A DNA stretch of 48,370 bases, taken from NCBI GenBank assembly GCA_944391115.1, contig CALXSJ010000023.1, forward strand, positions 1 through 48,370. Reading direction: 5' to 3'. The notes beneath the pieces were generated by a model, which had not been told where the DNA came from, made no database searches, and saw nothing but the letters and a program-made list of their open reading frames with translations. The position numbers were made by a program, and so were the translations under genes. Source of the DNA: an uncultured Victivallales bacterium. GTDB taxonomy: Bacteria; Verrucomicrobiota; Lentisphaeria; Victivallales; UBA1829. Below, piece after piece: positions 1 through 48,370 of the stretch. Position 1 is the first letter of the stretch. Every line of letters begins with the position of its first letter.

Positions 1-706
1 CCCCGCCCGGAGCGGTTCAATCCGCTCAGTGACGAGAACTTTTCGCTAAGAAAAGTTCGAGAGCTCCGGGCGTCTCCATCAAGACGGAAAAATGCGCATG
101 CTTTTTTCGTCTCGTTAATACTCATTAATCAATCACGAAAGCTCCGGGCATTTCCCCAGAGGTGATATACTGTACCGGCGGCTCTCGAAGCTTCGCTTCT
201 CGTCCTTTAGCGGGTGGAATCGCCGCCGGAAAGGGAGATTTCGCCTCCGGCGACCAGCTTGCGCAGCTGGACCGCGGCAGGACTGGAAGTCCTGCACGAT
301 CACAACAGTGACGAGAACTTTTCCGCTCGAAAAGTTCGAGAGCTCCGGGCGTCCCCATCAAGACGGAAGAATGCGCACGCTTTTTTCGTCTCTTTAATAT
401 TCATTAATCACGAGAGCTCCGGACATTTCCCCAGAGGTGATGCACTGTACCGGCGGCTCTCGAAGCTTCGCTTCTCGTCCTTTAGCGGGTGGAACCGCCG
501 CCGGAAAGGGAGATTTCGCCTCCGGCGACCAGCTTACGCAGCTGGACCGCGCAAGGGTCAACGACCCTTGACCTCGAGAAAAATGCAACGCATTTTTCCG
601 TTTTTCGGGCCGGACACTATCCGCCGGCGACCAGCTTACGCAGCCGGATCGCGCAAAGGTCAACGACCCTTGACCCCAAGAAAAATGCAACGCATTTTTC
701 CGTCTC
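1..706. repeat. Tandem hairpin-rich intergenic repeat array
   Basis: No gene is visible here. A unit of about 279 bp starting CAGTGACGAG at 27 is repeated from 306, with small indels in the second copy, followed by two partial copies of a GAAAAATGC/CAAGGGTC hairpin block at about 550-600 and 650-700. Stems seen include GAACTTTT/AAAAGTTC (from about 36 and 316, with different loops), GAAGC-TTC-GCTTC (187-199), GCAGGACT-GGA-AGTCCTGC (277-295), CAAGGGTC-AAC-GACCCTTG (552-570) and GAAAAATGC-AAC-GCATTTTTC (578-598). The block CCTCCGGCGACCAGCTTGCG and its hairpin recur at 11.1, 29.1, 29.3, 39.9 and 48.1 kb. Open frames inside are repeat artefacts. Confidence 0.85.
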
Positions 707-1048
707 TTAATGAGTCCCGTTTTCCGGAACGTAGATGATCTCTCCCGTTTCCAGCCGGTAGGCAATTCCGACCCGCTCGCCTTTCCCCGAACCGGTCGTC
801 TTCTCCGATTTGAAACGCGAAACCTTGTTATCCTTTTTGATGATGATCTCCATATCCGGCTTCCCCGCATTCTTGACATAAGTGACATCCTGCGAAGTCA
901 GAAATTCAGTCATACGGCTCTGGATGACGAAAGCCACCATCAGCGCAACGGCAAACACCATTGCCGCATCGAAAAGATTGATGAGTCCGCTCAGCGGATC
1001 GCAGTCCTCCTCCCCGTCGAACGGTTTATAACGCGGCGTTCTCCCCAT
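707..1048 (-). CDS. DUF2149 membrane protein (HmuV-like)
   Basis: This 113-residue protein has one predicted membrane helix at about residues 22-43 (FDAAMVFAVALMVAFVIQ) and a short soluble tail. The pattern NPLSGLINLFDAAMVFAVALM-like is that of DUF2149 proteins, which accompany MotA/TolQ/ExbB channels much as ExbD accompanies ExbB. It overlaps the 3' end of the channel gene by 23 bp, so the two are co-translated. In Porphyromonas and Bacteroides haem loci the protein in this position is HmuV. The role in energising an outer-membrane or metal-related process is inferred from that partnership; no substrate can be read from the sequence. Confidence 0.8.
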   Translation of the reverse strand: MGRTPRYKPFDGEEDCDPLSGLINLFDAAMVFAVALMVAFVIQSRMTEFLTSQDVTYVKNAGKPDMEIIIKKDNKVSRFKSEKTTGSGKGERVGIAYRLETGEIIYVPENGTH

Positions 1049-1634
1049 GGGACGTCTCCTTTCTCAGATGAATGTCGAGCGCATAGCGGAGTCCGGCAAT
1101 CTCATCGGCAAACCAGTGTTTTTTCACCGAGTAAAGGAGAAGTCCCACCCCCGCGACGAAAATTCCAACAACCGTCGTGCCAAATGCGATCTGCATATTG
1201 TACGCCATCGAAGAAACGTCGCCGGACGCCAGTCCCGCCAGCGCAGGCCCCATCGGAATCAACGTTCCCATCAGTCCGAGCATCGGACCGATCTTCATCA
1301 TGAACTTTGCACGTTCCAGTTCATGCTCATAACTTTGTGAAAAATCGAAGATCAGCTTTTCACAGTGAATTTCATCCCAGTTCATTTCCGCGAGCGCCCC
1401 CAGATGCCGCGCGAAAATCCCCTGCCCCAGAATCGAGGGGTCAATCCGCTGATCGCGCCGCAGCAATTCCATGATCGCCTCGCGCCGTTTCCTGTGCCGA
1501 AGGAGCGTCAGCCAGGTCGAGCAGAATCCCCCCAGCTCAATCAGCGCAAAGATCATCGCTGCAAGCAGCAGAACAATGTCGGGAAGCATGAAACTGCCCG
1601 ACACCCAGTTCAGAATTTCCGTTACGTAACGCAT
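1026..1634 (-). CDS. MotA/TolQ/ExbB proton channel family protein (HmuU-like)
   Basis: The 202-residue product has the family's three-helix layout: a helix near residues 13-37, a long cytoplasmic loop, and two further helices at about 112-135 and 150-171. The second helix carries the family signature GPMLGLMGTLIPMGPAL and the third IAFGTTVVGIFVAGVG. Such proteins form pentameric inner-membrane channels that couple proton flow to work done by a partner, here most likely the DUF2149 protein downstream. An AGAGG ribosome site precedes the start. The gene begins 9 bp after the seven-helix membrane gene, so all three form one operon. The subfamily resembles HmuU rather than classical ExbB or MotA, given the neighbours. 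Confidence 0.88.
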   Translation of the reverse strand: MRYVTEILNWVSGSFMLPDIVLLLAAMIFALIELGGFCSTWLTLLRHRKRREAIMELLRRDQRIDPSILGQGIFARHLGALAEMNWDEIHCEKLIFDFSQSYEHELERAKFMMKIGPMLGLMGTLIPMGPALAGLASGDVSSMAYNMQIAFGTTVVGIFVAGVGLLLYSVKKHWFADEIAGLRYALDIHLRKETSHGENAAL

Positions 1635-1643
1635 TGCCTCTTC

Positions 1644-2360
1644 TCATCCTCTTTCTTTTTTATGAAACTTTTTTTCCTTGTATTTACGATAAAAATGAAT
1701 CGCGGCCCCCGAAAGAAAAATGCATCCCGCAAGAATCATGAGAATGCAGATATCCCGGAGCGGATCCCATTGCGCATCGAGTCCGGCCTGCGAGGAAAAA
1801 CGTCCCTCCGCCGCCGCAGGCAGAAATACGGCAAGAAGTACAAGAATCCATGTCGCATTCAGCGCCGCTCCGGTCTGCGCCAGAACCCCGCGCCCGGTAA
1901 GAAACGGCAGAAGTTCGCATGCCAAAGCGCCTGCCGCGGCAAAACACAGCGCCGTTCCCCACATAATCACATCAAAATCACAGCGGATCAGGGTGTTGAA
2001 CGCAATGGCCTCTGCATACATCGCGCCCGCCGGCAGCAGGACGGAAGGCAGAAGCGCGGCGTATTTCCAGAAACGATTCGGCCGCCCCAGTTCGCGGTTC
2101 TTCAGAAGCGAAAATCCCAGCAGCAGAGCCAGAAGCTCCTGAATGACAATCAGCGCGCAGAAATCCCGCAGGTGCGCAGGATCCGCAAGAAAGGCTCCGA
2201 TCGACTGAAAGCTCGACGAGGCCAGACGCTCCCGGAAAAAGAAGACCGGAAGAACCGACAGAATCAGAATTCCCCATCGGTAAATGCGCGGCACAAGCGT
2301 CAGCTTCAGCATGCTCTGCAGCCATGCGGCAAACAGGATCATTAAAATAAAATATTCCAA
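1644..2360 (-). CDS. Seven-helix membrane protein (HmuT-like position)
   Basis: This 238-residue hydrophobic protein has about seven membrane helices (approximately residues 1-23, 28-43, 66-85, 100-121, 130-152, 168-184 and 205-226) and a basic C-terminal tail. The start appears to be TTG at 2360, because a GGAG motif lies seven bases upstream; the next in-frame ATG is at 2342. It is first in an operon with the MotA/TolQ/ExbB and DUF2149 genes. In Bacteroidota hmu operons a membrane protein, HmuT, holds this place, between the CobN-like HmuS and HmuU. I could not match it by sequence to HmuT, and no hmuS is present here, so the assignment rests on context. Confidence 0.7.
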   Translation of the reverse strand: MEYFILMILFAAWLQSMLKLTLVPRIYRWGILILSVLPVFFFRERLASSSFQSIGAFLADPAHLRDFCALIVIQELLALLLGFSLLKNRELGRPNRFWKYAALLPSVLLPAGAMYAEAIAFNTLIRCDFDVIMWGTALCFAAAGALACELLPFLTGRGVLAQTGAALNATWILVLLAVFLPAAAEGRFSSQAGLDAQWDPLRDICILMILAGCIFLSGAAIHFYRKYKEKKFHKKERG

Positions 2361-2378
2361 ATTCCATCTCCGATAAAA

Positions 2379-2394
2379 ATTAGTTTAAACTAAT
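2379..2394. promoter_or_regulatory. Perfect 16-bp palindrome upstream of the HmuTUV-like operon
   Basis: ATTAGTTTAAACTAAT is a perfect inverted repeat lying 19 bp before the TTG start of the seven-helix membrane gene. The ATTAG-N6-CTAAT shape resembles operators of DtxR-family metal regulators (MntR/SirR/IdeR type). The regulator is not in the window, so this is a candidate operator only. Confidence 0.5.
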
Positions 2395-2515
2395 AACAAT
2401 CGGTAAAAAAAATTGCAGTTTCACCGAATTGAAGGAGCCGCATTCCCGTTCCTCCAAAATAAAGCAGTTCCCGGCCATGCCTCATTCCGGAAGACGGCAT
2501 AAATATATCTTGGAG

Positions 2516-2553
2516 ATTAGAAAAAGCAAGCAAAATAATTAGAAAAAGCTAAT
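2516..2553. promoter_or_regulatory. Repeated ATTAGAAAAAGC sites, second with CTAAT partner
   Basis: ATTAGAAAAAGC occurs at 2516-2527 and again at 2538-2549, exactly 22 bp (about two helical turns) apart. The second copy continues to give ATTAGAAAAAGCTAAT (2538-2553), the same ATTAG-N6-CTAAT arrangement as the palindrome at 2379-2394. These look like further operator sites for the operon that reads leftward from 2360. Confidence 0.4.
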
Positions 2554-2651
2554 TTTATTGAAAATTTAAAACGCATTTCCGCCGCACTGCCCTGTCCGGC
2601 GGCAAGAAGAGATGGTGATTTTCGGGAATCTGGAAAACAGTTTAAAAAAAA

Positions 2652-2726
2652 TGGAGCCAGCTGATGGATTCGAACCTCCGACCGACGGTTTACAAAACCG
2701 TTGCTCTACCACTGAGCTAAGCTGGC
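2652..2726 (-). tRNA. tRNA-Thr (UGU)
   Basis: On the minus strand the sequence folds as a complete 75-nt tRNA with encoded CCA. The acceptor arms GCCAGCT and AGCTGGC pair over seven bases. The D-arm has AGCTCAGTGGTAGAGC and the T-arm GGAGGTTCGAATCC. The anticodon loop TTTGTAA sits on the stem ACGGT/ACCGT, giving anticodon UGU for threonine. A candidate promoter, TTGCTT-N16-CATATT, lies at 2741-2768 on the same strand. Confidence 0.97.
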
Positions 2727-2740
2727 TGAAAAGATTTTTT

Positions 2741-2768
2741 AATATGGCACTTTTTTTGAAAAAAGCAA
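2741..2768 (-). promoter_or_regulatory. Promoter for tRNA-Thr
   Basis: Read on the minus strand, TTGCTT (2763-2768) and CATATT (2741-2746) are 16 bp apart, about 15 bp before the tRNA 5' end. tRNA-Cys has the same -35 and spacer. Confidence 0.4.
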
Positions 2769-2912
2769 ATTCATTTCAGAAAAAATAAATTTTTTCTACC
2801 GGAAAACTTTCCGGAATTCCGCATCATGAAAAGAAAAGCGCAGTATGCCGGAAATAAACGGGAGGCCGGAGACCGGCAAGCAGCCCCCGGCCGCCCGCAG
2901 CGCGGATCGGAG

Positions 2913-3650
2913 TTACTCCGCTTTTCTTCCGTAAGTGTTCAGGCAGGAAATCATCTCCTGAACCGCATGCTTGAGCCCGGTGAACAGCGCACGGCAGATG
3001 ATGCTGTAACCGATATTCAGCTCGTGAAGATGCGGGACCTGCAGCATCATCTGGATGTTCTCATAGTCAATTCCGTGGCCGGCGTTGACCGTCAAACCGA
3101 GACTGTGGGCAAACTCCGCCCCTTTGACAAGACGCTCCAGCTCCTTCTTCTGCGCCGCGCCAACCGCGTTGGCAAATGCTCCCGTGTGAAGCTCGATGCA
3201 GTCCGCGCCGGACGCTTTCGCCGCTTCGATCTGCGATTCAACCGGATCAATGAAAATGCTGACTGTGATTCCCGCATTCTTCAGCGTCGAAACAGCCTCC
3301 GTGAGTCTCGGAAGCGATCCCGCCGCATCCAGTCCTCCTTCTGTGGTAAGCTCTCTGCGCTTCTCGGGAACAAGGCAGCAGTTCGCGGGACGGAGACGGG
3401 AGGCGATTCCAACCATCTCGTCCGTGACAGCCATCTCCATATTCAGGCGCCTGACCGTGCGGACCAGACTTTCCATGTCCGCGTCCTGAATATGGCGCCG
3501 GTCCTCGCGCAAATGCGCCGTGATGCCGTCCGCTCCCGCCTGCTCACAGACTTTCGCGGCATATTCCGGACTGGGGAACTTTCCGAGCCGGGCCTGTCTC
3601 AGGGTTGCGACGTGATCGATATTGACGCCGAGTTTCAATGTTCTTTTCAT
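2913..3650 (-). CDS. pdxJ: Pyridoxine 5'-phosphate synthase
   Basis: PdxJ joins 1-deoxy-D-xylulose 5-phosphate with 3-amino-2-oxopropyl phosphate to form pyridoxine 5'-phosphate, the last ring-closing step of DXP-dependent vitamin B6 synthesis in the cytoplasm. The 245-residue protein has the family length. The N-terminus reads LGVNIDHVATLRQAR, followed by GITAHLREDRRHIQD, and VNAGHGIDYEN near residue 205, all hallmark PdxJ segments that line the TIM-barrel active site. The gene starts 7 bp after the unknown gene at 3658-4488 and is last in the riboflavin operon, so B6 and B2 synthesis appear co-transcribed. Assignment is near certain. Confidence 0.97.
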   Translation of the reverse strand: MKRTLKLGVNIDHVATLRQARLGKFPSPEYAAKVCEQAGADGITAHLREDRRHIQDADMESLVRTVRRLNMEMAVTDEMVGIASRLRPANCCLVPEKRRELTTEGGLDAAGSLPRLTEAVSTLKNAGITVSIFIDPVESQIEAAKASGADCIELHTGAFANAVGAAQKKELERLVKGAEFAHSLGLTVNAGHGIDYENIQMMLQVPHLHELNIGYSIICRALFTGLKHAVQEMISCLNTYGRKAE

Positions 3651-3657
3651 TTCTGCA

Positions 3658-4488
3658 TCACTCCTGTTTGTGTTTCAGTTCTTCCGCCAGGCGGGAATAG
3701 GATTCCGCTTCCGGCGCGGAGAGCCGGTGTTCCAGTGAAAACGGACAGACAAAATAGGGTCCGTAAAACGCATTCAGCGCAAAATATTTGAGCCACGGCA
3801 CAAGATGCTGCCGCAGCAGGCGGTTTCCGCAGTCCGCATCGTAGCAGAATGTGACCGCGCAAGTCTCAAAACGCAGATTTCCGGCAATCTCCCGGGGATC
3901 GAAATTCTTCCTGAGTTCGTGCGGATGAATCTCCAGATGCGCCTTGACCGCGGGATTCATCGATTCCCGGAGAAACGAAGAGAACTCGAGCGCGGAACAT
4001 CCACCCGAAACCGGAAGGCGGAACGGCAGGAGCAGCGTCTGGCCGTTTTCCCGCAGAACGGGATACAGCTTATGCAGAATTCCCCGGAGAATCTCCCGCT
4101 GTTCCGGATCGGCGATGACCGCGCCCGCCGGAAGATCAAGCGTCACAATCCGGAAACCGTGTTTGACGGCAATGGATTTCAGAAGCCTGGCCGACTCCTC
4201 CACGAATCCGGCGCGGATCTTCTCCGGCGCGGCGGCAATGCCCCAGGAAAGCGAACGATCCGTCAGGCTGCCGGCGTGAATCACCCGGAAACGCTTTTTC
4301 AGCTCCGTCTGCCGATGCTCCGGCAGGGCGTCGAAAAGCTCATGCTGGATTTCCAGCGCCTCGAAATTCCGGCATTCCGCCGTTTCCGGAAGACGCGGCT
4401 CCGGCAGATTCGTTTTCGCGGCGGCGAAACCGAAAAGCGCCTTCGAATAGCAGGCGCGCATGTCGATGATGTTTTTAAGTTCGCTCAT
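3658..4488 (-). CDS. Unknown protein, possible xylose-isomerase-like TIM barrel
   Basis: I do not recognise this 276-residue soluble protein with confidence. It has no signal peptide or membrane helix. Regularly spaced strand-like segments (FRVIHAGSL, FRIVTLDLPAG, TLLLPFRLP, KAHLEIHPHEL) are reminiscent of sugar-phosphate isomerase/epimerase TIM barrels, including a possible metal-binding pair in HLEIHPHE, but the usual full set of acidic ligands is not obvious. Its ATG overlaps the ribE stop (ATGA), and pdxJ follows after 7 bp, so it is translationally coupled inside the vitamin operon. A role in cofactor or sugar-phosphate metabolism is suggested by position only. Confidence 0.6.
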   Translation of the reverse strand: MSELKNIIDMRACYSKALFGFAAAKTNLPEPRLPETAECRNFEALEIQHELFDALPEHRQTELKKRFRVIHAGSLTDRSLSWGIAAAPEKIRAGFVEESARLLKSIAVKHGFRIVTLDLPAGAVIADPEQREILRGILHKLYPVLRENGQTLLLPFRLPVSGGCSALEFSSFLRESMNPAVKAHLEIHPHELRKNFDPREIAGNLRFETCAVTFCYDADCGNRLLRQHLVPWLKYFALNAFYGPYFVCPFSLEHRLSAPEAESYSRLAEELKHKQE

Positions 4489-5141
4489 GATTCCAGAAAG
4501 CCCGCTTCACGGAGAAGGTTCATCGTGACGCTGCTTTTTTGCGAAGGGTTCATTCTCCGCAGCATGTTCAGAACATACTTGCCGAGCATGTCGGTTTCCA
4601 GGTTCAGAACGTCACCCTTCGCGCATGCCGCAAGATTCGTTTCGCGCCAGGTTGTCGGGATGATGCAGACGGAGAACCAGTCCTCGCCCAGCGCGGCGAC
4701 TGTCAGGGAGATTCCGTCGATCGCAATGCTCCCTTTGGGCACCATCTGTTCGCGGATTGCAGGAGAAACCGCGACCTTGAGCTCCGTGTCGTCACCGTTT
4801 TTCCCGAGAGAAAGCACCGTTCCGGTTCCATCGACATGCCCGCTTACGATATGTCCGCCGAGACGGTCTCCGACGGCAAGCGCGCGTTCCAGATTCACGA
4901 CGCCGCCCGGCTTGAGGCTTCCCAGATTCGTGCGTCGGAAACTCTCCTCCATCACATGGAATTCCAGGAGATTGCCCCCGAGATCCCGTTCCAGCGTCAG
5001 GCAGACGCCGTTGACAGCGATGCTCTCGCCCATCCGCAGGTCCGGAAACGTGCGCGCCGTCCGGACTCTGAGCTTGCCCGCCTTTCCGGAAAGTGTTCTG
5101 GAGTGGTAAACTCCCGTCGATTGAATCAATCCGGTAAACAT
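4485..5141 (-). CDS. ribE: Riboflavin synthase, alpha chain
   Basis: Riboflavin synthase dismutates two 6,7-dimethyl-8-ribityllumazine molecules to riboflavin and 5-amino-6-ribitylamino-uracil. The ATG at 5141 is chosen because it gives the family N-terminus MFTGLIQSTG and has AGGAG about nine bases upstream; upstream in-frame starts would run into ribD. The 218-residue protein shows the two lumazine-binding barrels, with MGESIAVNGVCLTLE in the first and DRLGGHIVSGHVDGTG plus GSIAIDGISLTVA in the second. The TGA overlaps the next start. Its substrate supplier ribH and the precursor genes ribBA and ribD lie upstream in the same operon. The symbol ribC is used for the same enzyme in some species. 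Confidence 0.96.
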   Translation of the reverse strand: MFTGLIQSTGVYHSRTLSGKAGKLRVRTARTFPDLRMGESIAVNGVCLTLERDLGGNLLEFHVMEESFRRTNLGSLKPGGVVNLERALAVGDRLGGHIVSGHVDGTGTVLSLGKNGDDTELKVAVSPAIREQMVPKGSIAIDGISLTVAALGEDWFSVCIIPTTWRETNLAACAKGDVLNLETDMLGKYVLNMLRRMNPSQKSSVTMNLLREAGFLES

Positions 5142-5145
5142 CGTT

Positions 5146-6171
5146 TCAAATCTCCTGTTTCTTCGGATAACCGCTGAAGACAAAATCCCTTCCGAGTCTG
5201 CGAACGGCAGCATGCTCCAATGCCAGGGCTTCGGATATGGAGGCGGGATTTTCTCCTCCGACAGACGGGCGGCTGCCGCGCCCGCCGAGAATTTTCGGCG
5301 CGATGTGAAACTCAACCTTGTCCACCGCATCCGCACGAAGCGCCGAAGCGGCAAGCTCCCCGCCGCCCTCAATCAGAAGTGAAGTCACATTTTCAGCGCC
5401 GAGCCGGGCGAGAAACTGATCCCAGGCTCCGGGCGTGTCGAGAGAAACGAACTCCCAGCCTTCCGGGGCATCCCGGAAAGAGTCAATATGGTGCGTGACA
5501 ATGATCCTGCGCGGCGTTTTGAGTACATTCCCATCCGCATCACGCACGGTGAAGCGCGGCGCGTCGATGCGGTATGTCTCCGCTCCCGCCATGACGGCGT
5601 CGGCCCAGCGGCGGAGCATCTGCACATGGCGGCGCGCCGGTTCTCCGGTGATCCATTGCGAAGACCCGTTCTGCGCGGCGATCTTCCCGTCCAGGGTTTC
5701 CGCAAGTTTCAGCAGCACAAAGGGCCTGCGCGTCGTAATCCATTTGAAAAAGGCCTCGTTCAGAAGGAGACACTCCGCCTCGCAGACGGGACCCGCCGTT
5801 TCGACGCCGTGTCCGCGCAGAATGGCGATTCCGCGCCCCGTGTGTTTCGGATTCGGATCGGTGCAGCCGATCACGACCCGGGAAATGCCCGAAGCAAGAA
5901 TCGCTTCCGTGCAGGGCGGAGTCCGTCCCGTCGTGGAACAGGGTTCCAGCGTAACGTAAAGCGTCGCGCCCCGGAGTTTTTTCCTGCCCGCATCGCGGAT
6001 GGCATTGACCTCGGCATGCCCTTCTCCGGCACGCACATGCCATCCCTGCCCCAGCAGACGGCCGTTCCTCACGGTGACGGCGCCGACCATGGGATTCGGA
6101 CTTGTCGTGCCGAGTCCCCGTTTCGCCAGACGAATCGCCAGGCGCATCCATTTGACATCGTCCGGCATCAT
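5146..6171 (-). CDS. ribD: Bifunctional pyrimidine deaminase/reductase
   Basis: RibD deaminates 2,5-diamino-6-ribosylamino-pyrimidinone phosphate and then reduces the ribosyl chain, two consecutive steps of riboflavin synthesis. Start at 6171 gives MMPDDVKWMRLAIRLA; it overlaps the preceding stop (ATGA) and has GAGG four bases upstream and AGGAGG farther up. The deaminase domain (about residues 1-145) has the zinc and catalytic motifs HAEVNAI and PCSTTGRTPPC; the reductase domain (about 150-341) has KLAETLDGKIA, GSSQWITG and LLIEGGGELA. Length (341) is normal for the fusion. It stops four bases before the ribE start. Confidence 0.96.
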   Translation of the reverse strand: MMPDDVKWMRLAIRLAKRGLGTTSPNPMVGAVTVRNGRLLGQGWHVRAGEGHAEVNAIRDAGRKKLRGATLYVTLEPCSTTGRTPPCTEAILASGISRVVIGCTDPNPKHTGRGIAILRGHGVETAGPVCEAECLLLNEAFFKWITTRRPFVLLKLAETLDGKIAAQNGSSQWITGEPARRHVQMLRRWADAVMAGAETYRIDAPRFTVRDADGNVLKTPRRIIVTHHIDSFRDAPEGWEFVSLDTPGAWDQFLARLGAENVTSLLIEGGGELAASALRADAVDKVEFHIAPKILGGRGSRPSVGGENPASISEALALEHAAVRRLGRDFVFSGYPKKQEI

Positions 6172-7454
6172 TTCCTCGTCTGCCTCCTGCTCGGTTCGAG
6201 CGTGTAAAGTCCGTAGGTCAACGTCCACGCGTCATCCCTTTTCATTTTCTGGAATTCAAACTTCGCGCCCCATGTATCGGAAAAGACGACCGAGGACTCC
6301 CTGTCGTTGTAGCCGATAATCAGACGCATGTGTCCGGGAACGCACCAGATGAGCGGAATCCCCTTGTCGATGAAATCGTGGACATATTTGCTGAACTTTT
6401 TATAAGCGCTTTTGTCGTCCATCCGGGTCTTTCTGTAAATTTCCTCTTTCAGCTGTCTCATGGTCTCATCGACAATCAGCATGTTGTTGCGTTCGACAAT
6501 TTTCAGTTTCGGCGCCTTGTTCTTTCTGGCGACGCTGTTGTATCTGTCGATGAAGCGCCGGAAATCGCGGACGTCCCGAATAAAAGTGTAATGCTCCTCC
6601 AGACGGCAGCCGAAACGGTTGGAAATACGCTTCAGGGAGTTGTACATCTCATTGACGTCGGTTCCGAAATTCCGGGTTCCCGCGATCTGGGCGATCGTAT
6701 GCTGCGTCACATCGTCCGCGCCGTAATATTTCATGACGCGCTCGACCACGGCGGGCACGCAGTAGCCCTTGGCCCCCTGATCGACCATCGGAATGCCGTC
6801 AATATAAACGTCGCCATCGGCGTTTCTTTTGACATTTGCAGGCAGTTCCGCAGCGCTTTTCGCGGCTTTGGCGACGACGGCATCCTCCACGTCTCCGTTC
6901 TGTTTTTTCTCCAGGGATGCAAGAATATATTCGGCCAAAAAGCTCCCCCGGTTATTGGAACTCCAGCGCAGCTGGCAGACAACGCGCGGCGTGTTCCAGG
7001 AACGCATCATGACCGTCGCCTTCGAGCCGAGCCGTTTGCGGCTGTCCTGGGGCTCCACGCCGAATTTCTCCGAGAGTTTCCCGGAAAGTGTCTCGATTTT
7101 CGCGTCAAAAGTATCCTCGTCGGTAATCGGATCGGAGTCTCCCCGGTTGTAGACGGCGACATAAATGCGGGAAAGCCGGCCGTCCCTGAAGCGGACAATC
7201 GCTTCAGGAATCACTTCGGAAAAAAACGTCACATCCTTGCGCTTCAGAGCCTGATAGCGGGCGGAATCGCGTCTGGAGGAAAGCCACTGAAAGGAGGAAC
7301 CCGCTTTCAGCACGGAGTTGTTCCGGAGATTCGCAGGGGTCAGCTTTTCAAAAATTGCACCGTCCCCGTCAAAGACGTCCGCCAGATCATACGGCGCGGC
7401 ATCCGTCGCGAAAAGCGCGAGGGAAAAAGCCAATGCAGCTGTAAAACGCACCAT
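6168..7454 (-). CDS. Exported C39-like cysteine peptidase
   Basis: The 428-residue product starts with a signal peptide (MVRFTAALAFSLALFATDAA); AGGAGG lies eight bases before this ATG. The N-terminal 190 residues are not recognised. The C-terminal half is papain-like of the C39 type: DQGAKGYCVPAVVERVMKYYG gives an oxyanion glutamine and nucleophile Cys232, GHMRLIIGYND gives His375, and SDTWG supplies Asp393. Such domains cleave peptides or act in processing outside the cytoplasm; the substrate is unknown. It sits between ftsY and ribD and overlaps ribD by four bases, an odd partner for riboflavin genes. A catalytically active enzyme is likely since the triad is intact. Confidence 0.75.
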   Translation of the reverse strand: MVRFTAALAFSLALFATDAAPYDLADVFDGDGAIFEKLTPANLRNNSVLKAGSSFQWLSSRRDSARYQALKRKDVTFFSEVIPEAIVRFRDGRLSRIYVAVYNRGDSDPITDEDTFDAKIETLSGKLSEKFGVEPQDSRKRLGSKATVMMRSWNTPRVVCQLRWSSNNRGSFLAEYILASLEKKQNGDVEDAVVAKAAKSAAELPANVKRNADGDVYIDGIPMVDQGAKGYCVPAVVERVMKYYGADDVTQHTIAQIAGTRNFGTDVNEMYNSLKRISNRFGCRLEEHYTFIRDVRDFRRFIDRYNSVARKNKAPKLKIVERNNMLIVDETMRQLKEEIYRKTRMDDKSAYKKFSKYVHDFIDKGIPLIWCVPGHMRLIIGYNDRESSVVFSDTWGAKFEFQKMKRDDAWTLTYGLYTLEPSRRQTRK

Positions 7455-7532
7455 TCTTCCGCCTCCTGTTCTTTGCCGCGGAGATGTTCCGGCGGCATGT
7501 TGTTCCAAGCTGTCGCTCCGGCATTTTCACCG

Positions 7533-8462
7533 TTAGCCGGGCTGTTCGCCGAAGAAAATGGCATCGGCATAATGCTCCGGAGAAAATTCCTGAAGATCAT
7601 CCGGCGCCTCTCCGAGCCCGGCAAACAGGATCGGGAGCTTGAACTCCTCCTGAATGGCGGCGGCGGCGCCGCCTTTCCCAGTGCCGTCAAGTTTGGTGAG
7701 GACCAGCGCGCTGGCTCCGGAGAGCGCGGCGAATTCGCGCGCCTGGGCAATCGCATTGGTGCCGATGCTTGCGTCAATCGTCAGAAGGGTTTCATGCGGC
7801 GCGTCGGGTTTCAGCTTCCGGATGATCCGGAGCATTTTCGCCAGTTCGTCCATCAGCGCCTTCTGATTGTGCTGGCGTCCGGCGGTATCGATGATGAGAT
7901 AGTCGGAGGAGCGTGCGATCGCGGCGGAAACCGCATCGTAGGCGACGGCGGCGGCGTCCGCTCCCTGCCGGGAAGCAACCACCTGCGAATTTGTGCGTTC
8001 CCCCCAGAGCCTGAGCTGTTCGACGGCGGCCGCGCGGAACGTGTCGCAGGCGGCAAGCGTCACCTTTTTCCCCTGTTTCGTCAGAAGAAACGCGAGCTTT
8101 CCGGCGGTCGTCGTCTTGCCGCTTCCGTTCACGCCGACCATCAGGATCACGGTGAGGGATCCGTCCGGAGCTTGCGCAAGCTTGCGCATTCCCGGCTTCA
8201 GCATCGCCACCATATCGTCCCGTGCGACGGCAAGAATATCGTCGGATCCGTTCAGAAGGCCGCGCTGGTAGCGGTCACGGATATCCGCCATGATCTTTTT
8301 CGTCGCGCTGACCCCGAAGTCGGCGGAAATGAGTTCGCTTTCCAGTTTTCTGAATGTTTCGTCATCCCATTTGCGCACCTCGGTGAAAATTCCCGCGACG
8401 GAACGGGAAAGCGCTGTTGCAGTTTTCTGCAGTCCGCGCTTGAAGCTGTCGAATAAGGCCAT
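7533..8462 (-). CDS. ftsY: Signal recognition particle receptor FtsY
   Basis: FtsY is the membrane-associated GTPase that receives ribosome-nascent chain complexes from SRP. The 309-residue protein consists of the N and G domains only; the long acidic A domain of enteric FtsY is absent, as in many bacteria. The G domain shows GVNGSGKTTTAGKLA (P-loop), ACDTFRAAAVEQL, IIDTAGR, and TKLDGTGKGGAA near the end. The start codon overlaps the nusB stop (ATGA), so the two are translationally coupled. A 78-bp gap separates it from the peptidase gene downstream. Confidence 0.96.
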   Translation of the reverse strand: MALFDSFKRGLQKTATALSRSVAGIFTEVRKWDDETFRKLESELISADFGVSATKKIMADIRDRYQRGLLNGSDDILAVARDDMVAMLKPGMRKLAQAPDGSLTVILMVGVNGSGKTTTAGKLAFLLTKQGKKVTLAACDTFRAAAVEQLRLWGERTNSQVVASRQGADAAAVAYDAVSAAIARSSDYLIIDTAGRQHNQKALMDELAKMLRIIRKLKPDAPHETLLTIDASIGTNAIAQAREFAALSGASALVLTKLDGTGKGGAAAAIQEEFKLPILFAGLGEAPDDLQEFSPEHYADAIFFGEQPG

Positions 8463-9010
8463 CAGTCATTTTCTCCGTTGTTTTTCCGGCCAGGCGGGTC
8501 CTTTGCGCCGGGGGGAAGCGAATCTTTGACGCCGTTCAGAATGCCGTTGATGAAGTTGCTGGATTTTTCGGAACTGAAATCCTTGGAAATCTCGATTGCC
8601 TCGTCAATGCTGACCAGTGCGGGGATATCCGGACAGAACTCCAGTTCAAAGATCGCGACGCGGATGATGTTGCGGTCCACAACGGGCATCCGGTCGATGT
8701 CCCATTTCTTCGAAAAGGACTCGATGATTCCGTCGATCTCCTGTTCATGTTCATAGACGCCCGCGATGATTTTTTCCGCATAGTTGCGCGCCTTGCGGAA
8801 AATGCGGTTCGAAGGGAATTCGCCGGATTCCTCCGCCTGAATCCAGAAGTTTTCGAGGGACTCGGAAAAATTTTCGTTTCCGGCGAGGTCGCACTGGAAC
8901 AGATACTGCATCGCAAGCTCGCGCCCCATCCGTTTGAAGTGGCGCATCGGCGCAATCGGCTCGCCTTTTCTGGCATGTTTCTCCGCCGGGAAGTTTTCTG
9001 AATCATTCAT
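8462..9010 (-). CDS. nusB: Transcription antitermination factor NusB
   Basis: NusB binds boxA RNA with NusE (S10) and promotes processive rRNA transcription. From the ATG at 9010 the product has 182 residues; the NusB fold begins at about residue 22 (MRHFKRMGRELAMQYLFQCD) and ends with the typical VSIDEAIEISKDFSSEKSSNFINGIL-like helices. The N-terminal 21 residues and the charged tail (PPGRKNNGEND) are extensions, and the ATG at 8947 is an alternative start because no strong ribosome site precedes 9010. ribH followed by nusB is a common bacterial pairing. It ends overlapping the ftsY start. Confidence 0.93.
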   Translation of the reverse strand: MNDSENFPAEKHARKGEPIAPMRHFKRMGRELAMQYLFQCDLAGNENFSESLENFWIQAEESGEFPSNRIFRKARNYAEKIIAGVYEHEQEIDGIIESFSKKWDIDRMPVVDRNIIRVAIFELEFCPDIPALVSIDEAIEISKDFSSEKSSNFINGILNGVKDSLPPGAKDPPGRKNNGEND

Positions 9011-9020
9011 GATAGCAGAC

Positions 9021-9494
9021 TCAGGCCTTCTGCGGAATGGTCTTGACCAGGTTCGCCATCTCGATCGCGGTATGCGCCGCATCCGCGCCGCGGTTGCCCG
9101 CCTTGGTGCCGCTGCGCTCAATCGCCTGCTCGATGTTTTCCGTCGTGACGACACCGTAGATTGCGGGAATTCCCTTCTCGATCGCAAGCTGGCCGAGAGC
9201 TTTGGAGACCTGTCCGTTGATGTAGTCCGCATGGGCCGTGGAGCCCTGAATCACACAGCCGAGGCTGATGACCGCGTCATATTTTCCGGTATCCATGAGC
9301 TTCGAAACCATGAACGGGATCTCAAATGCGCCGGGAACCCAGACGATATCGACATTCTCCTTCTCTCCCCCGTGGCGCACGATCGTATCCATCGCGCCGC
9401 CGAGAAGCTTGCTCACAAAAAACTCGTTGAACCGCGAACAGACAATCGCGAATTTCAGGCCTTCCGCCTTCAGCATGCCTTCATAAACTGCCAT
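9021..9494 (-). CDS. ribH: 6,7-dimethyl-8-ribityllumazine synthase
   Basis: Lumazine synthase condenses 5-amino-6-ribitylamino-uracil with dihydroxybutanone phosphate, the penultimate riboflavin step, in large capsid-like or decameric assemblies. The 157-residue protein has family length and motifs: FAIVCSRFNEF near the start, WVPGAFEIPFMVSKL in the middle, and GCVIQGSTAHADYI, where the histidine acts in catalysis. It starts after AGGAAAA. A separate promoter, TTGAAA-N17-TATATT at 9537-9565, lies in the 118-bp gap after ribBA, so ribH-nusB-ftsY can be made independently of the riboswitch. Confidence 0.97.
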   Translation of the reverse strand: MAVYEGMLKAEGLKFAIVCSRFNEFFVSKLLGGAMDTIVRHGGEKENVDIVWVPGAFEIPFMVSKLMDTGKYDAVISLGCVIQGSTAHADYINGQVSKALGQLAIEKGIPAIYGVVTTENIEQAIERSGTKAGNRGADAAHTAIEMANLVKTIPQKA

Positions 9495-9536
9495 TTTTCC
9501 TATTCATCCCATGTTAAACTGAATTGCAATCCGGGT

Positions 9537-9565
9537 AATATACCTTGTTTTCCCGCCCGTTTCAA
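9537..9565 (-). promoter_or_regulatory. Promoter upstream of ribH
   Basis: On the minus strand TTGAAA (9560-9565) and TATATT (9537-9542) are 17 bp apart, about 42 bp before the ribH ATG. The same hexamers and spacing precede glyS and leuS. Confidence 0.65.
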
Positions 9566-9612
9566 CCGGAAAAGAAGAAGCGCCGGGCAGGAAAAGAGAA
9601 AAAAACGCGGGC

Positions 9613-10821
9613 TCAAAGTCCCCCGGGGCCGTCAAGCAGATGTCCCATTTTATTTTTCTTGGTCTCCAGATAACGCCGGTCGTGTTCCTGCGGCGGAATG
9701 ACAATCGGCACGCGCTCGACAATCTTGAGTCCGTATCCGTCGATGCCGACAATTTTCTGCGGATTGTTGGTCAGGAGACGCACTCCTTTGATCCCGAGGT
9801 CGATCAGAATCTGCGCGCCGATTCCGTATTCGCGCAGGTCGGCGGGAAAACCGAGACGCTCGTTGGCTTCGACGGTGTCGCAGCCCTGCTCCTGGAGCTT
9901 GTAGGCGTGGAGCTTGTTTTCCAGCCCGATGCCGCGCCCTTCCTGCCGCATGTAGACAAGCACGCCGCAGCCTTCCGCGGCAATCATTCTCATTGCGGTA
10001 TGCAGCTGGTCGCCGCAGTCGCAGCGTTCGGAGCCGAACACGTCGCCGGTCAGACACTCGCTGTGGACGCGGACAAGCACGGACTCTTTTTCCCGGACAT
10101 CGCCGCAGACCAGCGCCAGATGCGTCGAGTTGTCGTTTTTCGAACGGTAGAGGTGCATCTGGAAATCGCCGTAGCGGGTCGGCAGCTTCACGGATTCCTC
10201 GCAGACCACCAGATGTTCCGTGCGGCGGCGGTAGGCGATCAGGTCGGCGATGGAAAGGATCTTCAGACCGTGTTTTTCCTTGAATGCCATCAGGTCGGGC
10301 ATCCGTGCCATCTCGCCGTTGTCCTTCGTAATCTCGCAGATGACGCCGGCCGGGGTCAGGCCCGCCATCCGCGCGAGATCGACAGCCGCTTCGGTATGTC
10401 CGGTGCGCTGAAGCACGCCGCCGGGACGCGCCGCAATCGGGAAGATGTGTCCGGGAATGCCGAAATCCGCGCGGGTGCTTTTCGGATCGATCAAGGTCCT
10501 GACCGTGTTTGCGCGGTCGAACGCGCTGATGCCGGTTGTGCCGCTCAGCGCGTCAATGCTCTCCGTGAACGCGGTTTTGAAGTGATCGGTCGAGGGGGGA
10601 CGCAGAATGCCGAGTTCTTTCGCACGCGCCTCGGTGATCGGCGCGCAGACCAGTCCCCGCGCATGGGTGATCATGAAATTGATGACTTCCGGTGTGACAC
10701 GGTCCGCCGCACAGACGAGATCGCCTTCGTTTTCGCGGTTTTCGTCATCCGTCACAATGACGAGTTTTCCGTTCCGGACGTCCCGCAGGACATCCTCGAC
10801 GCTGTCGAATTGAAATTCCAT
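9613..10821 (-). CDS. ribBA: Bifunctional DHBP synthase / GTP cyclohydrolase II
   Basis: This protein carries out both entry reactions of riboflavin synthesis: ribulose 5-phosphate to dihydroxybutanone phosphate, and GTP ring opening. Of its 402 residues, about 1-200 form the RibB domain ([42 protein letters not shown]) and about 205-390 form RibA (zinc site [19 protein letters not shown], then [14 protein letters not shown]). AAGGAGG precedes the start. It is the first gene after the FMN riboswitch, so its expression should fall when flavin is plentiful. A T-rich stretch follows the stop, but only a weak hairpin is visible there. Confidence 0.97.
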
Positions 10822-10914
10822 GTTCTCAGCCTCCTTGCTGAATGTTGATTTGCAGGGGCGGAGGGAAGAAGGGGTGAAACCGGGGCATGCGGGAAATCCA
10901 TCCTGCCGCCGGGG

Positions 10915-11040
10915 TCGTTTCTTCTCTCATCCAGACTGTACTGTCGGTCATGGAATCGCACCATGTCTGCGGAACCTTCCGGATCCGCTCGCGGACTTTA
11001 CCGCCGGTAAGGAGTTTCACCTTGCCCTGAAGAAAACTTC
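10915..11040 (-). ncRNA. FMN riboswitch (RFN element)
   Basis: Read on the minus strand, the leader shows the RFN consensus in order: AGGGCAAGGTGAAACTCC, then TTACCGGCGGTAAAGTCCGCG, a variable arm, and at the 3' end GGTGCGATTCCATGACCGACAG followed by GTCTGGATGAGAGAAG. This six-arm aptamer binds FMN and represses riboflavin genes. It lies 94 bp before the ribBA ATG and begins just after a -10-like TATATT. No clear U-tract terminator follows, so control may act at translation, though the platform was not resolved. Confidence 0.95.
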
Positions 11041-11047
11041 GGCGCAT

Positions 11048-11075
11048 AATATAACACGAATCAGTGAATTTGCAA
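11048..11075 (-). promoter_or_regulatory. Promoter of the riboflavin operon
   Basis: TTGCAA (11070-11075) and TATATT (11048-11053) on the minus strand are 16 bp apart. Transcription would start near 11041, right at the 5' end of the FMN aptamer, which supports the call. Confidence 0.6.
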
Positions 11076-11153
11076 AATATGCCTTCCGCTTTTTTTGCAG
11101 AAAAATTGATCTGTCTTCGGCAAAATCAGTCCGGAATTCCTCTGCGATCAGTG

Positions 11154-11267
11154 GGGATTTCGCCTCCGGAGACCAGCAGCTTACGCAGCCGGAGGGCGGC
11201 AGGATTCTCTGGAGGGCCAAAGCGGTTTTGGCGATGCAAAGCATCGCATGATTAACCTATTTTTTTA
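11154..11267 (+). repeat. Interspersed hairpin element, short form
   Basis: This copy begins GGGATTTCGCCTCCGG, contains an altered ACCAGCAGCTTACGCAGCC block, and ends in the perfect hairpin GCGATGC-AAA-GCATCGC (11231-11247) followed by TTAACCTATTTTTTT. The same order of parts is seen at 29291-29406 and 39930-40038. It lies between the 3' end of the glycosyltransferase gene and the riboflavin promoter. Confidence 0.8.
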
Positions 11268-11330
11268 TCAGGAAAAAGAGACTCGGTTTGCAAAGGGGGA
11301 AGACTGCCGGACTGGTCCTGTCAGACGTAT

Positions 11331-14087
11331 TCAATCTCCCTTATGATCCGATGGAACGCCGGACTCAAAAAAATGCACGTTTATCTTGTCTTCATATGCA
11401 AGTTTCCCCACTTTACGCTCCCAGTTCTCCCGGTCAAAATTGGCAAAACGAAATATCGGAGAAAAGGAAATTTGAACAACCCGGGGAGAGTGATTGGCAA
11501 ACAAAGAAGAAAGATTCTCCCACTTATCCAGATAGGGGGAAATGAGAAACGGCACTTGCGAACACGTGGGAATGATGCGGTGGACAAGCGTTTCGCCATT
11601 ATCCAAAGTCAGATGGACATTCACGGCAACCGGCCGAACTGCATATTTCAACAAAAGTCCCGGGAGAGTTTGCCTGATTTCCGCCGTCATCCAGATCAGG
11701 CGGGATGACGCAGGAACGGGAATCGGAGAATGGAAGGCGCAGGAAACGGTGGAAAGTTCACGGAGTTCCGGAGGCTGAGGTTTCGTCTTCCTCTTTTTCA
11801 GGACTGTATTTTTCAAGGTCTTTCCTGTTGCGAAGACCTGATAATTGTTGAGAATCTGCAAAAGAGACGGGGAATCCAGAGAAGAGGGCAGACGCCCGTC
11901 GATTTCCTGATTGCCGCAGAACAGGTAATCAGGCGCATTTTCATAGAGGAAATGTTCCGCATTTTTTTTCAGCAGGGCGGGAGTATAGGCGGAATAGCTT
12001 TGAAACACAAAACGCGGAGAATAATCTGCTCCAGACTGAAGCAGCAGAAGAATATCATGGGCAAAGCAGTCTGCATTCATGGAAGACGAAGTCGGGGAAG
12101 CCATGAAAAAGGCATTGCGTCCAAGAGCCTTTTTCTGCTGCGTCATGAGTTCCAGATAAAAGAGATGTCCCGTAAATAGAATCAAAAGAAGCAGCAAGGC
12201 GGAGATGCACACTTTCCGAAATCTGCGCCAGTTCTTCATCTGAAGGACAAAACAGAGGAATGTCACATACAAGTAAAACTGCATGAAATAGTTAGACATA
12301 AAAACCGTGATAAAATCAATGGGAAAATTCTCAAACAGGTAAAATACAAAGGACAGGAGCAACGAGACAGGAAACAGCAGCAGCAAAGCGAAACGGGATC
12401 CGCTGTTTAAAAAAGAATAATTGACGGCGCAAAACACTGCTATGACGGAAAATAAACGCATGGCCGCGGAAATATGCGCAGTATCGCAGCGGAGAACAAA
12501 ATATTTATAGGTCAGGAACAGAATAAAAAACAATGCCCCAGCCAGCATGAGATTCGGGAGAGTCAAACGGCTTTTCCAATTTTTCCAGTTGCCGCCGTTC
12601 ATTCCCAGAAAAACAATGACAAAAATATAAACAGCAATCAGGAATGAGAAAGGAATCCATAAGACGGAAGTGAAATCACAAAACATTGCATCGTTGTATC
12701 CACGGGAAATTTCCATGGAATAATAGAAAAACGACAGGATATTGCCCGGATCCTGCTTTGCCAGGAAATACCAGGAGAAGAAGAACATCAGAACTCCTGC
12801 GGGAAAAGCCAGAATCAGCCTTTTCTGACGCCAAAGCATGATATCGGCTAAAATCACGCACAGCAACACTGTTGGAAATGCCATGAATTTCACCTGTACA
12901 GCCAGCGCCCCGGCTATGCTGCAATACAGAATTCCGGCATACTTGACATAAAGATTCTTTTCCTCTGCGTATCTCAATATCAGCAGCGGCAGAAGCAGCA
13001 TGAAGACCTCATAAGTCATACAGAAAACTGTGGAGCAGACAAAGCAAAAGAGACACAGATAATCCGTCAGGGATCGTTTCCGAACGAAAAGAATCCAGAA
13101 CGGAAACGCAAAAAACAGTGAAGTGAATGATGCAGAAAGCAGACCATCCGGATCAATCGGGAATAAAAGATACCCAAGAGGACCGTAAGTAAATATCACA
13201 TCCTTTCCAAACTGCAGATTGCTTTCATGTGCCAGGTTCAATATCCGAATCCAGGAGGGATCCAGGCCTGTGCCCAATGAAACGAGCCTGGGCAGATGCA
13301 TTGCCAGAAATAAAAAGAACAGGAGAAAACTTGCAGTCCTGATCTGATTTTCCTGTGTTTCCTGCTGCTCGCCGGACTGACGATTCCATGAAGCGGGAAT
13401 AAACGCCGCAAAATACCAGTGCAGGTAATGCGGAAGCCATTTTCTCAACTGGAAATTCGATTTGCCGCAGACACGGTCCGTCCAGGCTGTCGGAACCTCC
13501 ACGACCTTGAACCCGCTTTTCCACGCCTTGACGACCAGCTCGATTCCAAGCTCGAAGCCGCCGGTGCTTTCGATCGTCATTCTGTCCAGAAAACTTTTCC
13601 GGTACAATTTGAAACTGTTGGTCGGATCGTGCACCGGCAAGCCCGCGAGAAAATGCAGCGAAAGTCCGGCGCATCGGGACATCAGGCCTTTCAGAAAAGG
13701 CCCCCCTGTCTGCCGGCCGCCCCGCATGTAGCGGGAGGCGCAGACGATATCCGCCTGTTCGGCATCCGCCTTCCCGACCATGTCGTTGATGACTTCCGGC
13801 GGATCGGACAAATCCGCCATGGTAACGACAACATATTCCGAATCCGCACATTCAAAACCGCTCCGGATCGCATTGAGGACACCGCGCCCGTAACGGTTGC
13901 GGATGCGCCGGACGGCAATTCCCAAATCCTTCTCCGCGGCATCCAGCGCGGGAAGCGTCGTATCCTCATCGAAATCGTAAACAATGGAGATCTGGTAGTC
14001 ACCCCGTACTTTTTCCCGGATTGCGGCAAGAGCGTTCCGGATATTTTCCCCTTCATTGTAGACAGGAATGAGAATCGTCGTCTTCAC
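11331..14087 (-). CDS. GT2 glycosyltransferase fused to large membrane domain
   Basis: The 918-residue protein begins with a GT2 domain of the dolichol-phosphate mannosyltransferase type (about residues 1-235): TTILIPVYNEGENI, the acidic VTMADLSDPPEVI in place of the usual DADxxxPP, and QLRKW matching the QxxRW motif. It continues, after a linker at about 240-255, with roughly ten membrane helices (about 255-650) including FTYGPLGYLLFP, and a soluble tail of about 250 residues. The second part resembles polytopic lipid-linked sugar transferases but was not matched to a family. A single protein could both charge and use a lipid-linked sugar. It starts 4 bp after the epimerase gene and belongs to the pyrKD transcription unit. 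Confidence 0.82.
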   Translation of the reverse strand: MKTTILIPVYNEGENIRNALAAIREKVRGDYQISIVYDFDEDTTLPALDAAEKDLGIAVRRIRNRYGRGVLNAIRSGFECADSEYVVVTMADLSDPPEVINDMVGKADAEQADIVCASRYMRGGRQTGGPFLKGLMSRCAGLSLHFLAGLPVHDPTNSFKLYRKSFLDRMTIESTGGFELGIELVVKAWKSGFKVVEVPTAWTDRVCGKSNFQLRKWLPHYLHWYFAAFIPASWNRQSGEQQETQENQIRTASFLLFFLFLAMHLPRLVSLGTGLDPSWIRILNLAHESNLQFGKDVIFTYGPLGYLLFPIDPDGLLSASFTSLFFAFPFWILFVRKRSLTDYLCLFCFVCSTVFCMTYEVFMLLLPLLILRYAEEKNLYVKYAGILYCSIAGALAVQVKFMAFPTVLLCVILADIMLWRQKRLILAFPAGVLMFFFSWYFLAKQDPGNILSFFYYSMEISRGYNDAMFCDFTSVLWIPFSFLIAVYIFVIVFLGMNGGNWKNWKSRLTLPNLMLAGALFFILFLTYKYFVLRCDTAHISAAMRLFSVIAVFCAVNYSFLNSGSRFALLLLFPVSLLLSFVFYLFENFPIDFITVFMSNYFMQFYLYVTFLCFVLQMKNWRRFRKVCISALLLLLILFTGHLFYLELMTQQKKALGRNAFFMASPTSSSMNADCFAHDILLLLQSGADYSPRFVFQSYSAYTPALLKKNAEHFLYENAPDYLFCGNQEIDGRLPSSLDSPSLLQILNNYQVFATGKTLKNTVLKKRKTKPQPPELRELSTVSCAFHSPIPVPASSRLIWMTAEIRQTLPGLLLKYAVRPVAVNVHLTLDNGETLVHRIIPTCSQVPFLISPYLDKWENLSSLFANHSPRVVQISFSPIFRFANFDRENWERKVGKLAYEDKINVHFFESGVPSDHKGD

Positions 14088-14091
14088 GTCT

Positions 14092-15114
14092 TCAGATTCC
14101 TCCGATCCGCACCTGTTCGACGATCCACGGGATCACTTCATCCAGAATCGCGTCAAGCGAAGTTTCCGCCCGGAATCCAAGCAGGCGCTCCGCCTTTTCC
14201 ACGCTGGGAACGCGTTTCTGAACATCGTAAAGGAAGGGCTTGTCGGACACGTAACGGAACGGCTTTGCGTCTCCGTGAATCCTGCGCCAGATCTGTTCCG
14301 CCAGTTCCAGCACGGTCGTTGAAACCGGAGTGGAAAGATTGAAATCCTGATTGACGGCAGCCTCGCTTTCCAGACAGAGGCGAATCCCTCTGGCGAGATC
14401 TCCGCCGTAGGTGTAATGGCGGATCTGGCCGCCGCTTCCAAGAATATGAAGCGGATCCTGCCCCTTGACGGTTTTCTGAACCAGATCAGGCACTACATGG
14501 CTCATGGCAAGTCTGATGTTTCCGCTGGTGATCTCCCGGTCGCAGAGCGCCCGTTTTTCTCCGGTCCCGACACAGTTGAAGGGACGGATGACCGTATAAG
14601 GAAGCTGATACTGCTCCCAGGCGCCCTGCGCGAAATATTCGCATGCCAGCTTCTGGAACCCGTAGGTGGAAAGCGGCGGCGGGCAGCGGTGTTCGTCGCC
14701 CTCCCGGCTGGGAAATGCAGTGGCGGATTCATACACCATGCTCGAACTCAGGACGTTGATCTTCCGGAGCTTCGCATGCTGTTTCGCCCAGATTGCCGCA
14801 TCGAAGGAGGCCGCGATGATCCTCTCGTTCTCCGCCAGCAGATCATAGGCGAATTCATGGAAATAGGAAATGCCGCCGATCATCGCGGCGCTGCACAGCA
14901 TCTGGTCGCATTCCGCGGCAAGTTCCTTCAGAAGCGGAAGGTTTTTGACATCCCCCTCCGTGAAATGATAATTCGGATGCCCGTCATAGGATTTCTCCAC
15001 CTTCCCGTATTTGGAGAAATTGTCTATCCCGTACACCACGTGCCCGTGACTGAGCAGCTCCTCCACCAGATATCCGCAGATAAAACCGGCGGATCCTGTC
15101 ACAAGAATATTCAT
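14092..15114 (-). CDS. NAD-dependent epimerase/dehydratase (extended SDR)
   Basis: The 340-residue product is an extended short-chain dehydrogenase acting on a nucleotide sugar. It has the N-terminal dinucleotide site MNILVTGSAGFICG, the aspartate GIDNFS that selects NAD(H), the serine in VLSSSMVYES, and the catalytic YxxxK as STYGFQKLACEYFA. The binding-site RPFNCVGTGE segment is typical of UDP-glucuronate/UDP-galactose-type epimerases and decarboxylases, but the exact sugar cannot be set. The start overlaps the dehydrogenase stop (ATGA), and the glycosyltransferase follows, so the enzyme probably supplies its donor sugar. Confidence 0.9.
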   Translation of the reverse strand: MNILVTGSAGFICGYLVEELLSHGHVVYGIDNFSKYGKVEKSYDGHPNYHFTEGDVKNLPLLKELAAECDQMLCSAAMIGGISYFHEFAYDLLAENERIIAASFDAAIWAKQHAKLRKINVLSSSMVYESATAFPSREGDEHRCPPPLSTYGFQKLACEYFAQGAWEQYQLPYTVIRPFNCVGTGEKRALCDREITSGNIRLAMSHVVPDLVQKTVKGQDPLHILGSGGQIRHYTYGGDLARGIRLCLESEAAVNQDFNLSTPVSTTVLELAEQIWRRIHGDAKPFRYVSDKPFLYDVQKRVPSVEKAERLLGFRAETSLDAILDEVIPWIVEQVRIGGI

Positions 15115-16319
15115 ATTGACTCTCTCCCTTTTTGTTGTTTCTTCCAGATTCCCCAGCAGTCCACAAACGGCACAGCAGGCATGATCTCCTTATATTCATC
15201 ATGCGGAACACCGAGGATCACGCCCTCCGCCTCTTCCAGAGCCCGAGCCAGAGGCAGCGTCTCCGGAAGATACGGATCGGATTCCAGCACATACGCCATT
15301 TCCATTTCCAGAAGCTTTTTCAGCTTGAAGGCAAGCGACTCGCGCGTATCGTCGTTGTTCGCCTTGAACGTCATGCCGAGAATGGCGATCCGTTTGTTGC
15401 GGAGCGATCCCCCCATGCGTTTCTTCAGCTGCCTCACCAGGTGTTCGGGCAGTCCTTCATTGACCAGCATGGCGGCATGCCCGAGAAAAAAATTGTTGTT
15501 GTAAAATGATGCAAGCTGCATCGTGTCCTTGAAGAGACAGGGGCCGGCGGCAAGGCCGGGACGGGCGAAATCCTTCGCCCGGGGATAGTCACTTGTCATT
15601 GCCTGGTAGACATGCTCGAAATCAATCCCGGAATCCTCCGCAATCATGTAAAACTGATTGGCGATGGCGAAATTGAGGTAGCGCCAGGAATTTGTCATCA
15701 GCTTGGCAAGTTCCGCCTCCTCCGGAGTGACGCGGATCACCTTCGGGGCCAGCGCGGAAAAGAGCTGCGCGGCCTCCTCTTCGGCTTCCGGCGTCGTCCC
15801 GGAAACAATCTGCGGAAGCTTGAAAATTTCCTCGATGCCCTTCCCCTGCAGGATCCGTTCCGGACAGAATGCCAGACGGGTTCCGCGTCCGTTCCGTTCC
15901 AGCAGATTGCCGATCAGGCGGATTGTGCCGGGAAACAAGGTGCTGCGCATCACAAGCAGCTGATCGTCGCGAAGCAGCGGAAGATATTCATCCAGAATAT
16001 GCAGGACATTCCGGACCTTGGGATTCAGGTGCTCATCCACCGGCGTCCCGACAACAAAAATGACGGTATGCGCCGTTTGGACCAGGGCGGGATCCGAGGC
16101 CGCGCGGAGAGTCCTTCCGAGATAACGCTCCAGAATCTCCTGAGCGCCGTTTTCCTTGAAAGGCAGCCTCCCGGCATTGATCGTGTTGACAGCCGCCGTG
16201 TTCCGGTCCAGAAGGGTCACATCAAAATTCCTTGCGGCGAACGCCAGCCCGAGCGGAATTCCCACATGACCGCATCCGCCGACAATTACAATCCTGTTTG
16301 ATTTTATATCCATTTGCAT
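15111..16319 (-). CDS. UDP-glucose/GDP-mannose dehydrogenase family protein
   Basis: These enzymes oxidise the C6 alcohol of a nucleotide sugar to a carboxylate in two NAD-dependent steps. The 402-residue product has the Rossmann motif VIVGGCGHVGIPLG, the TPVDEHLNPK segment, the lysine/asparagine region ELAKLMTNSWRYLNFAIANQ, and the catalytic cysteine in AGPCLFKDTMQL; the usual GGxCLPKD is slightly altered. The C-terminal domain has ILGMTFKANNDDTRES. The ATG at 16319 is preceded by AAGGA at good spacing, and a second ATG follows two codons later. It starts 15 bp after pyrD and overlaps the epimerase gene. Substrate (UDP or GDP sugar) is not resolved. Confidence 0.9.
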   Translation of the reverse strand: MQMDIKSNRIVIVGGCGHVGIPLGLAFAARNFDVTLLDRNTAAVNTINAGRLPFKENGAQEILERYLGRTLRAASDPALVQTAHTVIFVVGTPVDEHLNPKVRNVLHILDEYLPLLRDDQLLVMRSTLFPGTIRLIGNLLERNGRGTRLAFCPERILQGKGIEEIFKLPQIVSGTTPEAEEEAAQLFSALAPKVIRVTPEEAELAKLMTNSWRYLNFAIANQFYMIAEDSGIDFEHVYQAMTSDYPRAKDFARPGLAAGPCLFKDTMQLASFYNNNFFLGHAAMLVNEGLPEHLVRQLKKRMGGSLRNKRIAILGMTFKANNDDTRESLAFKLKKLLEMEMAYVLESDPYLPETLPLARALEEAEGVILGVPHDEYKEIMPAVPFVDCWGIWKKQQKGRESI

Positions 16320-16334
16320 TCTGACTTTTCCTTA

Positions 16335-17264
16335 TCATGCCTTCCGTCTGCCGAACAGCCCTACAATTTCGCCGACAGAACGGAACCCCTTGCGTTCCAG
16401 ATAGGCGTCGATTCCGTCGATCACCTTGAGCGGCGCCAGCGGATCGGCGAAAATCGCCGTTCCCACGGCAACCGCCTTCGCCCCGGCGAGCAGAAACTCC
16501 ACGGCGTCCTCGCCGGTCATGATGCCGCCCATGCCGATCACAGGAATCCGCACCGCACGCGAGGCCTCGTAGACCATCCGCACGGCAATCGGCTTGAGTG
16601 CGGGGCCGGAAAAACCGCCCGTGACATTCGCAATCTTCGGACGGACCGACTCGATATCGATCGCCATCGCCGGAATCGTGTTGATGAGAGAGACCATGTC
16701 GCTCCCCGCATCCTCGGCGGCCTTTGCGAAATCCGCGATCTTCGTCACATTCGGACTCAGCTTTGTAATCAGAGGAAGCTTCGTCACGCCGCGGACCGCC
16801 GAAACCACCTTTCCCATCATGACGGGATCCGTTCCGAACGCAATCCCCCCCTCTTTCACGTTCGGGCACGACACATTGATCTCCAGCGCGGCGATTCCAT
16901 CGGACTCCGCGTCAAGACGCGATGCCACTTCGCAGTAATCCCCGATCGTCTTTCCCCAGATGTTGACGATCGTCGTCGCACCGGCTTTGCGGAGATACGG
17001 CAGATAGTGACCGTCATGCAGAAACTTGTCGACGCCGGGTCCCTGCAGTCCGATCGCGTTGAGCATCCCCCCCGTCACCTCCGCCACGCGCGGCGTCGGA
17101 TTGCCGTGAGACGGCCACGGGGCAATCCCCTTCACCACCACGGCGCCGAGTTTGTCCACTGGAAAAAACTCCTCATACTCCGCACCGTAACCAAAAGTTC
17201 CGGATGCGGTCATCACGGGATTCTTCAGCTGGATTTTTCCCAGATCGACTCTCAGATCAGCCAT
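16335..17264 (-). CDS. pyrD: Dihydroorotate dehydrogenase, class 1B catalytic subunit
   Basis: PyrD oxidises dihydroorotate to orotate in pyrimidine synthesis. In class 1B it works with PyrK and passes electrons to NAD+. The 309-residue protein shows VMTASGTFGYG, the catalytic cysteine in ALEINVSCPNVKEGG, SLINTIPAMAID and the FMN-phosphate site GMGGIMTGEDAVEFLLAGA. The gene overlaps pyrK by eight bases, which fits a fixed-ratio complex. Some strains call it pyrDB. Confidence 0.96.
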   Translation of the reverse strand: MADLRVDLGKIQLKNPVMTASGTFGYGAEYEEFFPVDKLGAVVVKGIAPWPSHGNPTPRVAEVTGGMLNAIGLQGPGVDKFLHDGHYLPYLRKAGATTIVNIWGKTIGDYCEVASRLDAESDGIAALEINVSCPNVKEGGIAFGTDPVMMGKVVSAVRGVTKLPLITKLSPNVTKIADFAKAAEDAGSDMVSLINTIPAMAIDIESVRPKIANVTGGFSGPALKPIAVRMVYEASRAVRIPVIGMGGIMTGEDAVEFLLAGAKAVAVGTAIFADPLAPLKVIDGIDAYLERKGFRSVGEIVGLFGRRKA

Positions 17265-18042
17265 AATAAACCTCTTTCGCGTTATAGACGGGTCCTTCCT
17301 TGCAGCTTCTCGAATACCGCCAGCGGTCCGGAGAAGCGTCGTCGCGCACCTTCACCACGCATGCGAAACACGCGCCGACGCCGCAGCACATGTGCTGGTC
17401 AAGGCTCAGTTCCGCTTCCGCCCCCAGTTCCATCGACCGTTTCCCGAGCGCAAGAAGCATGGGTTCCGGGCCGCAGCCGTAGACGAAACAGCGTTTCCGG
17501 TCGGGCGTGAGCGCCTCTTCAAGAAGCTCCGTCACAAACCCCTTGTGTCCGCGCGATCCGTCATTCGTGGCGATTCTCACCTCGAAACCGAGTTTTTCAT
17601 ATTCCTCGACGAGAATCAGGTCCGCATCCGAACGCGCCCCGAGCAGGAGCACGCCTTTTTCCCCGCTGCGCTTTGCCAGAAGATAAGTCGCCGCGGCGCC
17701 GTATCCGCCCGCGACGAGAACGGGCCGCACGCCTTCTGCCGGAAGAGTGTAGGGTTTCCCCTGCGGACCGAGGATCGTGCAGGACTCGCCGGGACGCATC
17801 TGTGCGAGCGCCTCCGTGCCGTGTCCGACGATCTTATAGACAAGTGTCAGGGTTCCCGCTTCCGCGTCCGCGTCGCTGATGCTGAACGGACGGCGCAGGA
17901 TGCGGTCGCGCATCGGCGTGATCCTGACGTGGACGAACTGTCCGGGAAGGGCCCGGCCCGCAATGCCGGGAGCGTCGAAGACGATTCTCCGGTAAAGTCC
18001 CTTCAGACAGTCGTTTTTCAAAATGGTGCATTCCGAATCCAT
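17257..18042 (-). CDS. pyrK: Dihydroorotate dehydrogenase electron transfer subunit
   Basis: PyrK carries FAD and a [2Fe-2S] cluster and moves electrons from PyrD to NAD+. The 261-residue product has the ferredoxin-reductase layout: a flavin barrel with LRRPFSISDAD (about residues 44-54), a nucleotide-binding half with VLVAGGYGAAATYLL, and a C-terminal cluster site in DQHMCCGVGACFACVV with a last cysteine in RYSRSCKEGP. GGGAGGAATT just before the ATG is a strong ribosome site, but it can be hidden in the leader hairpins described at 18045-18100. It is the first gene of a five-gene unit. Confidence 0.95.
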   Translation of the reverse strand: MDSECTILKNDCLKGLYRRIVFDAPGIAGRALPGQFVHVRITPMRDRILRRPFSISDADAEAGTLTLVYKIVGHGTEALAQMRPGESCTILGPQGKPYTLPAEGVRPVLVAGGYGAAATYLLAKRSGEKGVLLLGARSDADLILVEEYEKLGFEVRIATNDGSRGHKGFVTELLEEALTPDRKRCFVYGCGPEPMLLALGKRSMELGAEAELSLDQHMCCGVGACFACVVKVRDDASPDRWRYSRSCKEGPVYNAKEVYYG

Positions 18043-18044
18043 AA

Positions 18045-18100
18045 TTCCTCCCGGGAAAAGAGCCGGGCGGAGGAACTTTTTTCCTTCTCCCGGCTTTCAT
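18045..18100 (-). promoter_or_regulatory. Candidate pyrK leader switch with alternative hairpins
   Basis: On the minus strand three segments precede the pyrK start: A (AGCCGGGAGAAGGAA), B (TTCCTCCGCCCGGCT) and C (CCCGGGAGGAA, which contains the ribosome site). A can pair with B through AGCCGGG/CCCGGCT and AGGAA/TTCCT. B can instead pair with C through CCCGG/CCGGG and TTCCT/AGGAA, which buries the ribosome site. The two folds exclude each other. The layout suggests translational control; the signal, perhaps a pyrimidine nucleotide, is unknown. Confidence 0.5.
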
Positions 18101-18119
18101 TTGCACAACCATGCCTTAT

Positions 18120-18147
18120 ATTATAGCCCTGAACTGAAAATACTCAA
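18120..18147 (-). promoter_or_regulatory. Promoter of the pyrKD operon
   Basis: TTGAGT (18142-18147) and TATAAT (18120-18125) on the minus strand are 16 bp apart, giving a leader of roughly 70 nt before the pyrK ATG. Confidence 0.6.
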
Positions 18148-18176
18148 ATGAAAGAGGAAACCTTTTCCGCAGATTT

Positions 18177-20411
18177 ATGAAAGATTTGCCGAACATTGCG
18201 CGGGTGCTCCTGAATCTGTCGCTCGACCGGAGTTTCGATTACCGGATTCCGGAACAGCTGCGCGGCAGGATCACGGCGGGCATGCGCGTCATCGTCCCTT
18301 TCGGGCGCGGCGACGGAGAACGGCGCGCCTATGTCGTCGCGGTCGGTTCGGATTCCAGGCACGGCGATCTCAAGGAGGTGATTGCAGTCTGCGAGGATCA
18401 TCCCGCCCTGCCGCAGTCTCTTCTCAAAATCGGCGAATGGATGGCGGACTACTACTGCTGCGCCGGGGAACTGGCGGTACGGACGCTGCTGCCCGGCGCA
18501 GTCCGCAGCGGAAAAATCAAGCCGAAAACAAAAGCCTTCTATTTTCTGAACGACATGAGCAGAGCCGCGGACTACATCGCAAAAAACGCCCGGGCCAGAA
18601 GCAAATGCGCCGTAATCAGAACCCTGATGCTTCACCCCGGGATCGAATCCGAGGCGCTGGAGAGCGAATCCGGCGCTTCGAAGGCCGTGCTGAAAGAGCT
18701 TGTGAAACTGGAGCTGGTCACGACGGAGGACCGCGCCGTCGAACGCAACCCGTTCGCGGGAACGGAGCTGCTCCGGACCGAACCGCTTCCGCCGACCGAT
18801 GAACAGGCCGCCGCGCTGAAGGTCATTTTCGAACGGATGGAACATCCGAAATCCGCCGCGCCGCATGTCATTCTGCTCCATGGCGTCACGGGAAGCGGCA
18901 AGACCGAAGTCTATCTGCAGGCGATCGCGCGCGCCGTGGAACAGGGCCGCGAGGCGATTGTCCTCGTTCCGGAAATCTCCCTGACCCCGCAGACGGTGGA
19001 ACGCTTCCGCTCGCGTTTCGGGGACATGGTGAGCGTGCTCCACAGCGGGCTGACCGACGGCGAGCGTTACGATGAATGGATGAAGGTGCACCGCGGGAAG
19101 GTGAAGATCGCGGTCGGCGCGCGCTCCGCCCTTTTCGCGCCGTTCCGCAATCTCGCGCTGATTATCGTGGACGAGGAGCACGACACCTCCTACAAGCAGT
19201 CCGAGGCGCCCCGCTACAATGCGCGGGACGTCGCGGTCATGCGCGGCAAGCTCGAAAACGCCCTTGTGATCCTCGGATCGGCCACGCCGTCGATGGAGTC
19301 CTATTACAACGCGCAGACGGGAAAGTACACGCTCTGCCGCCTGACGAAGCGGAGCGACCCCTCCATCCTGATGCCGGAGGTCAAAATCATCGACATGCGT
19401 CTTGAGGGAAGCGAAGAGGGAAAACTGCCGTTTCTCTCGAAATTCCTGGTGCAGGCGGTGCGCGAACGCATCGCGCGCGGCGAACAGAGCATCCTTTTTC
19501 TGAACCGGCGCGGTTTCGCGCGGCAGATGGCCTGCGACCTCTGCGGCTATGTCGCGATGTGCCCGGACTGTTCCGTGGCATACACCTATCACAGGAAAAC
19601 GCAGATGCTGACCTGTCATCTGTGCGCCTCGTCGCGGGAGGCGCCCGCCGTCTGCCCGAACTGCGGCTCGGAGCATATCCGCTACTCCGGCGCGGGAACG
19701 GAACGGATCGAAAACATCTCGCTGGACTGCTTCAAAGGAGCACGGATCGCCAGGATGGATTCGGACAGCATGACGCGCCCGAGCCTTTACGCAAAGGTCC
19801 TGTCGCAGTTCCGGCGCGGGGAGCTTGACATTCTGATCGGGACGCAGATGATCGCCAAGGGACTGCATTTCCCGAATGTGACGCTCGTCGGAATCGTGAA
19901 CGCGGACATGGGGCTTTTCATGCCCGATTTCCGGGCGGCGGAGCGATCGTTCCAGCTTCTGACGCAGGTGGCGGGGCGCGCCGGACGCGGCGAGGTCAAG
20001 GGCGAGGTGCTTGTCCAGACCTGCACGCCGTTCAATCCGCCGCTGCTGTACGCGGCCGGCCACGATTACGAGGGATTCTACCGTGAGGAGATCGCGATCC
20101 GCGAAGAGCTGAAGTATCCGCCGTTCGGGCACATGATGATCGTTCATTTCCGCGGGGAGGATCCGGAGGGGATCCTGCGGACCGCAGCGGAACTTATGGA
20201 AAAAGTCAGACCGCAGCTCGATCCGGAGACAATTGTCTCCGAACCGGCGCCCGCGCCGATTGAGCGCGTCAAGGGCAAATACCGTTTCATGGCCGCGTTC
20301 CGTTCCGGGAAACTCGCGCCCCTTCGACGGGCGCTGCGCCGCGAAATCTATTCCGTCCGCCGCCCGGATGTCGAAATTTACGTGGATGTGGATCCCATCT
20401 CCATGCTCTAG
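18177..20411 (+). CDS. priA: Primosomal protein N' (PriA helicase)
   Basis: PriA recognises stalled forks and reloads the replicative helicase. The 744-residue product begins with the 3'-DNA-binding domain (RSFDYRIPEQL, GMRVIVPFGRG). The helicase core has the P-loop GVTGSGKTEVYLQ, the DEEH box in LIIVDEEHDTSYKQ and ILGSATPSMES. Eight cysteines in CDLCGYVAMCPDC and CHLCASSREAPAVCPNC form the two zinc sites, followed by TERIEN and the motif QVAGRAGRGE. No good ribosome site is seen directly before the ATG at 18177; translation of the first codons matches the family well. It is divergent from pyrK. Confidence 0.96.
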   Translation: MKDLPNIARVLLNLSLDRSFDYRIPEQLRGRITAGMRVIVPFGRGDGERRAYVVAVGSDSRHGDLKEVIAVCEDHPALPQSLLKIGEWMADYYCCAGELAVRTLLPGAVRSGKIKPKTKAFYFLNDMSRAADYIAKNARARSKCAVIRTLMLHPGIESEALESESGASKAVLKELVKLELVTTEDRAVERNPFAGTELLRTEPLPPTDEQAAALKVIFERMEHPKSAAPHVILLHGVTGSGKTEVYLQAIARAVEQGREAIVLVPEISLTPQTVERFRSRFGDMVSVLHSGLTDGERYDEWMKVHRGKVKIAVGARSALFAPFRNLALIIVDEEHDTSYKQSEAPRYNARDVAVMRGKLENALVILGSATPSMESYYNAQTGKYTLCRLTKRSDPSILMPEVKIIDMRLEGSEEGKLPFLSKFLVQAVRERIARGEQSILFLNRRGFARQMACDLCGYVAMCPDCSVAYTYHRKTQMLTCHLCASSREAPAVCPNCGSEHIRYSGAGTERIENISLDCFKGARIARMDSDSMTRPSLYAKVLSQFRRGELDILIGTQMIAKGLHFPNVTLVGIVNADMGLFMPDFRAAERSFQLLTQVAGRAGRGEVKGEVLVQTCTPFNPPLLYAAGHDYEGFYREEIAIREELKYPPFGHMMIVHFRGEDPEGILRTAAELMEKVRPQLDPETIVSEPAPAPIERVKGKYRFMAAFRSGKLAPLRRALRREIYSVRRPDVEIYVDVDPISML

Positions 20412-20473
20412 GCATATTCTCCCTCACAGAAAGACTCCTGCAAAAACGGAATGACAGATCCCCGCCGGACGAC

Positions 20474-20494
20474 ATGACATACGGCATGACATAC
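20474..20494. repeat. Short direct repeat ATGACATAC x2
   Basis: ATGACATAC occurs at 20474-20482 and 20486-20494, 12 bp apart, in the gap between priA and tRNA-Cys. No function is assigned, and no clear terminator for priA is visible in this 136-bp gap. Confidence 0.5.
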
Positions 20495-20547
20495 AGAACG
20501 GGAGCTCAGGGCGTCAGGCGGAAGCACAGTTTTGAGTACAAAAAAAA

Positions 20548-20623
20548 TGGAGGCGTGGGTGGGAGTTGAACCCACTACATACGGTTTTGCAAACCGCTCC
20601 CTTAGCCGTTCGAGCACCACGCC
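20548..20623 (-). tRNA. tRNA-Cys (GCA)
   Basis: The minus strand folds as a 76-nt tRNA with encoded CCA. Acceptor arms GGCGTGG and CCACGCC pair fully, the T-arm is GTGGGTTCAACTCCCAC, and the loop TTGCAAA gives anticodon GCA for cysteine. A promoter-like TTGCTT-N16-TATATT lies at 20658-20685. Confidence 0.97.
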
Positions 20624-20657
20624 TCAAAAAAACGCTTTTTGAGAAAGCATGGGGGTA

Positions 20658-20685
20658 AATATAACCGGCGCTTTTCAAAAAGCAA
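20658..20685 (-). promoter_or_regulatory. Promoter for tRNA-Cys
   Basis: TTGCTT (20680-20685) and TATATT (20658-20663) on the minus strand are 16 bp apart, 34 bp before the tRNA 5' end. Confidence 0.5.
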
Positions 20686-20714
20686 GCCATTTCCTGGAAA
20701 AATCGCTTTTTTTC

Positions 20715-20743
20715 TTGACATCTCCCTTCCGGCGCTGTAAGCT
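20715..20743 (+). promoter_or_regulatory. Promoter of prmA
   Basis: TTGACA (20715-20720) is followed after 17 bp by TAAGCT (20738-20743), 35 bp before the prmA start. Confidence 0.55.
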
Positions 20744-20778
20744 ACTCCATTCAACAAGACTAAAAAAAGGCAAAAAAA

Positions 20779-21678
20779 ATGGACGATATCATTTACTGCT
20801 GCGTCATGACGGACCGCTCGGAATTCAAGGACGCCTCTCCGGAACTCCTCTCCGCCCTCGGATACGACTTCAGCTCCTGGAAGGACGAGGAGAGCGGAGA
20901 AATCAGGCATACGCTCTATTTTTCCACGGAAAAAGACTCTCTCGACGCAAAACGGATTCTCGAGGAAAAGGACGCCGAATTTCAATCCTTCGGCATCCAT
21001 TTTACCGCCTTCGCCTGCACGAAGCTGAAAAAGGAGGACTGGGCCGAGGCGTGGAAAATCCACTTCAAACCGCTTGTCATTTCCGAAACGCTGGCAATCG
21101 CCCCCTCCTGGGAGCATTTTGAGGCGGCACCGGGACAAATCGTCGTCAAACTGGATCCCGGCATGAGTTTCGGAACCGGACAGCACGCCACGACAAAATC
21201 CTGTCTGGCGTCGATCGACCGGCGCATCGCCGAACTGCGCAGCGCCGGAGCCGGGGAAATCGCCATGCTGGACGCGGGCTCCGGATCCGGCATCCTCGCG
21301 ATCGCCGCGTGCAAGCTCGGATGCACGCGGGTCGACGCGTTCGACATTGATCCGGACACCGTCGGCGTCGCGCGGGAGAATGCGCGGAAAAACGGCATTG
21401 CGGACGGAGAACTCTCCCTTGCCGCGGCATCCCTGATGGAATATGAGAGCGGCATCCGCTACGACATCGTCGCGGCGAACATTCTGTCCTCCGCGCTTCT
21501 GGCGGGAAAAGAGAAGCTCCTCTCCTTCTGCAAACCCGGAGGGCGCCTGATTCTGGCCGGCATTCTCGAGAAGGAATATGACGGAGTCAAAGCGGCCTTC
21601 GAAGCGACGGGGCGCTGCACGGAACTCTTCAGCATTCAGGAAAAGGAGTGGCGCGGCGGCACCTACCTTGTCAAATAG
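20779..21678 (+). CDS. prmA: Ribosomal protein L11 methyltransferase
   Basis: PrmA trimethylates residues of ribosomal protein L11 using S-adenosylmethionine. The 299-residue protein has an N-terminal substrate-recognition part and a methyltransferase core with DPGMSFGTGQHATTKSCL (about residues 130-147), the SAM site LDAGSGSGILAIAACKLG, DAFDIDPDTV and the catalytic-loop motif VAANIL. These agree closely with the family. It is monocistronic with its own promoter and converges on the AraC-type gene. The 63-bp gap holds an imperfect GC-rich hairpin (about 21697-21720) without a T-run. Confidence 0.93.
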   Translation: MDDIIYCCVMTDRSEFKDASPELLSALGYDFSSWKDEESGEIRHTLYFSTEKDSLDAKRILEEKDAEFQSFGIHFTAFACTKLKKEDWAEAWKIHFKPLVISETLAIAPSWEHFEAAPGQIVVKLDPGMSFGTGQHATTKSCLASIDRRIAELRSAGAGEIAMLDAGSGSGILAIAACKLGCTRVDAFDIDPDTVGVARENARKNGIADGELSLAAASLMEYESGIRYDIVAANILSSALLAGKEKLLSFCKPGGRLILAGILEKEYDGVKAAFEATGRCTELFSIQEKEWRGGTYLVK

Positions 21679-21741
21679 CTCTTTCCATGCGGATTCCCCG
21701 GAGGAGCCCCTCCCCGGAATGCGGAAAAGGAACGGCGGCGT

Positions 21742-22605
21742 TCAATCCCCGCGCCGGTTTTCCGGATTGCGGAGGCGCGCCTTCAGATATTGTCCGGGAG
21801 ACATCCCGAAGGTGCGCTTGAAAAGCCGGGAAAAATGACTGGCGTCGAAAAATCCCCATTCAAAGGCGGCGGCTTTCACCGTCATGCCTGTTTTCACGAT
21901 GTCATCCGCCGCGCCTTGCAGACGGTACTGAAGCTCGTAGGAGGCAAACGGACGGTGAAAGACCTGCCGGAACACCGCCCGGAACCGGCTGACGCTCAAG
22001 TCACATGCGCGCGCGGCGTCTGCCGCATCGGTCACTCCCTTCCCGGCATTAATCATTTGAAGCGCAGGCCGCAGACGCATATAGTCCGCCTGCGCCTCAT
22101 CGGGAATGTCCCCACCGTCAAGGCCCCCGGTGATTTCGAATAAAAAATTCACGATCGCCTGCCATCCGCGCAGGAGATTCCCATCCGCGCCGCAGAGTTT
22201 TCCTCCCAGCTCGTCGGAATAACGCATCAGTCCCTTTTCCCGCAGCAGATTGTGCCTCGCATCCGGCGGCAGCATGAGAAGCGCGGTGAGTTTCCTTCCG
22301 TCGGCAAGCAGGAACTTCATGGCGTCATCCAGATTCATGGCGATCATGCAGATGCGGGCGCCGGAATCGCTCCGCCGCAGACGGTGCGGCTCCCAGGGGG
22401 CGGTCAGCATGCATTCGCCACAATTGCACAGATACGGATAACTCCGGATATCGCAGAAAAAGGCTCCCTCCAGAGCGATGTTGATATGAATCGATCTGTG
22501 AAAACCGAAATCCATGTCGCTGCTGTATGCGGGCCGAACATTCTGGAAATGCACGACAAAGGGCTTTTCCGGGGAAAGCTCCCAGTCGAAATAAGTCGGC
22601 TTCAT
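21742..22605 (-). CDS. AraC-family transcriptional regulator
   Basis: The 287-residue protein has a cupin-like effector domain (about residues 1-165, with a HRSIHINIALEGAFF strand) and a C-terminal AraC/XylS DNA-binding domain (about 180-280) with two helix-turn-helix units: AADAARACDLSVSRFRAVFR and the signature VKAAAFEWGFFDASHFSRLF followed by FGMSPGQYL. It is divergent from the TIM-barrel isomerase gene, and TTGAATC repeats 11 bp apart lie in the shared gap, so it probably controls that gene and perhaps the pseudopilin and large secreted protein beyond it. The ligand is likely a sugar but is not shown by sequence. Confidence 0.92.
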   Translation of the reverse strand: MKPTYFDWELSPEKPFVVHFQNVRPAYSSDMDFGFHRSIHINIALEGAFFCDIRSYPYLCNCGECMLTAPWEPHRLRRSDSGARICMIAMNLDDAMKFLLADGRKLTALLMLPPDARHNLLREKGLMRYSDELGGKLCGADGNLLRGWQAIVNFLFEITGGLDGGDIPDEAQADYMRLRPALQMINAGKGVTDAADAARACDLSVSRFRAVFRQVFHRPFASYELQYRLQGAADDIVKTGMTVKAAAFEWGFFDASHFSRLFKRTFGMSPGQYLKARLRNPENRRGD

Positions 22606-22653
22606 CTCTTCTCACGCAATCAAAAAATACATCTTTTTATTCAGAATATACCA

Positions 22654-22692
22654 TTGAATCCCTCTTGAATCAAATAGAAAATACATTATAAT
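22654..22692 (+). promoter_or_regulatory. Promoter with AraC-type half-site repeats
   Basis: TTGAAT (22665-22670), a 16-bp spacer and TATAAT (22687-22692) form a good promoter for the isomerase gene at 22723. TTGAATC occurs at 22654-22660 and 22665-22671, exactly 11 bp apart, with the second copy overlapping the -35. That is the spacing expected for an AraC-family activator touching the -35. Confidence 0.6.
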
Positions 22693-22722
22693 CTATAAAA
22701 AAATCATAAGAGGAAATGCAGG

Positions 22723-23622
22723 ATGTCTACAGAGGAAGAAATTCGCGTCTCCCATTTTGCGGCATGGAACGTCGTTCCGGACTGTCTGATCGAAAATTTC
22801 ATGGCGGAACTGGCGGCGGCCGGAGCAAAACATATTACGCTCATGAGCCGGCAGCTCGCAAGAATGCTTGCCGAACCGGAATATGCCGCCGAACTGCGGA
22901 GAGTCCTGGAAAAACTCGGGCTCCGCATGCGGGACGCCCACGGACTGGCGGGACCGCTGTATGATCTGGACATCCCGGAACGTCATGCGGAACTGATTGA
23001 CGAGCACCGCCGCGCGCTCGGATTCTGCGCGGAATTCGGCATCCGCACCTACACCGTTCATGTCGGTGCGGCGCCCTGGTGCAGACGGCCGGATCCCCGC
23101 GATCTGGAGGAACTCCGCTCGAATGCGCTGGACACGCTCGAACAGATCCTCCCGGAAGCGGAAAACCTCGGCATCATTCTTGCCGTTGAAAACTCCTTTG
23201 AACCGGTCAACACTCCGGAAGAAGTGCTGTTTTACATCCGGCGCTTCGAATCGCCGTTTCTCCGCTGCTGCTATGACGCCGGACACGCGAACATCATGGA
23301 TGCGCATCGCAAGAATCCGGCAAAATACAAGGAGACCTTCCATCATATCGTATGGCGGGACAATCTGGTTCTGGAGGAGGACGCGCTCGGAAAACTGGCA
23401 CCTTATGTCGTCACATGCCACCTGCACGACAACTGCGGCTACACGGATGACCACGTCCTTCCCGGCACGGAAAGAGGAACGATCGACTGGAAACGCCTGA
23501 TGGAGCGGCTCCGCGCCTGCCCGAATCTGGAAAGTTTTCAGAACGAGTCGAATTTCGCCGTGCAGCACGTTACCGCCGGGGAGGTCTGCCGGATTTTTGA
23601 AAACATAACAGGAAAGCTCTGA
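22723..23622 (+). CDS. Sugar phosphate isomerase/epimerase (TIM barrel)
   Basis: The 299-residue product belongs to the xylose-isomerase-like/AP-endonuclease-2 TIM-barrel superfamily. Probable metal ligands are the glutamate in ILAVENSFEP (about residue 158), the aspartate and histidine in CYDAGHANIM (about 184-187), the histidines in VVTCHLHDNCG (about 227-229) and the final glutamate in FQNESNF. Members isomerise or epimerise free or phosphorylated sugars; the substrate is unknown. GAGGAAATGCAGG precedes the start. It follows the AraC-controlled promoter and is the first gene of the cluster leading to the secreted protein. Confidence 0.88.
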   Translation: MSTEEEIRVSHFAAWNVVPDCLIENFMAELAAAGAKHITLMSRQLARMLAEPEYAAELRRVLEKLGLRMRDAHGLAGPLYDLDIPERHAELIDEHRRALGFCAEFGIRTYTVHVGAAPWCRRPDPRDLEELRSNALDTLEQILPEAENLGIILAVENSFEPVNTPEEVLFYIRRFESPFLRCCYDAGHANIMDAHRKNPAKYKETFHHIVWRDNLVLEEDALGKLAPYVVTCHLHDNCGYTDDHVLPGTERGTIDWKRLMERLRACPNLESFQNESNFAVQHVTAGEVCRIFENITGKL

Positions 23623-24177
23623 AAACGATCCGTTCCAGTGTCAGGAAAGCCAGGAACAGATCCGGAAGATTACGGTGAACGAATGCGAAAACAGAGGAAG
23701 CGCAAGGCCTTGCCGGTCGGCTGCTGCGGAAGGAGGCGCAGCTGTGCGGGAATGTTCCGGACTCCTCCGGGCAGAACGGAAATCCCCGTGTTCGTTGACC
23801 TCGATCAGGAAAAAACCGGGAGCATTGCGGATCTCCTCCCCGCGCAGCTGCCGGTCATTTCAAATCACCACGGCGGTCTTCCTCTCTGCGGCTCCGCGCT
23901 TCAGGCGCCACCCCGGCATCTGCATGGTTCCGCGACAGGCGTCTGCCTTATGATAAGCGGAGAAAAGAAAAAAAACACCGGAAGGCGGAGCTCCATTCCT
24001 TTTCGGACTGCGTCGAAAACAGTTCCGCCCCCCCCGAGAACGGACCGGAAGAAATTCTCCGGGGACTCCGCGTCATCTGGGCGCTTTATGATGCGGAGGA
24101 AAAAGGGACTCTGGCCGATCTGCGCGGAATATGAAAGAAAAGACTGGAAAAGAAAAACTTGCCACGGGAGATTCAAA
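23623..24177 (+). other. 555-bp gap with possible gene remnant
   Basis: No convincing intact gene fills this gap. Segments with coding-like composition appear in different frames: [19 protein letters not shown] at about 23780-23840 in one frame, and [18 protein letters not shown] followed by [10 protein letters not shown] and a stop at about 24048-24134 in another. The frame changes suggest a decayed or frameshifted gene, but the parent family was not recognised. A 12-bp palindrome GCAAGGCCTTGC lies near 23706. It could instead be a long leader for the pseudopilin gene. Confidence 0.3.
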
Positions 24178-24978
24178 ATGCGAAAACCGGAAGAAAAAAG
24201 AATCCGCAGTACAAAAAATGACAATGCGCAGCATGCGCACACCTGTAATCTTTTCACCCTGGTGGAGCTCCTCGTAGTGATTGCGATCATCGCAATTCTG
24301 GCCTCAATGCTGCTTCCCGCTCTCGGGCGGGCGCGGGACATGGCGCGCGGAATCTCCTGCATCAACAACCTGAAACAGATCGGAACGGCCTTCTCGTTTT
24401 ATCTTGCCGACAACAAGGAATTCTATCCGAGCGGCGTCTCGGCGCAGAAGAACTATATGGGCTGGTCGTGGTACAAGGTGTTTGTCATGCATGGCAAATA
24501 CATTACATGGAAATCCATGTTCGACTCCGCAATGACCTATGAGGAAGGCAAAGAACCTTATGAACGTCCGAATGATGCGCCATGGGGAGAGAGTTATCTT
24601 CCTTACGGATACAATTACACGGTTTTCGGTTCAAGCAAGGCCAATGGAATCCTCGACGAGGAAGGAAGGAGCGCCAAACTTTCTGAAATTGCATACAGTT
24701 CAAAAGCCTATCTCGTCATGGATACGAAAACATACGACCTGCAGACGGGAAATACCTTTGTGCAGACCCGCGACAACACCACGGCCATTCCCGACGCATT
24801 CCGCCACAAAGGACACGTTTCGATCGTCTACGCCGACGGCTCCGCAGGGAAGAAGAAAGCGGCAAATCCCTATCAGCCTTATGAAGTCAACAGCCTGAAC
24901 TATTTCAATTACGGCAATCCCGGACACCGGGCGGTCTGCTGGGACGGCGGACGTTTCGGCGGAACTCCCGTTTTCTGA
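24178..24978 (+). CDS. Prepilin-type protein with H-X9-DG motif
   Basis: The 266-residue protein starts at 24178, where GGGAG lies eight bases upstream; the upstream open frame is not needed. After a 31-residue charged leader comes the type IV pilin/pseudopilin signal [19 protein letters not shown], so cleavage and N-methylation by a prepilin peptidase are expected at the phenylalanine. The region [22 protein letters not shown] is typical of Lentisphaerota/Planctomycetota pseudopilins. Near the end [12 protein letters not shown] fits the H-X9-DG processing-associated motif. It lies 26 bp before the large secreted protein, suggesting a shared extracytoplasmic job, perhaps substrate capture or export. 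Confidence 0.88.
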
Positions 24979-25004
24979 ACAACCTGCAAAAATAAGGAAC
25001 AAAT

Positions 25005-28000
25005 ATGAAAAAAACACTCGCAGCCGGGTTTCTGCTTTTCGCCTTAAGCCCTGCTTATTCGGTTCCGGAGGCGGACACGGCGGAACGTCTTGCCGCGGAA
25101 GGCGGATTCGTCAAAAATTCCAGAAAAGAGTCCGCCCTCCCGAACTTTGTCTATGAACTGACCGCTCCGCGCCCGGGCAGACCCTTCTCCGGCTATTTCC
25201 TCGCAAAATATCCGCTGCGGCTGAGAATCACCCGCATGGACGGGAAAGTGGAGCAGATCACAGTGGCGGCCAAGCCGCAGAAGAACTCCCGTCCGGCAAA
25301 CAAAAAACTCAATCTTCCGAAACGCACCGTCACGGTGCCGGACTCCTGTCTCGTATTCGAGGGAATTCCGCTGAAACGCCTCTATACGCGCCCGAATCTC
25401 GCGATGCTCGGCGATGAAACCCTGCGCAGACTCAAGGTCACGGATCTTCCCCCGGCCTCCTCCACGGTCTTTCATCTGCGCATCTCGACGGACGAGGAAG
25501 GCAACAGAGTCTACGTGAACGGCTCCTACGCCGGACGGCTTCCGGGAAAAAGCGGCATCGCCGGGATGCAGATGGTCATCCGCTCCGTCGAAGAGGGGCT
25601 GGACCTTTCCGGAACGGAAAAGGACACGCCCGGCTTTGAAGCGATCAATCTGGATCTGCGCTCCCGCGGCGAGATTCCGGCAGCGCTCCGCCTTGACGCG
25701 GATATGAAAAACGCCGCCGTTCCGCTCCGCACGAATGTCTCCCGGGCGCTTGATCTGCGCAGGGCGGACGGGGAAAAGGAGTCCCTGGATCTCGCACGTT
25801 CGGCGTTCGACGGACTCCCATCCTCCTATCTCTTCAGCGTCCCGGCGCGCCAGTATTCCCGCGCCTATGTGCTCTGCTCCCCGATTCCCGGCAGCGGGGA
25901 AACACCCGCCTTCCGCCTGGTCATGACCCGCTACGCGCCCTACGGACGCGCGAAGCTGGCCATGCCGTCCGCGGAAGTCGATCTTTCCCGTCCCTCAACG
26001 CTCATCCGCCGATGCGGAAGCGCCGAGCTCCAGCTGGAGAACGGGAAAAAAAGCGCCGTTCCCGTGTATCTCGTCGAAATCCCGCTGGATCACGGAGCCA
26101 TCCAGGACATCATCCATGACGATCCGCAGGCGGTCCTGCCGTTCCGCGACTATCTCGACATCGACCTGCGGAAATCAGGGAAACGCTCCCCGGTCGCGGT
26201 ATACGCCGTGACGCTGGAGGAAACCCCGGTCCGCACGCTTGTCGGCCAGGCGGAAAAAGGCAATATCTTTTATAATACCCGGAAGGCCGTCATTCCCCTG
26301 ACGCTGACTGCGCACAAAGCGGGAAAGTACGATCTCTCATGGCGTTTCTACGATACGGAAAAGAAAGAGGCCTCCTCCGGCAGGAAAAGCCTTGCGCTGC
26401 GGAAAGGGGAAACCCGGACCGTTTCCGTCCCCGCGGGCGTAGCGACGCCCGGCTGGTTCGGCGCGGAGATCGCACTTTCCGAAGGGGGAAAACCCTTCTC
26501 CTGCCATCAGAGCGCCGTTGTGATCCTCCCCCCCGACACACGGCAGGCGAAAGGAACGGACTCGCCCTATTCCACTTGGTTTTTCGGAATCGCGCACTAC
26601 CTCCCCGCAGACGCGGAGATATTCGGTCCGATTCTTCAAAAGATGGGAATCCGTTCCATCGGATGCTCGATGGAACTGCCCGAAACGGACTGGGAAAAAT
26701 GGGGGATTTCCCTCAGCCAGTTCCGGGACATCCGGAAGGACATCTATACGGATGCGCGGATTCTTTCCGACGATCCGGAAATCTGGCGAAAAATGGAAAG
26801 CGACCTCAAACGGGGAATTGCGCAATACGTGAAACGCTTTCCCCGATGCAGACGGATCCTGCTCTTCCATGAAAGTTTTCCGGGCAATTACGAGCCCTAT
26901 CCCCGCCGTGTGCTGGGCGGAGAACCGCGCAAATTCGATGAAAAGCGCGAGAAACTGGAACGCGCCCGGATCAGGGCCGCCACGGAATTCTGCAAAATCG
27001 TCCGCCGCGACTTCCCGCAACTCAAAATCGTCTTCGGCAACTCCTGCTGGGCGCAGGAAATGATCGAGTCCTTCGCCGCGCGCGGATTCGATCCGGCGCT
27101 GGTCGACTACATCGGAAGCGAAGCGGTCGGTTCATGGCTGGCTCCGCCGGAATCGTTCAGCACATGGAATCCCCCCGGCAGCGCCTGGATCCTGCGCGAA
27201 ACGGCGCGCCTCAACGGATTCGACAAACCCGTGACCGCCACCTTTGAATGGTCCTGCCGCTCCTCGAATCTCAACGAGCTCGGCCCGGATGATCCGCACG
27301 GGCAGATGCTGCGTCAGGCGCAGTGGATGATCCGGGATGCGATGACGGCGCACGCCTACGGTTTTGAAAATATTCCTCTCGGCGGAATCACCGACACAGG
27401 AACGCCTTACAACAACGGAAGAACCTACGGCGCACTCGGTTTCCTGACGCGGAAGCTGGATCCGAAACCTCTCTGCGCCGCCATCGCCACCGTGACACGG
27501 GTCCTTGACAAGGTGCGCTTCACCCGTGCCGTTCAGGGGCCGCCGGACGTTTATCTTTTCGAATTCCGGCGCGCGGACGGACGGAACATTTATGCGCTCT
27601 GGACCGGAAAAGGAACGGCGAAGTGCGCGATCTCCGTGAAAGGGAAAGAGGATAAAACCGCATCGGAGGATCTCTTCGGACGGGCAGACAGCTTCCCCGT
27701 GAAACAGGGCGTTCTGGAAGTGGAAGCGACGGAAAGCGTCCGCTACTTCATCAGCGGAAACACGTTTGAATCCTTCCGGACGCTTTCGCGCTCCTTCGAT
27801 ACGCTCTCCGAACCGGAAAAACCGCTTGCGGCCGCCGCAGTCGGGGCGGAGATGCTTGTCCAGGACCAGAATCCGGACAAGCGCATCGACGGAAATCCGC
27901 TGAGCGACCGCTATTTCCAGGCGCTTCACCGCGTTCCCGTTTCGCTCTCCGACGTCAGCGATCCGGAAAAGGGCAAATGCGTCTCCGTCCGCTTCGATCT

Positions 28001-29021
28001 CTCCGGACTTCCGCGCGACTCCTGGAATCACGGCGGCTACGCCATGCTCCGCTTCAAGACCCCTCTGGAAATCCCCCCTGACGCGGACGGAATCGGCATG
28101 TGGGTGAAAGGCAACGCCAGTCTCGGACGCCTCGCATGGGAAATCATGGATTCCAACGGACGGACCTTCCTCTCCAACGGTTCTCCGCGCGACGGCGGAA
28201 CCGGTCTGCTTCAGGCCTATGAAAACGAGTTCGACTTCACCTCGTGGCGTTTTCTCCATATGGCTCTTTCGCCGTCTCTCGCAAAACCGCGGGACTGGTT
28301 CTCATACCAGTGGCACAGCGCGGAAAAGGCGAAGATGGGAACCCCGCGGAAACTGACGGGCATCCTGGTTTCGTCTTCACAGAAACTGCCGCATATTTTC
28401 GAGTTTCTGCCGGTCCGGAATCAGGAAATACGCTTCATGAAGATCCTGTTTTTCCGCGCCACCGGAGCCATCCGGGGAACCGCGTCGAACGCCGGGCAGT
28501 CAGGCAAAAACATGAACGGACCGGAGGCAGCCGGAGATCCCGGCCTGATTGAAAACGGCGGGTTCGAGATTCTTGTCCCCCCCTCCCCGAAACAGATTCC
28601 GGAAAGATGGCGTCTCTCCGGTGCGGAATTTCCCGCGCACTGGGAGCTTCATCCCACGGCAGGCAAAAACATTACGGGCACGGCTTCCGTGGAGCGGAAG
28701 ACGCCCTTCTCCGGAAAAAACAGTTTCCGGATCGAAGGCACGTATGTCGGATTCCGCCAGAACCTGAAGCAGTCCGGCCCGGAGACCGCGAAACTCCGCG
28801 TCTCGCTGCGTGCGCGCGGAACGGGACTGCTCAGCGTGTCCATCCTCTACCGCGGAGGGAAATCCGCGCCGCTGCGCTTCCGCCCGAAATCCGGGCAGTG
28901 GCAGGAGTTCTCCGGCATGATCGCAACACCGGAAAACGCGGAGAAAAAGGTCCTTTTCATCCAGCAGGGCGCATCGAAGGGATACCTCGAAATTGATGAC
29001 GTCCGTGTGGAAATGCCCTGA
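25005..29021 (+). CDS. Large secreted glycoside-hydrolase-like multidomain protein
   Basis: This 1338-residue protein begins with a signal peptide (MKKTLAAGFLLFALSPAYS) after AAGGAACAAAT. The N-terminal 300 residues are beta-rich and include a LamG-like stretch (VYVNGSYAGRLPGKSG). About 300-520 look like beta-sandwich domains. About 520-870 resemble a glycoside-hydrolase TIM barrel (TWFFGIAHYLPADAEIFGPI, then RILLFHESFPGNYEP and VTATFEWSCRSSN, which offer two candidate catalytic glutamates). After further beta domains the last 190 residues look like a CBM4/9-type module (LIENGGFEIL ... GYLEIDDVRVEM). No named GH family could be assigned. A strong terminator follows. Confidence 0.75.
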   Translation: MKKTLAAGFLLFALSPAYSVPEADTAERLAAEGGFVKNSRKESALPNFVYELTAPRPGRPFSGYFLAKYPLRLRITRMDGKVEQITVAAKPQKNSRPANKKLNLPKRTVTVPDSCLVFEGIPLKRLYTRPNLAMLGDETLRRLKVTDLPPASSTVFHLRISTDEEGNRVYVNGSYAGRLPGKSGIAGMQMVIRSVEEGLDLSGTEKDTPGFEAINLDLRSRGEIPAALRLDADMKNAAVPLRTNVSRALDLRRADGEKESLDLARSAFDGLPSSYLFSVPARQYSRAYVLCSPIPGSGETPAFRLVMTRYAPYGRAKLAMPSAEVDLSRPSTLIRRCGSAELQLENGKKSAVPVYLVEIPLDHGAIQDIIHDDPQAVLPFRDYLDIDLRKSGKRSPVAVYAVTLEETPVRTLVGQAEKGNIFYNTRKAVIPLTLTAHKAGKYDLSWRFYDTEKKEASSGRKSLALRKGETRTVSVPAGVATPGWFGAEIALSEGGKPFSCHQSAVVILPPDTRQAKGTDSPYSTWFFGIAHYLPADAEIFGPILQKMGIRSIGCSMELPETDWEKWGISLSQFRDIRKDIYTDARILSDDPEIWRKMESDLKRGIAQYVKRFPRCRRILLFHESFPGNYEPYPRRVLGGEPRKFDEKREKLERARIRAATEFCKIVRRDFPQLKIVFGNSCWAQEMIESFAARGFDPALVDYIGSEAVGSWLAPPESFSTWNPPGSAWILRETARLNGFDKPVTATFEWSCRSSNLNELGPDDPHGQMLRQAQWMIRDAMTAHAYGFENIPLGGITDTGTPYNNGRTYGALGFLTRKLDPKPLCAAIATVTRVLDKVRFTRAVQGPPDVYLFEFRRADGRNIYALWTGKGTAKCAISVKGKEDKTASEDLFGRADSFPVKQGVLEVEATESVRYFISGNTFESFRTLSRSFDTLSEPEKPLAAAAVGAEMLVQDQNPDKRIDGNPLSDRYFQALHRVPVSLSDVSDPEKGKCVSVRFDLSGLPRDSWNHGGYAMLRFKTPLEIPPDADGIGMWVKGNASLGRLAWEIMDSNGRTFLSNGSPRDGGTGLLQAYENEFDFTSWRFLHMALSPSLAKPRDWFSYQWHSAEKAKMGTPRKLTGILVSSSQKLPHIFEFLPVRNQEIRFMKILFFRATGAIRGTASNAGQSGKNMNGPEAAGDPGLIENGGFEILVPPSPKQIPERWRLSGAEFPAHWELHPTAGKNITGTASVERKTPFSGKNSFRIEGTYVGFRQNLKQSGPETAKLRVSLRARGTGLLSVSILYRGGKSAPLRFRPKSGQWQEFSGMIATPENAEKKVLFIQQGASKGYLEIDDVRVEMP

Positions 29022-29047
29022 AAGCTTCCCCCGACTCAGTCTGACGC

Positions 29048-29084
29048 TCCGGCGGCGCGCATTTCGCGCCCCGGAGTTTTTTTC
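29048..29084 (+). terminator. Rho-independent terminator
   Basis: CTCCG/CGGAG and GGCGCG/CGCGCC form a stem with a small internal loop and a CATTT loop, followed by seven T. It ends the secreted-protein transcript 27 bp after the stop. Confidence 0.85.
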
Positions 29085-29101
29085 CGCCATGCGCGGTATC
29101 C

Positions 29102-29290
29102 GGGATTTCGCCTCCGGCGGCCGGCTTGCGCAGCCGGAGCGCACCAGGACTCAATGCAGAACACGAATCATAATTTGCAAAGCAAATTATTTTTTTTATT
29201 ACGGAAAAATGCGCAAGCATTTTTCGCGGGGTCAAGGGCCTCTCGGCCCTTGGCATGATCCAGCGGCGAAACGTTGAGCGTGCGAAGCAC
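29102..29290 (+). repeat. Interspersed hairpin element, composite form
   Basis: Successive stems are CCGGCT-TGCGC-AGCCGG, ATAATTTGC-AAA-GCAAATTAT, GAAAAATGC-GCAA-GCATTTTTC, CAAGGGCC-TCTC-GGCCCTTG, CCAGCG-GCGAAA-CGTTGA (imperfect) and CGTGC-GAA-GCACG (29279-29291). The same order, reverse complemented, is found at 48045-48370. It runs straight into a short-form copy. Confidence 0.85.
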
Positions 29291-29406
29291 GAAATCCCCC
29301 GCCTCCGGCGGCCGGCTTGCGCAGCTGGACCGCACCAGGACTCAATGGAGAGCACGAGGCAATTTCTGGCAATGCAGAGCATCGCGATATTAACCTGATT
29401 TTTTTT
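29291..29406 (+). repeat. Interspersed hairpin element, short form
   Basis: It starts with the CCTCCGGCGGCCGGCTTGCG block and ends GGCAATGCAGAGCATCGCG, then TTAACCTGATTTTTTTT, matching the 11154-11267 and 39930-40038 copies. It lies just before the glyS promoter. Confidence 0.85.
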
Positions 29407-29424
29407 GAATAAAGCAAAATGAAA

Positions 29425-29453
29425 TTGAAAAAAAACGGAAACGGAGTTATATT
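29425..29453 (+). promoter_or_regulatory. Promoter of glyS
   Basis: TTGAAA (29425-29430), 17-bp spacer, TATATT (29448-29453), 54 bp before the ATG. It is identical in hexamers and spacing to the ribH and leuS promoters. Confidence 0.7.
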
Positions 29454-29507
29454 TCGCGTCTGCATGTACGGAATTCAGTTTTTTCATGACATAACAAAGG
29501 AAGAATC

Positions 29508-30845
29508 ATGGCTATCATCAATGCGGAAGGCGATCTGATGGACAAGATCGTCACCTTGTGCAAACGGCGCGGCTTCGTGTTTCAGAGTTCGGAAATCTAC
29601 GGCGGATACAACGGCTTCTGGGATTACGGCCCCTACGGCGTCGCAATGAAAAAGGCGATCGAACAGCTCTGGTGGAACGAAATGGTCGAAAAGCGCGAGA
29701 ACGTCGTCGGCCTTGACTCCACGATCATCTGCCATCCGAAAGTCTGGAAAGCCTCCGGACACATCGACCGTTTCGGCGACATCATGACCGACTGCAAGGA
29801 CTGCAAAACCCGTTTCCGCGTCGATCAGATGCCCGATCCGACCCGCTGCTCGAACTGCGGCTCGAAAAATCTGACGCCTCCGCGGGAATTCAATCTGATG
29901 ATGAAAACCTACGTCGGGCCGGTCTTCGACGAGGAGCACGTCGCCTATCTCCGCGCGGAAACCTGCCAGCCGATCTTCGTCGACTTCCATCTGGTGCGCA
30001 TCGCCACAAGAAAACAGCTGCCCTTCGGCATCGCCCAGATCGGCAAGTCCTTCCGCAACGAGATCACGCCCCGGAACTTCACCTTCCGCTCCCGCGAATT
30101 CTCCCAGATGGAAATGGAGTTCTTCTGCAGCGACGAGGAGTCCATGGAATGGTTCCGCTACTGGCGCGCGGAGCGGATGAACTACTATACGAAGTATCTC
30201 GGCTTCCGCGAGGACGAGCTTCAGTATCACGACCACGACAAGCTCGCGCACTATGCAAAGGCGGCCGTCGACATCGAATTCAAATTCCCGTTCGGATGGG
30301 GGGAACTCGAAGGCATCCACCACCGCGGCACCTGGGATCTCTCGCGCCATCAGGAATTCTCTCAGGAAAATCTCGAATATCTCGATATGCGGACCAACAA
30401 AAAGTATCTGCCGACCTGTGTGGAAACCTCCGTCGGGCTTGACCGCACCTTCCTGGCCGTTCTCTCCCACGCCTACGACGAGGACAAGGCGCCGACGCAG
30501 AAAGAGGGCATGGAGGAGGACGTCCGCATCGTTCTCCACATCACTCCCAGAATCGCGCCGGTCCAGGTCGCAGTCATGCCGCTTTCCAAGAAGCTCAACG
30601 AACAGGCGGAGGCTCTCCAGAAAGACATCTGCCGCTTCTACCGCTCGGAACTCGATGTGACCGGAAACATCGGAAAACGCTACCGCCGTCAGGACGAAAT
30701 CGGGACACCCTTCTGCCTGACCTACGACTTCGAGTCCGCCTCCGACAATTCCGTCACGGTCCGCGACCGCGACACCATGGCGCAGGAACGGGTCGGAATC
30801 AGCCAGCTCCGAAGTTATCTCGACAAAAAAATCTACGGAGAATAA
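29508..30845 (+). CDS. glyS: Glycine--tRNA ligase (alpha2 type)
   Basis: This class II synthetase charges tRNA-Gly. The 445-residue single-chain form belongs to the alpha2 type shared with eukaryotes, archaea and many bacteria, not the alpha2beta2 enteric type. It shows RRGFVFQSSEIYGGYNGFWDYGP at the start, a CKDCKTRF...CSNCGSKN zinc-like insertion at about residues 98-123, motif 2 region FRNEITPRNFTFRSREF, motif 3 ETSVGLDRTFLAVL and the C-terminal anticodon-binding domain (PRIAPVQVAVMPL). AAAGGAAG precedes the start. It is a single-gene unit between a repeat element and a shared terminator. The symbols glyQS and glyS are both in use. Confidence 0.96.
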   Translation: MAIINAEGDLMDKIVTLCKRRGFVFQSSEIYGGYNGFWDYGPYGVAMKKAIEQLWWNEMVEKRENVVGLDSTIICHPKVWKASGHIDRFGDIMTDCKDCKTRFRVDQMPDPTRCSNCGSKNLTPPREFNLMMKTYVGPVFDEEHVAYLRAETCQPIFVDFHLVRIATRKQLPFGIAQIGKSFRNEITPRNFTFRSREFSQMEMEFFCSDEESMEWFRYWRAERMNYYTKYLGFREDELQYHDHDKLAHYAKAAVDIEFKFPFGWGELEGIHHRGTWDLSRHQEFSQENLEYLDMRTNKKYLPTCVETSVGLDRTFLAVLSHAYDEDKAPTQKEGMEEDVRIVLHITPRIAPVQVAVMPLSKKLNEQAEALQKDICRFYRSELDVTGNIGKRYRRQDEIGTPFCLTYDFESASDNSVTVRDRDTMAQERVGISQLRSYLDKKIYGE

Positions 30846-30893
30846 TCCCGGCAAAGAAGGACGGAGCCGGCGGAAACCGCCCCCGTTCCGGAT

Positions 30894-30937
30894 AAAAAAA
30901 AGCCGCGGGAACGCAAAATGCGCCCCGCGGCTTTTTT
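30894..30937. terminator. Bidirectional terminator between glyS and the FAD gene
   Basis: GCCGCGGG (30902-30909) pairs with CCCGCGGC (30924-30931), and an inner CGCA/TGCG stem extends it. A-run on one side and T-run on the other let it end both the rightward glyS and the leftward oxidoreductase transcripts. Confidence 0.9.
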
Positions 30938-30950
30938 CACTTTCACTTTC

Positions 30951-32657
30951 TTATTTCGCTTCAAAGGAGAAGACTTTCTTCGCGCCCTCTCCATAGACGC
31001 CGTCAATCACCAGACGGAGTTTCGAAGCCTTTCCGGGAAGATCCAGCAGAATGAAACGCTGGTAGTTGTTCGTCTCCCGGTAAATCTCCCTGCCGTCGGC
31101 TTCAATGTGAAACGCCTTGACGAGCGTTTCCGGCGGAGCGTATTTCGCGCCTTCGGCAAAGTAGTTCGCAACCATGTTGTGAGGAGCGCGCTTCAGATCG
31201 CTGTCGAAGACAATGCGGATTTCACGGAAGAAAGCCTCTCGGCCGAAATCGTATTCCACGCTGTCGCCGACGCATCCGGACCACGCGTTGACTTCGCCGT
31301 CGATGTCGCGGTCCGTTCCGCTGCGGAGCGGTTCGGGATCGCCGGAGGATGCCGACAGTTTCGCCGCCGTGCAAAGGGCGCTGACCGGACGCTTGAATCC
31401 GGGCAGGTAGCAGTCGTCGTTCATGAGCATCGCCTGAATGTCGCGGATGCTTGTCTTCGCGGCTTCGCGCGGCGTGGTCTTCGCCCGGGCGGCGAAAAAG
31501 ACGAGCGCGCCGACGGCCTGCCCGAGAATGGCGCAGGTCGCCATGACCCGCGACGAGCTCAGCGCCGTATGGCTCGCGCTGATGTTGCGTCCGGCGAACA
31601 TCAGATTGTCGACATTGACCGAATAGATCGAACGGATCGGAATCCCGTAGGGCTGCTTCGGCTGAATGTGCGTATTCGGGGGGCCGAAATACCGGAATCC
31701 GCCCGGATGATGGTCGTCGATCGGCCAGCCGCCGTAGGCGATTGCGTCGTCGAACTTTCCGCCGGAGAGAACGTCGTTTTCATTGATGATGTAATCGCCG
31801 ACATAGCGGCGGCTTTCGCGTTTTCCGGGCAGGAATCCGACCCAGTCCAGCACCCAGTTGTCCGCGCCGTGGTCGCCATGGTTCTTGATGTGGTCCCAGA
31901 GGCCGAACGCCGCCTTGAGAAGTTCATCGCGGACCTCTTCGGTATCACCGATGGAGTCCTGATCTCCGCCAAGCTCGAGCCACCAGAAGTTCTGCCATTT
32001 GGTGAAGGTGTGCTCCCGGGCGGGGAAGGAAGTGTCGTCCGGATAGTATTTCGCCCATTTCGGCGGGATGAACTTTTTCGGGGAATCGGTTTCCCGAGCC
32101 TGCAGCAGACAGCTCATTCCCATGGTCTGCCGGTCTCCCTGCTCATGGGCGAGGGATTCGTTGAATTCGCTTCTGGGTTCGCGCCCGAGACGGAATTCGG
32201 CTCCGGTCAGCGGAGCGAGAATGCTGTCTCCCGAGCAGTCCGCGAAGTATACGGCCTCGACTTCGTGAAAGGTCTGCGTGGTCATCTGCCAGCCGGTGAC
32301 GGATTTGATCTTGTTTCCGTCCATCGCGGCGTCCTGGCAGGAACAGTTGAGGATGCAGGTCAGATTGTCCTGGAATTTCACCTTTTCATAAAGGATGCTG
32401 TCCCAGACGGAAAAATTCGGATAGGTGTTGCGGTAGAGATTCTCCAGCCGGAACTCCTCGACAAGCCCGGTTTCCAGACAGCCGGTCGCACCGCAGACCC
32501 ACATGCGGATTTCGCTGGAAGCGTTGCCTCCGAGCACGGGCCGTTCATGCATGAGAACCGTTTTCACTCCATGACGCGCAGCCTGAATCGCCGCGCACAT
32601 TCCAGCCAGACCACCGCCGATCACGCAGAACTCGGCCTGATGCTTGATTGTTTTCAT
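30951..32657 (-). CDS. FAD-dependent oxidoreductase with C-terminal binding domain
   Basis: The 568-residue protein has the N-terminal FAD site FCVIGGGLAGMCAAIQAARHG and the segment PVLGGNASSEIRMWVCGA found in the FAD_oxidored-type family that is abundant in carbohydrate-degrading Lentisphaerota and Planctomycetota. A second FAD contact is VDNLMFAGRNISASHTALSS. No signal peptide is present, so it is cytoplasmic. The last 125 residues (from about 440) look like an F5/8-type or galactose-binding fold (VGDSVEYDFGREAFFREIRIVF). The substrate is unknown; related enzymes are suspected to oxidise sugars or polyols. It lies 42 bp after the iclR-type gene and is presumably controlled by it. Confidence 0.87.
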   Translation of the reverse strand: MKTIKHQAEFCVIGGGLAGMCAAIQAARHGVKTVLMHERPVLGGNASSEIRMWVCGATGCLETGLVEEFRLENLYRNTYPNFSVWDSILYEKVKFQDNLTCILNCSCQDAAMDGNKIKSVTGWQMTTQTFHEVEAVYFADCSGDSILAPLTGAEFRLGREPRSEFNESLAHEQGDRQTMGMSCLLQARETDSPKKFIPPKWAKYYPDDTSFPAREHTFTKWQNFWWLELGGDQDSIGDTEEVRDELLKAAFGLWDHIKNHGDHGADNWVLDWVGFLPGKRESRRYVGDYIINENDVLSGGKFDDAIAYGGWPIDDHHPGGFRYFGPPNTHIQPKQPYGIPIRSIYSVNVDNLMFAGRNISASHTALSSSRVMATCAILGQAVGALVFFAARAKTTPREAAKTSIRDIQAMLMNDDCYLPGFKRPVSALCTAAKLSASSGDPEPLRSGTDRDIDGEVNAWSGCVGDSVEYDFGREAFFREIRIVFDSDLKRAPHNMVANYFAEGAKYAPPETLVKAFHIEADGREIYRETNNYQRFILLDLPGKASKLRLVIDGVYGEGAKKVFSFEAK

Positions 32658-32699
32658 ATCTCCTCCTCGCGTTGATTGAGATGATTTTTCCGCTGAAGC

Positions 32700-33374
32700 C
32701 TATTTTGCAATTTGAAGCGCATACTCTTTCAGACGTTCCGCCAGTTCCGGAATCTCCCCGAGCGTCTGCATGCCGGAAACCGCCAGACCGGCATACGCCG
32801 GCGTTCCGACCGTCACGGCCAGCGTGTAATGGTCGGGATACCGGACAAGAGCATACCCGTTTTTCCGTGTTTCCCGGAGCTGTCCGGCAAGCTCCGGCGT
32901 CAGGCCGGGAATCTCGTCGAAATCCCGCTCCGCCATCAGAACATGTCCGATGCTGGAAGACTGCCAGTCGTAAAGAAACGCCGGACTCAGTCCGCTTCCC
33001 ATCCCGGCGGAGCCGCTGCGGTGAAACAGATAGCAGACTTTCTCCCGCCAGAGCACGCCGAACGCAACGGTCGGCACCAGGGAGCTCAGAGATTCCAGAT
33101 ACGGATAGGCGTTCCTGAGCAGTCCGGAGGATGCCATGCTCTCCACCGCAAGCACATGCAGCGCAGGTCCGGGCGCATATTTCCGGGACGAGGTGCGGTA
33201 GGCATATCCGAGATAGGCAAAAGTCTTCAGAAGACGGTTCACGCGGACCGGGCTCATTCCGAGTTTCCGGGCAAGCACAAGTCCGGCGACGGGCTCCTTA
33301 TGGGCGGCAAGCTCTTCCAGAAGCCTCATCCCGTCAATCAGACCATCCACTTTTTGCGCTGGCAGTTGATTCAT
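32700..33374 (-). CDS. IclR-family transcriptional regulator
   Basis: The 224-residue protein has a winged helix near the start (VDGLIDGMRLLEELAAHKEP, then LARKLGMSPVRVNRLLKTFA) and an effector domain with YAPGPALHVLA, MASSGLLRNAYPYL and VCYLFHRSG, in the order usual for IclR proteins. It is somewhat shorter than the usual 250 residues. The gene is directly upstream of the FAD oxidoreductase and likely regulates it and itself. No ribosome site precedes the ATG; the -10 box lies only nine bases upstream, so a leaderless or nearly leaderless mRNA is predicted. Confidence 0.88.
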   Translation of the reverse strand: MNQLPAQKVDGLIDGMRLLEELAAHKEPVAGLVLARKLGMSPVRVNRLLKTFAYLGYAYRTSSRKYAPGPALHVLAVESMASSGLLRNAYPYLESLSSLVPTVAFGVLWREKVCYLFHRSGSAGMGSGLSPAFLYDWQSSSIGHVLMAERDFDEIPGLTPELAGQLRETRKNGYALVRYPDHYTLAVTVGTPAYAGLAVSGMQTLGEIPELAERLKEYALQIAK

Positions 33375-33411
33375 AATATTACTATTATAGCAATTTATCG
33401 AAATAAATCAA
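33373..33411 (-). promoter_or_regulatory. iclR-type gene promoter with ATAATA/TATTAT inverted repeat
   Basis: On the minus strand TTGATT (33406-33411), 16 bp and TATAAT (33384-33389) form the promoter. The inverted repeat ATAATA-N4-TATTAT (33373-33388) covers the -10 and the start codon, a likely autorepressor site. Confidence 0.55.
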
Positions 33412-33433
33412 GCCTTCCGGAGAAAAAAAAATG

Positions 33434-33462
33434 AAAAAAACGGCATTCCGCGGAGCATGCCG
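33434..33462 (-). terminator. Terminator after mnmE
   Basis: On the minus strand CGGCAT pairs with ATGCCG around a self-complementary TCCGCGGA core, followed by seven T. Confidence 0.85.
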
Positions 33463-33488
33463 GACGGACGTGGCAAGAAGTGGAGGAT

Positions 33489-34883
33489 CTATTTTCCGAT
33501 GCAGAAGCGGGAAAAAATCTCATCCAGCATATCGGGATTCGCCTCTTCGCCGGTCACAGCCCCCAGGGAGGAGAGTGCGGAGTGAAGGCAGGAGGCCGCA
33601 AGCTCCCAGAATTCCCCGGTGATTTCAAGAGAGGCCTGCTTCAGGTCCGCGCGGGCCGATTCCAGCAGCTCCGCATGACGCGCGGAGACCTCGCACTCGC
33701 TGTCGGAGCTTCCGCTCCTGTCCCATACGAGATTCTCAAACACATCCAGCAGTCCGTCGATCCCCTCCCCGGTCAGGGCGGAAATGCGCGCGGAAGGCAC
33801 TGCAGCATCCGGCAGCTTTTCCGGAGCGGGATTCAGATCCAGTTTGTTCCAGACGGCGATCAGATTCGCCGGGCCGGAAAGCTGGGATTTCATGTCGTTC
33901 AGGGCGGCTTCCGCCTCGGATGCAGAGGAAGCGTCCATCACCCAGAAGATCAGTTCCGCCGAACGCATGCTGTCGCGGCTCCGCGCAATGCCCATAACCT
34001 CGATCGGATCGTCGGAAGCCTCCCGCAGTCCGGCGGTGTCAGTCAGGTGCACGGGGATGCCTCGGAACGAAGCGTATTCCTCCAGCGTGTCGCGAGTCGT
34101 TCCCGGCATCGGCGTGACGATCGCGCGGTCATACCCGAGCAGTGCGTTCAGAAGACTGGACTTTCCCGAATTCGGGCGTCCGGCGATCACGACGCGCACG
34201 CCGTCGCGGAGAAGCGCGCCGTTTCCGCGCGTCCGGATCATCCGCTCTAGAAGATTCATGCACTCTTCCACCGCCGCATTCAAGGCGGCGGGCGGAAGCC
34301 AGTCAAGATCCTCCTCCGGGAAATCGAGACGGGATTCAATCTCGGCCAAGACATGCAGAAGCTTCTCTCTCGCGGAACGAACCCTGGCTCCAATCAAGCC
34401 GGACATCTGCCGCTCCGCGAGGCGCGCGGCCGATTCGGATTTTGCATAAATCAGATCCGCAATAGCCTCCGCCTGCGTCAGATCCATTCTGCCGTTGAGG
34501 AATGCGCGGCGCGTGAATTCCCCGGGTTCCGCCGGCCGGACACCGGATGCGAAAACGGCGGCAAGCAGACGTTTCGGCGCAAATGTCCCCCCGTGACATT
34601 GCAGCTCGACGACATCCTCGCCGGTATAACTTCTGGGGCCCTTCATATAGACCGCCAGGCACGGCTCGCCGCAGTCAGACTCCGACTGCGCGCAGACTTT
34701 CCCGAGATGCATGACACGGTCCGTCCGCTCCGAAAGAGGCTGCCTGCCGCGCCAGACCGCGGAGGCGGCGCGGAGGGCGCCGGGACCTGAAATGCGGATG
34801 ATGGCCAGCGCCCCCCCGGGAGCGGTGCAAAGCGCGGCGATTGTATCATTCTGACATGATGCGACAGACTGGAGATTCTGCAT
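33489..34883 (-). CDS. mnmE: tRNA uridine-5-carboxymethylaminomethyl modification GTPase
   Basis: MnmE works with MnmG to install the cmnm5 group on wobble uridines of several tRNAs. The 464-residue protein has family length. The N-terminal folate-binding domain begins DTIAALCTAPGGALAIIRISG; the G domain has GRPNSGKSSLLNALLG, PGTTRDT, DTAGLRE and NKLD; and the C-terminus is FCIGK, containing the essential CxGK cysteine. It is divergent from the TPR gene, with which it appears to share a -10 hexamer, and ends at a clear terminator. Confidence 0.97.
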   Translation of the reverse strand: MQNLQSVASCQNDTIAALCTAPGGALAIIRISGPGALRAASAVWRGRQPLSERTDRVMHLGKVCAQSESDCGEPCLAVYMKGPRSYTGEDVVELQCHGGTFAPKRLLAAVFASGVRPAEPGEFTRRAFLNGRMDLTQAEAIADLIYAKSESAARLAERQMSGLIGARVRSAREKLLHVLAEIESRLDFPEEDLDWLPPAALNAAVEECMNLLERMIRTRGNGALLRDGVRVVIAGRPNSGKSSLLNALLGYDRAIVTPMPGTTRDTLEEYASFRGIPVHLTDTAGLREASDDPIEVMGIARSRDSMRSAELIFWVMDASSASEAEAALNDMKSQLSGPANLIAVWNKLDLNPAPEKLPDAAVPSARISALTGEGIDGLLDVFENLVWDRSGSSDSECEVSARHAELLESARADLKQASLEITGEFWELAASCLHSALSSLGAVTGEEANPDMLDEIFSRFCIGK

Positions 34884-34913
34884 GATTTCCTGCCATTATT
34901 TTTTCTGAACAAC

Positions 34914-34966
34914 TTGATTTCCTGTAAAATATGAGTATATATAATATCATTATTGTTAAATTTCAA
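34914..34966. promoter_or_regulatory. Divergent promoters sharing one -10 hexamer
   Basis: The palindromic TATATA at 34938-34943 lies 17 bp from TTGAAA (34961-34966, minus, for mnmE) and 18 bp from TTGATT (34914-34919, plus, for the TPR gene). An overlapping TATAAT at 34940-34945 is an alternative plus-strand -10, with a poorer 20-bp spacer. Confidence 0.5.
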
Positions 34967-35000
34967 AAATCTTTTTACGGCTGGGAGGTGTTTTTTTATT

Positions 35001-36404
35001 ATGGCTCTGGAAAAGATTATGATGAAGGATCTGCCGCAGGCCTACCGCACGGCGTTCACCCGCGCACAGGAAGTGATCCGGAACGGCAGCTATGAGTATG
35101 GCGTGGAACTGCTGAAAGACATTCTGAAAGCCCGTCCCGGATTCTGGGAGGCGCGCGAGGCAATCCGCGACGCACAGCGGGAAAAGACGGAACACCTCGG
35201 CGGATTCGGAAAATTCCTGGCCGGATTCGCGATGAACAAATTCCTCATCAAGGGAAAGGCTCTCCTGAAAAAAAGTCCCCTGGAAGCCCTGCAGTGCGCG
35301 GAAGAGGCGCTCTCGAAGCTTTACAGCATCCCGGGACTGAAACTCGCGGCGGACGCCGCGCTGGAACTGGAGGCTCCCTATATTGCAGTGGCCGCCGCGG
35401 AAGCGATCGAAGACATCGATTCAAACTCCGATTCCACGCTGAATTATCTGGCGGAAATCTATGAAAAGGCGGGGGAAGCGCCCCGCGTTCTGAAAATCCG
35501 CCAGAGACAGGTTGCGCTTCATCCGAAGGATCTGAACGCGATCGCGAAAATGCGTGCGGCGGCAGCCACAGCCTCCATGTCCAGCACGACCTTCCTGGAA
35601 GACAAAAACGCAAAGGGAGCAAAGCAGAACAACGGCAGCAAGTCCCCCAATATGAGCGACCTGGAACACGGCGACCGCATCATCCGCTCCGAGGACGACA
35701 TCAAGGAGATGATCCGCCGCTACGAGGAAGGAATCGCAGCGGGACAGGTTTCCATGGAGGTTTACCGCAAACTGGGAGAACTCTATCAGCGGGTCAATCG
35801 CCATCAGGAGGCGGTCGACACCTTCACAAAACTGGTCGAGCTGCAGGGCAACCTCGACCCTGTCGTCGACCGCGCCATCGAAAAGTCGCAGGTCGCGCTT
35901 TACGAAGCCTACATCAAGCAGCTGACGGAAGCCGCCCGGCCGGAAGAGGAAATCGAGGCGGCAAGGAACGAAATGATCAACTACCGCCTGGAACGAGCCA
36001 GGGAACGGATGCGCAAGTATCCGAACGACCTCCAGATCCGCTACGAGCTGGCCTGCCTGCTCTGGGACATCGGCGATGTGGATCATGCGCTGGAGGAATT
36101 CCAGCACTCCCAGCGCAATCCGCAGCGGAAACTGGAATCCATGATCTACATGGGACGCTGCTTCGCGGCAAGAGAACGCTACGACCTGGCGATCGAGCAG
36201 TTCGAAGGCGCCCTCAGCGAAATGAAATACATGGACAAGGACAAAATGAAAGGCCTTTACTACGAAGGCACCACCTACGAAGCCATGGGCGAACATGACA
36301 AGGCGCTGGAATGCTTCAAGCAGATTTACGCCGTCAATGTCGGATATCTCGACGTCGCGGACCGTATCAACGCCTATTACGACAAGAAGAAGGAAAACGC
36401 CTGA
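35001..36404 (+). CDS. Tetratricopeptide repeat protein
   Basis: The 467-residue soluble protein is built of helical pairs. Recognisable TPRs include MEVYRKLGELYQRVNRHQEA, IYMGRCFAARERYDLAIEQF and YYEGTTYEAMGEHDKALECF; more degenerate units lie in the first half. There is no signal peptide. The middle section (about residues 195-245) is polar and probably a linker. The ATG at 35001 is used because GGGAGG lies upstream. TPR proteins are scaffolds, so the partner is unknown. A strong terminator separates it from leuS. Confidence 0.85.
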   Translation: MALEKIMMKDLPQAYRTAFTRAQEVIRNGSYEYGVELLKDILKARPGFWEAREAIRDAQREKTEHLGGFGKFLAGFAMNKFLIKGKALLKKSPLEALQCAEEALSKLYSIPGLKLAADAALELEAPYIAVAAAEAIEDIDSNSDSTLNYLAEIYEKAGEAPRVLKIRQRQVALHPKDLNAIAKMRAAAATASMSSTTFLEDKNAKGAKQNNGSKSPNMSDLEHGDRIIRSEDDIKEMIRRYEEGIAAGQVSMEVYRKLGELYQRVNRHQEAVDTFTKLVELQGNLDPVVDRAIEKSQVALYEAYIKQLTEAARPEEEIEAARNEMINYRLERARERMRKYPNDLQIRYELACLLWDIGDVDHALEEFQHSQRNPQRKLESMIYMGRCFAARERYDLAIEQFEGALSEMKYMDKDKMKGLYYEGTTYEAMGEHDKALECFKQIYAVNVGYLDVADRINAYYDKKKENA

Positions 36405-36426
36405 ACCCGCTTTCCCTTCCGGACAG

Positions 36427-36459
36427 GGCGCAAAGGAGAGATCCTTTGCGCCTTTTTTT
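36427..36459 (+). terminator. Rho-independent terminator after TPR gene
   Basis: Perfect 11-bp stem GGCGCAAAGGA/TCCTTTGCGCC with a GAGA tetraloop, followed by seven T. Confidence 0.96.
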
Positions 36460-36470
36460 GCCGCGGCGGG

Positions 36471-36499
36471 TTGAAATCCCCCCGGCGCGGGCGTATATT
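36471..36499 (+). promoter_or_regulatory. Promoter of leuS
   Basis: TTGAAA (36471-36476), 17-bp GC-rich spacer, TATATT (36494-36499), 38 bp before the leuS ATG. Confidence 0.75.
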
Positions 36500-36537
36500 G
36501 ACGGAATTGTCTGTGAAACAACAAGGAGCATTGCGAT

Positions 36538-39093
<2,556 letters not shown>

Positions 39094-39117
39094 CACAGGA
39101 CAAGACGGCCGGCCGCC

Positions 39118-39858
39118 ATGGAACGAATCTGGAATGACATGCAGACGGTCCGCCACCATGCGTGCGGACCGGACGGAAAACTCAAGCTTCCCGCGCTGTT
39201 CGACTATCTGCAGGATGCCGCTGCGCAGCACGCCGATCACCTCGGTGTCGGGATCCGGTTCCTTGCCGAGCACCGCATGCTCTGGGTGCTCTCCAGGATC
39301 CGGCTGCGGATTCTGCGTCTTCCCGCCATCGGCGAAACCGTCCGGATCACGACCTATCCGAGCGGACCGGAAAAAATTTTCGCCACACGGCAGTATGCGC
39401 TTTCGGACGGCGAAGGCAGGGAGCTTGTCCGCGGGACAAGTTTCTGGCTGCTGCTCGACGCGGCGAAATTCCGTCCGCTGAAACCCCTTCAGCATCTGGG
39501 CGGAGCCCTCCCCGCAAACGAGGATCAGGTGCGCTATTTCACCGGACTGGACAAGCTGGAGGGAAATCCCGCCGTATCCGATCTGCGCGAATACGCGGTG
39601 ACGCATTCGATGATCGACGTCAACCGTCATCTGAACAACGCCTATTATGCGTTTTTCACGAATGACGCGCTCGGGATGATGAGCGGCGCATTCCGCACGG
39701 TATCGGAAATCCAGGTGAATTTCAACCATTCCGCCGCGCTCGGAGAGAAGGTCCTCTGCCGCGGCTCCCTCTCGGGAGGCGCCTTTTATGTGGAGGGCGT
39801 TTCCCGCGACGGAAGCGTCAGCTATTTCCAGGCGGGAGGCGCACTCAACAGCCTGTAA
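39118..39858 (+). CDS. Acyl-ACP thioesterase
   Basis: The 246-residue product is a double hotdog-fold protein of the FatA/bacterial acyl-ACP thioesterase family, which releases fatty acids from acyl carrier protein. The first hotdog has LKLPALFDYLQDAAAQHADH and LWVLSRIRLRI; the second carries the conserved catalytic segment MIDVNRHLNNAYYAFF. FWLLLDAAKFRPLKP resembles the family's W-x-x-x-D region. It follows leuS closely and is unrelated in function, suggesting simple co-transcription. Confidence 0.9.
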   Translation: MERIWNDMQTVRHHACGPDGKLKLPALFDYLQDAAAQHADHLGVGIRFLAEHRMLWVLSRIRLRILRLPAIGETVRITTYPSGPEKIFATRQYALSDGEGRELVRGTSFWLLLDAAKFRPLKPLQHLGGALPANEDQVRYFTGLDKLEGNPAVSDLREYAVTHSMIDVNRHLNNAYYAFFTNDALGMMSGAFRTVSEIQVNFNHSAALGEKVLCRGSLSGGAFYVEGVSRDGSVSYFQAGGALNSL

Positions 39859-39929
39859 GCTTCTCCGGAAAGCCTGCGGAAGCGGCAAAAAGGAGATCAA
39901 CTGCCGCAATGCAGGCATACGCGCCATCA

Positions 39930-40038
39930 GGGATTCCGCCTCCGGCAGCCTGCTTGCGCAGCTGGACCGCACCCGGACTGCAAATCCCGCATGAAGCTGT
40001 TCCGGCGATGCAAAGCGTCACGGTATGAACCTGATTTC
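39930..40038 (+). repeat. Interspersed hairpin element, short degenerate form
   Basis: GGGATTCCGCCTCCGG, a CTTGCGCAGCTGGACCGC block, and GGCGATGCAAAGCGTCACGG followed by GAACCTGATTT match the 11154 and 29291 copies part by part. The terminal stem is damaged and the T-run shortened, so this may be an old copy. Confidence 0.75.
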
Positions 40039-40097
40039 AATCATCCTCTTTTTCAGGAGGAAAAATCCGTCCGTTCGGCGCAATGCATCCCTTTTTT

Positions 40098-40271
40098 CTT
40101 ATATTCATAGGATGAATTCAGGTTAAAAAAACATAACCTTTTGCAAAATCAAGGCATTAAAGAAAAGATCAGCAGATTTTTTATAAAATTTTCCAGCGGA
40201 AAAATATTCAATATTTTTAAAAAATGCGTTTGATTTTTAAAAAATTCATGCTATGATAGGATGAATATAAG
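40098..40271 (+). promoter_or_regulatory. SGNH-gene promoter with repeated ATAGGATGAAT operators
   Basis: TTGATT (40230-40235), 16 bp and TATGAT (40252-40257) make the promoter. ATAGGATGAAT occurs at 40107-40117 and at 40256-40266, the latter just after the -10. ATTCAT pairs with ATGAAT at both places (40103-40117 and 40244-40266), and CTTATATTCAT (40098) is the reverse complement of ATGAATATAAG (40261). These are likely sites for the GntR/LacI-type regulator encoded next. Confidence 0.55.
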
Positions 40272-40304
40272 AAACAAAGCATGATTCCCAAAGGAGACGA
40301 AACC

Positions 40305-41021
40305 ATGAAAACAATCCTTCTGATCTGCATGGCCTGCTGCTTTGCCGCGGCATGCGCCGGGGAGAACACCGGAAACACCCAGGCAAACGCATGCGCCTAT
40401 CGTCTGAAACACTCCTCGCGTGTGCGCGAAAACATGGAATGGACCACCTTCTTCGCCACGAATCTCGCCGACAGGAAAACGCCGCGCGCCTTTTTCATCG
40501 GCGACTCGATCTGCCGCGATTACATCACGCCTGCGGCGCGCGCCCTGCGCGGAACGGCGAACTGCACGCACTGGACCACCTCCCGCTGCGTGACGGATCC
40601 GCTTTATCTTCCGGAACTGGAAATCTTTCTCTCCCTCGCGCCCCACGCGGTCATCTGCTTCAACAACGGACTCCACAGCCAGTACACCAATCCGGGCGAA
40701 TACGAGAATGCATACAGAAAAGCCGTTCAATACCTGAAAGCGAAATGCCCGAACGCGAAAATCATTCTCGTCACCAGCACGCCGGTTCAGGCCGATGCGT
40801 TCAATGCCGCCGTTGTCCGCATGAACAGGACCGTGGCAAAAATCGCGAAGGAGGAAGGTCTCGAGGTTTTCGACGCCTACCGTTTCATGAACCGGGCGGA
40901 GTGCCCATCCAAATGGCGTGACGGCGTTCACTACAACGCAGCCGCGAACACTTCCCTCGGAGAAAAAATCGCGGAGACGGTCCGTCCGCATCTGCCGGCA
41001 AAAGCTTCGAAAGCGCAATAA
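40305..41021 (+). CDS. Exported SGNH/GDSL hydrolase
   Basis: The 238-residue protein starts at 40305 behind AAGGAG; an upstream in-frame ATG at 40281 is less likely. A signal sequence (MKTILLICMACCFAAACA) leads to the periplasm or, if the cysteine is used, to a lipid anchor. Block I is FFIGDSICRDYI with the nucleophile serine, FNNGLHSQY acts as block III, and DGVHYNAA gives the catalytic Asp/His. Such enzymes often deacetylate polysaccharides, which fits the neighbouring GH42-like enzyme. It is first in the locus and 13 bp before the regulator gene. Confidence 0.88.
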   Translation: MKTILLICMACCFAAACAGENTGNTQANACAYRLKHSSRVRENMEWTTFFATNLADRKTPRAFFIGDSICRDYITPAARALRGTANCTHWTTSRCVTDPLYLPELEIFLSLAPHAVICFNNGLHSQYTNPGEYENAYRKAVQYLKAKCPNAKIILVTSTPVQADAFNAAVVRMNRTVAKIAKEEGLEVFDAYRFMNRAECPSKWRDGVHYNAAANTSLGEKIAETVRPHLPAKASKAQ

Positions 41022-41034
41022 GGACCGCCGCATC

Positions 41035-42177
41035 ATGACCAAAAGCGAAAAAGCGATTTACACCCTGACCAGGCAGATCAATTCCGGTGTCTGGCGGATC
41101 GGCGACAAACTCCCCGTGGAAGACGAGCTCTGCAAGCTGATCGGTGTCGGGCGCAACACCCTCCGCGAGGCTGTCGCCGCCCTGGAACAGCAGGGGATAC
41201 TGCGCCGGATGCAGGGTGCGGGAACCTTTCTCTGCCAGGAGTTCTCCACTCTGGGAAGCGAACAGGAAAAGGAAACTGCGAAGGCGAACATCCATGTTTT
41301 CTGCACCTGCTATTACAGCCATCTCGAGGCGGATTTCTACGGCAGGGAAATTCTGCATGACATGAGCAGCCGTCTGGCGGAACAGGGCCGCCGTCTGCTC
41401 GTCGAAGTGCTTCCGGACGCGGAGATGATTCAAGGCAAGCTTCTTTCGCTCGCGGACGAGCTTTCCGGCGGCTGCATCTTCATGAACGGCCTGATCCCCG
41501 GCGACCGCGAACTGCGTTTCCTGGCGGGGAAGAACATACCCGTCGCCCTGCTTGGCCGTCCGGTCGGAAAAGAGCCCGTCGCCTATGTCGGCAACGACGA
41601 CGCCGAAGAGGTCCGGATTGCAATCCGCCATCTTGCGGACCACGGATACAGACGCATCGGCATGATAAACGGCACCAGCGCCTTCGCAGGGCACCATCTG
41701 GTTGTCGACGCCTATCGCGAAGTGCTCGGCGAATACGGGATTCCCTTTGACGCGCACCTGCTCGGCGAAGCGGAACCCTTCCGTTTCAACGATGCGAAAA
41801 ATGCCGCGCGGACGCTTTTTGAAGAGTGTCCCGATCTTGACGCGCTTGCAGTCTCCGGCGACCGCGCCGTTCTGGGCGCACTGGAAATCGTCAGGGAGCG
41901 CGGAAAGCGGATTCCCGGAGACATCGGATTTTTCATGCTCGGCGAACTGCCGTGGATTCAGGAGCTTTCCCCCGTGCGCCTTGCCGGCGTCCGTCACGAT
42001 CTGCACGGCATGGCGGACAAACTCCTGTCCATGCTGGACGGTCTGCGCGAAAAACGCATGACCCCGGAGGATCATGCGCTGCTGCCTCCGGTTTTCATTC
42101 CGGGACGTTCCTGCGGATGCGTCCCGCCTCCTGACAGGAAACAGCAGAATCCGCACAGCATGCAGGGCAGATATTGA
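41035..42177 (+). CDS. GntR/LacI-type transcriptional regulator
   Basis: The 380-residue product starts at MTKSEKAIYTLTRQI, where AAGGA sits at proper distance. Residues 1-72 form a GntR winged helix (GDKLPVEDELCKLIGVGRNT, AVAALEQQGILRRMQGAGTFL). Residues of about 85-375 form a LacI/periplasmic-binding-type sugar sensor (GGCIFMNGL, HGYRRIGMINGTSAF, LPPVFIPGRSCGC). This AraR-like architecture is common for regulators of sugar utilisation. The sites repeated before the SGNH gene are probable targets. The ligand is unknown. Confidence 0.92.
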   Translation: MTKSEKAIYTLTRQINSGVWRIGDKLPVEDELCKLIGVGRNTLREAVAALEQQGILRRMQGAGTFLCQEFSTLGSEQEKETAKANIHVFCTCYYSHLEADFYGREILHDMSSRLAEQGRRLLVEVLPDAEMIQGKLLSLADELSGGCIFMNGLIPGDRELRFLAGKNIPVALLGRPVGKEPVAYVGNDDAEEVRIAIRHLADHGYRRIGMINGTSAFAGHHLVVDAYREVLGEYGIPFDAHLLGEAEPFRFNDAKNAARTLFEECPDLDALAVSGDRAVLGALEIVRERGKRIPGDIGFFMLGELPWIQELSPVRLAGVRHDLHGMADKLLSMLDGLREKRMTPEDHALLPPVFIPGRSCGCVPPPDRKQQNPHSMQGRY

Positions 42178-42291
42178 AAAAAAACGGCGGGCGCGGGAAT
42201 GCGTCCGCACGGCAATCAAAATAAAAACAATCAAAAAACGGGTGTCTTCATGAGTATGATCCCGGTCAAGCAAAAACAAGGAGATGGCAGG

Positions 42292-42969
42292 ATGAAAAAG
42301 AAATGCGGGGCTGTGACAGGTTTTACCTTGATCGAGCTTCTGGTCGTAATCTCCATTATTGCAATTCTCGCTTCGATGCTGCTTCCCGCGCTGAACATGG
42401 CGAGAGCCAAGGCAAAATCCATTTCATGTGTCTCCAATCTCCGCAGCTGCGGAATCGCCCTGCAGCAGTATACGATTGATTATCAGGACTGCATCCCGTA
42501 TTATGCCGGAAGTCCGGGATACTCGTCGGGATTCCGTTCCGGGGAAACATGGGAATGTCAGCTGGGCAGATATCTGGGCTGGACTCCGACCAAAGGAGAC
42601 GCCGTCTTCCACTGTCCCGCACGAAAGATCGGCGTCCATCCCAGCTATCCGAAACAACATCCCCGGAATTCCTGCGGATACGCCATCTACATTTCCATGT
42701 ATTTTACCAATGAACCGGGATGGATTTCAAAAATCACCCGCATCAAAAAGCCGACCAAGAGTCTTTATCTTGCGGAACGCGACAACGGTTCCACCCAGGC
42801 TGAGGTTCCGATCCCCTTCATGAACGAGTGGAATGTAAATTATGTCGGAATCAGCAACCCCGTGGCGGCGGTGCATCCGGGGCTCCGGACCGCGGTCCTG
42901 TGCGTCGGAGGGAACGCCTTCCTCTTCCGCTATCCCGGTCAGAAACTGGTTGCCGGAACCTTCTACTGA
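42292..42969 (+). CDS. Prepilin-type protein, H-X9-VG variant
   Basis: Start at 42292 follows AAGGAG by eight bases. The short basic leader [10 protein letters not shown] leads to [19 protein letters not shown], the type IV prepilin signal. The mature part has [21 protein letters not shown], as in the 24178 gene. The tail [13 protein letters not shown] keeps the spacing of the H-X9-DG motif, but the aspartate is a valine. Of 225 residues, most of the rest is a small extracytoplasmic domain with several cysteines. It precedes the carbohydrate-binding and GH42-like genes, repeating the pilin-then-secreted-enzyme order seen at 24178-29021. Confidence 0.87.
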
Positions 42970-43039
42970 TCTGCCCGGAACACTCCCGATCAAGATTTTC
43001 AATATCCAAAGCATAATATCATTCAGAAAGGAAAACAAA

Positions 43040-43654
43040 ATGGCACTCTGCAAAACTCTGCTCGCCGCCGGCGCGCTCGCGCTCTCGCTCCACACTTTCG
43101 CACAGGCTCAGTGGGAAGACTCTCTTGTGGCAAACGGCAATTTCGCTCAGGGTGCGGGTAAAACCGCCGAAGGATGGCACGCCGGATTCTTTGACGGCGC
43201 GCAGGGCGTCGTGGAACGGATCACCGGCGGAGACGAGGCGCATCCCTACGCGCTCCTGCTGAAATTCAATGCGGCCCCCAAAGGACTCATCCAGGTGGAA
43301 AGCAAACCCTTCCGTCTGCCGAACGACGGACCGCGCCGCTTCCGCCTCGTCACGGAACACAACGGCGGCGGCCTGATCCAGATCCGTTTCTTTGCAGTGG
43401 AAAAAGGAAAAGGACTCTCCTGGCTGAAACGGGAAGACGGCAGCCCGGTAAAGCTCGAACAGACGCTGAAACCTGGAAAGACATGGACGAAAACGGTTTC
43501 CGAGTGGACCCTCTCCAAAGAGCGTCTCGCTCAGAACATCTTTGCCAATGTGGTTGTCATGTCCTGGGCGAGCAAATCGGAACTGAAGGTATCCTCCGTC
43601 GCGATGCAGTTTGAAAAGAAGGCTGTCGCTGCTCCTGCGCCTGCAGCGAAATAA
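43040..43654 (+). CDS. Small secreted carbohydrate-binding-like protein
   Basis: The 204-residue protein has a signal peptide (MALCKTLLAAGALALSLHTFAQA) and a single beta-sandwich-like domain that starts LVANGNFAQGAG and ends LKVSSVAMQF, a CBM4/9-like pattern. It is clearly related to the N-terminal 200 residues of the next gene: GFFDGAQGVVE versus GFFDGAKGSVE, PKGLIQVESKPFRLP versus AKGLIQAENTLFPLP, and IQIRFF in both. The Ala/Pro-rich tail resembles the linker that follows the domain in the large protein. It is therefore either a free-standing binding module or a product of partial duplication. AAAGGAAAAC precedes the start. Confidence 0.8.
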   Translation: MALCKTLLAAGALALSLHTFAQAQWEDSLVANGNFAQGAGKTAEGWHAGFFDGAQGVVERITGGDEAHPYALLLKFNAAPKGLIQVESKPFRLPNDGPRRFRLVTEHNGGGLIQIRFFAVEKGKGLSWLKREDGSPVKLEQTLKPGKTWTKTVSEWTLSKERLAQNIFANVVVMSWASKSELKVSSVAMQFEKKAVAAPAPAAK

Positions 43655-43795
43655 GCGCGCGCTCTGCCGATAGAAAAATCATACACCGGAATGCCGCGCA
43701 TCTCCCCCGGAGACGCGCGGAACGGGGCTCTGCCGTCTCCGCGCGGAAAACAAAAAGCGGATCACGGCAGGCTCCGGGAAAGAAAGGATAGTCCA

Positions 43796-46700
43796 ATGTT
43801 TCTCTTACGCCATACCGCTTCTCTCCTGCTGAGCGCCGCAACTTTGTACTGCTGCGCGGACGATCCGCAATGGGAGGCGAATCTGATTCAAAACGGGAAT
43901 TTCGCGGAAGGCGCCGGGACGCGCGCGGCTTCCTGGAATCCCGGGTTCTTCGACGGGGCGAAAGGTTCCGTCGAATGGAAAAAGGACGCGGGACCGGATG
44001 GGGCGCCGGTTCTGCATTTTGCGTTCACACCGCCTGCCAAGGGGTTGATTCAGGCGGAAAACACTCTCTTTCCCCTGCCCCGCGGCGGGGAACGGAAACT
44101 GCGTCTGACTGTCCGCTATCAGGGTTCCGGCATGATCCAGATCCGTTTTTTCACGAAAAATGAAAAAGGGGAAATGGTTCTGATGCGGACCGCCGCGGGA
44201 ACGGGAATCAAGCTTGACTGCGTCCTCCCGAAAAGCACGGAATGGCGGACGCTTGTCATGACGCGCACCCTCTCGGAAGCACTTCTTTCTCAAAATGCCT
44301 ACGGTTCCGCCGTCATCATGCACTGGCCCGGTTCGGCGGCGCTGAGCGTTGCAGGCATCGCACTCCAGCTGAATCATGCGCCGCAGCAGACACCCGTCAA
44401 AACGATGGCCGTGCAGATCAATCCGCCGCCGAGCCGCGCGGCACCGCCGCCCGCGGACCGGATTGCACCGCCCGCGCCGTATCAGTATCGGATCGACGGA
44501 AGGACGCTGCGGAAAAACGGCAAGGTCCACTATTTCATCGGCACGCTCTGTTCGGAGTGGACGGTCAACTCCCTCTGGCTGCGCGGCCTTCTCGGCTACG
44601 ACTACATCGCCGTCCATCACGGCGACGGCATCCGCGCCGTGGAAAACAGCCGGAAACAGGTCGAGATCGGATTCGAAAACCGCTCCTATGTTTACAGCTA
44701 CATGAGCGAAGTGATCCGCAACGGCATGCTTCCGCAGCTCCGCATCGCGCAGTCCTACGAATACTCCCCCTTCTATCCGCTGCGGAAAAAACATCCGGAG
44801 ATCGGGGAGTTCTACATTACGGGCAATCATTCGATGAGTCTGGACATGCTGTCGGAAACTGCCGGAAAGCTCTACGAATCCACCTTTGAAAACGACCGGA
44901 ACTATTTCGGAACGCTGCCGCTGTTCGCCTATGAGATCCTGCGCGAACCGGGCTATACGCCGACGCATGAACGGCCTCTGAAAGCCTTCAGCGCCTTTGC
45001 CCGCGCGAAATACGGAACGCTCGAACGCGCCAATCAGGCGTGGGGAAGCAGCTTCCGGAGCTGGGACGAGGTCGGACCGACCCATCTGGCACAGCTCAAA
45101 CTCGCGCTCGACTGGAGCGCGCGCCTTGCCGTCCTGGAACACATCTACAACAGCCGCCCGGGCAATTACTACGACTGGCTGGAATTCCTGCGCGGCGATT
45201 TCGCCTCCGGCGCGGCGCACGTAAAACAGACGCTCCGGCGTTATTTCAACGCCCCCTTCACCTATGACTGCCGGATGCAGAGCCACTATTTCGACGGCTA
45301 CGCGGCGGTCGATCCCGAACGCGCGGCGGAGGTCAACGACATTCTTTTCTGCCACACCGGCTACCGTTACTTCTACTACGGCGGACGCCCCGCGGACACG
45401 TCAAGCGTGCTCCTGAGCATTCTGGACTCCGTGCTCTATCACGACTATCTCGCGCACAACATCAATCGCCCGATCGTCAACACGGAAAACATCATCACGA
45501 CCGTCGCCGCCTCGGGCAGTTCCGCAAAGGCGATGGAGGAGAACTGCTTCGGGAAATTCCACGGCATGGCCCGCTTCAAACTGGTTTCCAGACGCGGCGA
45601 TGTCGACGACGCCTGGTTCAAGCCAGAGTTCGACGACTCCTCCTGGACGCGGATTCCCGTGCCCGGAGCATGGGATGAAACGCCGGAATTCAAAGGGAAA
45701 AAAGGCTGGGGCTGCTACCGCTTCAAATTCTTCATGCCATCCGGCGTGGTCCGCCAGAGCTTCCTGGACAGCACGGTCCGCTACCTCATTCACGGCAAGG
45801 GCGTGGCGCAGCGCGGCGAATTCTTCCTGAACGGCAGGAAACTCGGCAAAGTCGCCGGCTGGGACACGAAATACCAGTTCGATGTCGGCGGCCTCCTGCA
45901 ATACGGAAAGGAAAACATCCTGACCGTGGTCGTGGACGGCACCAGCCATTACAGCGAAGGACTGCGCTCCTATCTCTATCTGCTTTCCGACCGGATGATC
46001 AGCGAAAACAAGCCGTTCACGGAGGAAAACTACCGTCAGATGCTCTGGTCGAACATCATCCACGGCGTCTCCGGCAACACCCTCTGGCACTGGGACTCCA
46101 ACGTGCACTACTTCCTGCCGGAGGTCAAGGCGGAGATCGAGGCGGGCGCACCGCTGGCTCTTCCGGCGGCCGGTCCCGGCGGACAGGCCGCGATCCTCTA
46201 CCCGTTCGAGAGTTTCCGCGGGATGCTGAACAGTTCCGCGCAGAACTACCGCGACTACATGAGTTATTTCGGCGCGATGTTCTTTTCCGGCTATCCGACC
46301 GATACGCTGAGCTGCCGGAGCTTCGCGAAAATGGACCCCTCCCGGTACAAACTGATCGTCGTGCCCTACGCTTCGCTGGTCCGCGCGGGCGTATGGGAAA
46401 AACTGCAGGAAGCGGTTGCGGCGGGCGCCACTGCGGTCGTCACATTCGATTCGATGATCTGGAGCGACGACGCCTACCGCAGAATCCCGGTTGAGGAATA
46501 CGCCGGTATCCGGACGGTCTCCGAAACCATTCCCGCGGGCTGGAAACTGCGTCTTGCCGGAGCGGAGTTCCCGCTGGAGAAAGGCGACTACTGCGGAAAG
46601 GCCGGCGAAAAAATCGCGCTTGCCGGCGCGGAAGTTCTGGGGACTTACTCCGACGGATCTCCTGCTGTGACGGTAAAGAAGATCGGGAAAGGGAGAATCT

Positions 46701-47953
46701 GCTACGTCGCCGCGCGTCTCGACCTCCATGCCGCAAGCGCGCTGGCGGCAAAGCTCGGTGCGGAAGCCAATCTTGTCAGACCCGTCGAAATCAGCTGCAA
46801 GACGAGTGACGAATATCCCTATCTTGAAACAAAGCTTGCCGGAACACCGGAACGCTTCCTGCTCTACCTGACGAACTGGGGCGGCACAAGGCGTGAGGTC
46901 ACAATCCGGCTCCGGGATGAAAAATACATCTCAGCCCCGCTGCGGATGCGGAACCTCAAGGAGTGGGCGCGCGGCGCGAAGAACGAGGTCAGAGGTGCGG
47001 AAAAACTTCTCCGGAACGGTATGACGCTCACGCTGGATTCGCAGTCCCCGACGGCGCTGCTCCTTGAACGGGAAACGCTCACTCCCATGCCGGTTGAAAC
47101 GCCGTCGAAGGAGCGGCTCGCCCTGCGCGACGAGGTCCGGAAACTGGCGGAAAATCCCGCTCAGAACTTCAAGGGACGCAAGGCGCTCTTCCTGACGCGC
47201 CTCGACAGCGAGGACAAGGATTACGGCGTGGATTACTTCCCCGTTCTCTCGCAGATGCTCCGGAAACGGGGATATGCGCCGTGGAGTCTCGCCCCGTCCG
47301 AAGTGACGGAGGAAAAACTCCGGGAATGCTCGATGGTCGTGCTCGCCGAGGAGTGTGCACTGATCTACAGCCGTCTCCTCAAAACGAAATTCCCCGCGAT
47401 GCTGCGCAAATACATCAGGGAGGGCGGTTCCCTGCTTCTGCTCTGCTCGTCAAATCCCTATCGCCCGAACTCCAACCGGAGCATCCTGCTGGCGCAGATG
47501 ATCGCGCCGGAATTCCGGATCACTCAGGAAAGCCTCTGTGAGAATCCGCTCTCCTGCGCGGAGGGCGATCCGCTCCGGATCCGCGTCTCCAATATGACGG
47601 ATCATGTGCTGTGCGCCAACGTGAAGGAGCTTCAGTTCTTCCCGGTCTCCGCATTCGGATTGACCGATCCGCGCTGGAAGAGCGTTGTCCGCTCTTCCGC
47701 TGATGATCTCCGGCAGAAGAACCGGAGCATCGTCGCGGCGGGCGAGTTCGGAAAAGGCCGCATTGTTGTGGCGGGAGACAGCCTGTGGCTCGCCCCCGTG
47801 CATGTCGAAGCCGCCGACAATCTTCAGTTCCTTCAGAATATTGCGGACTGGCTCGGCGGCAATCCGCTCTCCGTCTGTGACAAAAAGAAATTCCTGGACG
47901 AATTTCCGGTCTCCGCGCAGCGTCTGCGCGACGCCGTCCGCGAAAGGAATTGA
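43796..47953 (+). CDS. Large secreted GH42-like beta-galactosidase-type enzyme
   Basis: The 1385-residue protein starts at 43796 (AAAGGAT upstream). After a signal peptide come a CBM-like domain (about 25-205), a Pro-rich linker, and a GH42-like TIM barrel (about 225-600, resuming at about 740-790). Candidate acid/base is Glu384 in YEILREPGY and nucleophile Glu564 in IVNTENIITT; FARAKYGTLERANQAWGSSF is the classic GH42 helix. A GH2-like jelly roll (about 606-735: WFKPEFDDSSW, FLNGRKLGKVAGW) is inserted between the nucleophile and the last strand, HGVSGNTLWHWDSN. A glutaminase-like trimerisation domain (about 800-1000), a beta domain and a second glutaminase-like domain (about 1120-1370) follow. 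The sugar is not determined. Confidence 0.85.
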   Translation: MFLLRHTASLLLSAATLYCCADDPQWEANLIQNGNFAEGAGTRAASWNPGFFDGAKGSVEWKKDAGPDGAPVLHFAFTPPAKGLIQAENTLFPLPRGGERKLRLTVRYQGSGMIQIRFFTKNEKGEMVLMRTAAGTGIKLDCVLPKSTEWRTLVMTRTLSEALLSQNAYGSAVIMHWPGSAALSVAGIALQLNHAPQQTPVKTMAVQINPPPSRAAPPPADRIAPPAPYQYRIDGRTLRKNGKVHYFIGTLCSEWTVNSLWLRGLLGYDYIAVHHGDGIRAVENSRKQVEIGFENRSYVYSYMSEVIRNGMLPQLRIAQSYEYSPFYPLRKKHPEIGEFYITGNHSMSLDMLSETAGKLYESTFENDRNYFGTLPLFAYEILREPGYTPTHERPLKAFSAFARAKYGTLERANQAWGSSFRSWDEVGPTHLAQLKLALDWSARLAVLEHIYNSRPGNYYDWLEFLRGDFASGAAHVKQTLRRYFNAPFTYDCRMQSHYFDGYAAVDPERAAEVNDILFCHTGYRYFYYGGRPADTSSVLLSILDSVLYHDYLAHNINRPIVNTENIITTVAASGSSAKAMEENCFGKFHGMARFKLVSRRGDVDDAWFKPEFDDSSWTRIPVPGAWDETPEFKGKKGWGCYRFKFFMPSGVVRQSFLDSTVRYLIHGKGVAQRGEFFLNGRKLGKVAGWDTKYQFDVGGLLQYGKENILTVVVDGTSHYSEGLRSYLYLLSDRMISENKPFTEENYRQMLWSNIIHGVSGNTLWHWDSNVHYFLPEVKAEIEAGAPLALPAAGPGGQAAILYPFESFRGMLNSSAQNYRDYMSYFGAMFFSGYPTDTLSCRSFAKMDPSRYKLIVVPYASLVRAGVWEKLQEAVAAGATAVVTFDSMIWSDDAYRRIPVEEYAGIRTVSETIPAGWKLRLAGAEFPLEKGDYCGKAGEKIALAGAEVLGTYSDGSPAVTVKKIGKGRICYVAARLDLHAASALAAKLGAEANLVRPVEISCKTSDEYPYLETKLAGTPERFLLYLTNWGGTRREVTIRLRDEKYISAPLRMRNLKEWARGAKNEVRGAEKLLRNGMTLTLDSQSPTALLLERETLTPMPVETPSKERLALRDEVRKLAENPAQNFKGRKALFLTRLDSEDKDYGVDYFPVLSQMLRKRGYAPWSLAPSEVTEEKLRECSMVVLAEECALIYSRLLKTKFPAMLRKYIREGGSLLLLCSSNPYRPNSNRSILLAQMIAPEFRITQESLCENPLSCAEGDPLRIRVSNMTDHVLCANVKELQFFPVSAFGLTDPRWKSVVRSSADDLRQKNRSIVAAGEFGKGRIVVAGDSLWLAPVHVEAADNLQFLQNIADWLGGNPLSVCDKKKFLDEFPVSAQRLRDAVRERN

Positions 47954-47968
47954 CTCTGGAAAAATCTG

Positions 47969-48036
47969 ATGCCGTTTTGGATTCTGCATCCCGTTACCGG
48001 CCCTGTTGGGACCGTGGGGTCCGAAACGGCATTTTT
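47969..48036 (+). terminator. Terminator after the GH42-like gene
   Basis: ATGCCGTTTTGGA (47969-47981) pairs with TCCGAAACGGCAT (48020-48032) over 13 bp with one G-U pair, and five T follow. The loop is long (38 nt) and partly self-complementary. Confidence 0.65.
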
Positions 48037-48044
48037 CATAAAAA

Positions 48045-48370
48045 AAATAATTTGCCATGCAAATTATAATTCGTGCAGGACTTTCAGTCCTGCCGCGCTC
48101 CACCTGCGCAAGCCGGACGCCGAAGGCGGAAGTTTTCGCGCTTCGCGCGACCAGCGTTTCGCCGCTGGAGCACGCCAAGGGCCAAAAGGCCCTTGACCCC
48201 GCGAAAAATGCTCGCGCATTTTTCCGTAATGAAAAAAAGTGAAGCCTCCCTGCCGCGCTCCACCTGCGCAAGCCGGACACCGGAGGCAGAAGCTTTCGCG
48301 CTTCGCGCGACCAGCGTTTCGCCGCTGGAGCACGCCAAGGGCCAAAAGGCCCTTGACCCCGCGAAAAATG
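48045..48370 (-). repeat. Composite hairpin element with 160-bp tandem repeat
   Basis: In reverse orientation to the 29.1-kb copy this region has ATAATTTGC-CAT-GCAAATTAT, GCAGGACT-TTC-AGTCCTGC (48075-48093), CGCGC-TTC-GCGCG (48137-48149), CCAGCG-TTTCGC-CGCTGG (48151-48168), CAAGGGCC-AAAA-GGCCCTTG and GAAAAATGC-TCGC-GCATTTTTC. The block from CCTGCCGCGC at 48089 is repeated from 48249 (period 160) and is cut by the window end. Confidence 0.85.

Follow-up and report, generated by a model that had tools for sequence, protein, structure and literature searches.

Intergenic hairpin repeats of a Victivallales genome as transposase-free derivatives of IS200/IS605 insertion sequences

Repeat loci in the window and their genomic setting

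The window, a 48,370-nucleotide contig of an uncultured Victivallales bacterium, carries hairpin repeats at five intergenic loci, and the parts ascribed to them in a preliminary description, arranged in a short and a composite form, were found at all five when the sequence was read directly. The composite copy at 29086-29407 (minus strand) aligns over its full length with C12:79885-80290, with a copy on C9 and with a 5'-truncated one on C30, the left end being present in all. In transposon orientation its left end (LE; 29369-29407, minus strand) comprises the LE hairpin GCAATGC-AGA-GCATCGC (29369-29385, minus strand), which matches the LE consensus, and the guide base X (29391), an A on the minus strand that is complementary to the T of the TTTATT target site in the host flank (29408-29413, minus strand; AATAAA on the plus strand). 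At the other extremity lies a truncated right end (RE), a remnant of the RE hairpin (29086-29108, minus strand) aligned with the complete RE at C12:80211, which in the C12 composite reads AATCAATTACCGCGATGCAAGCATGCGC. Two copies of the core hairpins (29109-29166 and 29300-29357, 93% identical, the latter assigned to repeat family D1) enclose inserted B-type modules (29167-29299), which are found again at some 50 genomic positions. These modules are an AATTTGC-AAA-GCAAATT hairpin with a T-run, ACGGAAAAATGC..GCATTTTTC, GGTCAAGGGCC..GGCCCTTGG and CCAGCGGCGAAACG..., and the stretch ends with GAAATCCCCC.

A degraded short form, recognized by its sequence and its LE match, occupies 39895-40039 (minus strand) and consists of an RE (39895-39931), a core (39937-39994) and an LE hairpin (approximately 40004-40020); its right-end hairpin falls outside the interval 39930-40038 originally assigned to this copy. 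An old short form with no recognizable RE hairpin lies at 11154-11267 (minus strand). The remaining two loci, 1-706 and 48029-48370, are B/C-type composite arrays, each cut by a contig end; core hairpins are present in the former, which lacks IS200-type LE and RE. Among the other features of the window, an FMN riboswitch (10915-11038, minus strand; 118 bits with Rfam) is flanked by the gene at 9613-10821 and by the 11154 copy of the short form, and the genes at 24252-24344 and 42321-42413 share a common type of start, as in prepilin-like proteins.

The family is real and spread over the whole assembly (95% complete). Genome-wide searches yielded at least 63 matches to 29102-29406, at least 55 matches to the short form and, at three or fewer mismatches, at least 82 copies of the core, against none for the reversed control pattern. 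The core alone is also present in another genus and another family. The short form was confirmed as first described. The composite form exists as well, yet under that name two different things had been lumped together, namely 29102-29406, which has short-form ends, and the arrays at 1-706 and 48029-48370, which share only the core with the short form. That account missed the AATNAA motif of the flanks, the actual ends of the element and its connection with a transposase. Our literature search brought up no publication on such repeats in Lentisphaerota.

The stated location past gene 3' ends proved broadly true: the 60 repeat islands with two called neighbours lie between 37 tandem, 19 convergent and 4 divergent gene pairs, compared with 41, 9 and 17, respectively, for background spacers. 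The claim that no gene is interrupted holds inside the window. Across the genome, overlaps with a called gene exceed 15 nt for 14 of 79 islands and 60 nt for 12 of these, the gene calls being custom and simple. The overlapping islands that were inspected lie at gene edges, or the start of the called gene appears to have been extended wrongly.

Ends and mobility of the short form

The short form is 150-154 nt long and, fully read, contains no transposase gene. Nine copies at unrelated sites are 100% identical over 154 nt and have sharp common ends, and nearly nine further copies show 98-99% identity. All of them start with AATAAATTACC and finish with TTTTTTTGA, followed by the AATNAA of the host flank. 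In transposon orientation (slashes marking the element boundaries), the arrangement is TTNATT / (T)CAAAAAAATTTAGGTTRATACC, the hairpin GCGATGC-TCT-GCATCGC, the core, and then CAATACCGCG..CGCGGTAATTTATT /. The flanks to the left of TTNATT and to the right of the element end are unrelated between copies.

The joined flanks of eight copies were searched against the sister species G001 and G003. Exact empty sites were found in G001 for the copies at C34:18518, C10:44041, C9:106860 and C5:158765, that for C1:270756 being less well aligned; the first three were likewise exactly empty in G003, with the C5 site partly aligned. The empty sites read ..GAATTC/GAATGAAG.. and the like, with neither duplication nor loss. 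The site corresponding to C29:23868 is occupied in G001 by two tandem copies. The C5 site of G001 reads CGATGAAC rather than AATGAAC, so the target base may have changed since. Mobility, the ends, the target and the lack of duplication are thus directly apparent from these comparisons, and the short form is a mobile, transposase-free derivative, about 150 nt in length, of an IS200/IS605 (Y1/HUH) insertion sequence.

The earlier suggestion of a REP/MITE-like family was apt in that the short form is mobile and has no transposase of its own; this form is, however, neither a REP nor a classical MITE. A classical MITE, mobilized by a DDE transposase that duplicates its target, would likewise be short, non-coding and bounded by inverted terminal sequence, but the empty sites carry no duplication, and the AATAAA at the RE belongs to the element while the other flank varies as AATNAA. 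We give this reading almost no credence. The other early proposal was that the repeats are structured RNA 3' ends or terminators, kept for their function rather than for mobility. Their enrichment past gene 3' ends, their stable hairpins and the T-runs that follow the B-type end hairpins would all suit such a role. Against it stand the exact presence or absence between species, the intact empty sites, the 100% identical copies and the target rule described below. Moreover, the T-run of the LE is not beside the stem but about 13 nt from the short-form hairpin, a terminator scan of this form was negative, and Rfam, at both gathering and relaxed thresholds, gave no relevant family for the repeats. 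Conservation as RNA ends is consequently very unlikely for the short form. The elements may nevertheless have a secondary terminator role, and the B-type end hairpins may act as terminators.

Association with an IS200/IS605 transposase

The preliminary description knew of no named element with this make-up. This is correct at the level of the element, but the parts are matched by the termini of an IS200/IS605 subgroup that is widespread. The RE hairpin is found 20-60 nt 3' of an IS200-type tnpA in seven genomes of distant relatives (G058, G024, G020, G057, G063, G069 and G028), and several of these genes also have a matching LE hairpin 5' of tnpA, which in G020 reads GGGTTTAATACCCCGACCCTCTGGGTCGG. 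Intact tnpA genes with the RE directly 3' occur in other Lentisphaeria, Bacteroidota and Erysipelotrichaceae, and minimal LE-RE elements in G036 (Lentisphaerae bacterium WC36) and G053. In a scan of 84,980 species genomes, the same RE was detected behind intact tnpA in Allomuricauda, Leeuwenhoekiella and one Erysipelotrichaceae genome, and in minimal elements of Tenacibaculum, Aquimarina and Subsaximicrobium; the motif was found in no viral contig. The RE stems covary, ACC[G/C/T]CG with CG[C/G/A]GGT, such that stem position 4 is G-C, C-G or T-A. The ends are linked to an IS200-type tnpA. Elements that carry tnpA contain nothing equivalent to the core hairpins.

The linked enzyme scores 131 bits with the IS200/IS605 model NF033573 of NCBIfam (cut-off 55); among PDB entries, its nearest sequence matches are the ISDra2 and ISHp608 transposases. 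These values bear on the idea that the repeats are REP/REPIN elements moved by a RAYT (TnpA-REP) transposase, for which a linked RAYT-like gene had been proposed as a check. Numerous palindromic copies in intergenic positions close to the 3' ends of genes, their occurrence in arrays and the inverted ACCGCGATGC at both ends are what such elements would show. The enzyme, however, reaches only 30.6 bits with the REP-associated model NF047646 (cut-off 80), and the repeats are precise mobile units in which LE and RE are distinct and the target is TTNATT; a RAYT-driven origin is thus highly improbable. No intact transposase of the right subgroup was found in the genome itself, in G001 or in G003, and G002 contains a broken relative. 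A REP/RAYT system within the genome itself was also considered and set aside: the Pfam Y1_Tnp search recovered a sole Y1 trace there, broken and of another subgroup (L063, G000:C35:25416-25862).

Guide base and target site

DNA-guided target choice in the IS200/IS605 family is established from IS608 and from engineered changes of the guide. In these systems, each hairpin has on its 5' side a guide that base-pairs either with the flanking target or with the right-end cleavage site (PMC6006769, PMC5934647), and in IS608 the target positions -3 and -4 are paired by the first two guide bases (PMC5934647). The guide and target register of the present elements agrees with that of IS608. Both LE and RE carry T-X-A-T or XAT, rather than a GTAG-type tetranucleotide, 5' of the hairpin, and the variable LE guide base X (A, G or C) lies eight nt 5' of the LE hairpin core.

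Among 61 non-tandem copies, guide A occurs with target T in 30 of 32 cases, guide G with C in 11 of 18 (and with T in 6), and guide C with G in 8 of 11. In a 64-copy set, to which further sister-species copies were added and from which look-alike flanks were removed, X and the N of TTNATT form a Watson-Crick pair in 53 copies, or in 58 when G.T is counted; pairing is broken in the other 6 even with G.T allowed. The pairing value was not reached in any of 100,000 permutations, and mutual information with the target peaks at the guide base X. By genome, 28 of 37 copies pair in the genome itself and 25 of 27 in sister genomes. In the window, the degraded short form at 39895-40039 obeys the rule, with guide C and target ATGATT (AATCAT on the plus strand, 40040-40045); the copy at 11154-11267, with guide A beside CTGATA, does not. 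A similar relation exists between the RE guide and the RE end (A-T, G-C or G.T, with few exceptions). The putative pairing of the LE guide with the target, like that of the RE guide, is documented here as covariation.

Shared ancestry of flank and subfamily, in place of targeting, could also generate such a correlation, since the copies of one subfamily have the same guide and some G001 copies are orthologous to those of the genome under study. The left flanks past TTNATT are, however, unrelated, the signal persists (53/64) once look-alike flanks have been removed, and the empty sites carry the target prior to insertion; common descent as the source of the correlation is scarcely credible. Tandem junctions were rejected as proof of guide use, as complementarity was seen in 6 of 13 only; this fits insertion in either order.

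Three natural specificities are evident, TTTATT, TTCATT and TTGATT. The third subfamily, whose guide base is C and whose insertion site, TTGATT, does not correspond to a stop codon in context, is represented by G003 copies (L218-L223, L225 of G002).

Insertions at stop codons

TTTATT and TTCATT are the reverse complements of AATAAA and AATGAA, that is, of stop codons in context. In the genome under study, the right end could be resolved for 29 single copies; of these, 15 lie exactly on the in-frame stop of a long ORF (criterion, approximately 140 codons), compared with 4 copies in the other two frames together. As a null, the non-repeat AATNAA sites of the same stretches comprise 12 located at stops, 180 between genes and 227 within coding sequence. 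At the replaced stop position the right end of the element supplies a TAA. With a 100-codon ORF criterion, the sister species show a weak bias (5 of 33 stop-exact, versus 4 and 1 in the other frames), and in other phyla the bias is absent (1 of 27). A general rule of stop-codon targeting was hence rejected, and the stop bias is a feature of this genome, where it reflects chance, selection or both. That the family evolved through single guide-base changes into a stop-codon seeker, A or G in the guide giving TAA or TGA in AATRAA and the right end restoring TAA, is a tentative proposal that we consider rather unlikely. If it were true, insertion would have no consequence for the host protein, and the DNA guide would encode a safe-harbour strategy.

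Composite form and a second repeat layer

The composite at 29086-29407 is a short form in which additional modules separate two core copies. Because it carries the ends of the short form, it could move by them. The arrays at 1-706 and 48029-48370 are built of B/C modules (CCCGGAGCGGTTCAAACCGCTCAGTGACGAGAACTTTTC... and others) and represent a second, older repeat layer, which breaks the assembly at both contig ends. B/C arrays are mostly also present in the sister species, at the same loci and in other lengths; one 421-bp presence/absence difference was seen, against a paralogous site. Neither IS200-type LE/RE nor a mobilizer was found for this layer. A small palindrome, GCGCGCGAAGCTGCGCAA, recurs upstream of B-type ends, beside the hairpins (e.g., L097, L091 and L074).

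Proposed mechanism and relation to known systems

The short form and the composite at 29086-29407 are, very probably, non-autonomous IS200/IS605 elements moved in the following manner, with a target read by the guide. A Y1/HUH transposase acting in trans would recognize the single-stranded end hairpins, as inferred from the IS200/IS605 family, and would excise the element via a single-stranded intermediate. Insertion would take place 3' of TTNATT, without target duplication, as the occupied and empty sites indicate. The site would be read through base pairing of the target with the LE guide T-X-A, and the TTYATT of the right end would be specified likewise by the guide of the RE itself, both steps being suggested by covariation. 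Changes of X from A to G to C would have retargeted the subfamilies to TTTATT, TTCATT and TTGATT, respectively. As the strand opposite TTTATT and TTCATT reads AATAAA and AATGAA, respectively, many insertions would fall exactly on TAA or TGA; the terminal TTTATT of the element would recreate TAA where the stop stood, and the protein would thus remain unchanged. Head-to-tail arrays would arise because the target is kept at the left and each RE offers a new TTYATT. The composite would presumably move as a unit.

The closest named class is that of the PATEs, the palindrome-associated transposable elements of Haloquadratum walsbyi, which are active although the IS200-type genes are broken (PMC3119063). 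Like PATEs, the present elements are transposase-free, with near-terminal palindromes related to IS605-type ends and a short flanking targeting sequence without target duplication (PMC3119063). They contain no transposase, their ends are homologous to those of tnpA-bearing IS200/IS605 elements, the target in the LE flank is fixed and not duplicated, and the guide pairs with it; since every testable PATE feature was found, we place them with the PATEs among non-autonomous elements of the IS200/IS605 kind. Unlike PATEs, they are bacterial, their core hairpins are not derived from tnpA, three guide-target specificities are readable from the copies, and insertions at stop codons occur. With IS608 and ISDra2 they share LE and RE hairpins with a guide on the 5' side, pairing at the cleavage site, a Y1 HUH enzyme and a short, fixed target 3' of which insertion occurs (PMC5934647), but they lack an internal tnpA, their target is TTNATT, and one guide base naturally switches specificity. 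The resemblance to REP/REPIN-RAYT systems lies in scattered intergenic palindromes tied to a Y1-type enzyme class, whereas the transposase group is another, the unit has a true LE and RE, and no RAYT was found linked to the ends.

Here, the guide rule can be read from the copies of a single natural family: where the guide switches among A, G and C, the landing sites switch too, so that natural retargeting becomes testable from the genome sequence alone. The puzzling intergenic hairpins of Lentisphaerota are thereby explained, and the family illustrates how such an element can sit on stop codons harmlessly. As these ends are distributed over several phyla, comparable repeats that still lack an explanation may be open to the same annotation. 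L260 of Allomuricauda and L290 of Leeuwenhoekiella agree fully in the tnpA end, the RE and the 12 bases of flank that follow, which suggests a recent transfer or a common mobile context across the two genera.

Follow-up and report, generated by a model that had tools for sequence, protein, structure and literature searches.

A fixed-plan hairpin repeat of Victivallales, possibly a BIME/REPIN-like DNA family, whose stem arms change together

The 48,370-nt stretch analysed here (the window, which is the entire contig C23 of the 3.66 Mb draft genome G000) carries many copies of a hairpin repeat that follows a fixed plan, (H1) - H2 - CGYGRT - H3 - H4 - AAAT, and whose stem arms change together. 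We give about even chances to the view that this is a non-autonomous, intergenic, BIME/REPIN-like DNA hairpin repeat family of Victivallales, in which template switching homogenises the arms and purifying selection acts on H3 and on the stem plan. Literature searches on repeats of Victivallales or Lentisphaerae yielded nothing relevant. In our best reading the family is new, of the BIME/REPIN-like sort, with an unusual evolution.

The unit consists of three hairpins (H2-H3-H4), and in the family of the window's genome a fourth hairpin, H1, usually stands in front. In R orientation, the B-type unit comprises H1 (CGGAAAAATGC-loop-GCATTTTTCNCG), H2 (GTCAAGGGCC-loop-GGCCCTTG), then TCGCGGT, H3 (CCAGCG-GCGARA-CGCTGG), H4 (TCGTGC-GNA-GCACGA) and AAATC. 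The A-type unit (GCAGGACT-TTC-AGTCCTGC, CGCGGT, CCAGCT-GCGCA-AGCTGG, TCGCC-GGA-GGCGA, AAATC) shares this plan, and a model built from B-type and distant copies detected the A-type copies of the window, some of them weakly. Hairpins with CCAGCT or CCGGCT around TGCGC are those of subfamily A, which the covariance model usually placed in the opposite orientation. Tail-to-tail arrangement was found for 22 of 30 A/B neighbours in G000 and, in genus g1, for 38 A-B neighbours versus 14 head-to-head; this was not so in genus g10, where units are single or tandem and singlets and tandems dominate. Two further hairpin modules, C and D, are interspersed with the units. Module C lies between A and B units; the fold of a typical unit, taken from a relative, is a three-way junction. 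Module D (AACCGCTTTGAAAAGCGGTT ... GCAAAGGC) is a hairpin-rich repeat observed after B units in genus g10 (L162, L294 and L126; G024, CASEYW and G019).

Three B-subfamily copies are present in the window. Copy 1 lies at 48131..48225 on the minus strand (85.9 bits with covariance model R1 at 48131-48202; also by sequence and in the blastn family), with H4 at 48137-48149, H3 at 48151-48168, H2 at 48176-48195 and H1 at 48203-48224 in plus-strand positions. The interval 48137-48168, to which a sequence-only reading of this DNA had drawn attention, is H4 plus H3 of this copy. Copy 2 (48291..48370, minus strand; 84.9 bits at 48291-48362; direct repeat D4, 97% identity) is tandem to copy 1 at a spacing of 160 nt and is truncated within H1 by the contig end. 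Copy 3 (29202..29297, plus strand; 66.0 bits at 29226-29297; inverted repeat I1 with 48071-48238) has H1 at 29204-29225, H2 at 29233-29252, H3 at 29260-29277 and H4 at 29279-29291, and its H3 is partly broken, one arm having decayed (CCAGCG/CGTTGA). The strings quoted in that reading were all found in place: CGCGC-TTC-GCGCG at 48137-48149, CGTGC-GAA-GCACG at 29279-29291, CAAGGGTC-AAC-GACCCTTG at 552-570, and CAAGGGCC/GGCCCTTG at 29233-29252 and 48176-48195. Because the 29.2 kb copy is on the plus strand and the 48.1 and 48.3 kb copies are on the minus strand, both H4 loops are GAA in register.

Copies of subfamily A accompany them. The copy at 48069..48134 (plus strand) is weak alone (R1 17.2 bits, E 0.033) and has the same hairpin plan by sequence; it is tail-to-tail with B copy 1, and their AAAT ends abut. 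A fragment comprising the H3-H4 part (48249..48290, plus strand; sequence, repeat D4) is tail-to-tail with B copy 2, and the copy at 29292..29357 (minus strand, 21.1 bits) with B copy 3. Further A copies, all on the minus strand, are at 29103..29166 (23.2 bits; repeat family D1), 236..299 (39.9 bits) and, in diverged form, 39931..39996 (18.0 bits, E 0.023). Two hybrid copies form a tandem pair on the minus strand: 511..601 (55.1 bits at 511-577; sequence), in which B-type H1 and H2 (the latter strings at 552-570) are fused to A-type H3 and H4, and 600..703 (37.5 bits at 600-679; repeat D3). The partner repeat, module C, has two copies without strand assignment, at 27..131 and 306..410, which constitute direct repeat D5 (90% identity). 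At 29300-29414 we observed an extended version of the A unit that carries a T-rich tail. This version occurs in more than 30 places in G001, and here it is upstream of the glycyl-tRNA-synthetase-like gene that lies at 29508. Both contig ends (1-703 and 48069-48370) fall inside hairpin-repeat arrays, as do the ends of several other G000 contigs; since contigs begin and end within the arrays, the assembly breaks there. Elsewhere in the window, two genes have a prepilin-type N-terminal sequence (24252-24344 and 42321-42413), with dozens of similar places in G001-G003.

The repeat matched 59 places in G000 (blastn family), and copies are present in the sister species G001 and G003 and in the second genus, g10; all copy counts are lower bounds, as draft genomes break within these arrays. 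With model R1, which spans H2-H4, and a threshold of E<=1e-4, matches were found in 44 of 137 Victivallales genomes and 17 of 48 genera, with up to 51 matches per genome in the wider scan (the first scan listed at least 36 for the richest). Among the 145 genomes of a phylum sample, 12 were positive, 11 within Victivallales and 1 outside. The distribution is patchy, and most genera of family f1 have no repeat. Genome contigs from the same group contain the H3-H4 pattern; a search of viral contigs for it gave no match, on which ground a viral origin was rejected. A match of this pattern in the Planctomycetaceae contig L280 was taken as chance, the other features of the element being absent.

Covariation was analysed with our own implementation of the R-scape idea, a structure-blind G-test with average-product correction applied to 163 distinct copies from related genomes, against a null of simulated alignments in which the reconstructed substitutions were assigned to new places on the tree. 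Stem pairs took the first four ranks and ranks 6 and 7 among about 4,200 column pairs, and three had E<0.05 versus the tree-based null; the signal exceeds the phylogenetic background. The proposal that compensatory changes preserve the stems between copies was thus borne out: with 59 genome places and stem pairs at the top of the ranking, the paired changes are real and not chance.

Across the order there is hardly any variation in H3, its loop or the linkers, while H1, H2 and H4 stay paired as their sequences turn over, completely so in distant genera. Examples are CCGGGT/ACCCGG, CCAGGGC/GCCCTGG and a CGGCGCC type for the H2 arms, and CGTGC/GCACG, CGCC/GGCG and GCCGCC/GGCGGC for those of H4. 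An order-wide alignment had 96.8% of cells paired (30-42% in slid structures), a covariation score of 0.363 versus 0.096 when shuffled and at most 0.05 in slid structures, and 105 both-sides-changed cells versus 33 shuffled, counts that lean towards the model because that alignment was fitted to it. The unfitted order-wide alignment gave 91.7% paired and 29 both-sides-changed cells versus 8 shuffled.

Such changes also occur in place. In 43 between-species comparisons of copies whose flanks are syntenic, covering about 1,330 stem pairs, stem changes were two-sided in 17 cases and one-sided in 39, a count that contains some shared events and about 8 distinct double changes; about one two-sided change would be expected if the sides were independent. 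Divergence in these copies was about 2.7% for stem bases and 15% for loops and linkers, so that stems evolve about five times more slowly. In the cleanest case (G001 L082 versus G003 L089), two stem pairs were each altered on both sides, with 0 of 28 loop and linker positions different and flanks 85% identical. Ectopic gene conversion between copies could be the source of some of these double changes.

Covariation is usually considered to prove that an RNA fold is functional, and a structured RNA in many copies (3'-UTR element, terminator or small RNA), with selection on its fold, would explain its strength here. The R strand folds somewhat better as RNA than its complement (-49.3 versus -41.3 kcal/mol), many copies in the 8-kb loci lie shortly after the 3' end of a gene, and the H4 loops are strand-specific, those of the R strand being GNA in 100 of 142 cases. 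The GNA loop motif makes very stable DNA mini-hairpins (the GCGAAGC mini-hairpin), and the strand-specific loops may point to a single strand of DNA in folded form, or they could be inherited from a founder. Were one strand maintained for its RNA, G.U would be expected to persist longer than A.C. We counted 21 G.T and 22 A.C in near-intact copies, and 43 and 51 in all copies, with G.U favoured over A.C on neither strand; tRNAs at the same loci gave 21 G.U and 0 A.C, in a small control of 15 genes from a finder that favours paired stems. From the equality of G.T and A.C, as against 21:0 in tRNA, the arms seem to be kept complementary at the DNA level, unlike ordinary RNA. The mismatch at 29.3 kb, described by the sequence-only reading as a G-U intermediate, is indeed G.T on the plus strand; read in the family's own orientation it is A.C. 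The idea that the structure itself is under selection therefore held in part: the slower stems and the plan kept across families support it, while the mismatch spectrum disfavours selection on an RNA fold.

Other observations also weigh against RNA. Rfam found only an FMN riboswitch and tRNAs in the window, both elsewhere than the repeats, and nothing at the element loci reached any family cutoff. The riboswitch (RF00050) is at 10915-11038 on the minus strand (118 bits). Intrinsic terminators were rejected, a terminator scan being without excess over shuffles. A gene-orientation rule was likewise rejected, the left gene in the 8-kb loci being on the plus strand in 32 cases and on the minus strand in 19 (p 0.09, with a crude ORF caller for gene context), so that orientation to neighbouring genes is inconsistent. 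Together with the tandem and inverted arrays, these results make a structured RNA unlikely. Of 94 copies in the 8-kb loci (L199-L278), 65 had the R strand on the C-rich strand (p 3e-4, copies not independent), as did 17 of 25 in the 20-kb loci of G012 (p 0.11), a hint of a replication-orientation bias.

Comparison of orthologous regions showed how the arrays change. At the 29.2-kb site, the corresponding G001 region lacks a B unit and carries two A units in tandem. A unit located 9 nt after a stop codon in L162 (G024) is missing at the orthologous place in L294, from a fourth g10-like genome; this difference is clean, about 100 nt, and not polarised as gain or loss. Tandem copy number varies between sister species, and flanks stay conserved while the arrays that they enclose shuffle and duplicate. 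These presence/absence and copy-number differences indicate that units are gained or lost and that arrays reshuffle. Mobility of the units we infer from their dispersal and the one unpolarised site. Many copies are ancient, being common to sister species, so that any current activity would be hypothetical.

Array reshuffling, the equal G.T and A.C counts and the short life of one-arm states would also be produced by DNA mutation alone, that is, by self-correcting junk palindromes spread through recombination and tandem duplication, with neither selection nor dedicated mobility. This account does not fit the near-invariance of H3, its loop and the linkers across the order, nor the slow evolution of stems, as unbiased arm correction should not slow substitution. 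The repeat has also reached 17 genera with dozens of copies, and we regard mutation alone as quite improbable.

REPINs are inverted REP doublets (PMC3116915), and dispersed extragenic palindromic units, with inverted A/B doublets in genus g1, recall the classical REP/REPIN systems, which are moved by a RAYT (TnpA-REP) transposase. Y1_Tnp was found in 26 of 41 relatives and its presence does not track the repeat: none was found in the element-rich G003, G019 and G032, those of G000, G001 and G024 are broken or partial (the remnant in G001 resembles the IS200 type), and no A, B or C module was near the Y1 loci examined. A RAYT/IS200 association was rejected on these grounds. By inspection, the aligned copies have no constant terminal GTAG/CGTC tag, the conserved linkers being CGYGRT and GAAAT. 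With a unit of three hairpins instead of one, and with singlets and tandems dominating genus g10, a classical RAYT-driven system is very unlikely.

The reading that we favour, a non-autonomous DNA repeat with selection and arm correction, would work as follows. Units would spread in the form of DNA, with a folded single strand as the probable substrate of a putative enzyme for which H3 and the linkers would be the recognition site. An exposed single strand would fold, H3 and the linkers would be recognised, and the unit would be copied to, or joined at, another site. Copies already in place would be arm-corrected at replication: template switching on the hairpin (quasipalindrome correction) would repair or propagate a mutation on one side and so yield two-sided changes without a long-lived G.U intermediate. 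Homogenisation of inverted-repeat arms by template switching is described in PMC8794818, PMC8604942 and PMC7202029. Purifying selection would maintain H3 and the paired state; it is needed because template switching alone would not slow the stems or hold H3 constant. Loop inversions, a hallmark of template switching, were few and not enriched (GAA 32 versus TTC 2; AAC 9 versus GTT 5), and with so few cases they were dropped as proof. The suggestion that the element is copied as a folded nucleic acid may survive in a narrower form: we saw no evidence of a retro-type copy, but one arm templating the other within folded DNA (template switching) would fit the data. A bolder idea, which we offer tentatively and with some doubt, is a new class of mobile ssDNA-hairpin elements, spanning the order, with an invariant recognition hairpin H3, partner hairpins of fixed structure and free sequence, a putative mover enzyme, and arms co-rewritten by template switching. 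If true, nature would have recorded hairpin-templated DNA synthesis genome-wide in this class.

Strong covariation with a DNA-like mismatch spectrum is a caution for RNA-discovery pipelines, in that such covariation is not to be read as RNA. The orthologous copies would permit in-place measurement of template switching versus selection in compensatory evolution, and the conserved H3 hairpin points to a putative enzyme that recognises it across a poorly studied bacterial order.

Among known systems, the BOX elements of Streptococcus pneumoniae are modular hairpin-forming intergenic repeats (boxA, boxB and boxC) with variable module number, in one genus. Likened by description, both are modular hairpin repeats, whereas the Victivallales repeat is order-wide with a fixed hairpin order. 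Integron attC sites, which serve recombination and are recognised in single-stranded, folded form, are imperfect hairpins whose structure is conserved; the likeness is at the level of description. No integrase or cassette arrays were seen in the loci examined, where the neighbours of the repeats are ordinary genes (glycyl-tRNA-synthetase-like, glycoside hydrolase). Quasipalindrome correction by template switching (PMC8794818, PMC8604942, PMC7202029) resembles our case in that arms co-change and stems are perfect without a G.U intermediate; it is, however, a mutation process and not an element, and here it would act on dispersed repeats with a rare loop-inversion signature. Compared with REP/BIME/REPIN sequences and their RAYTs (PMC3116915, PMC8266576, PMC3733652), the Victivallales repeat differs in its three-hairpin unit, strong arm covariation, and lack of a tracking RAYT and of a GTAG/CGTC tag. 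It resembles them in being a high-copy extragenic palindrome, in its inverted doublets and mosaics with hairpin modules, and in that an ssDNA hairpin is likely the active form.
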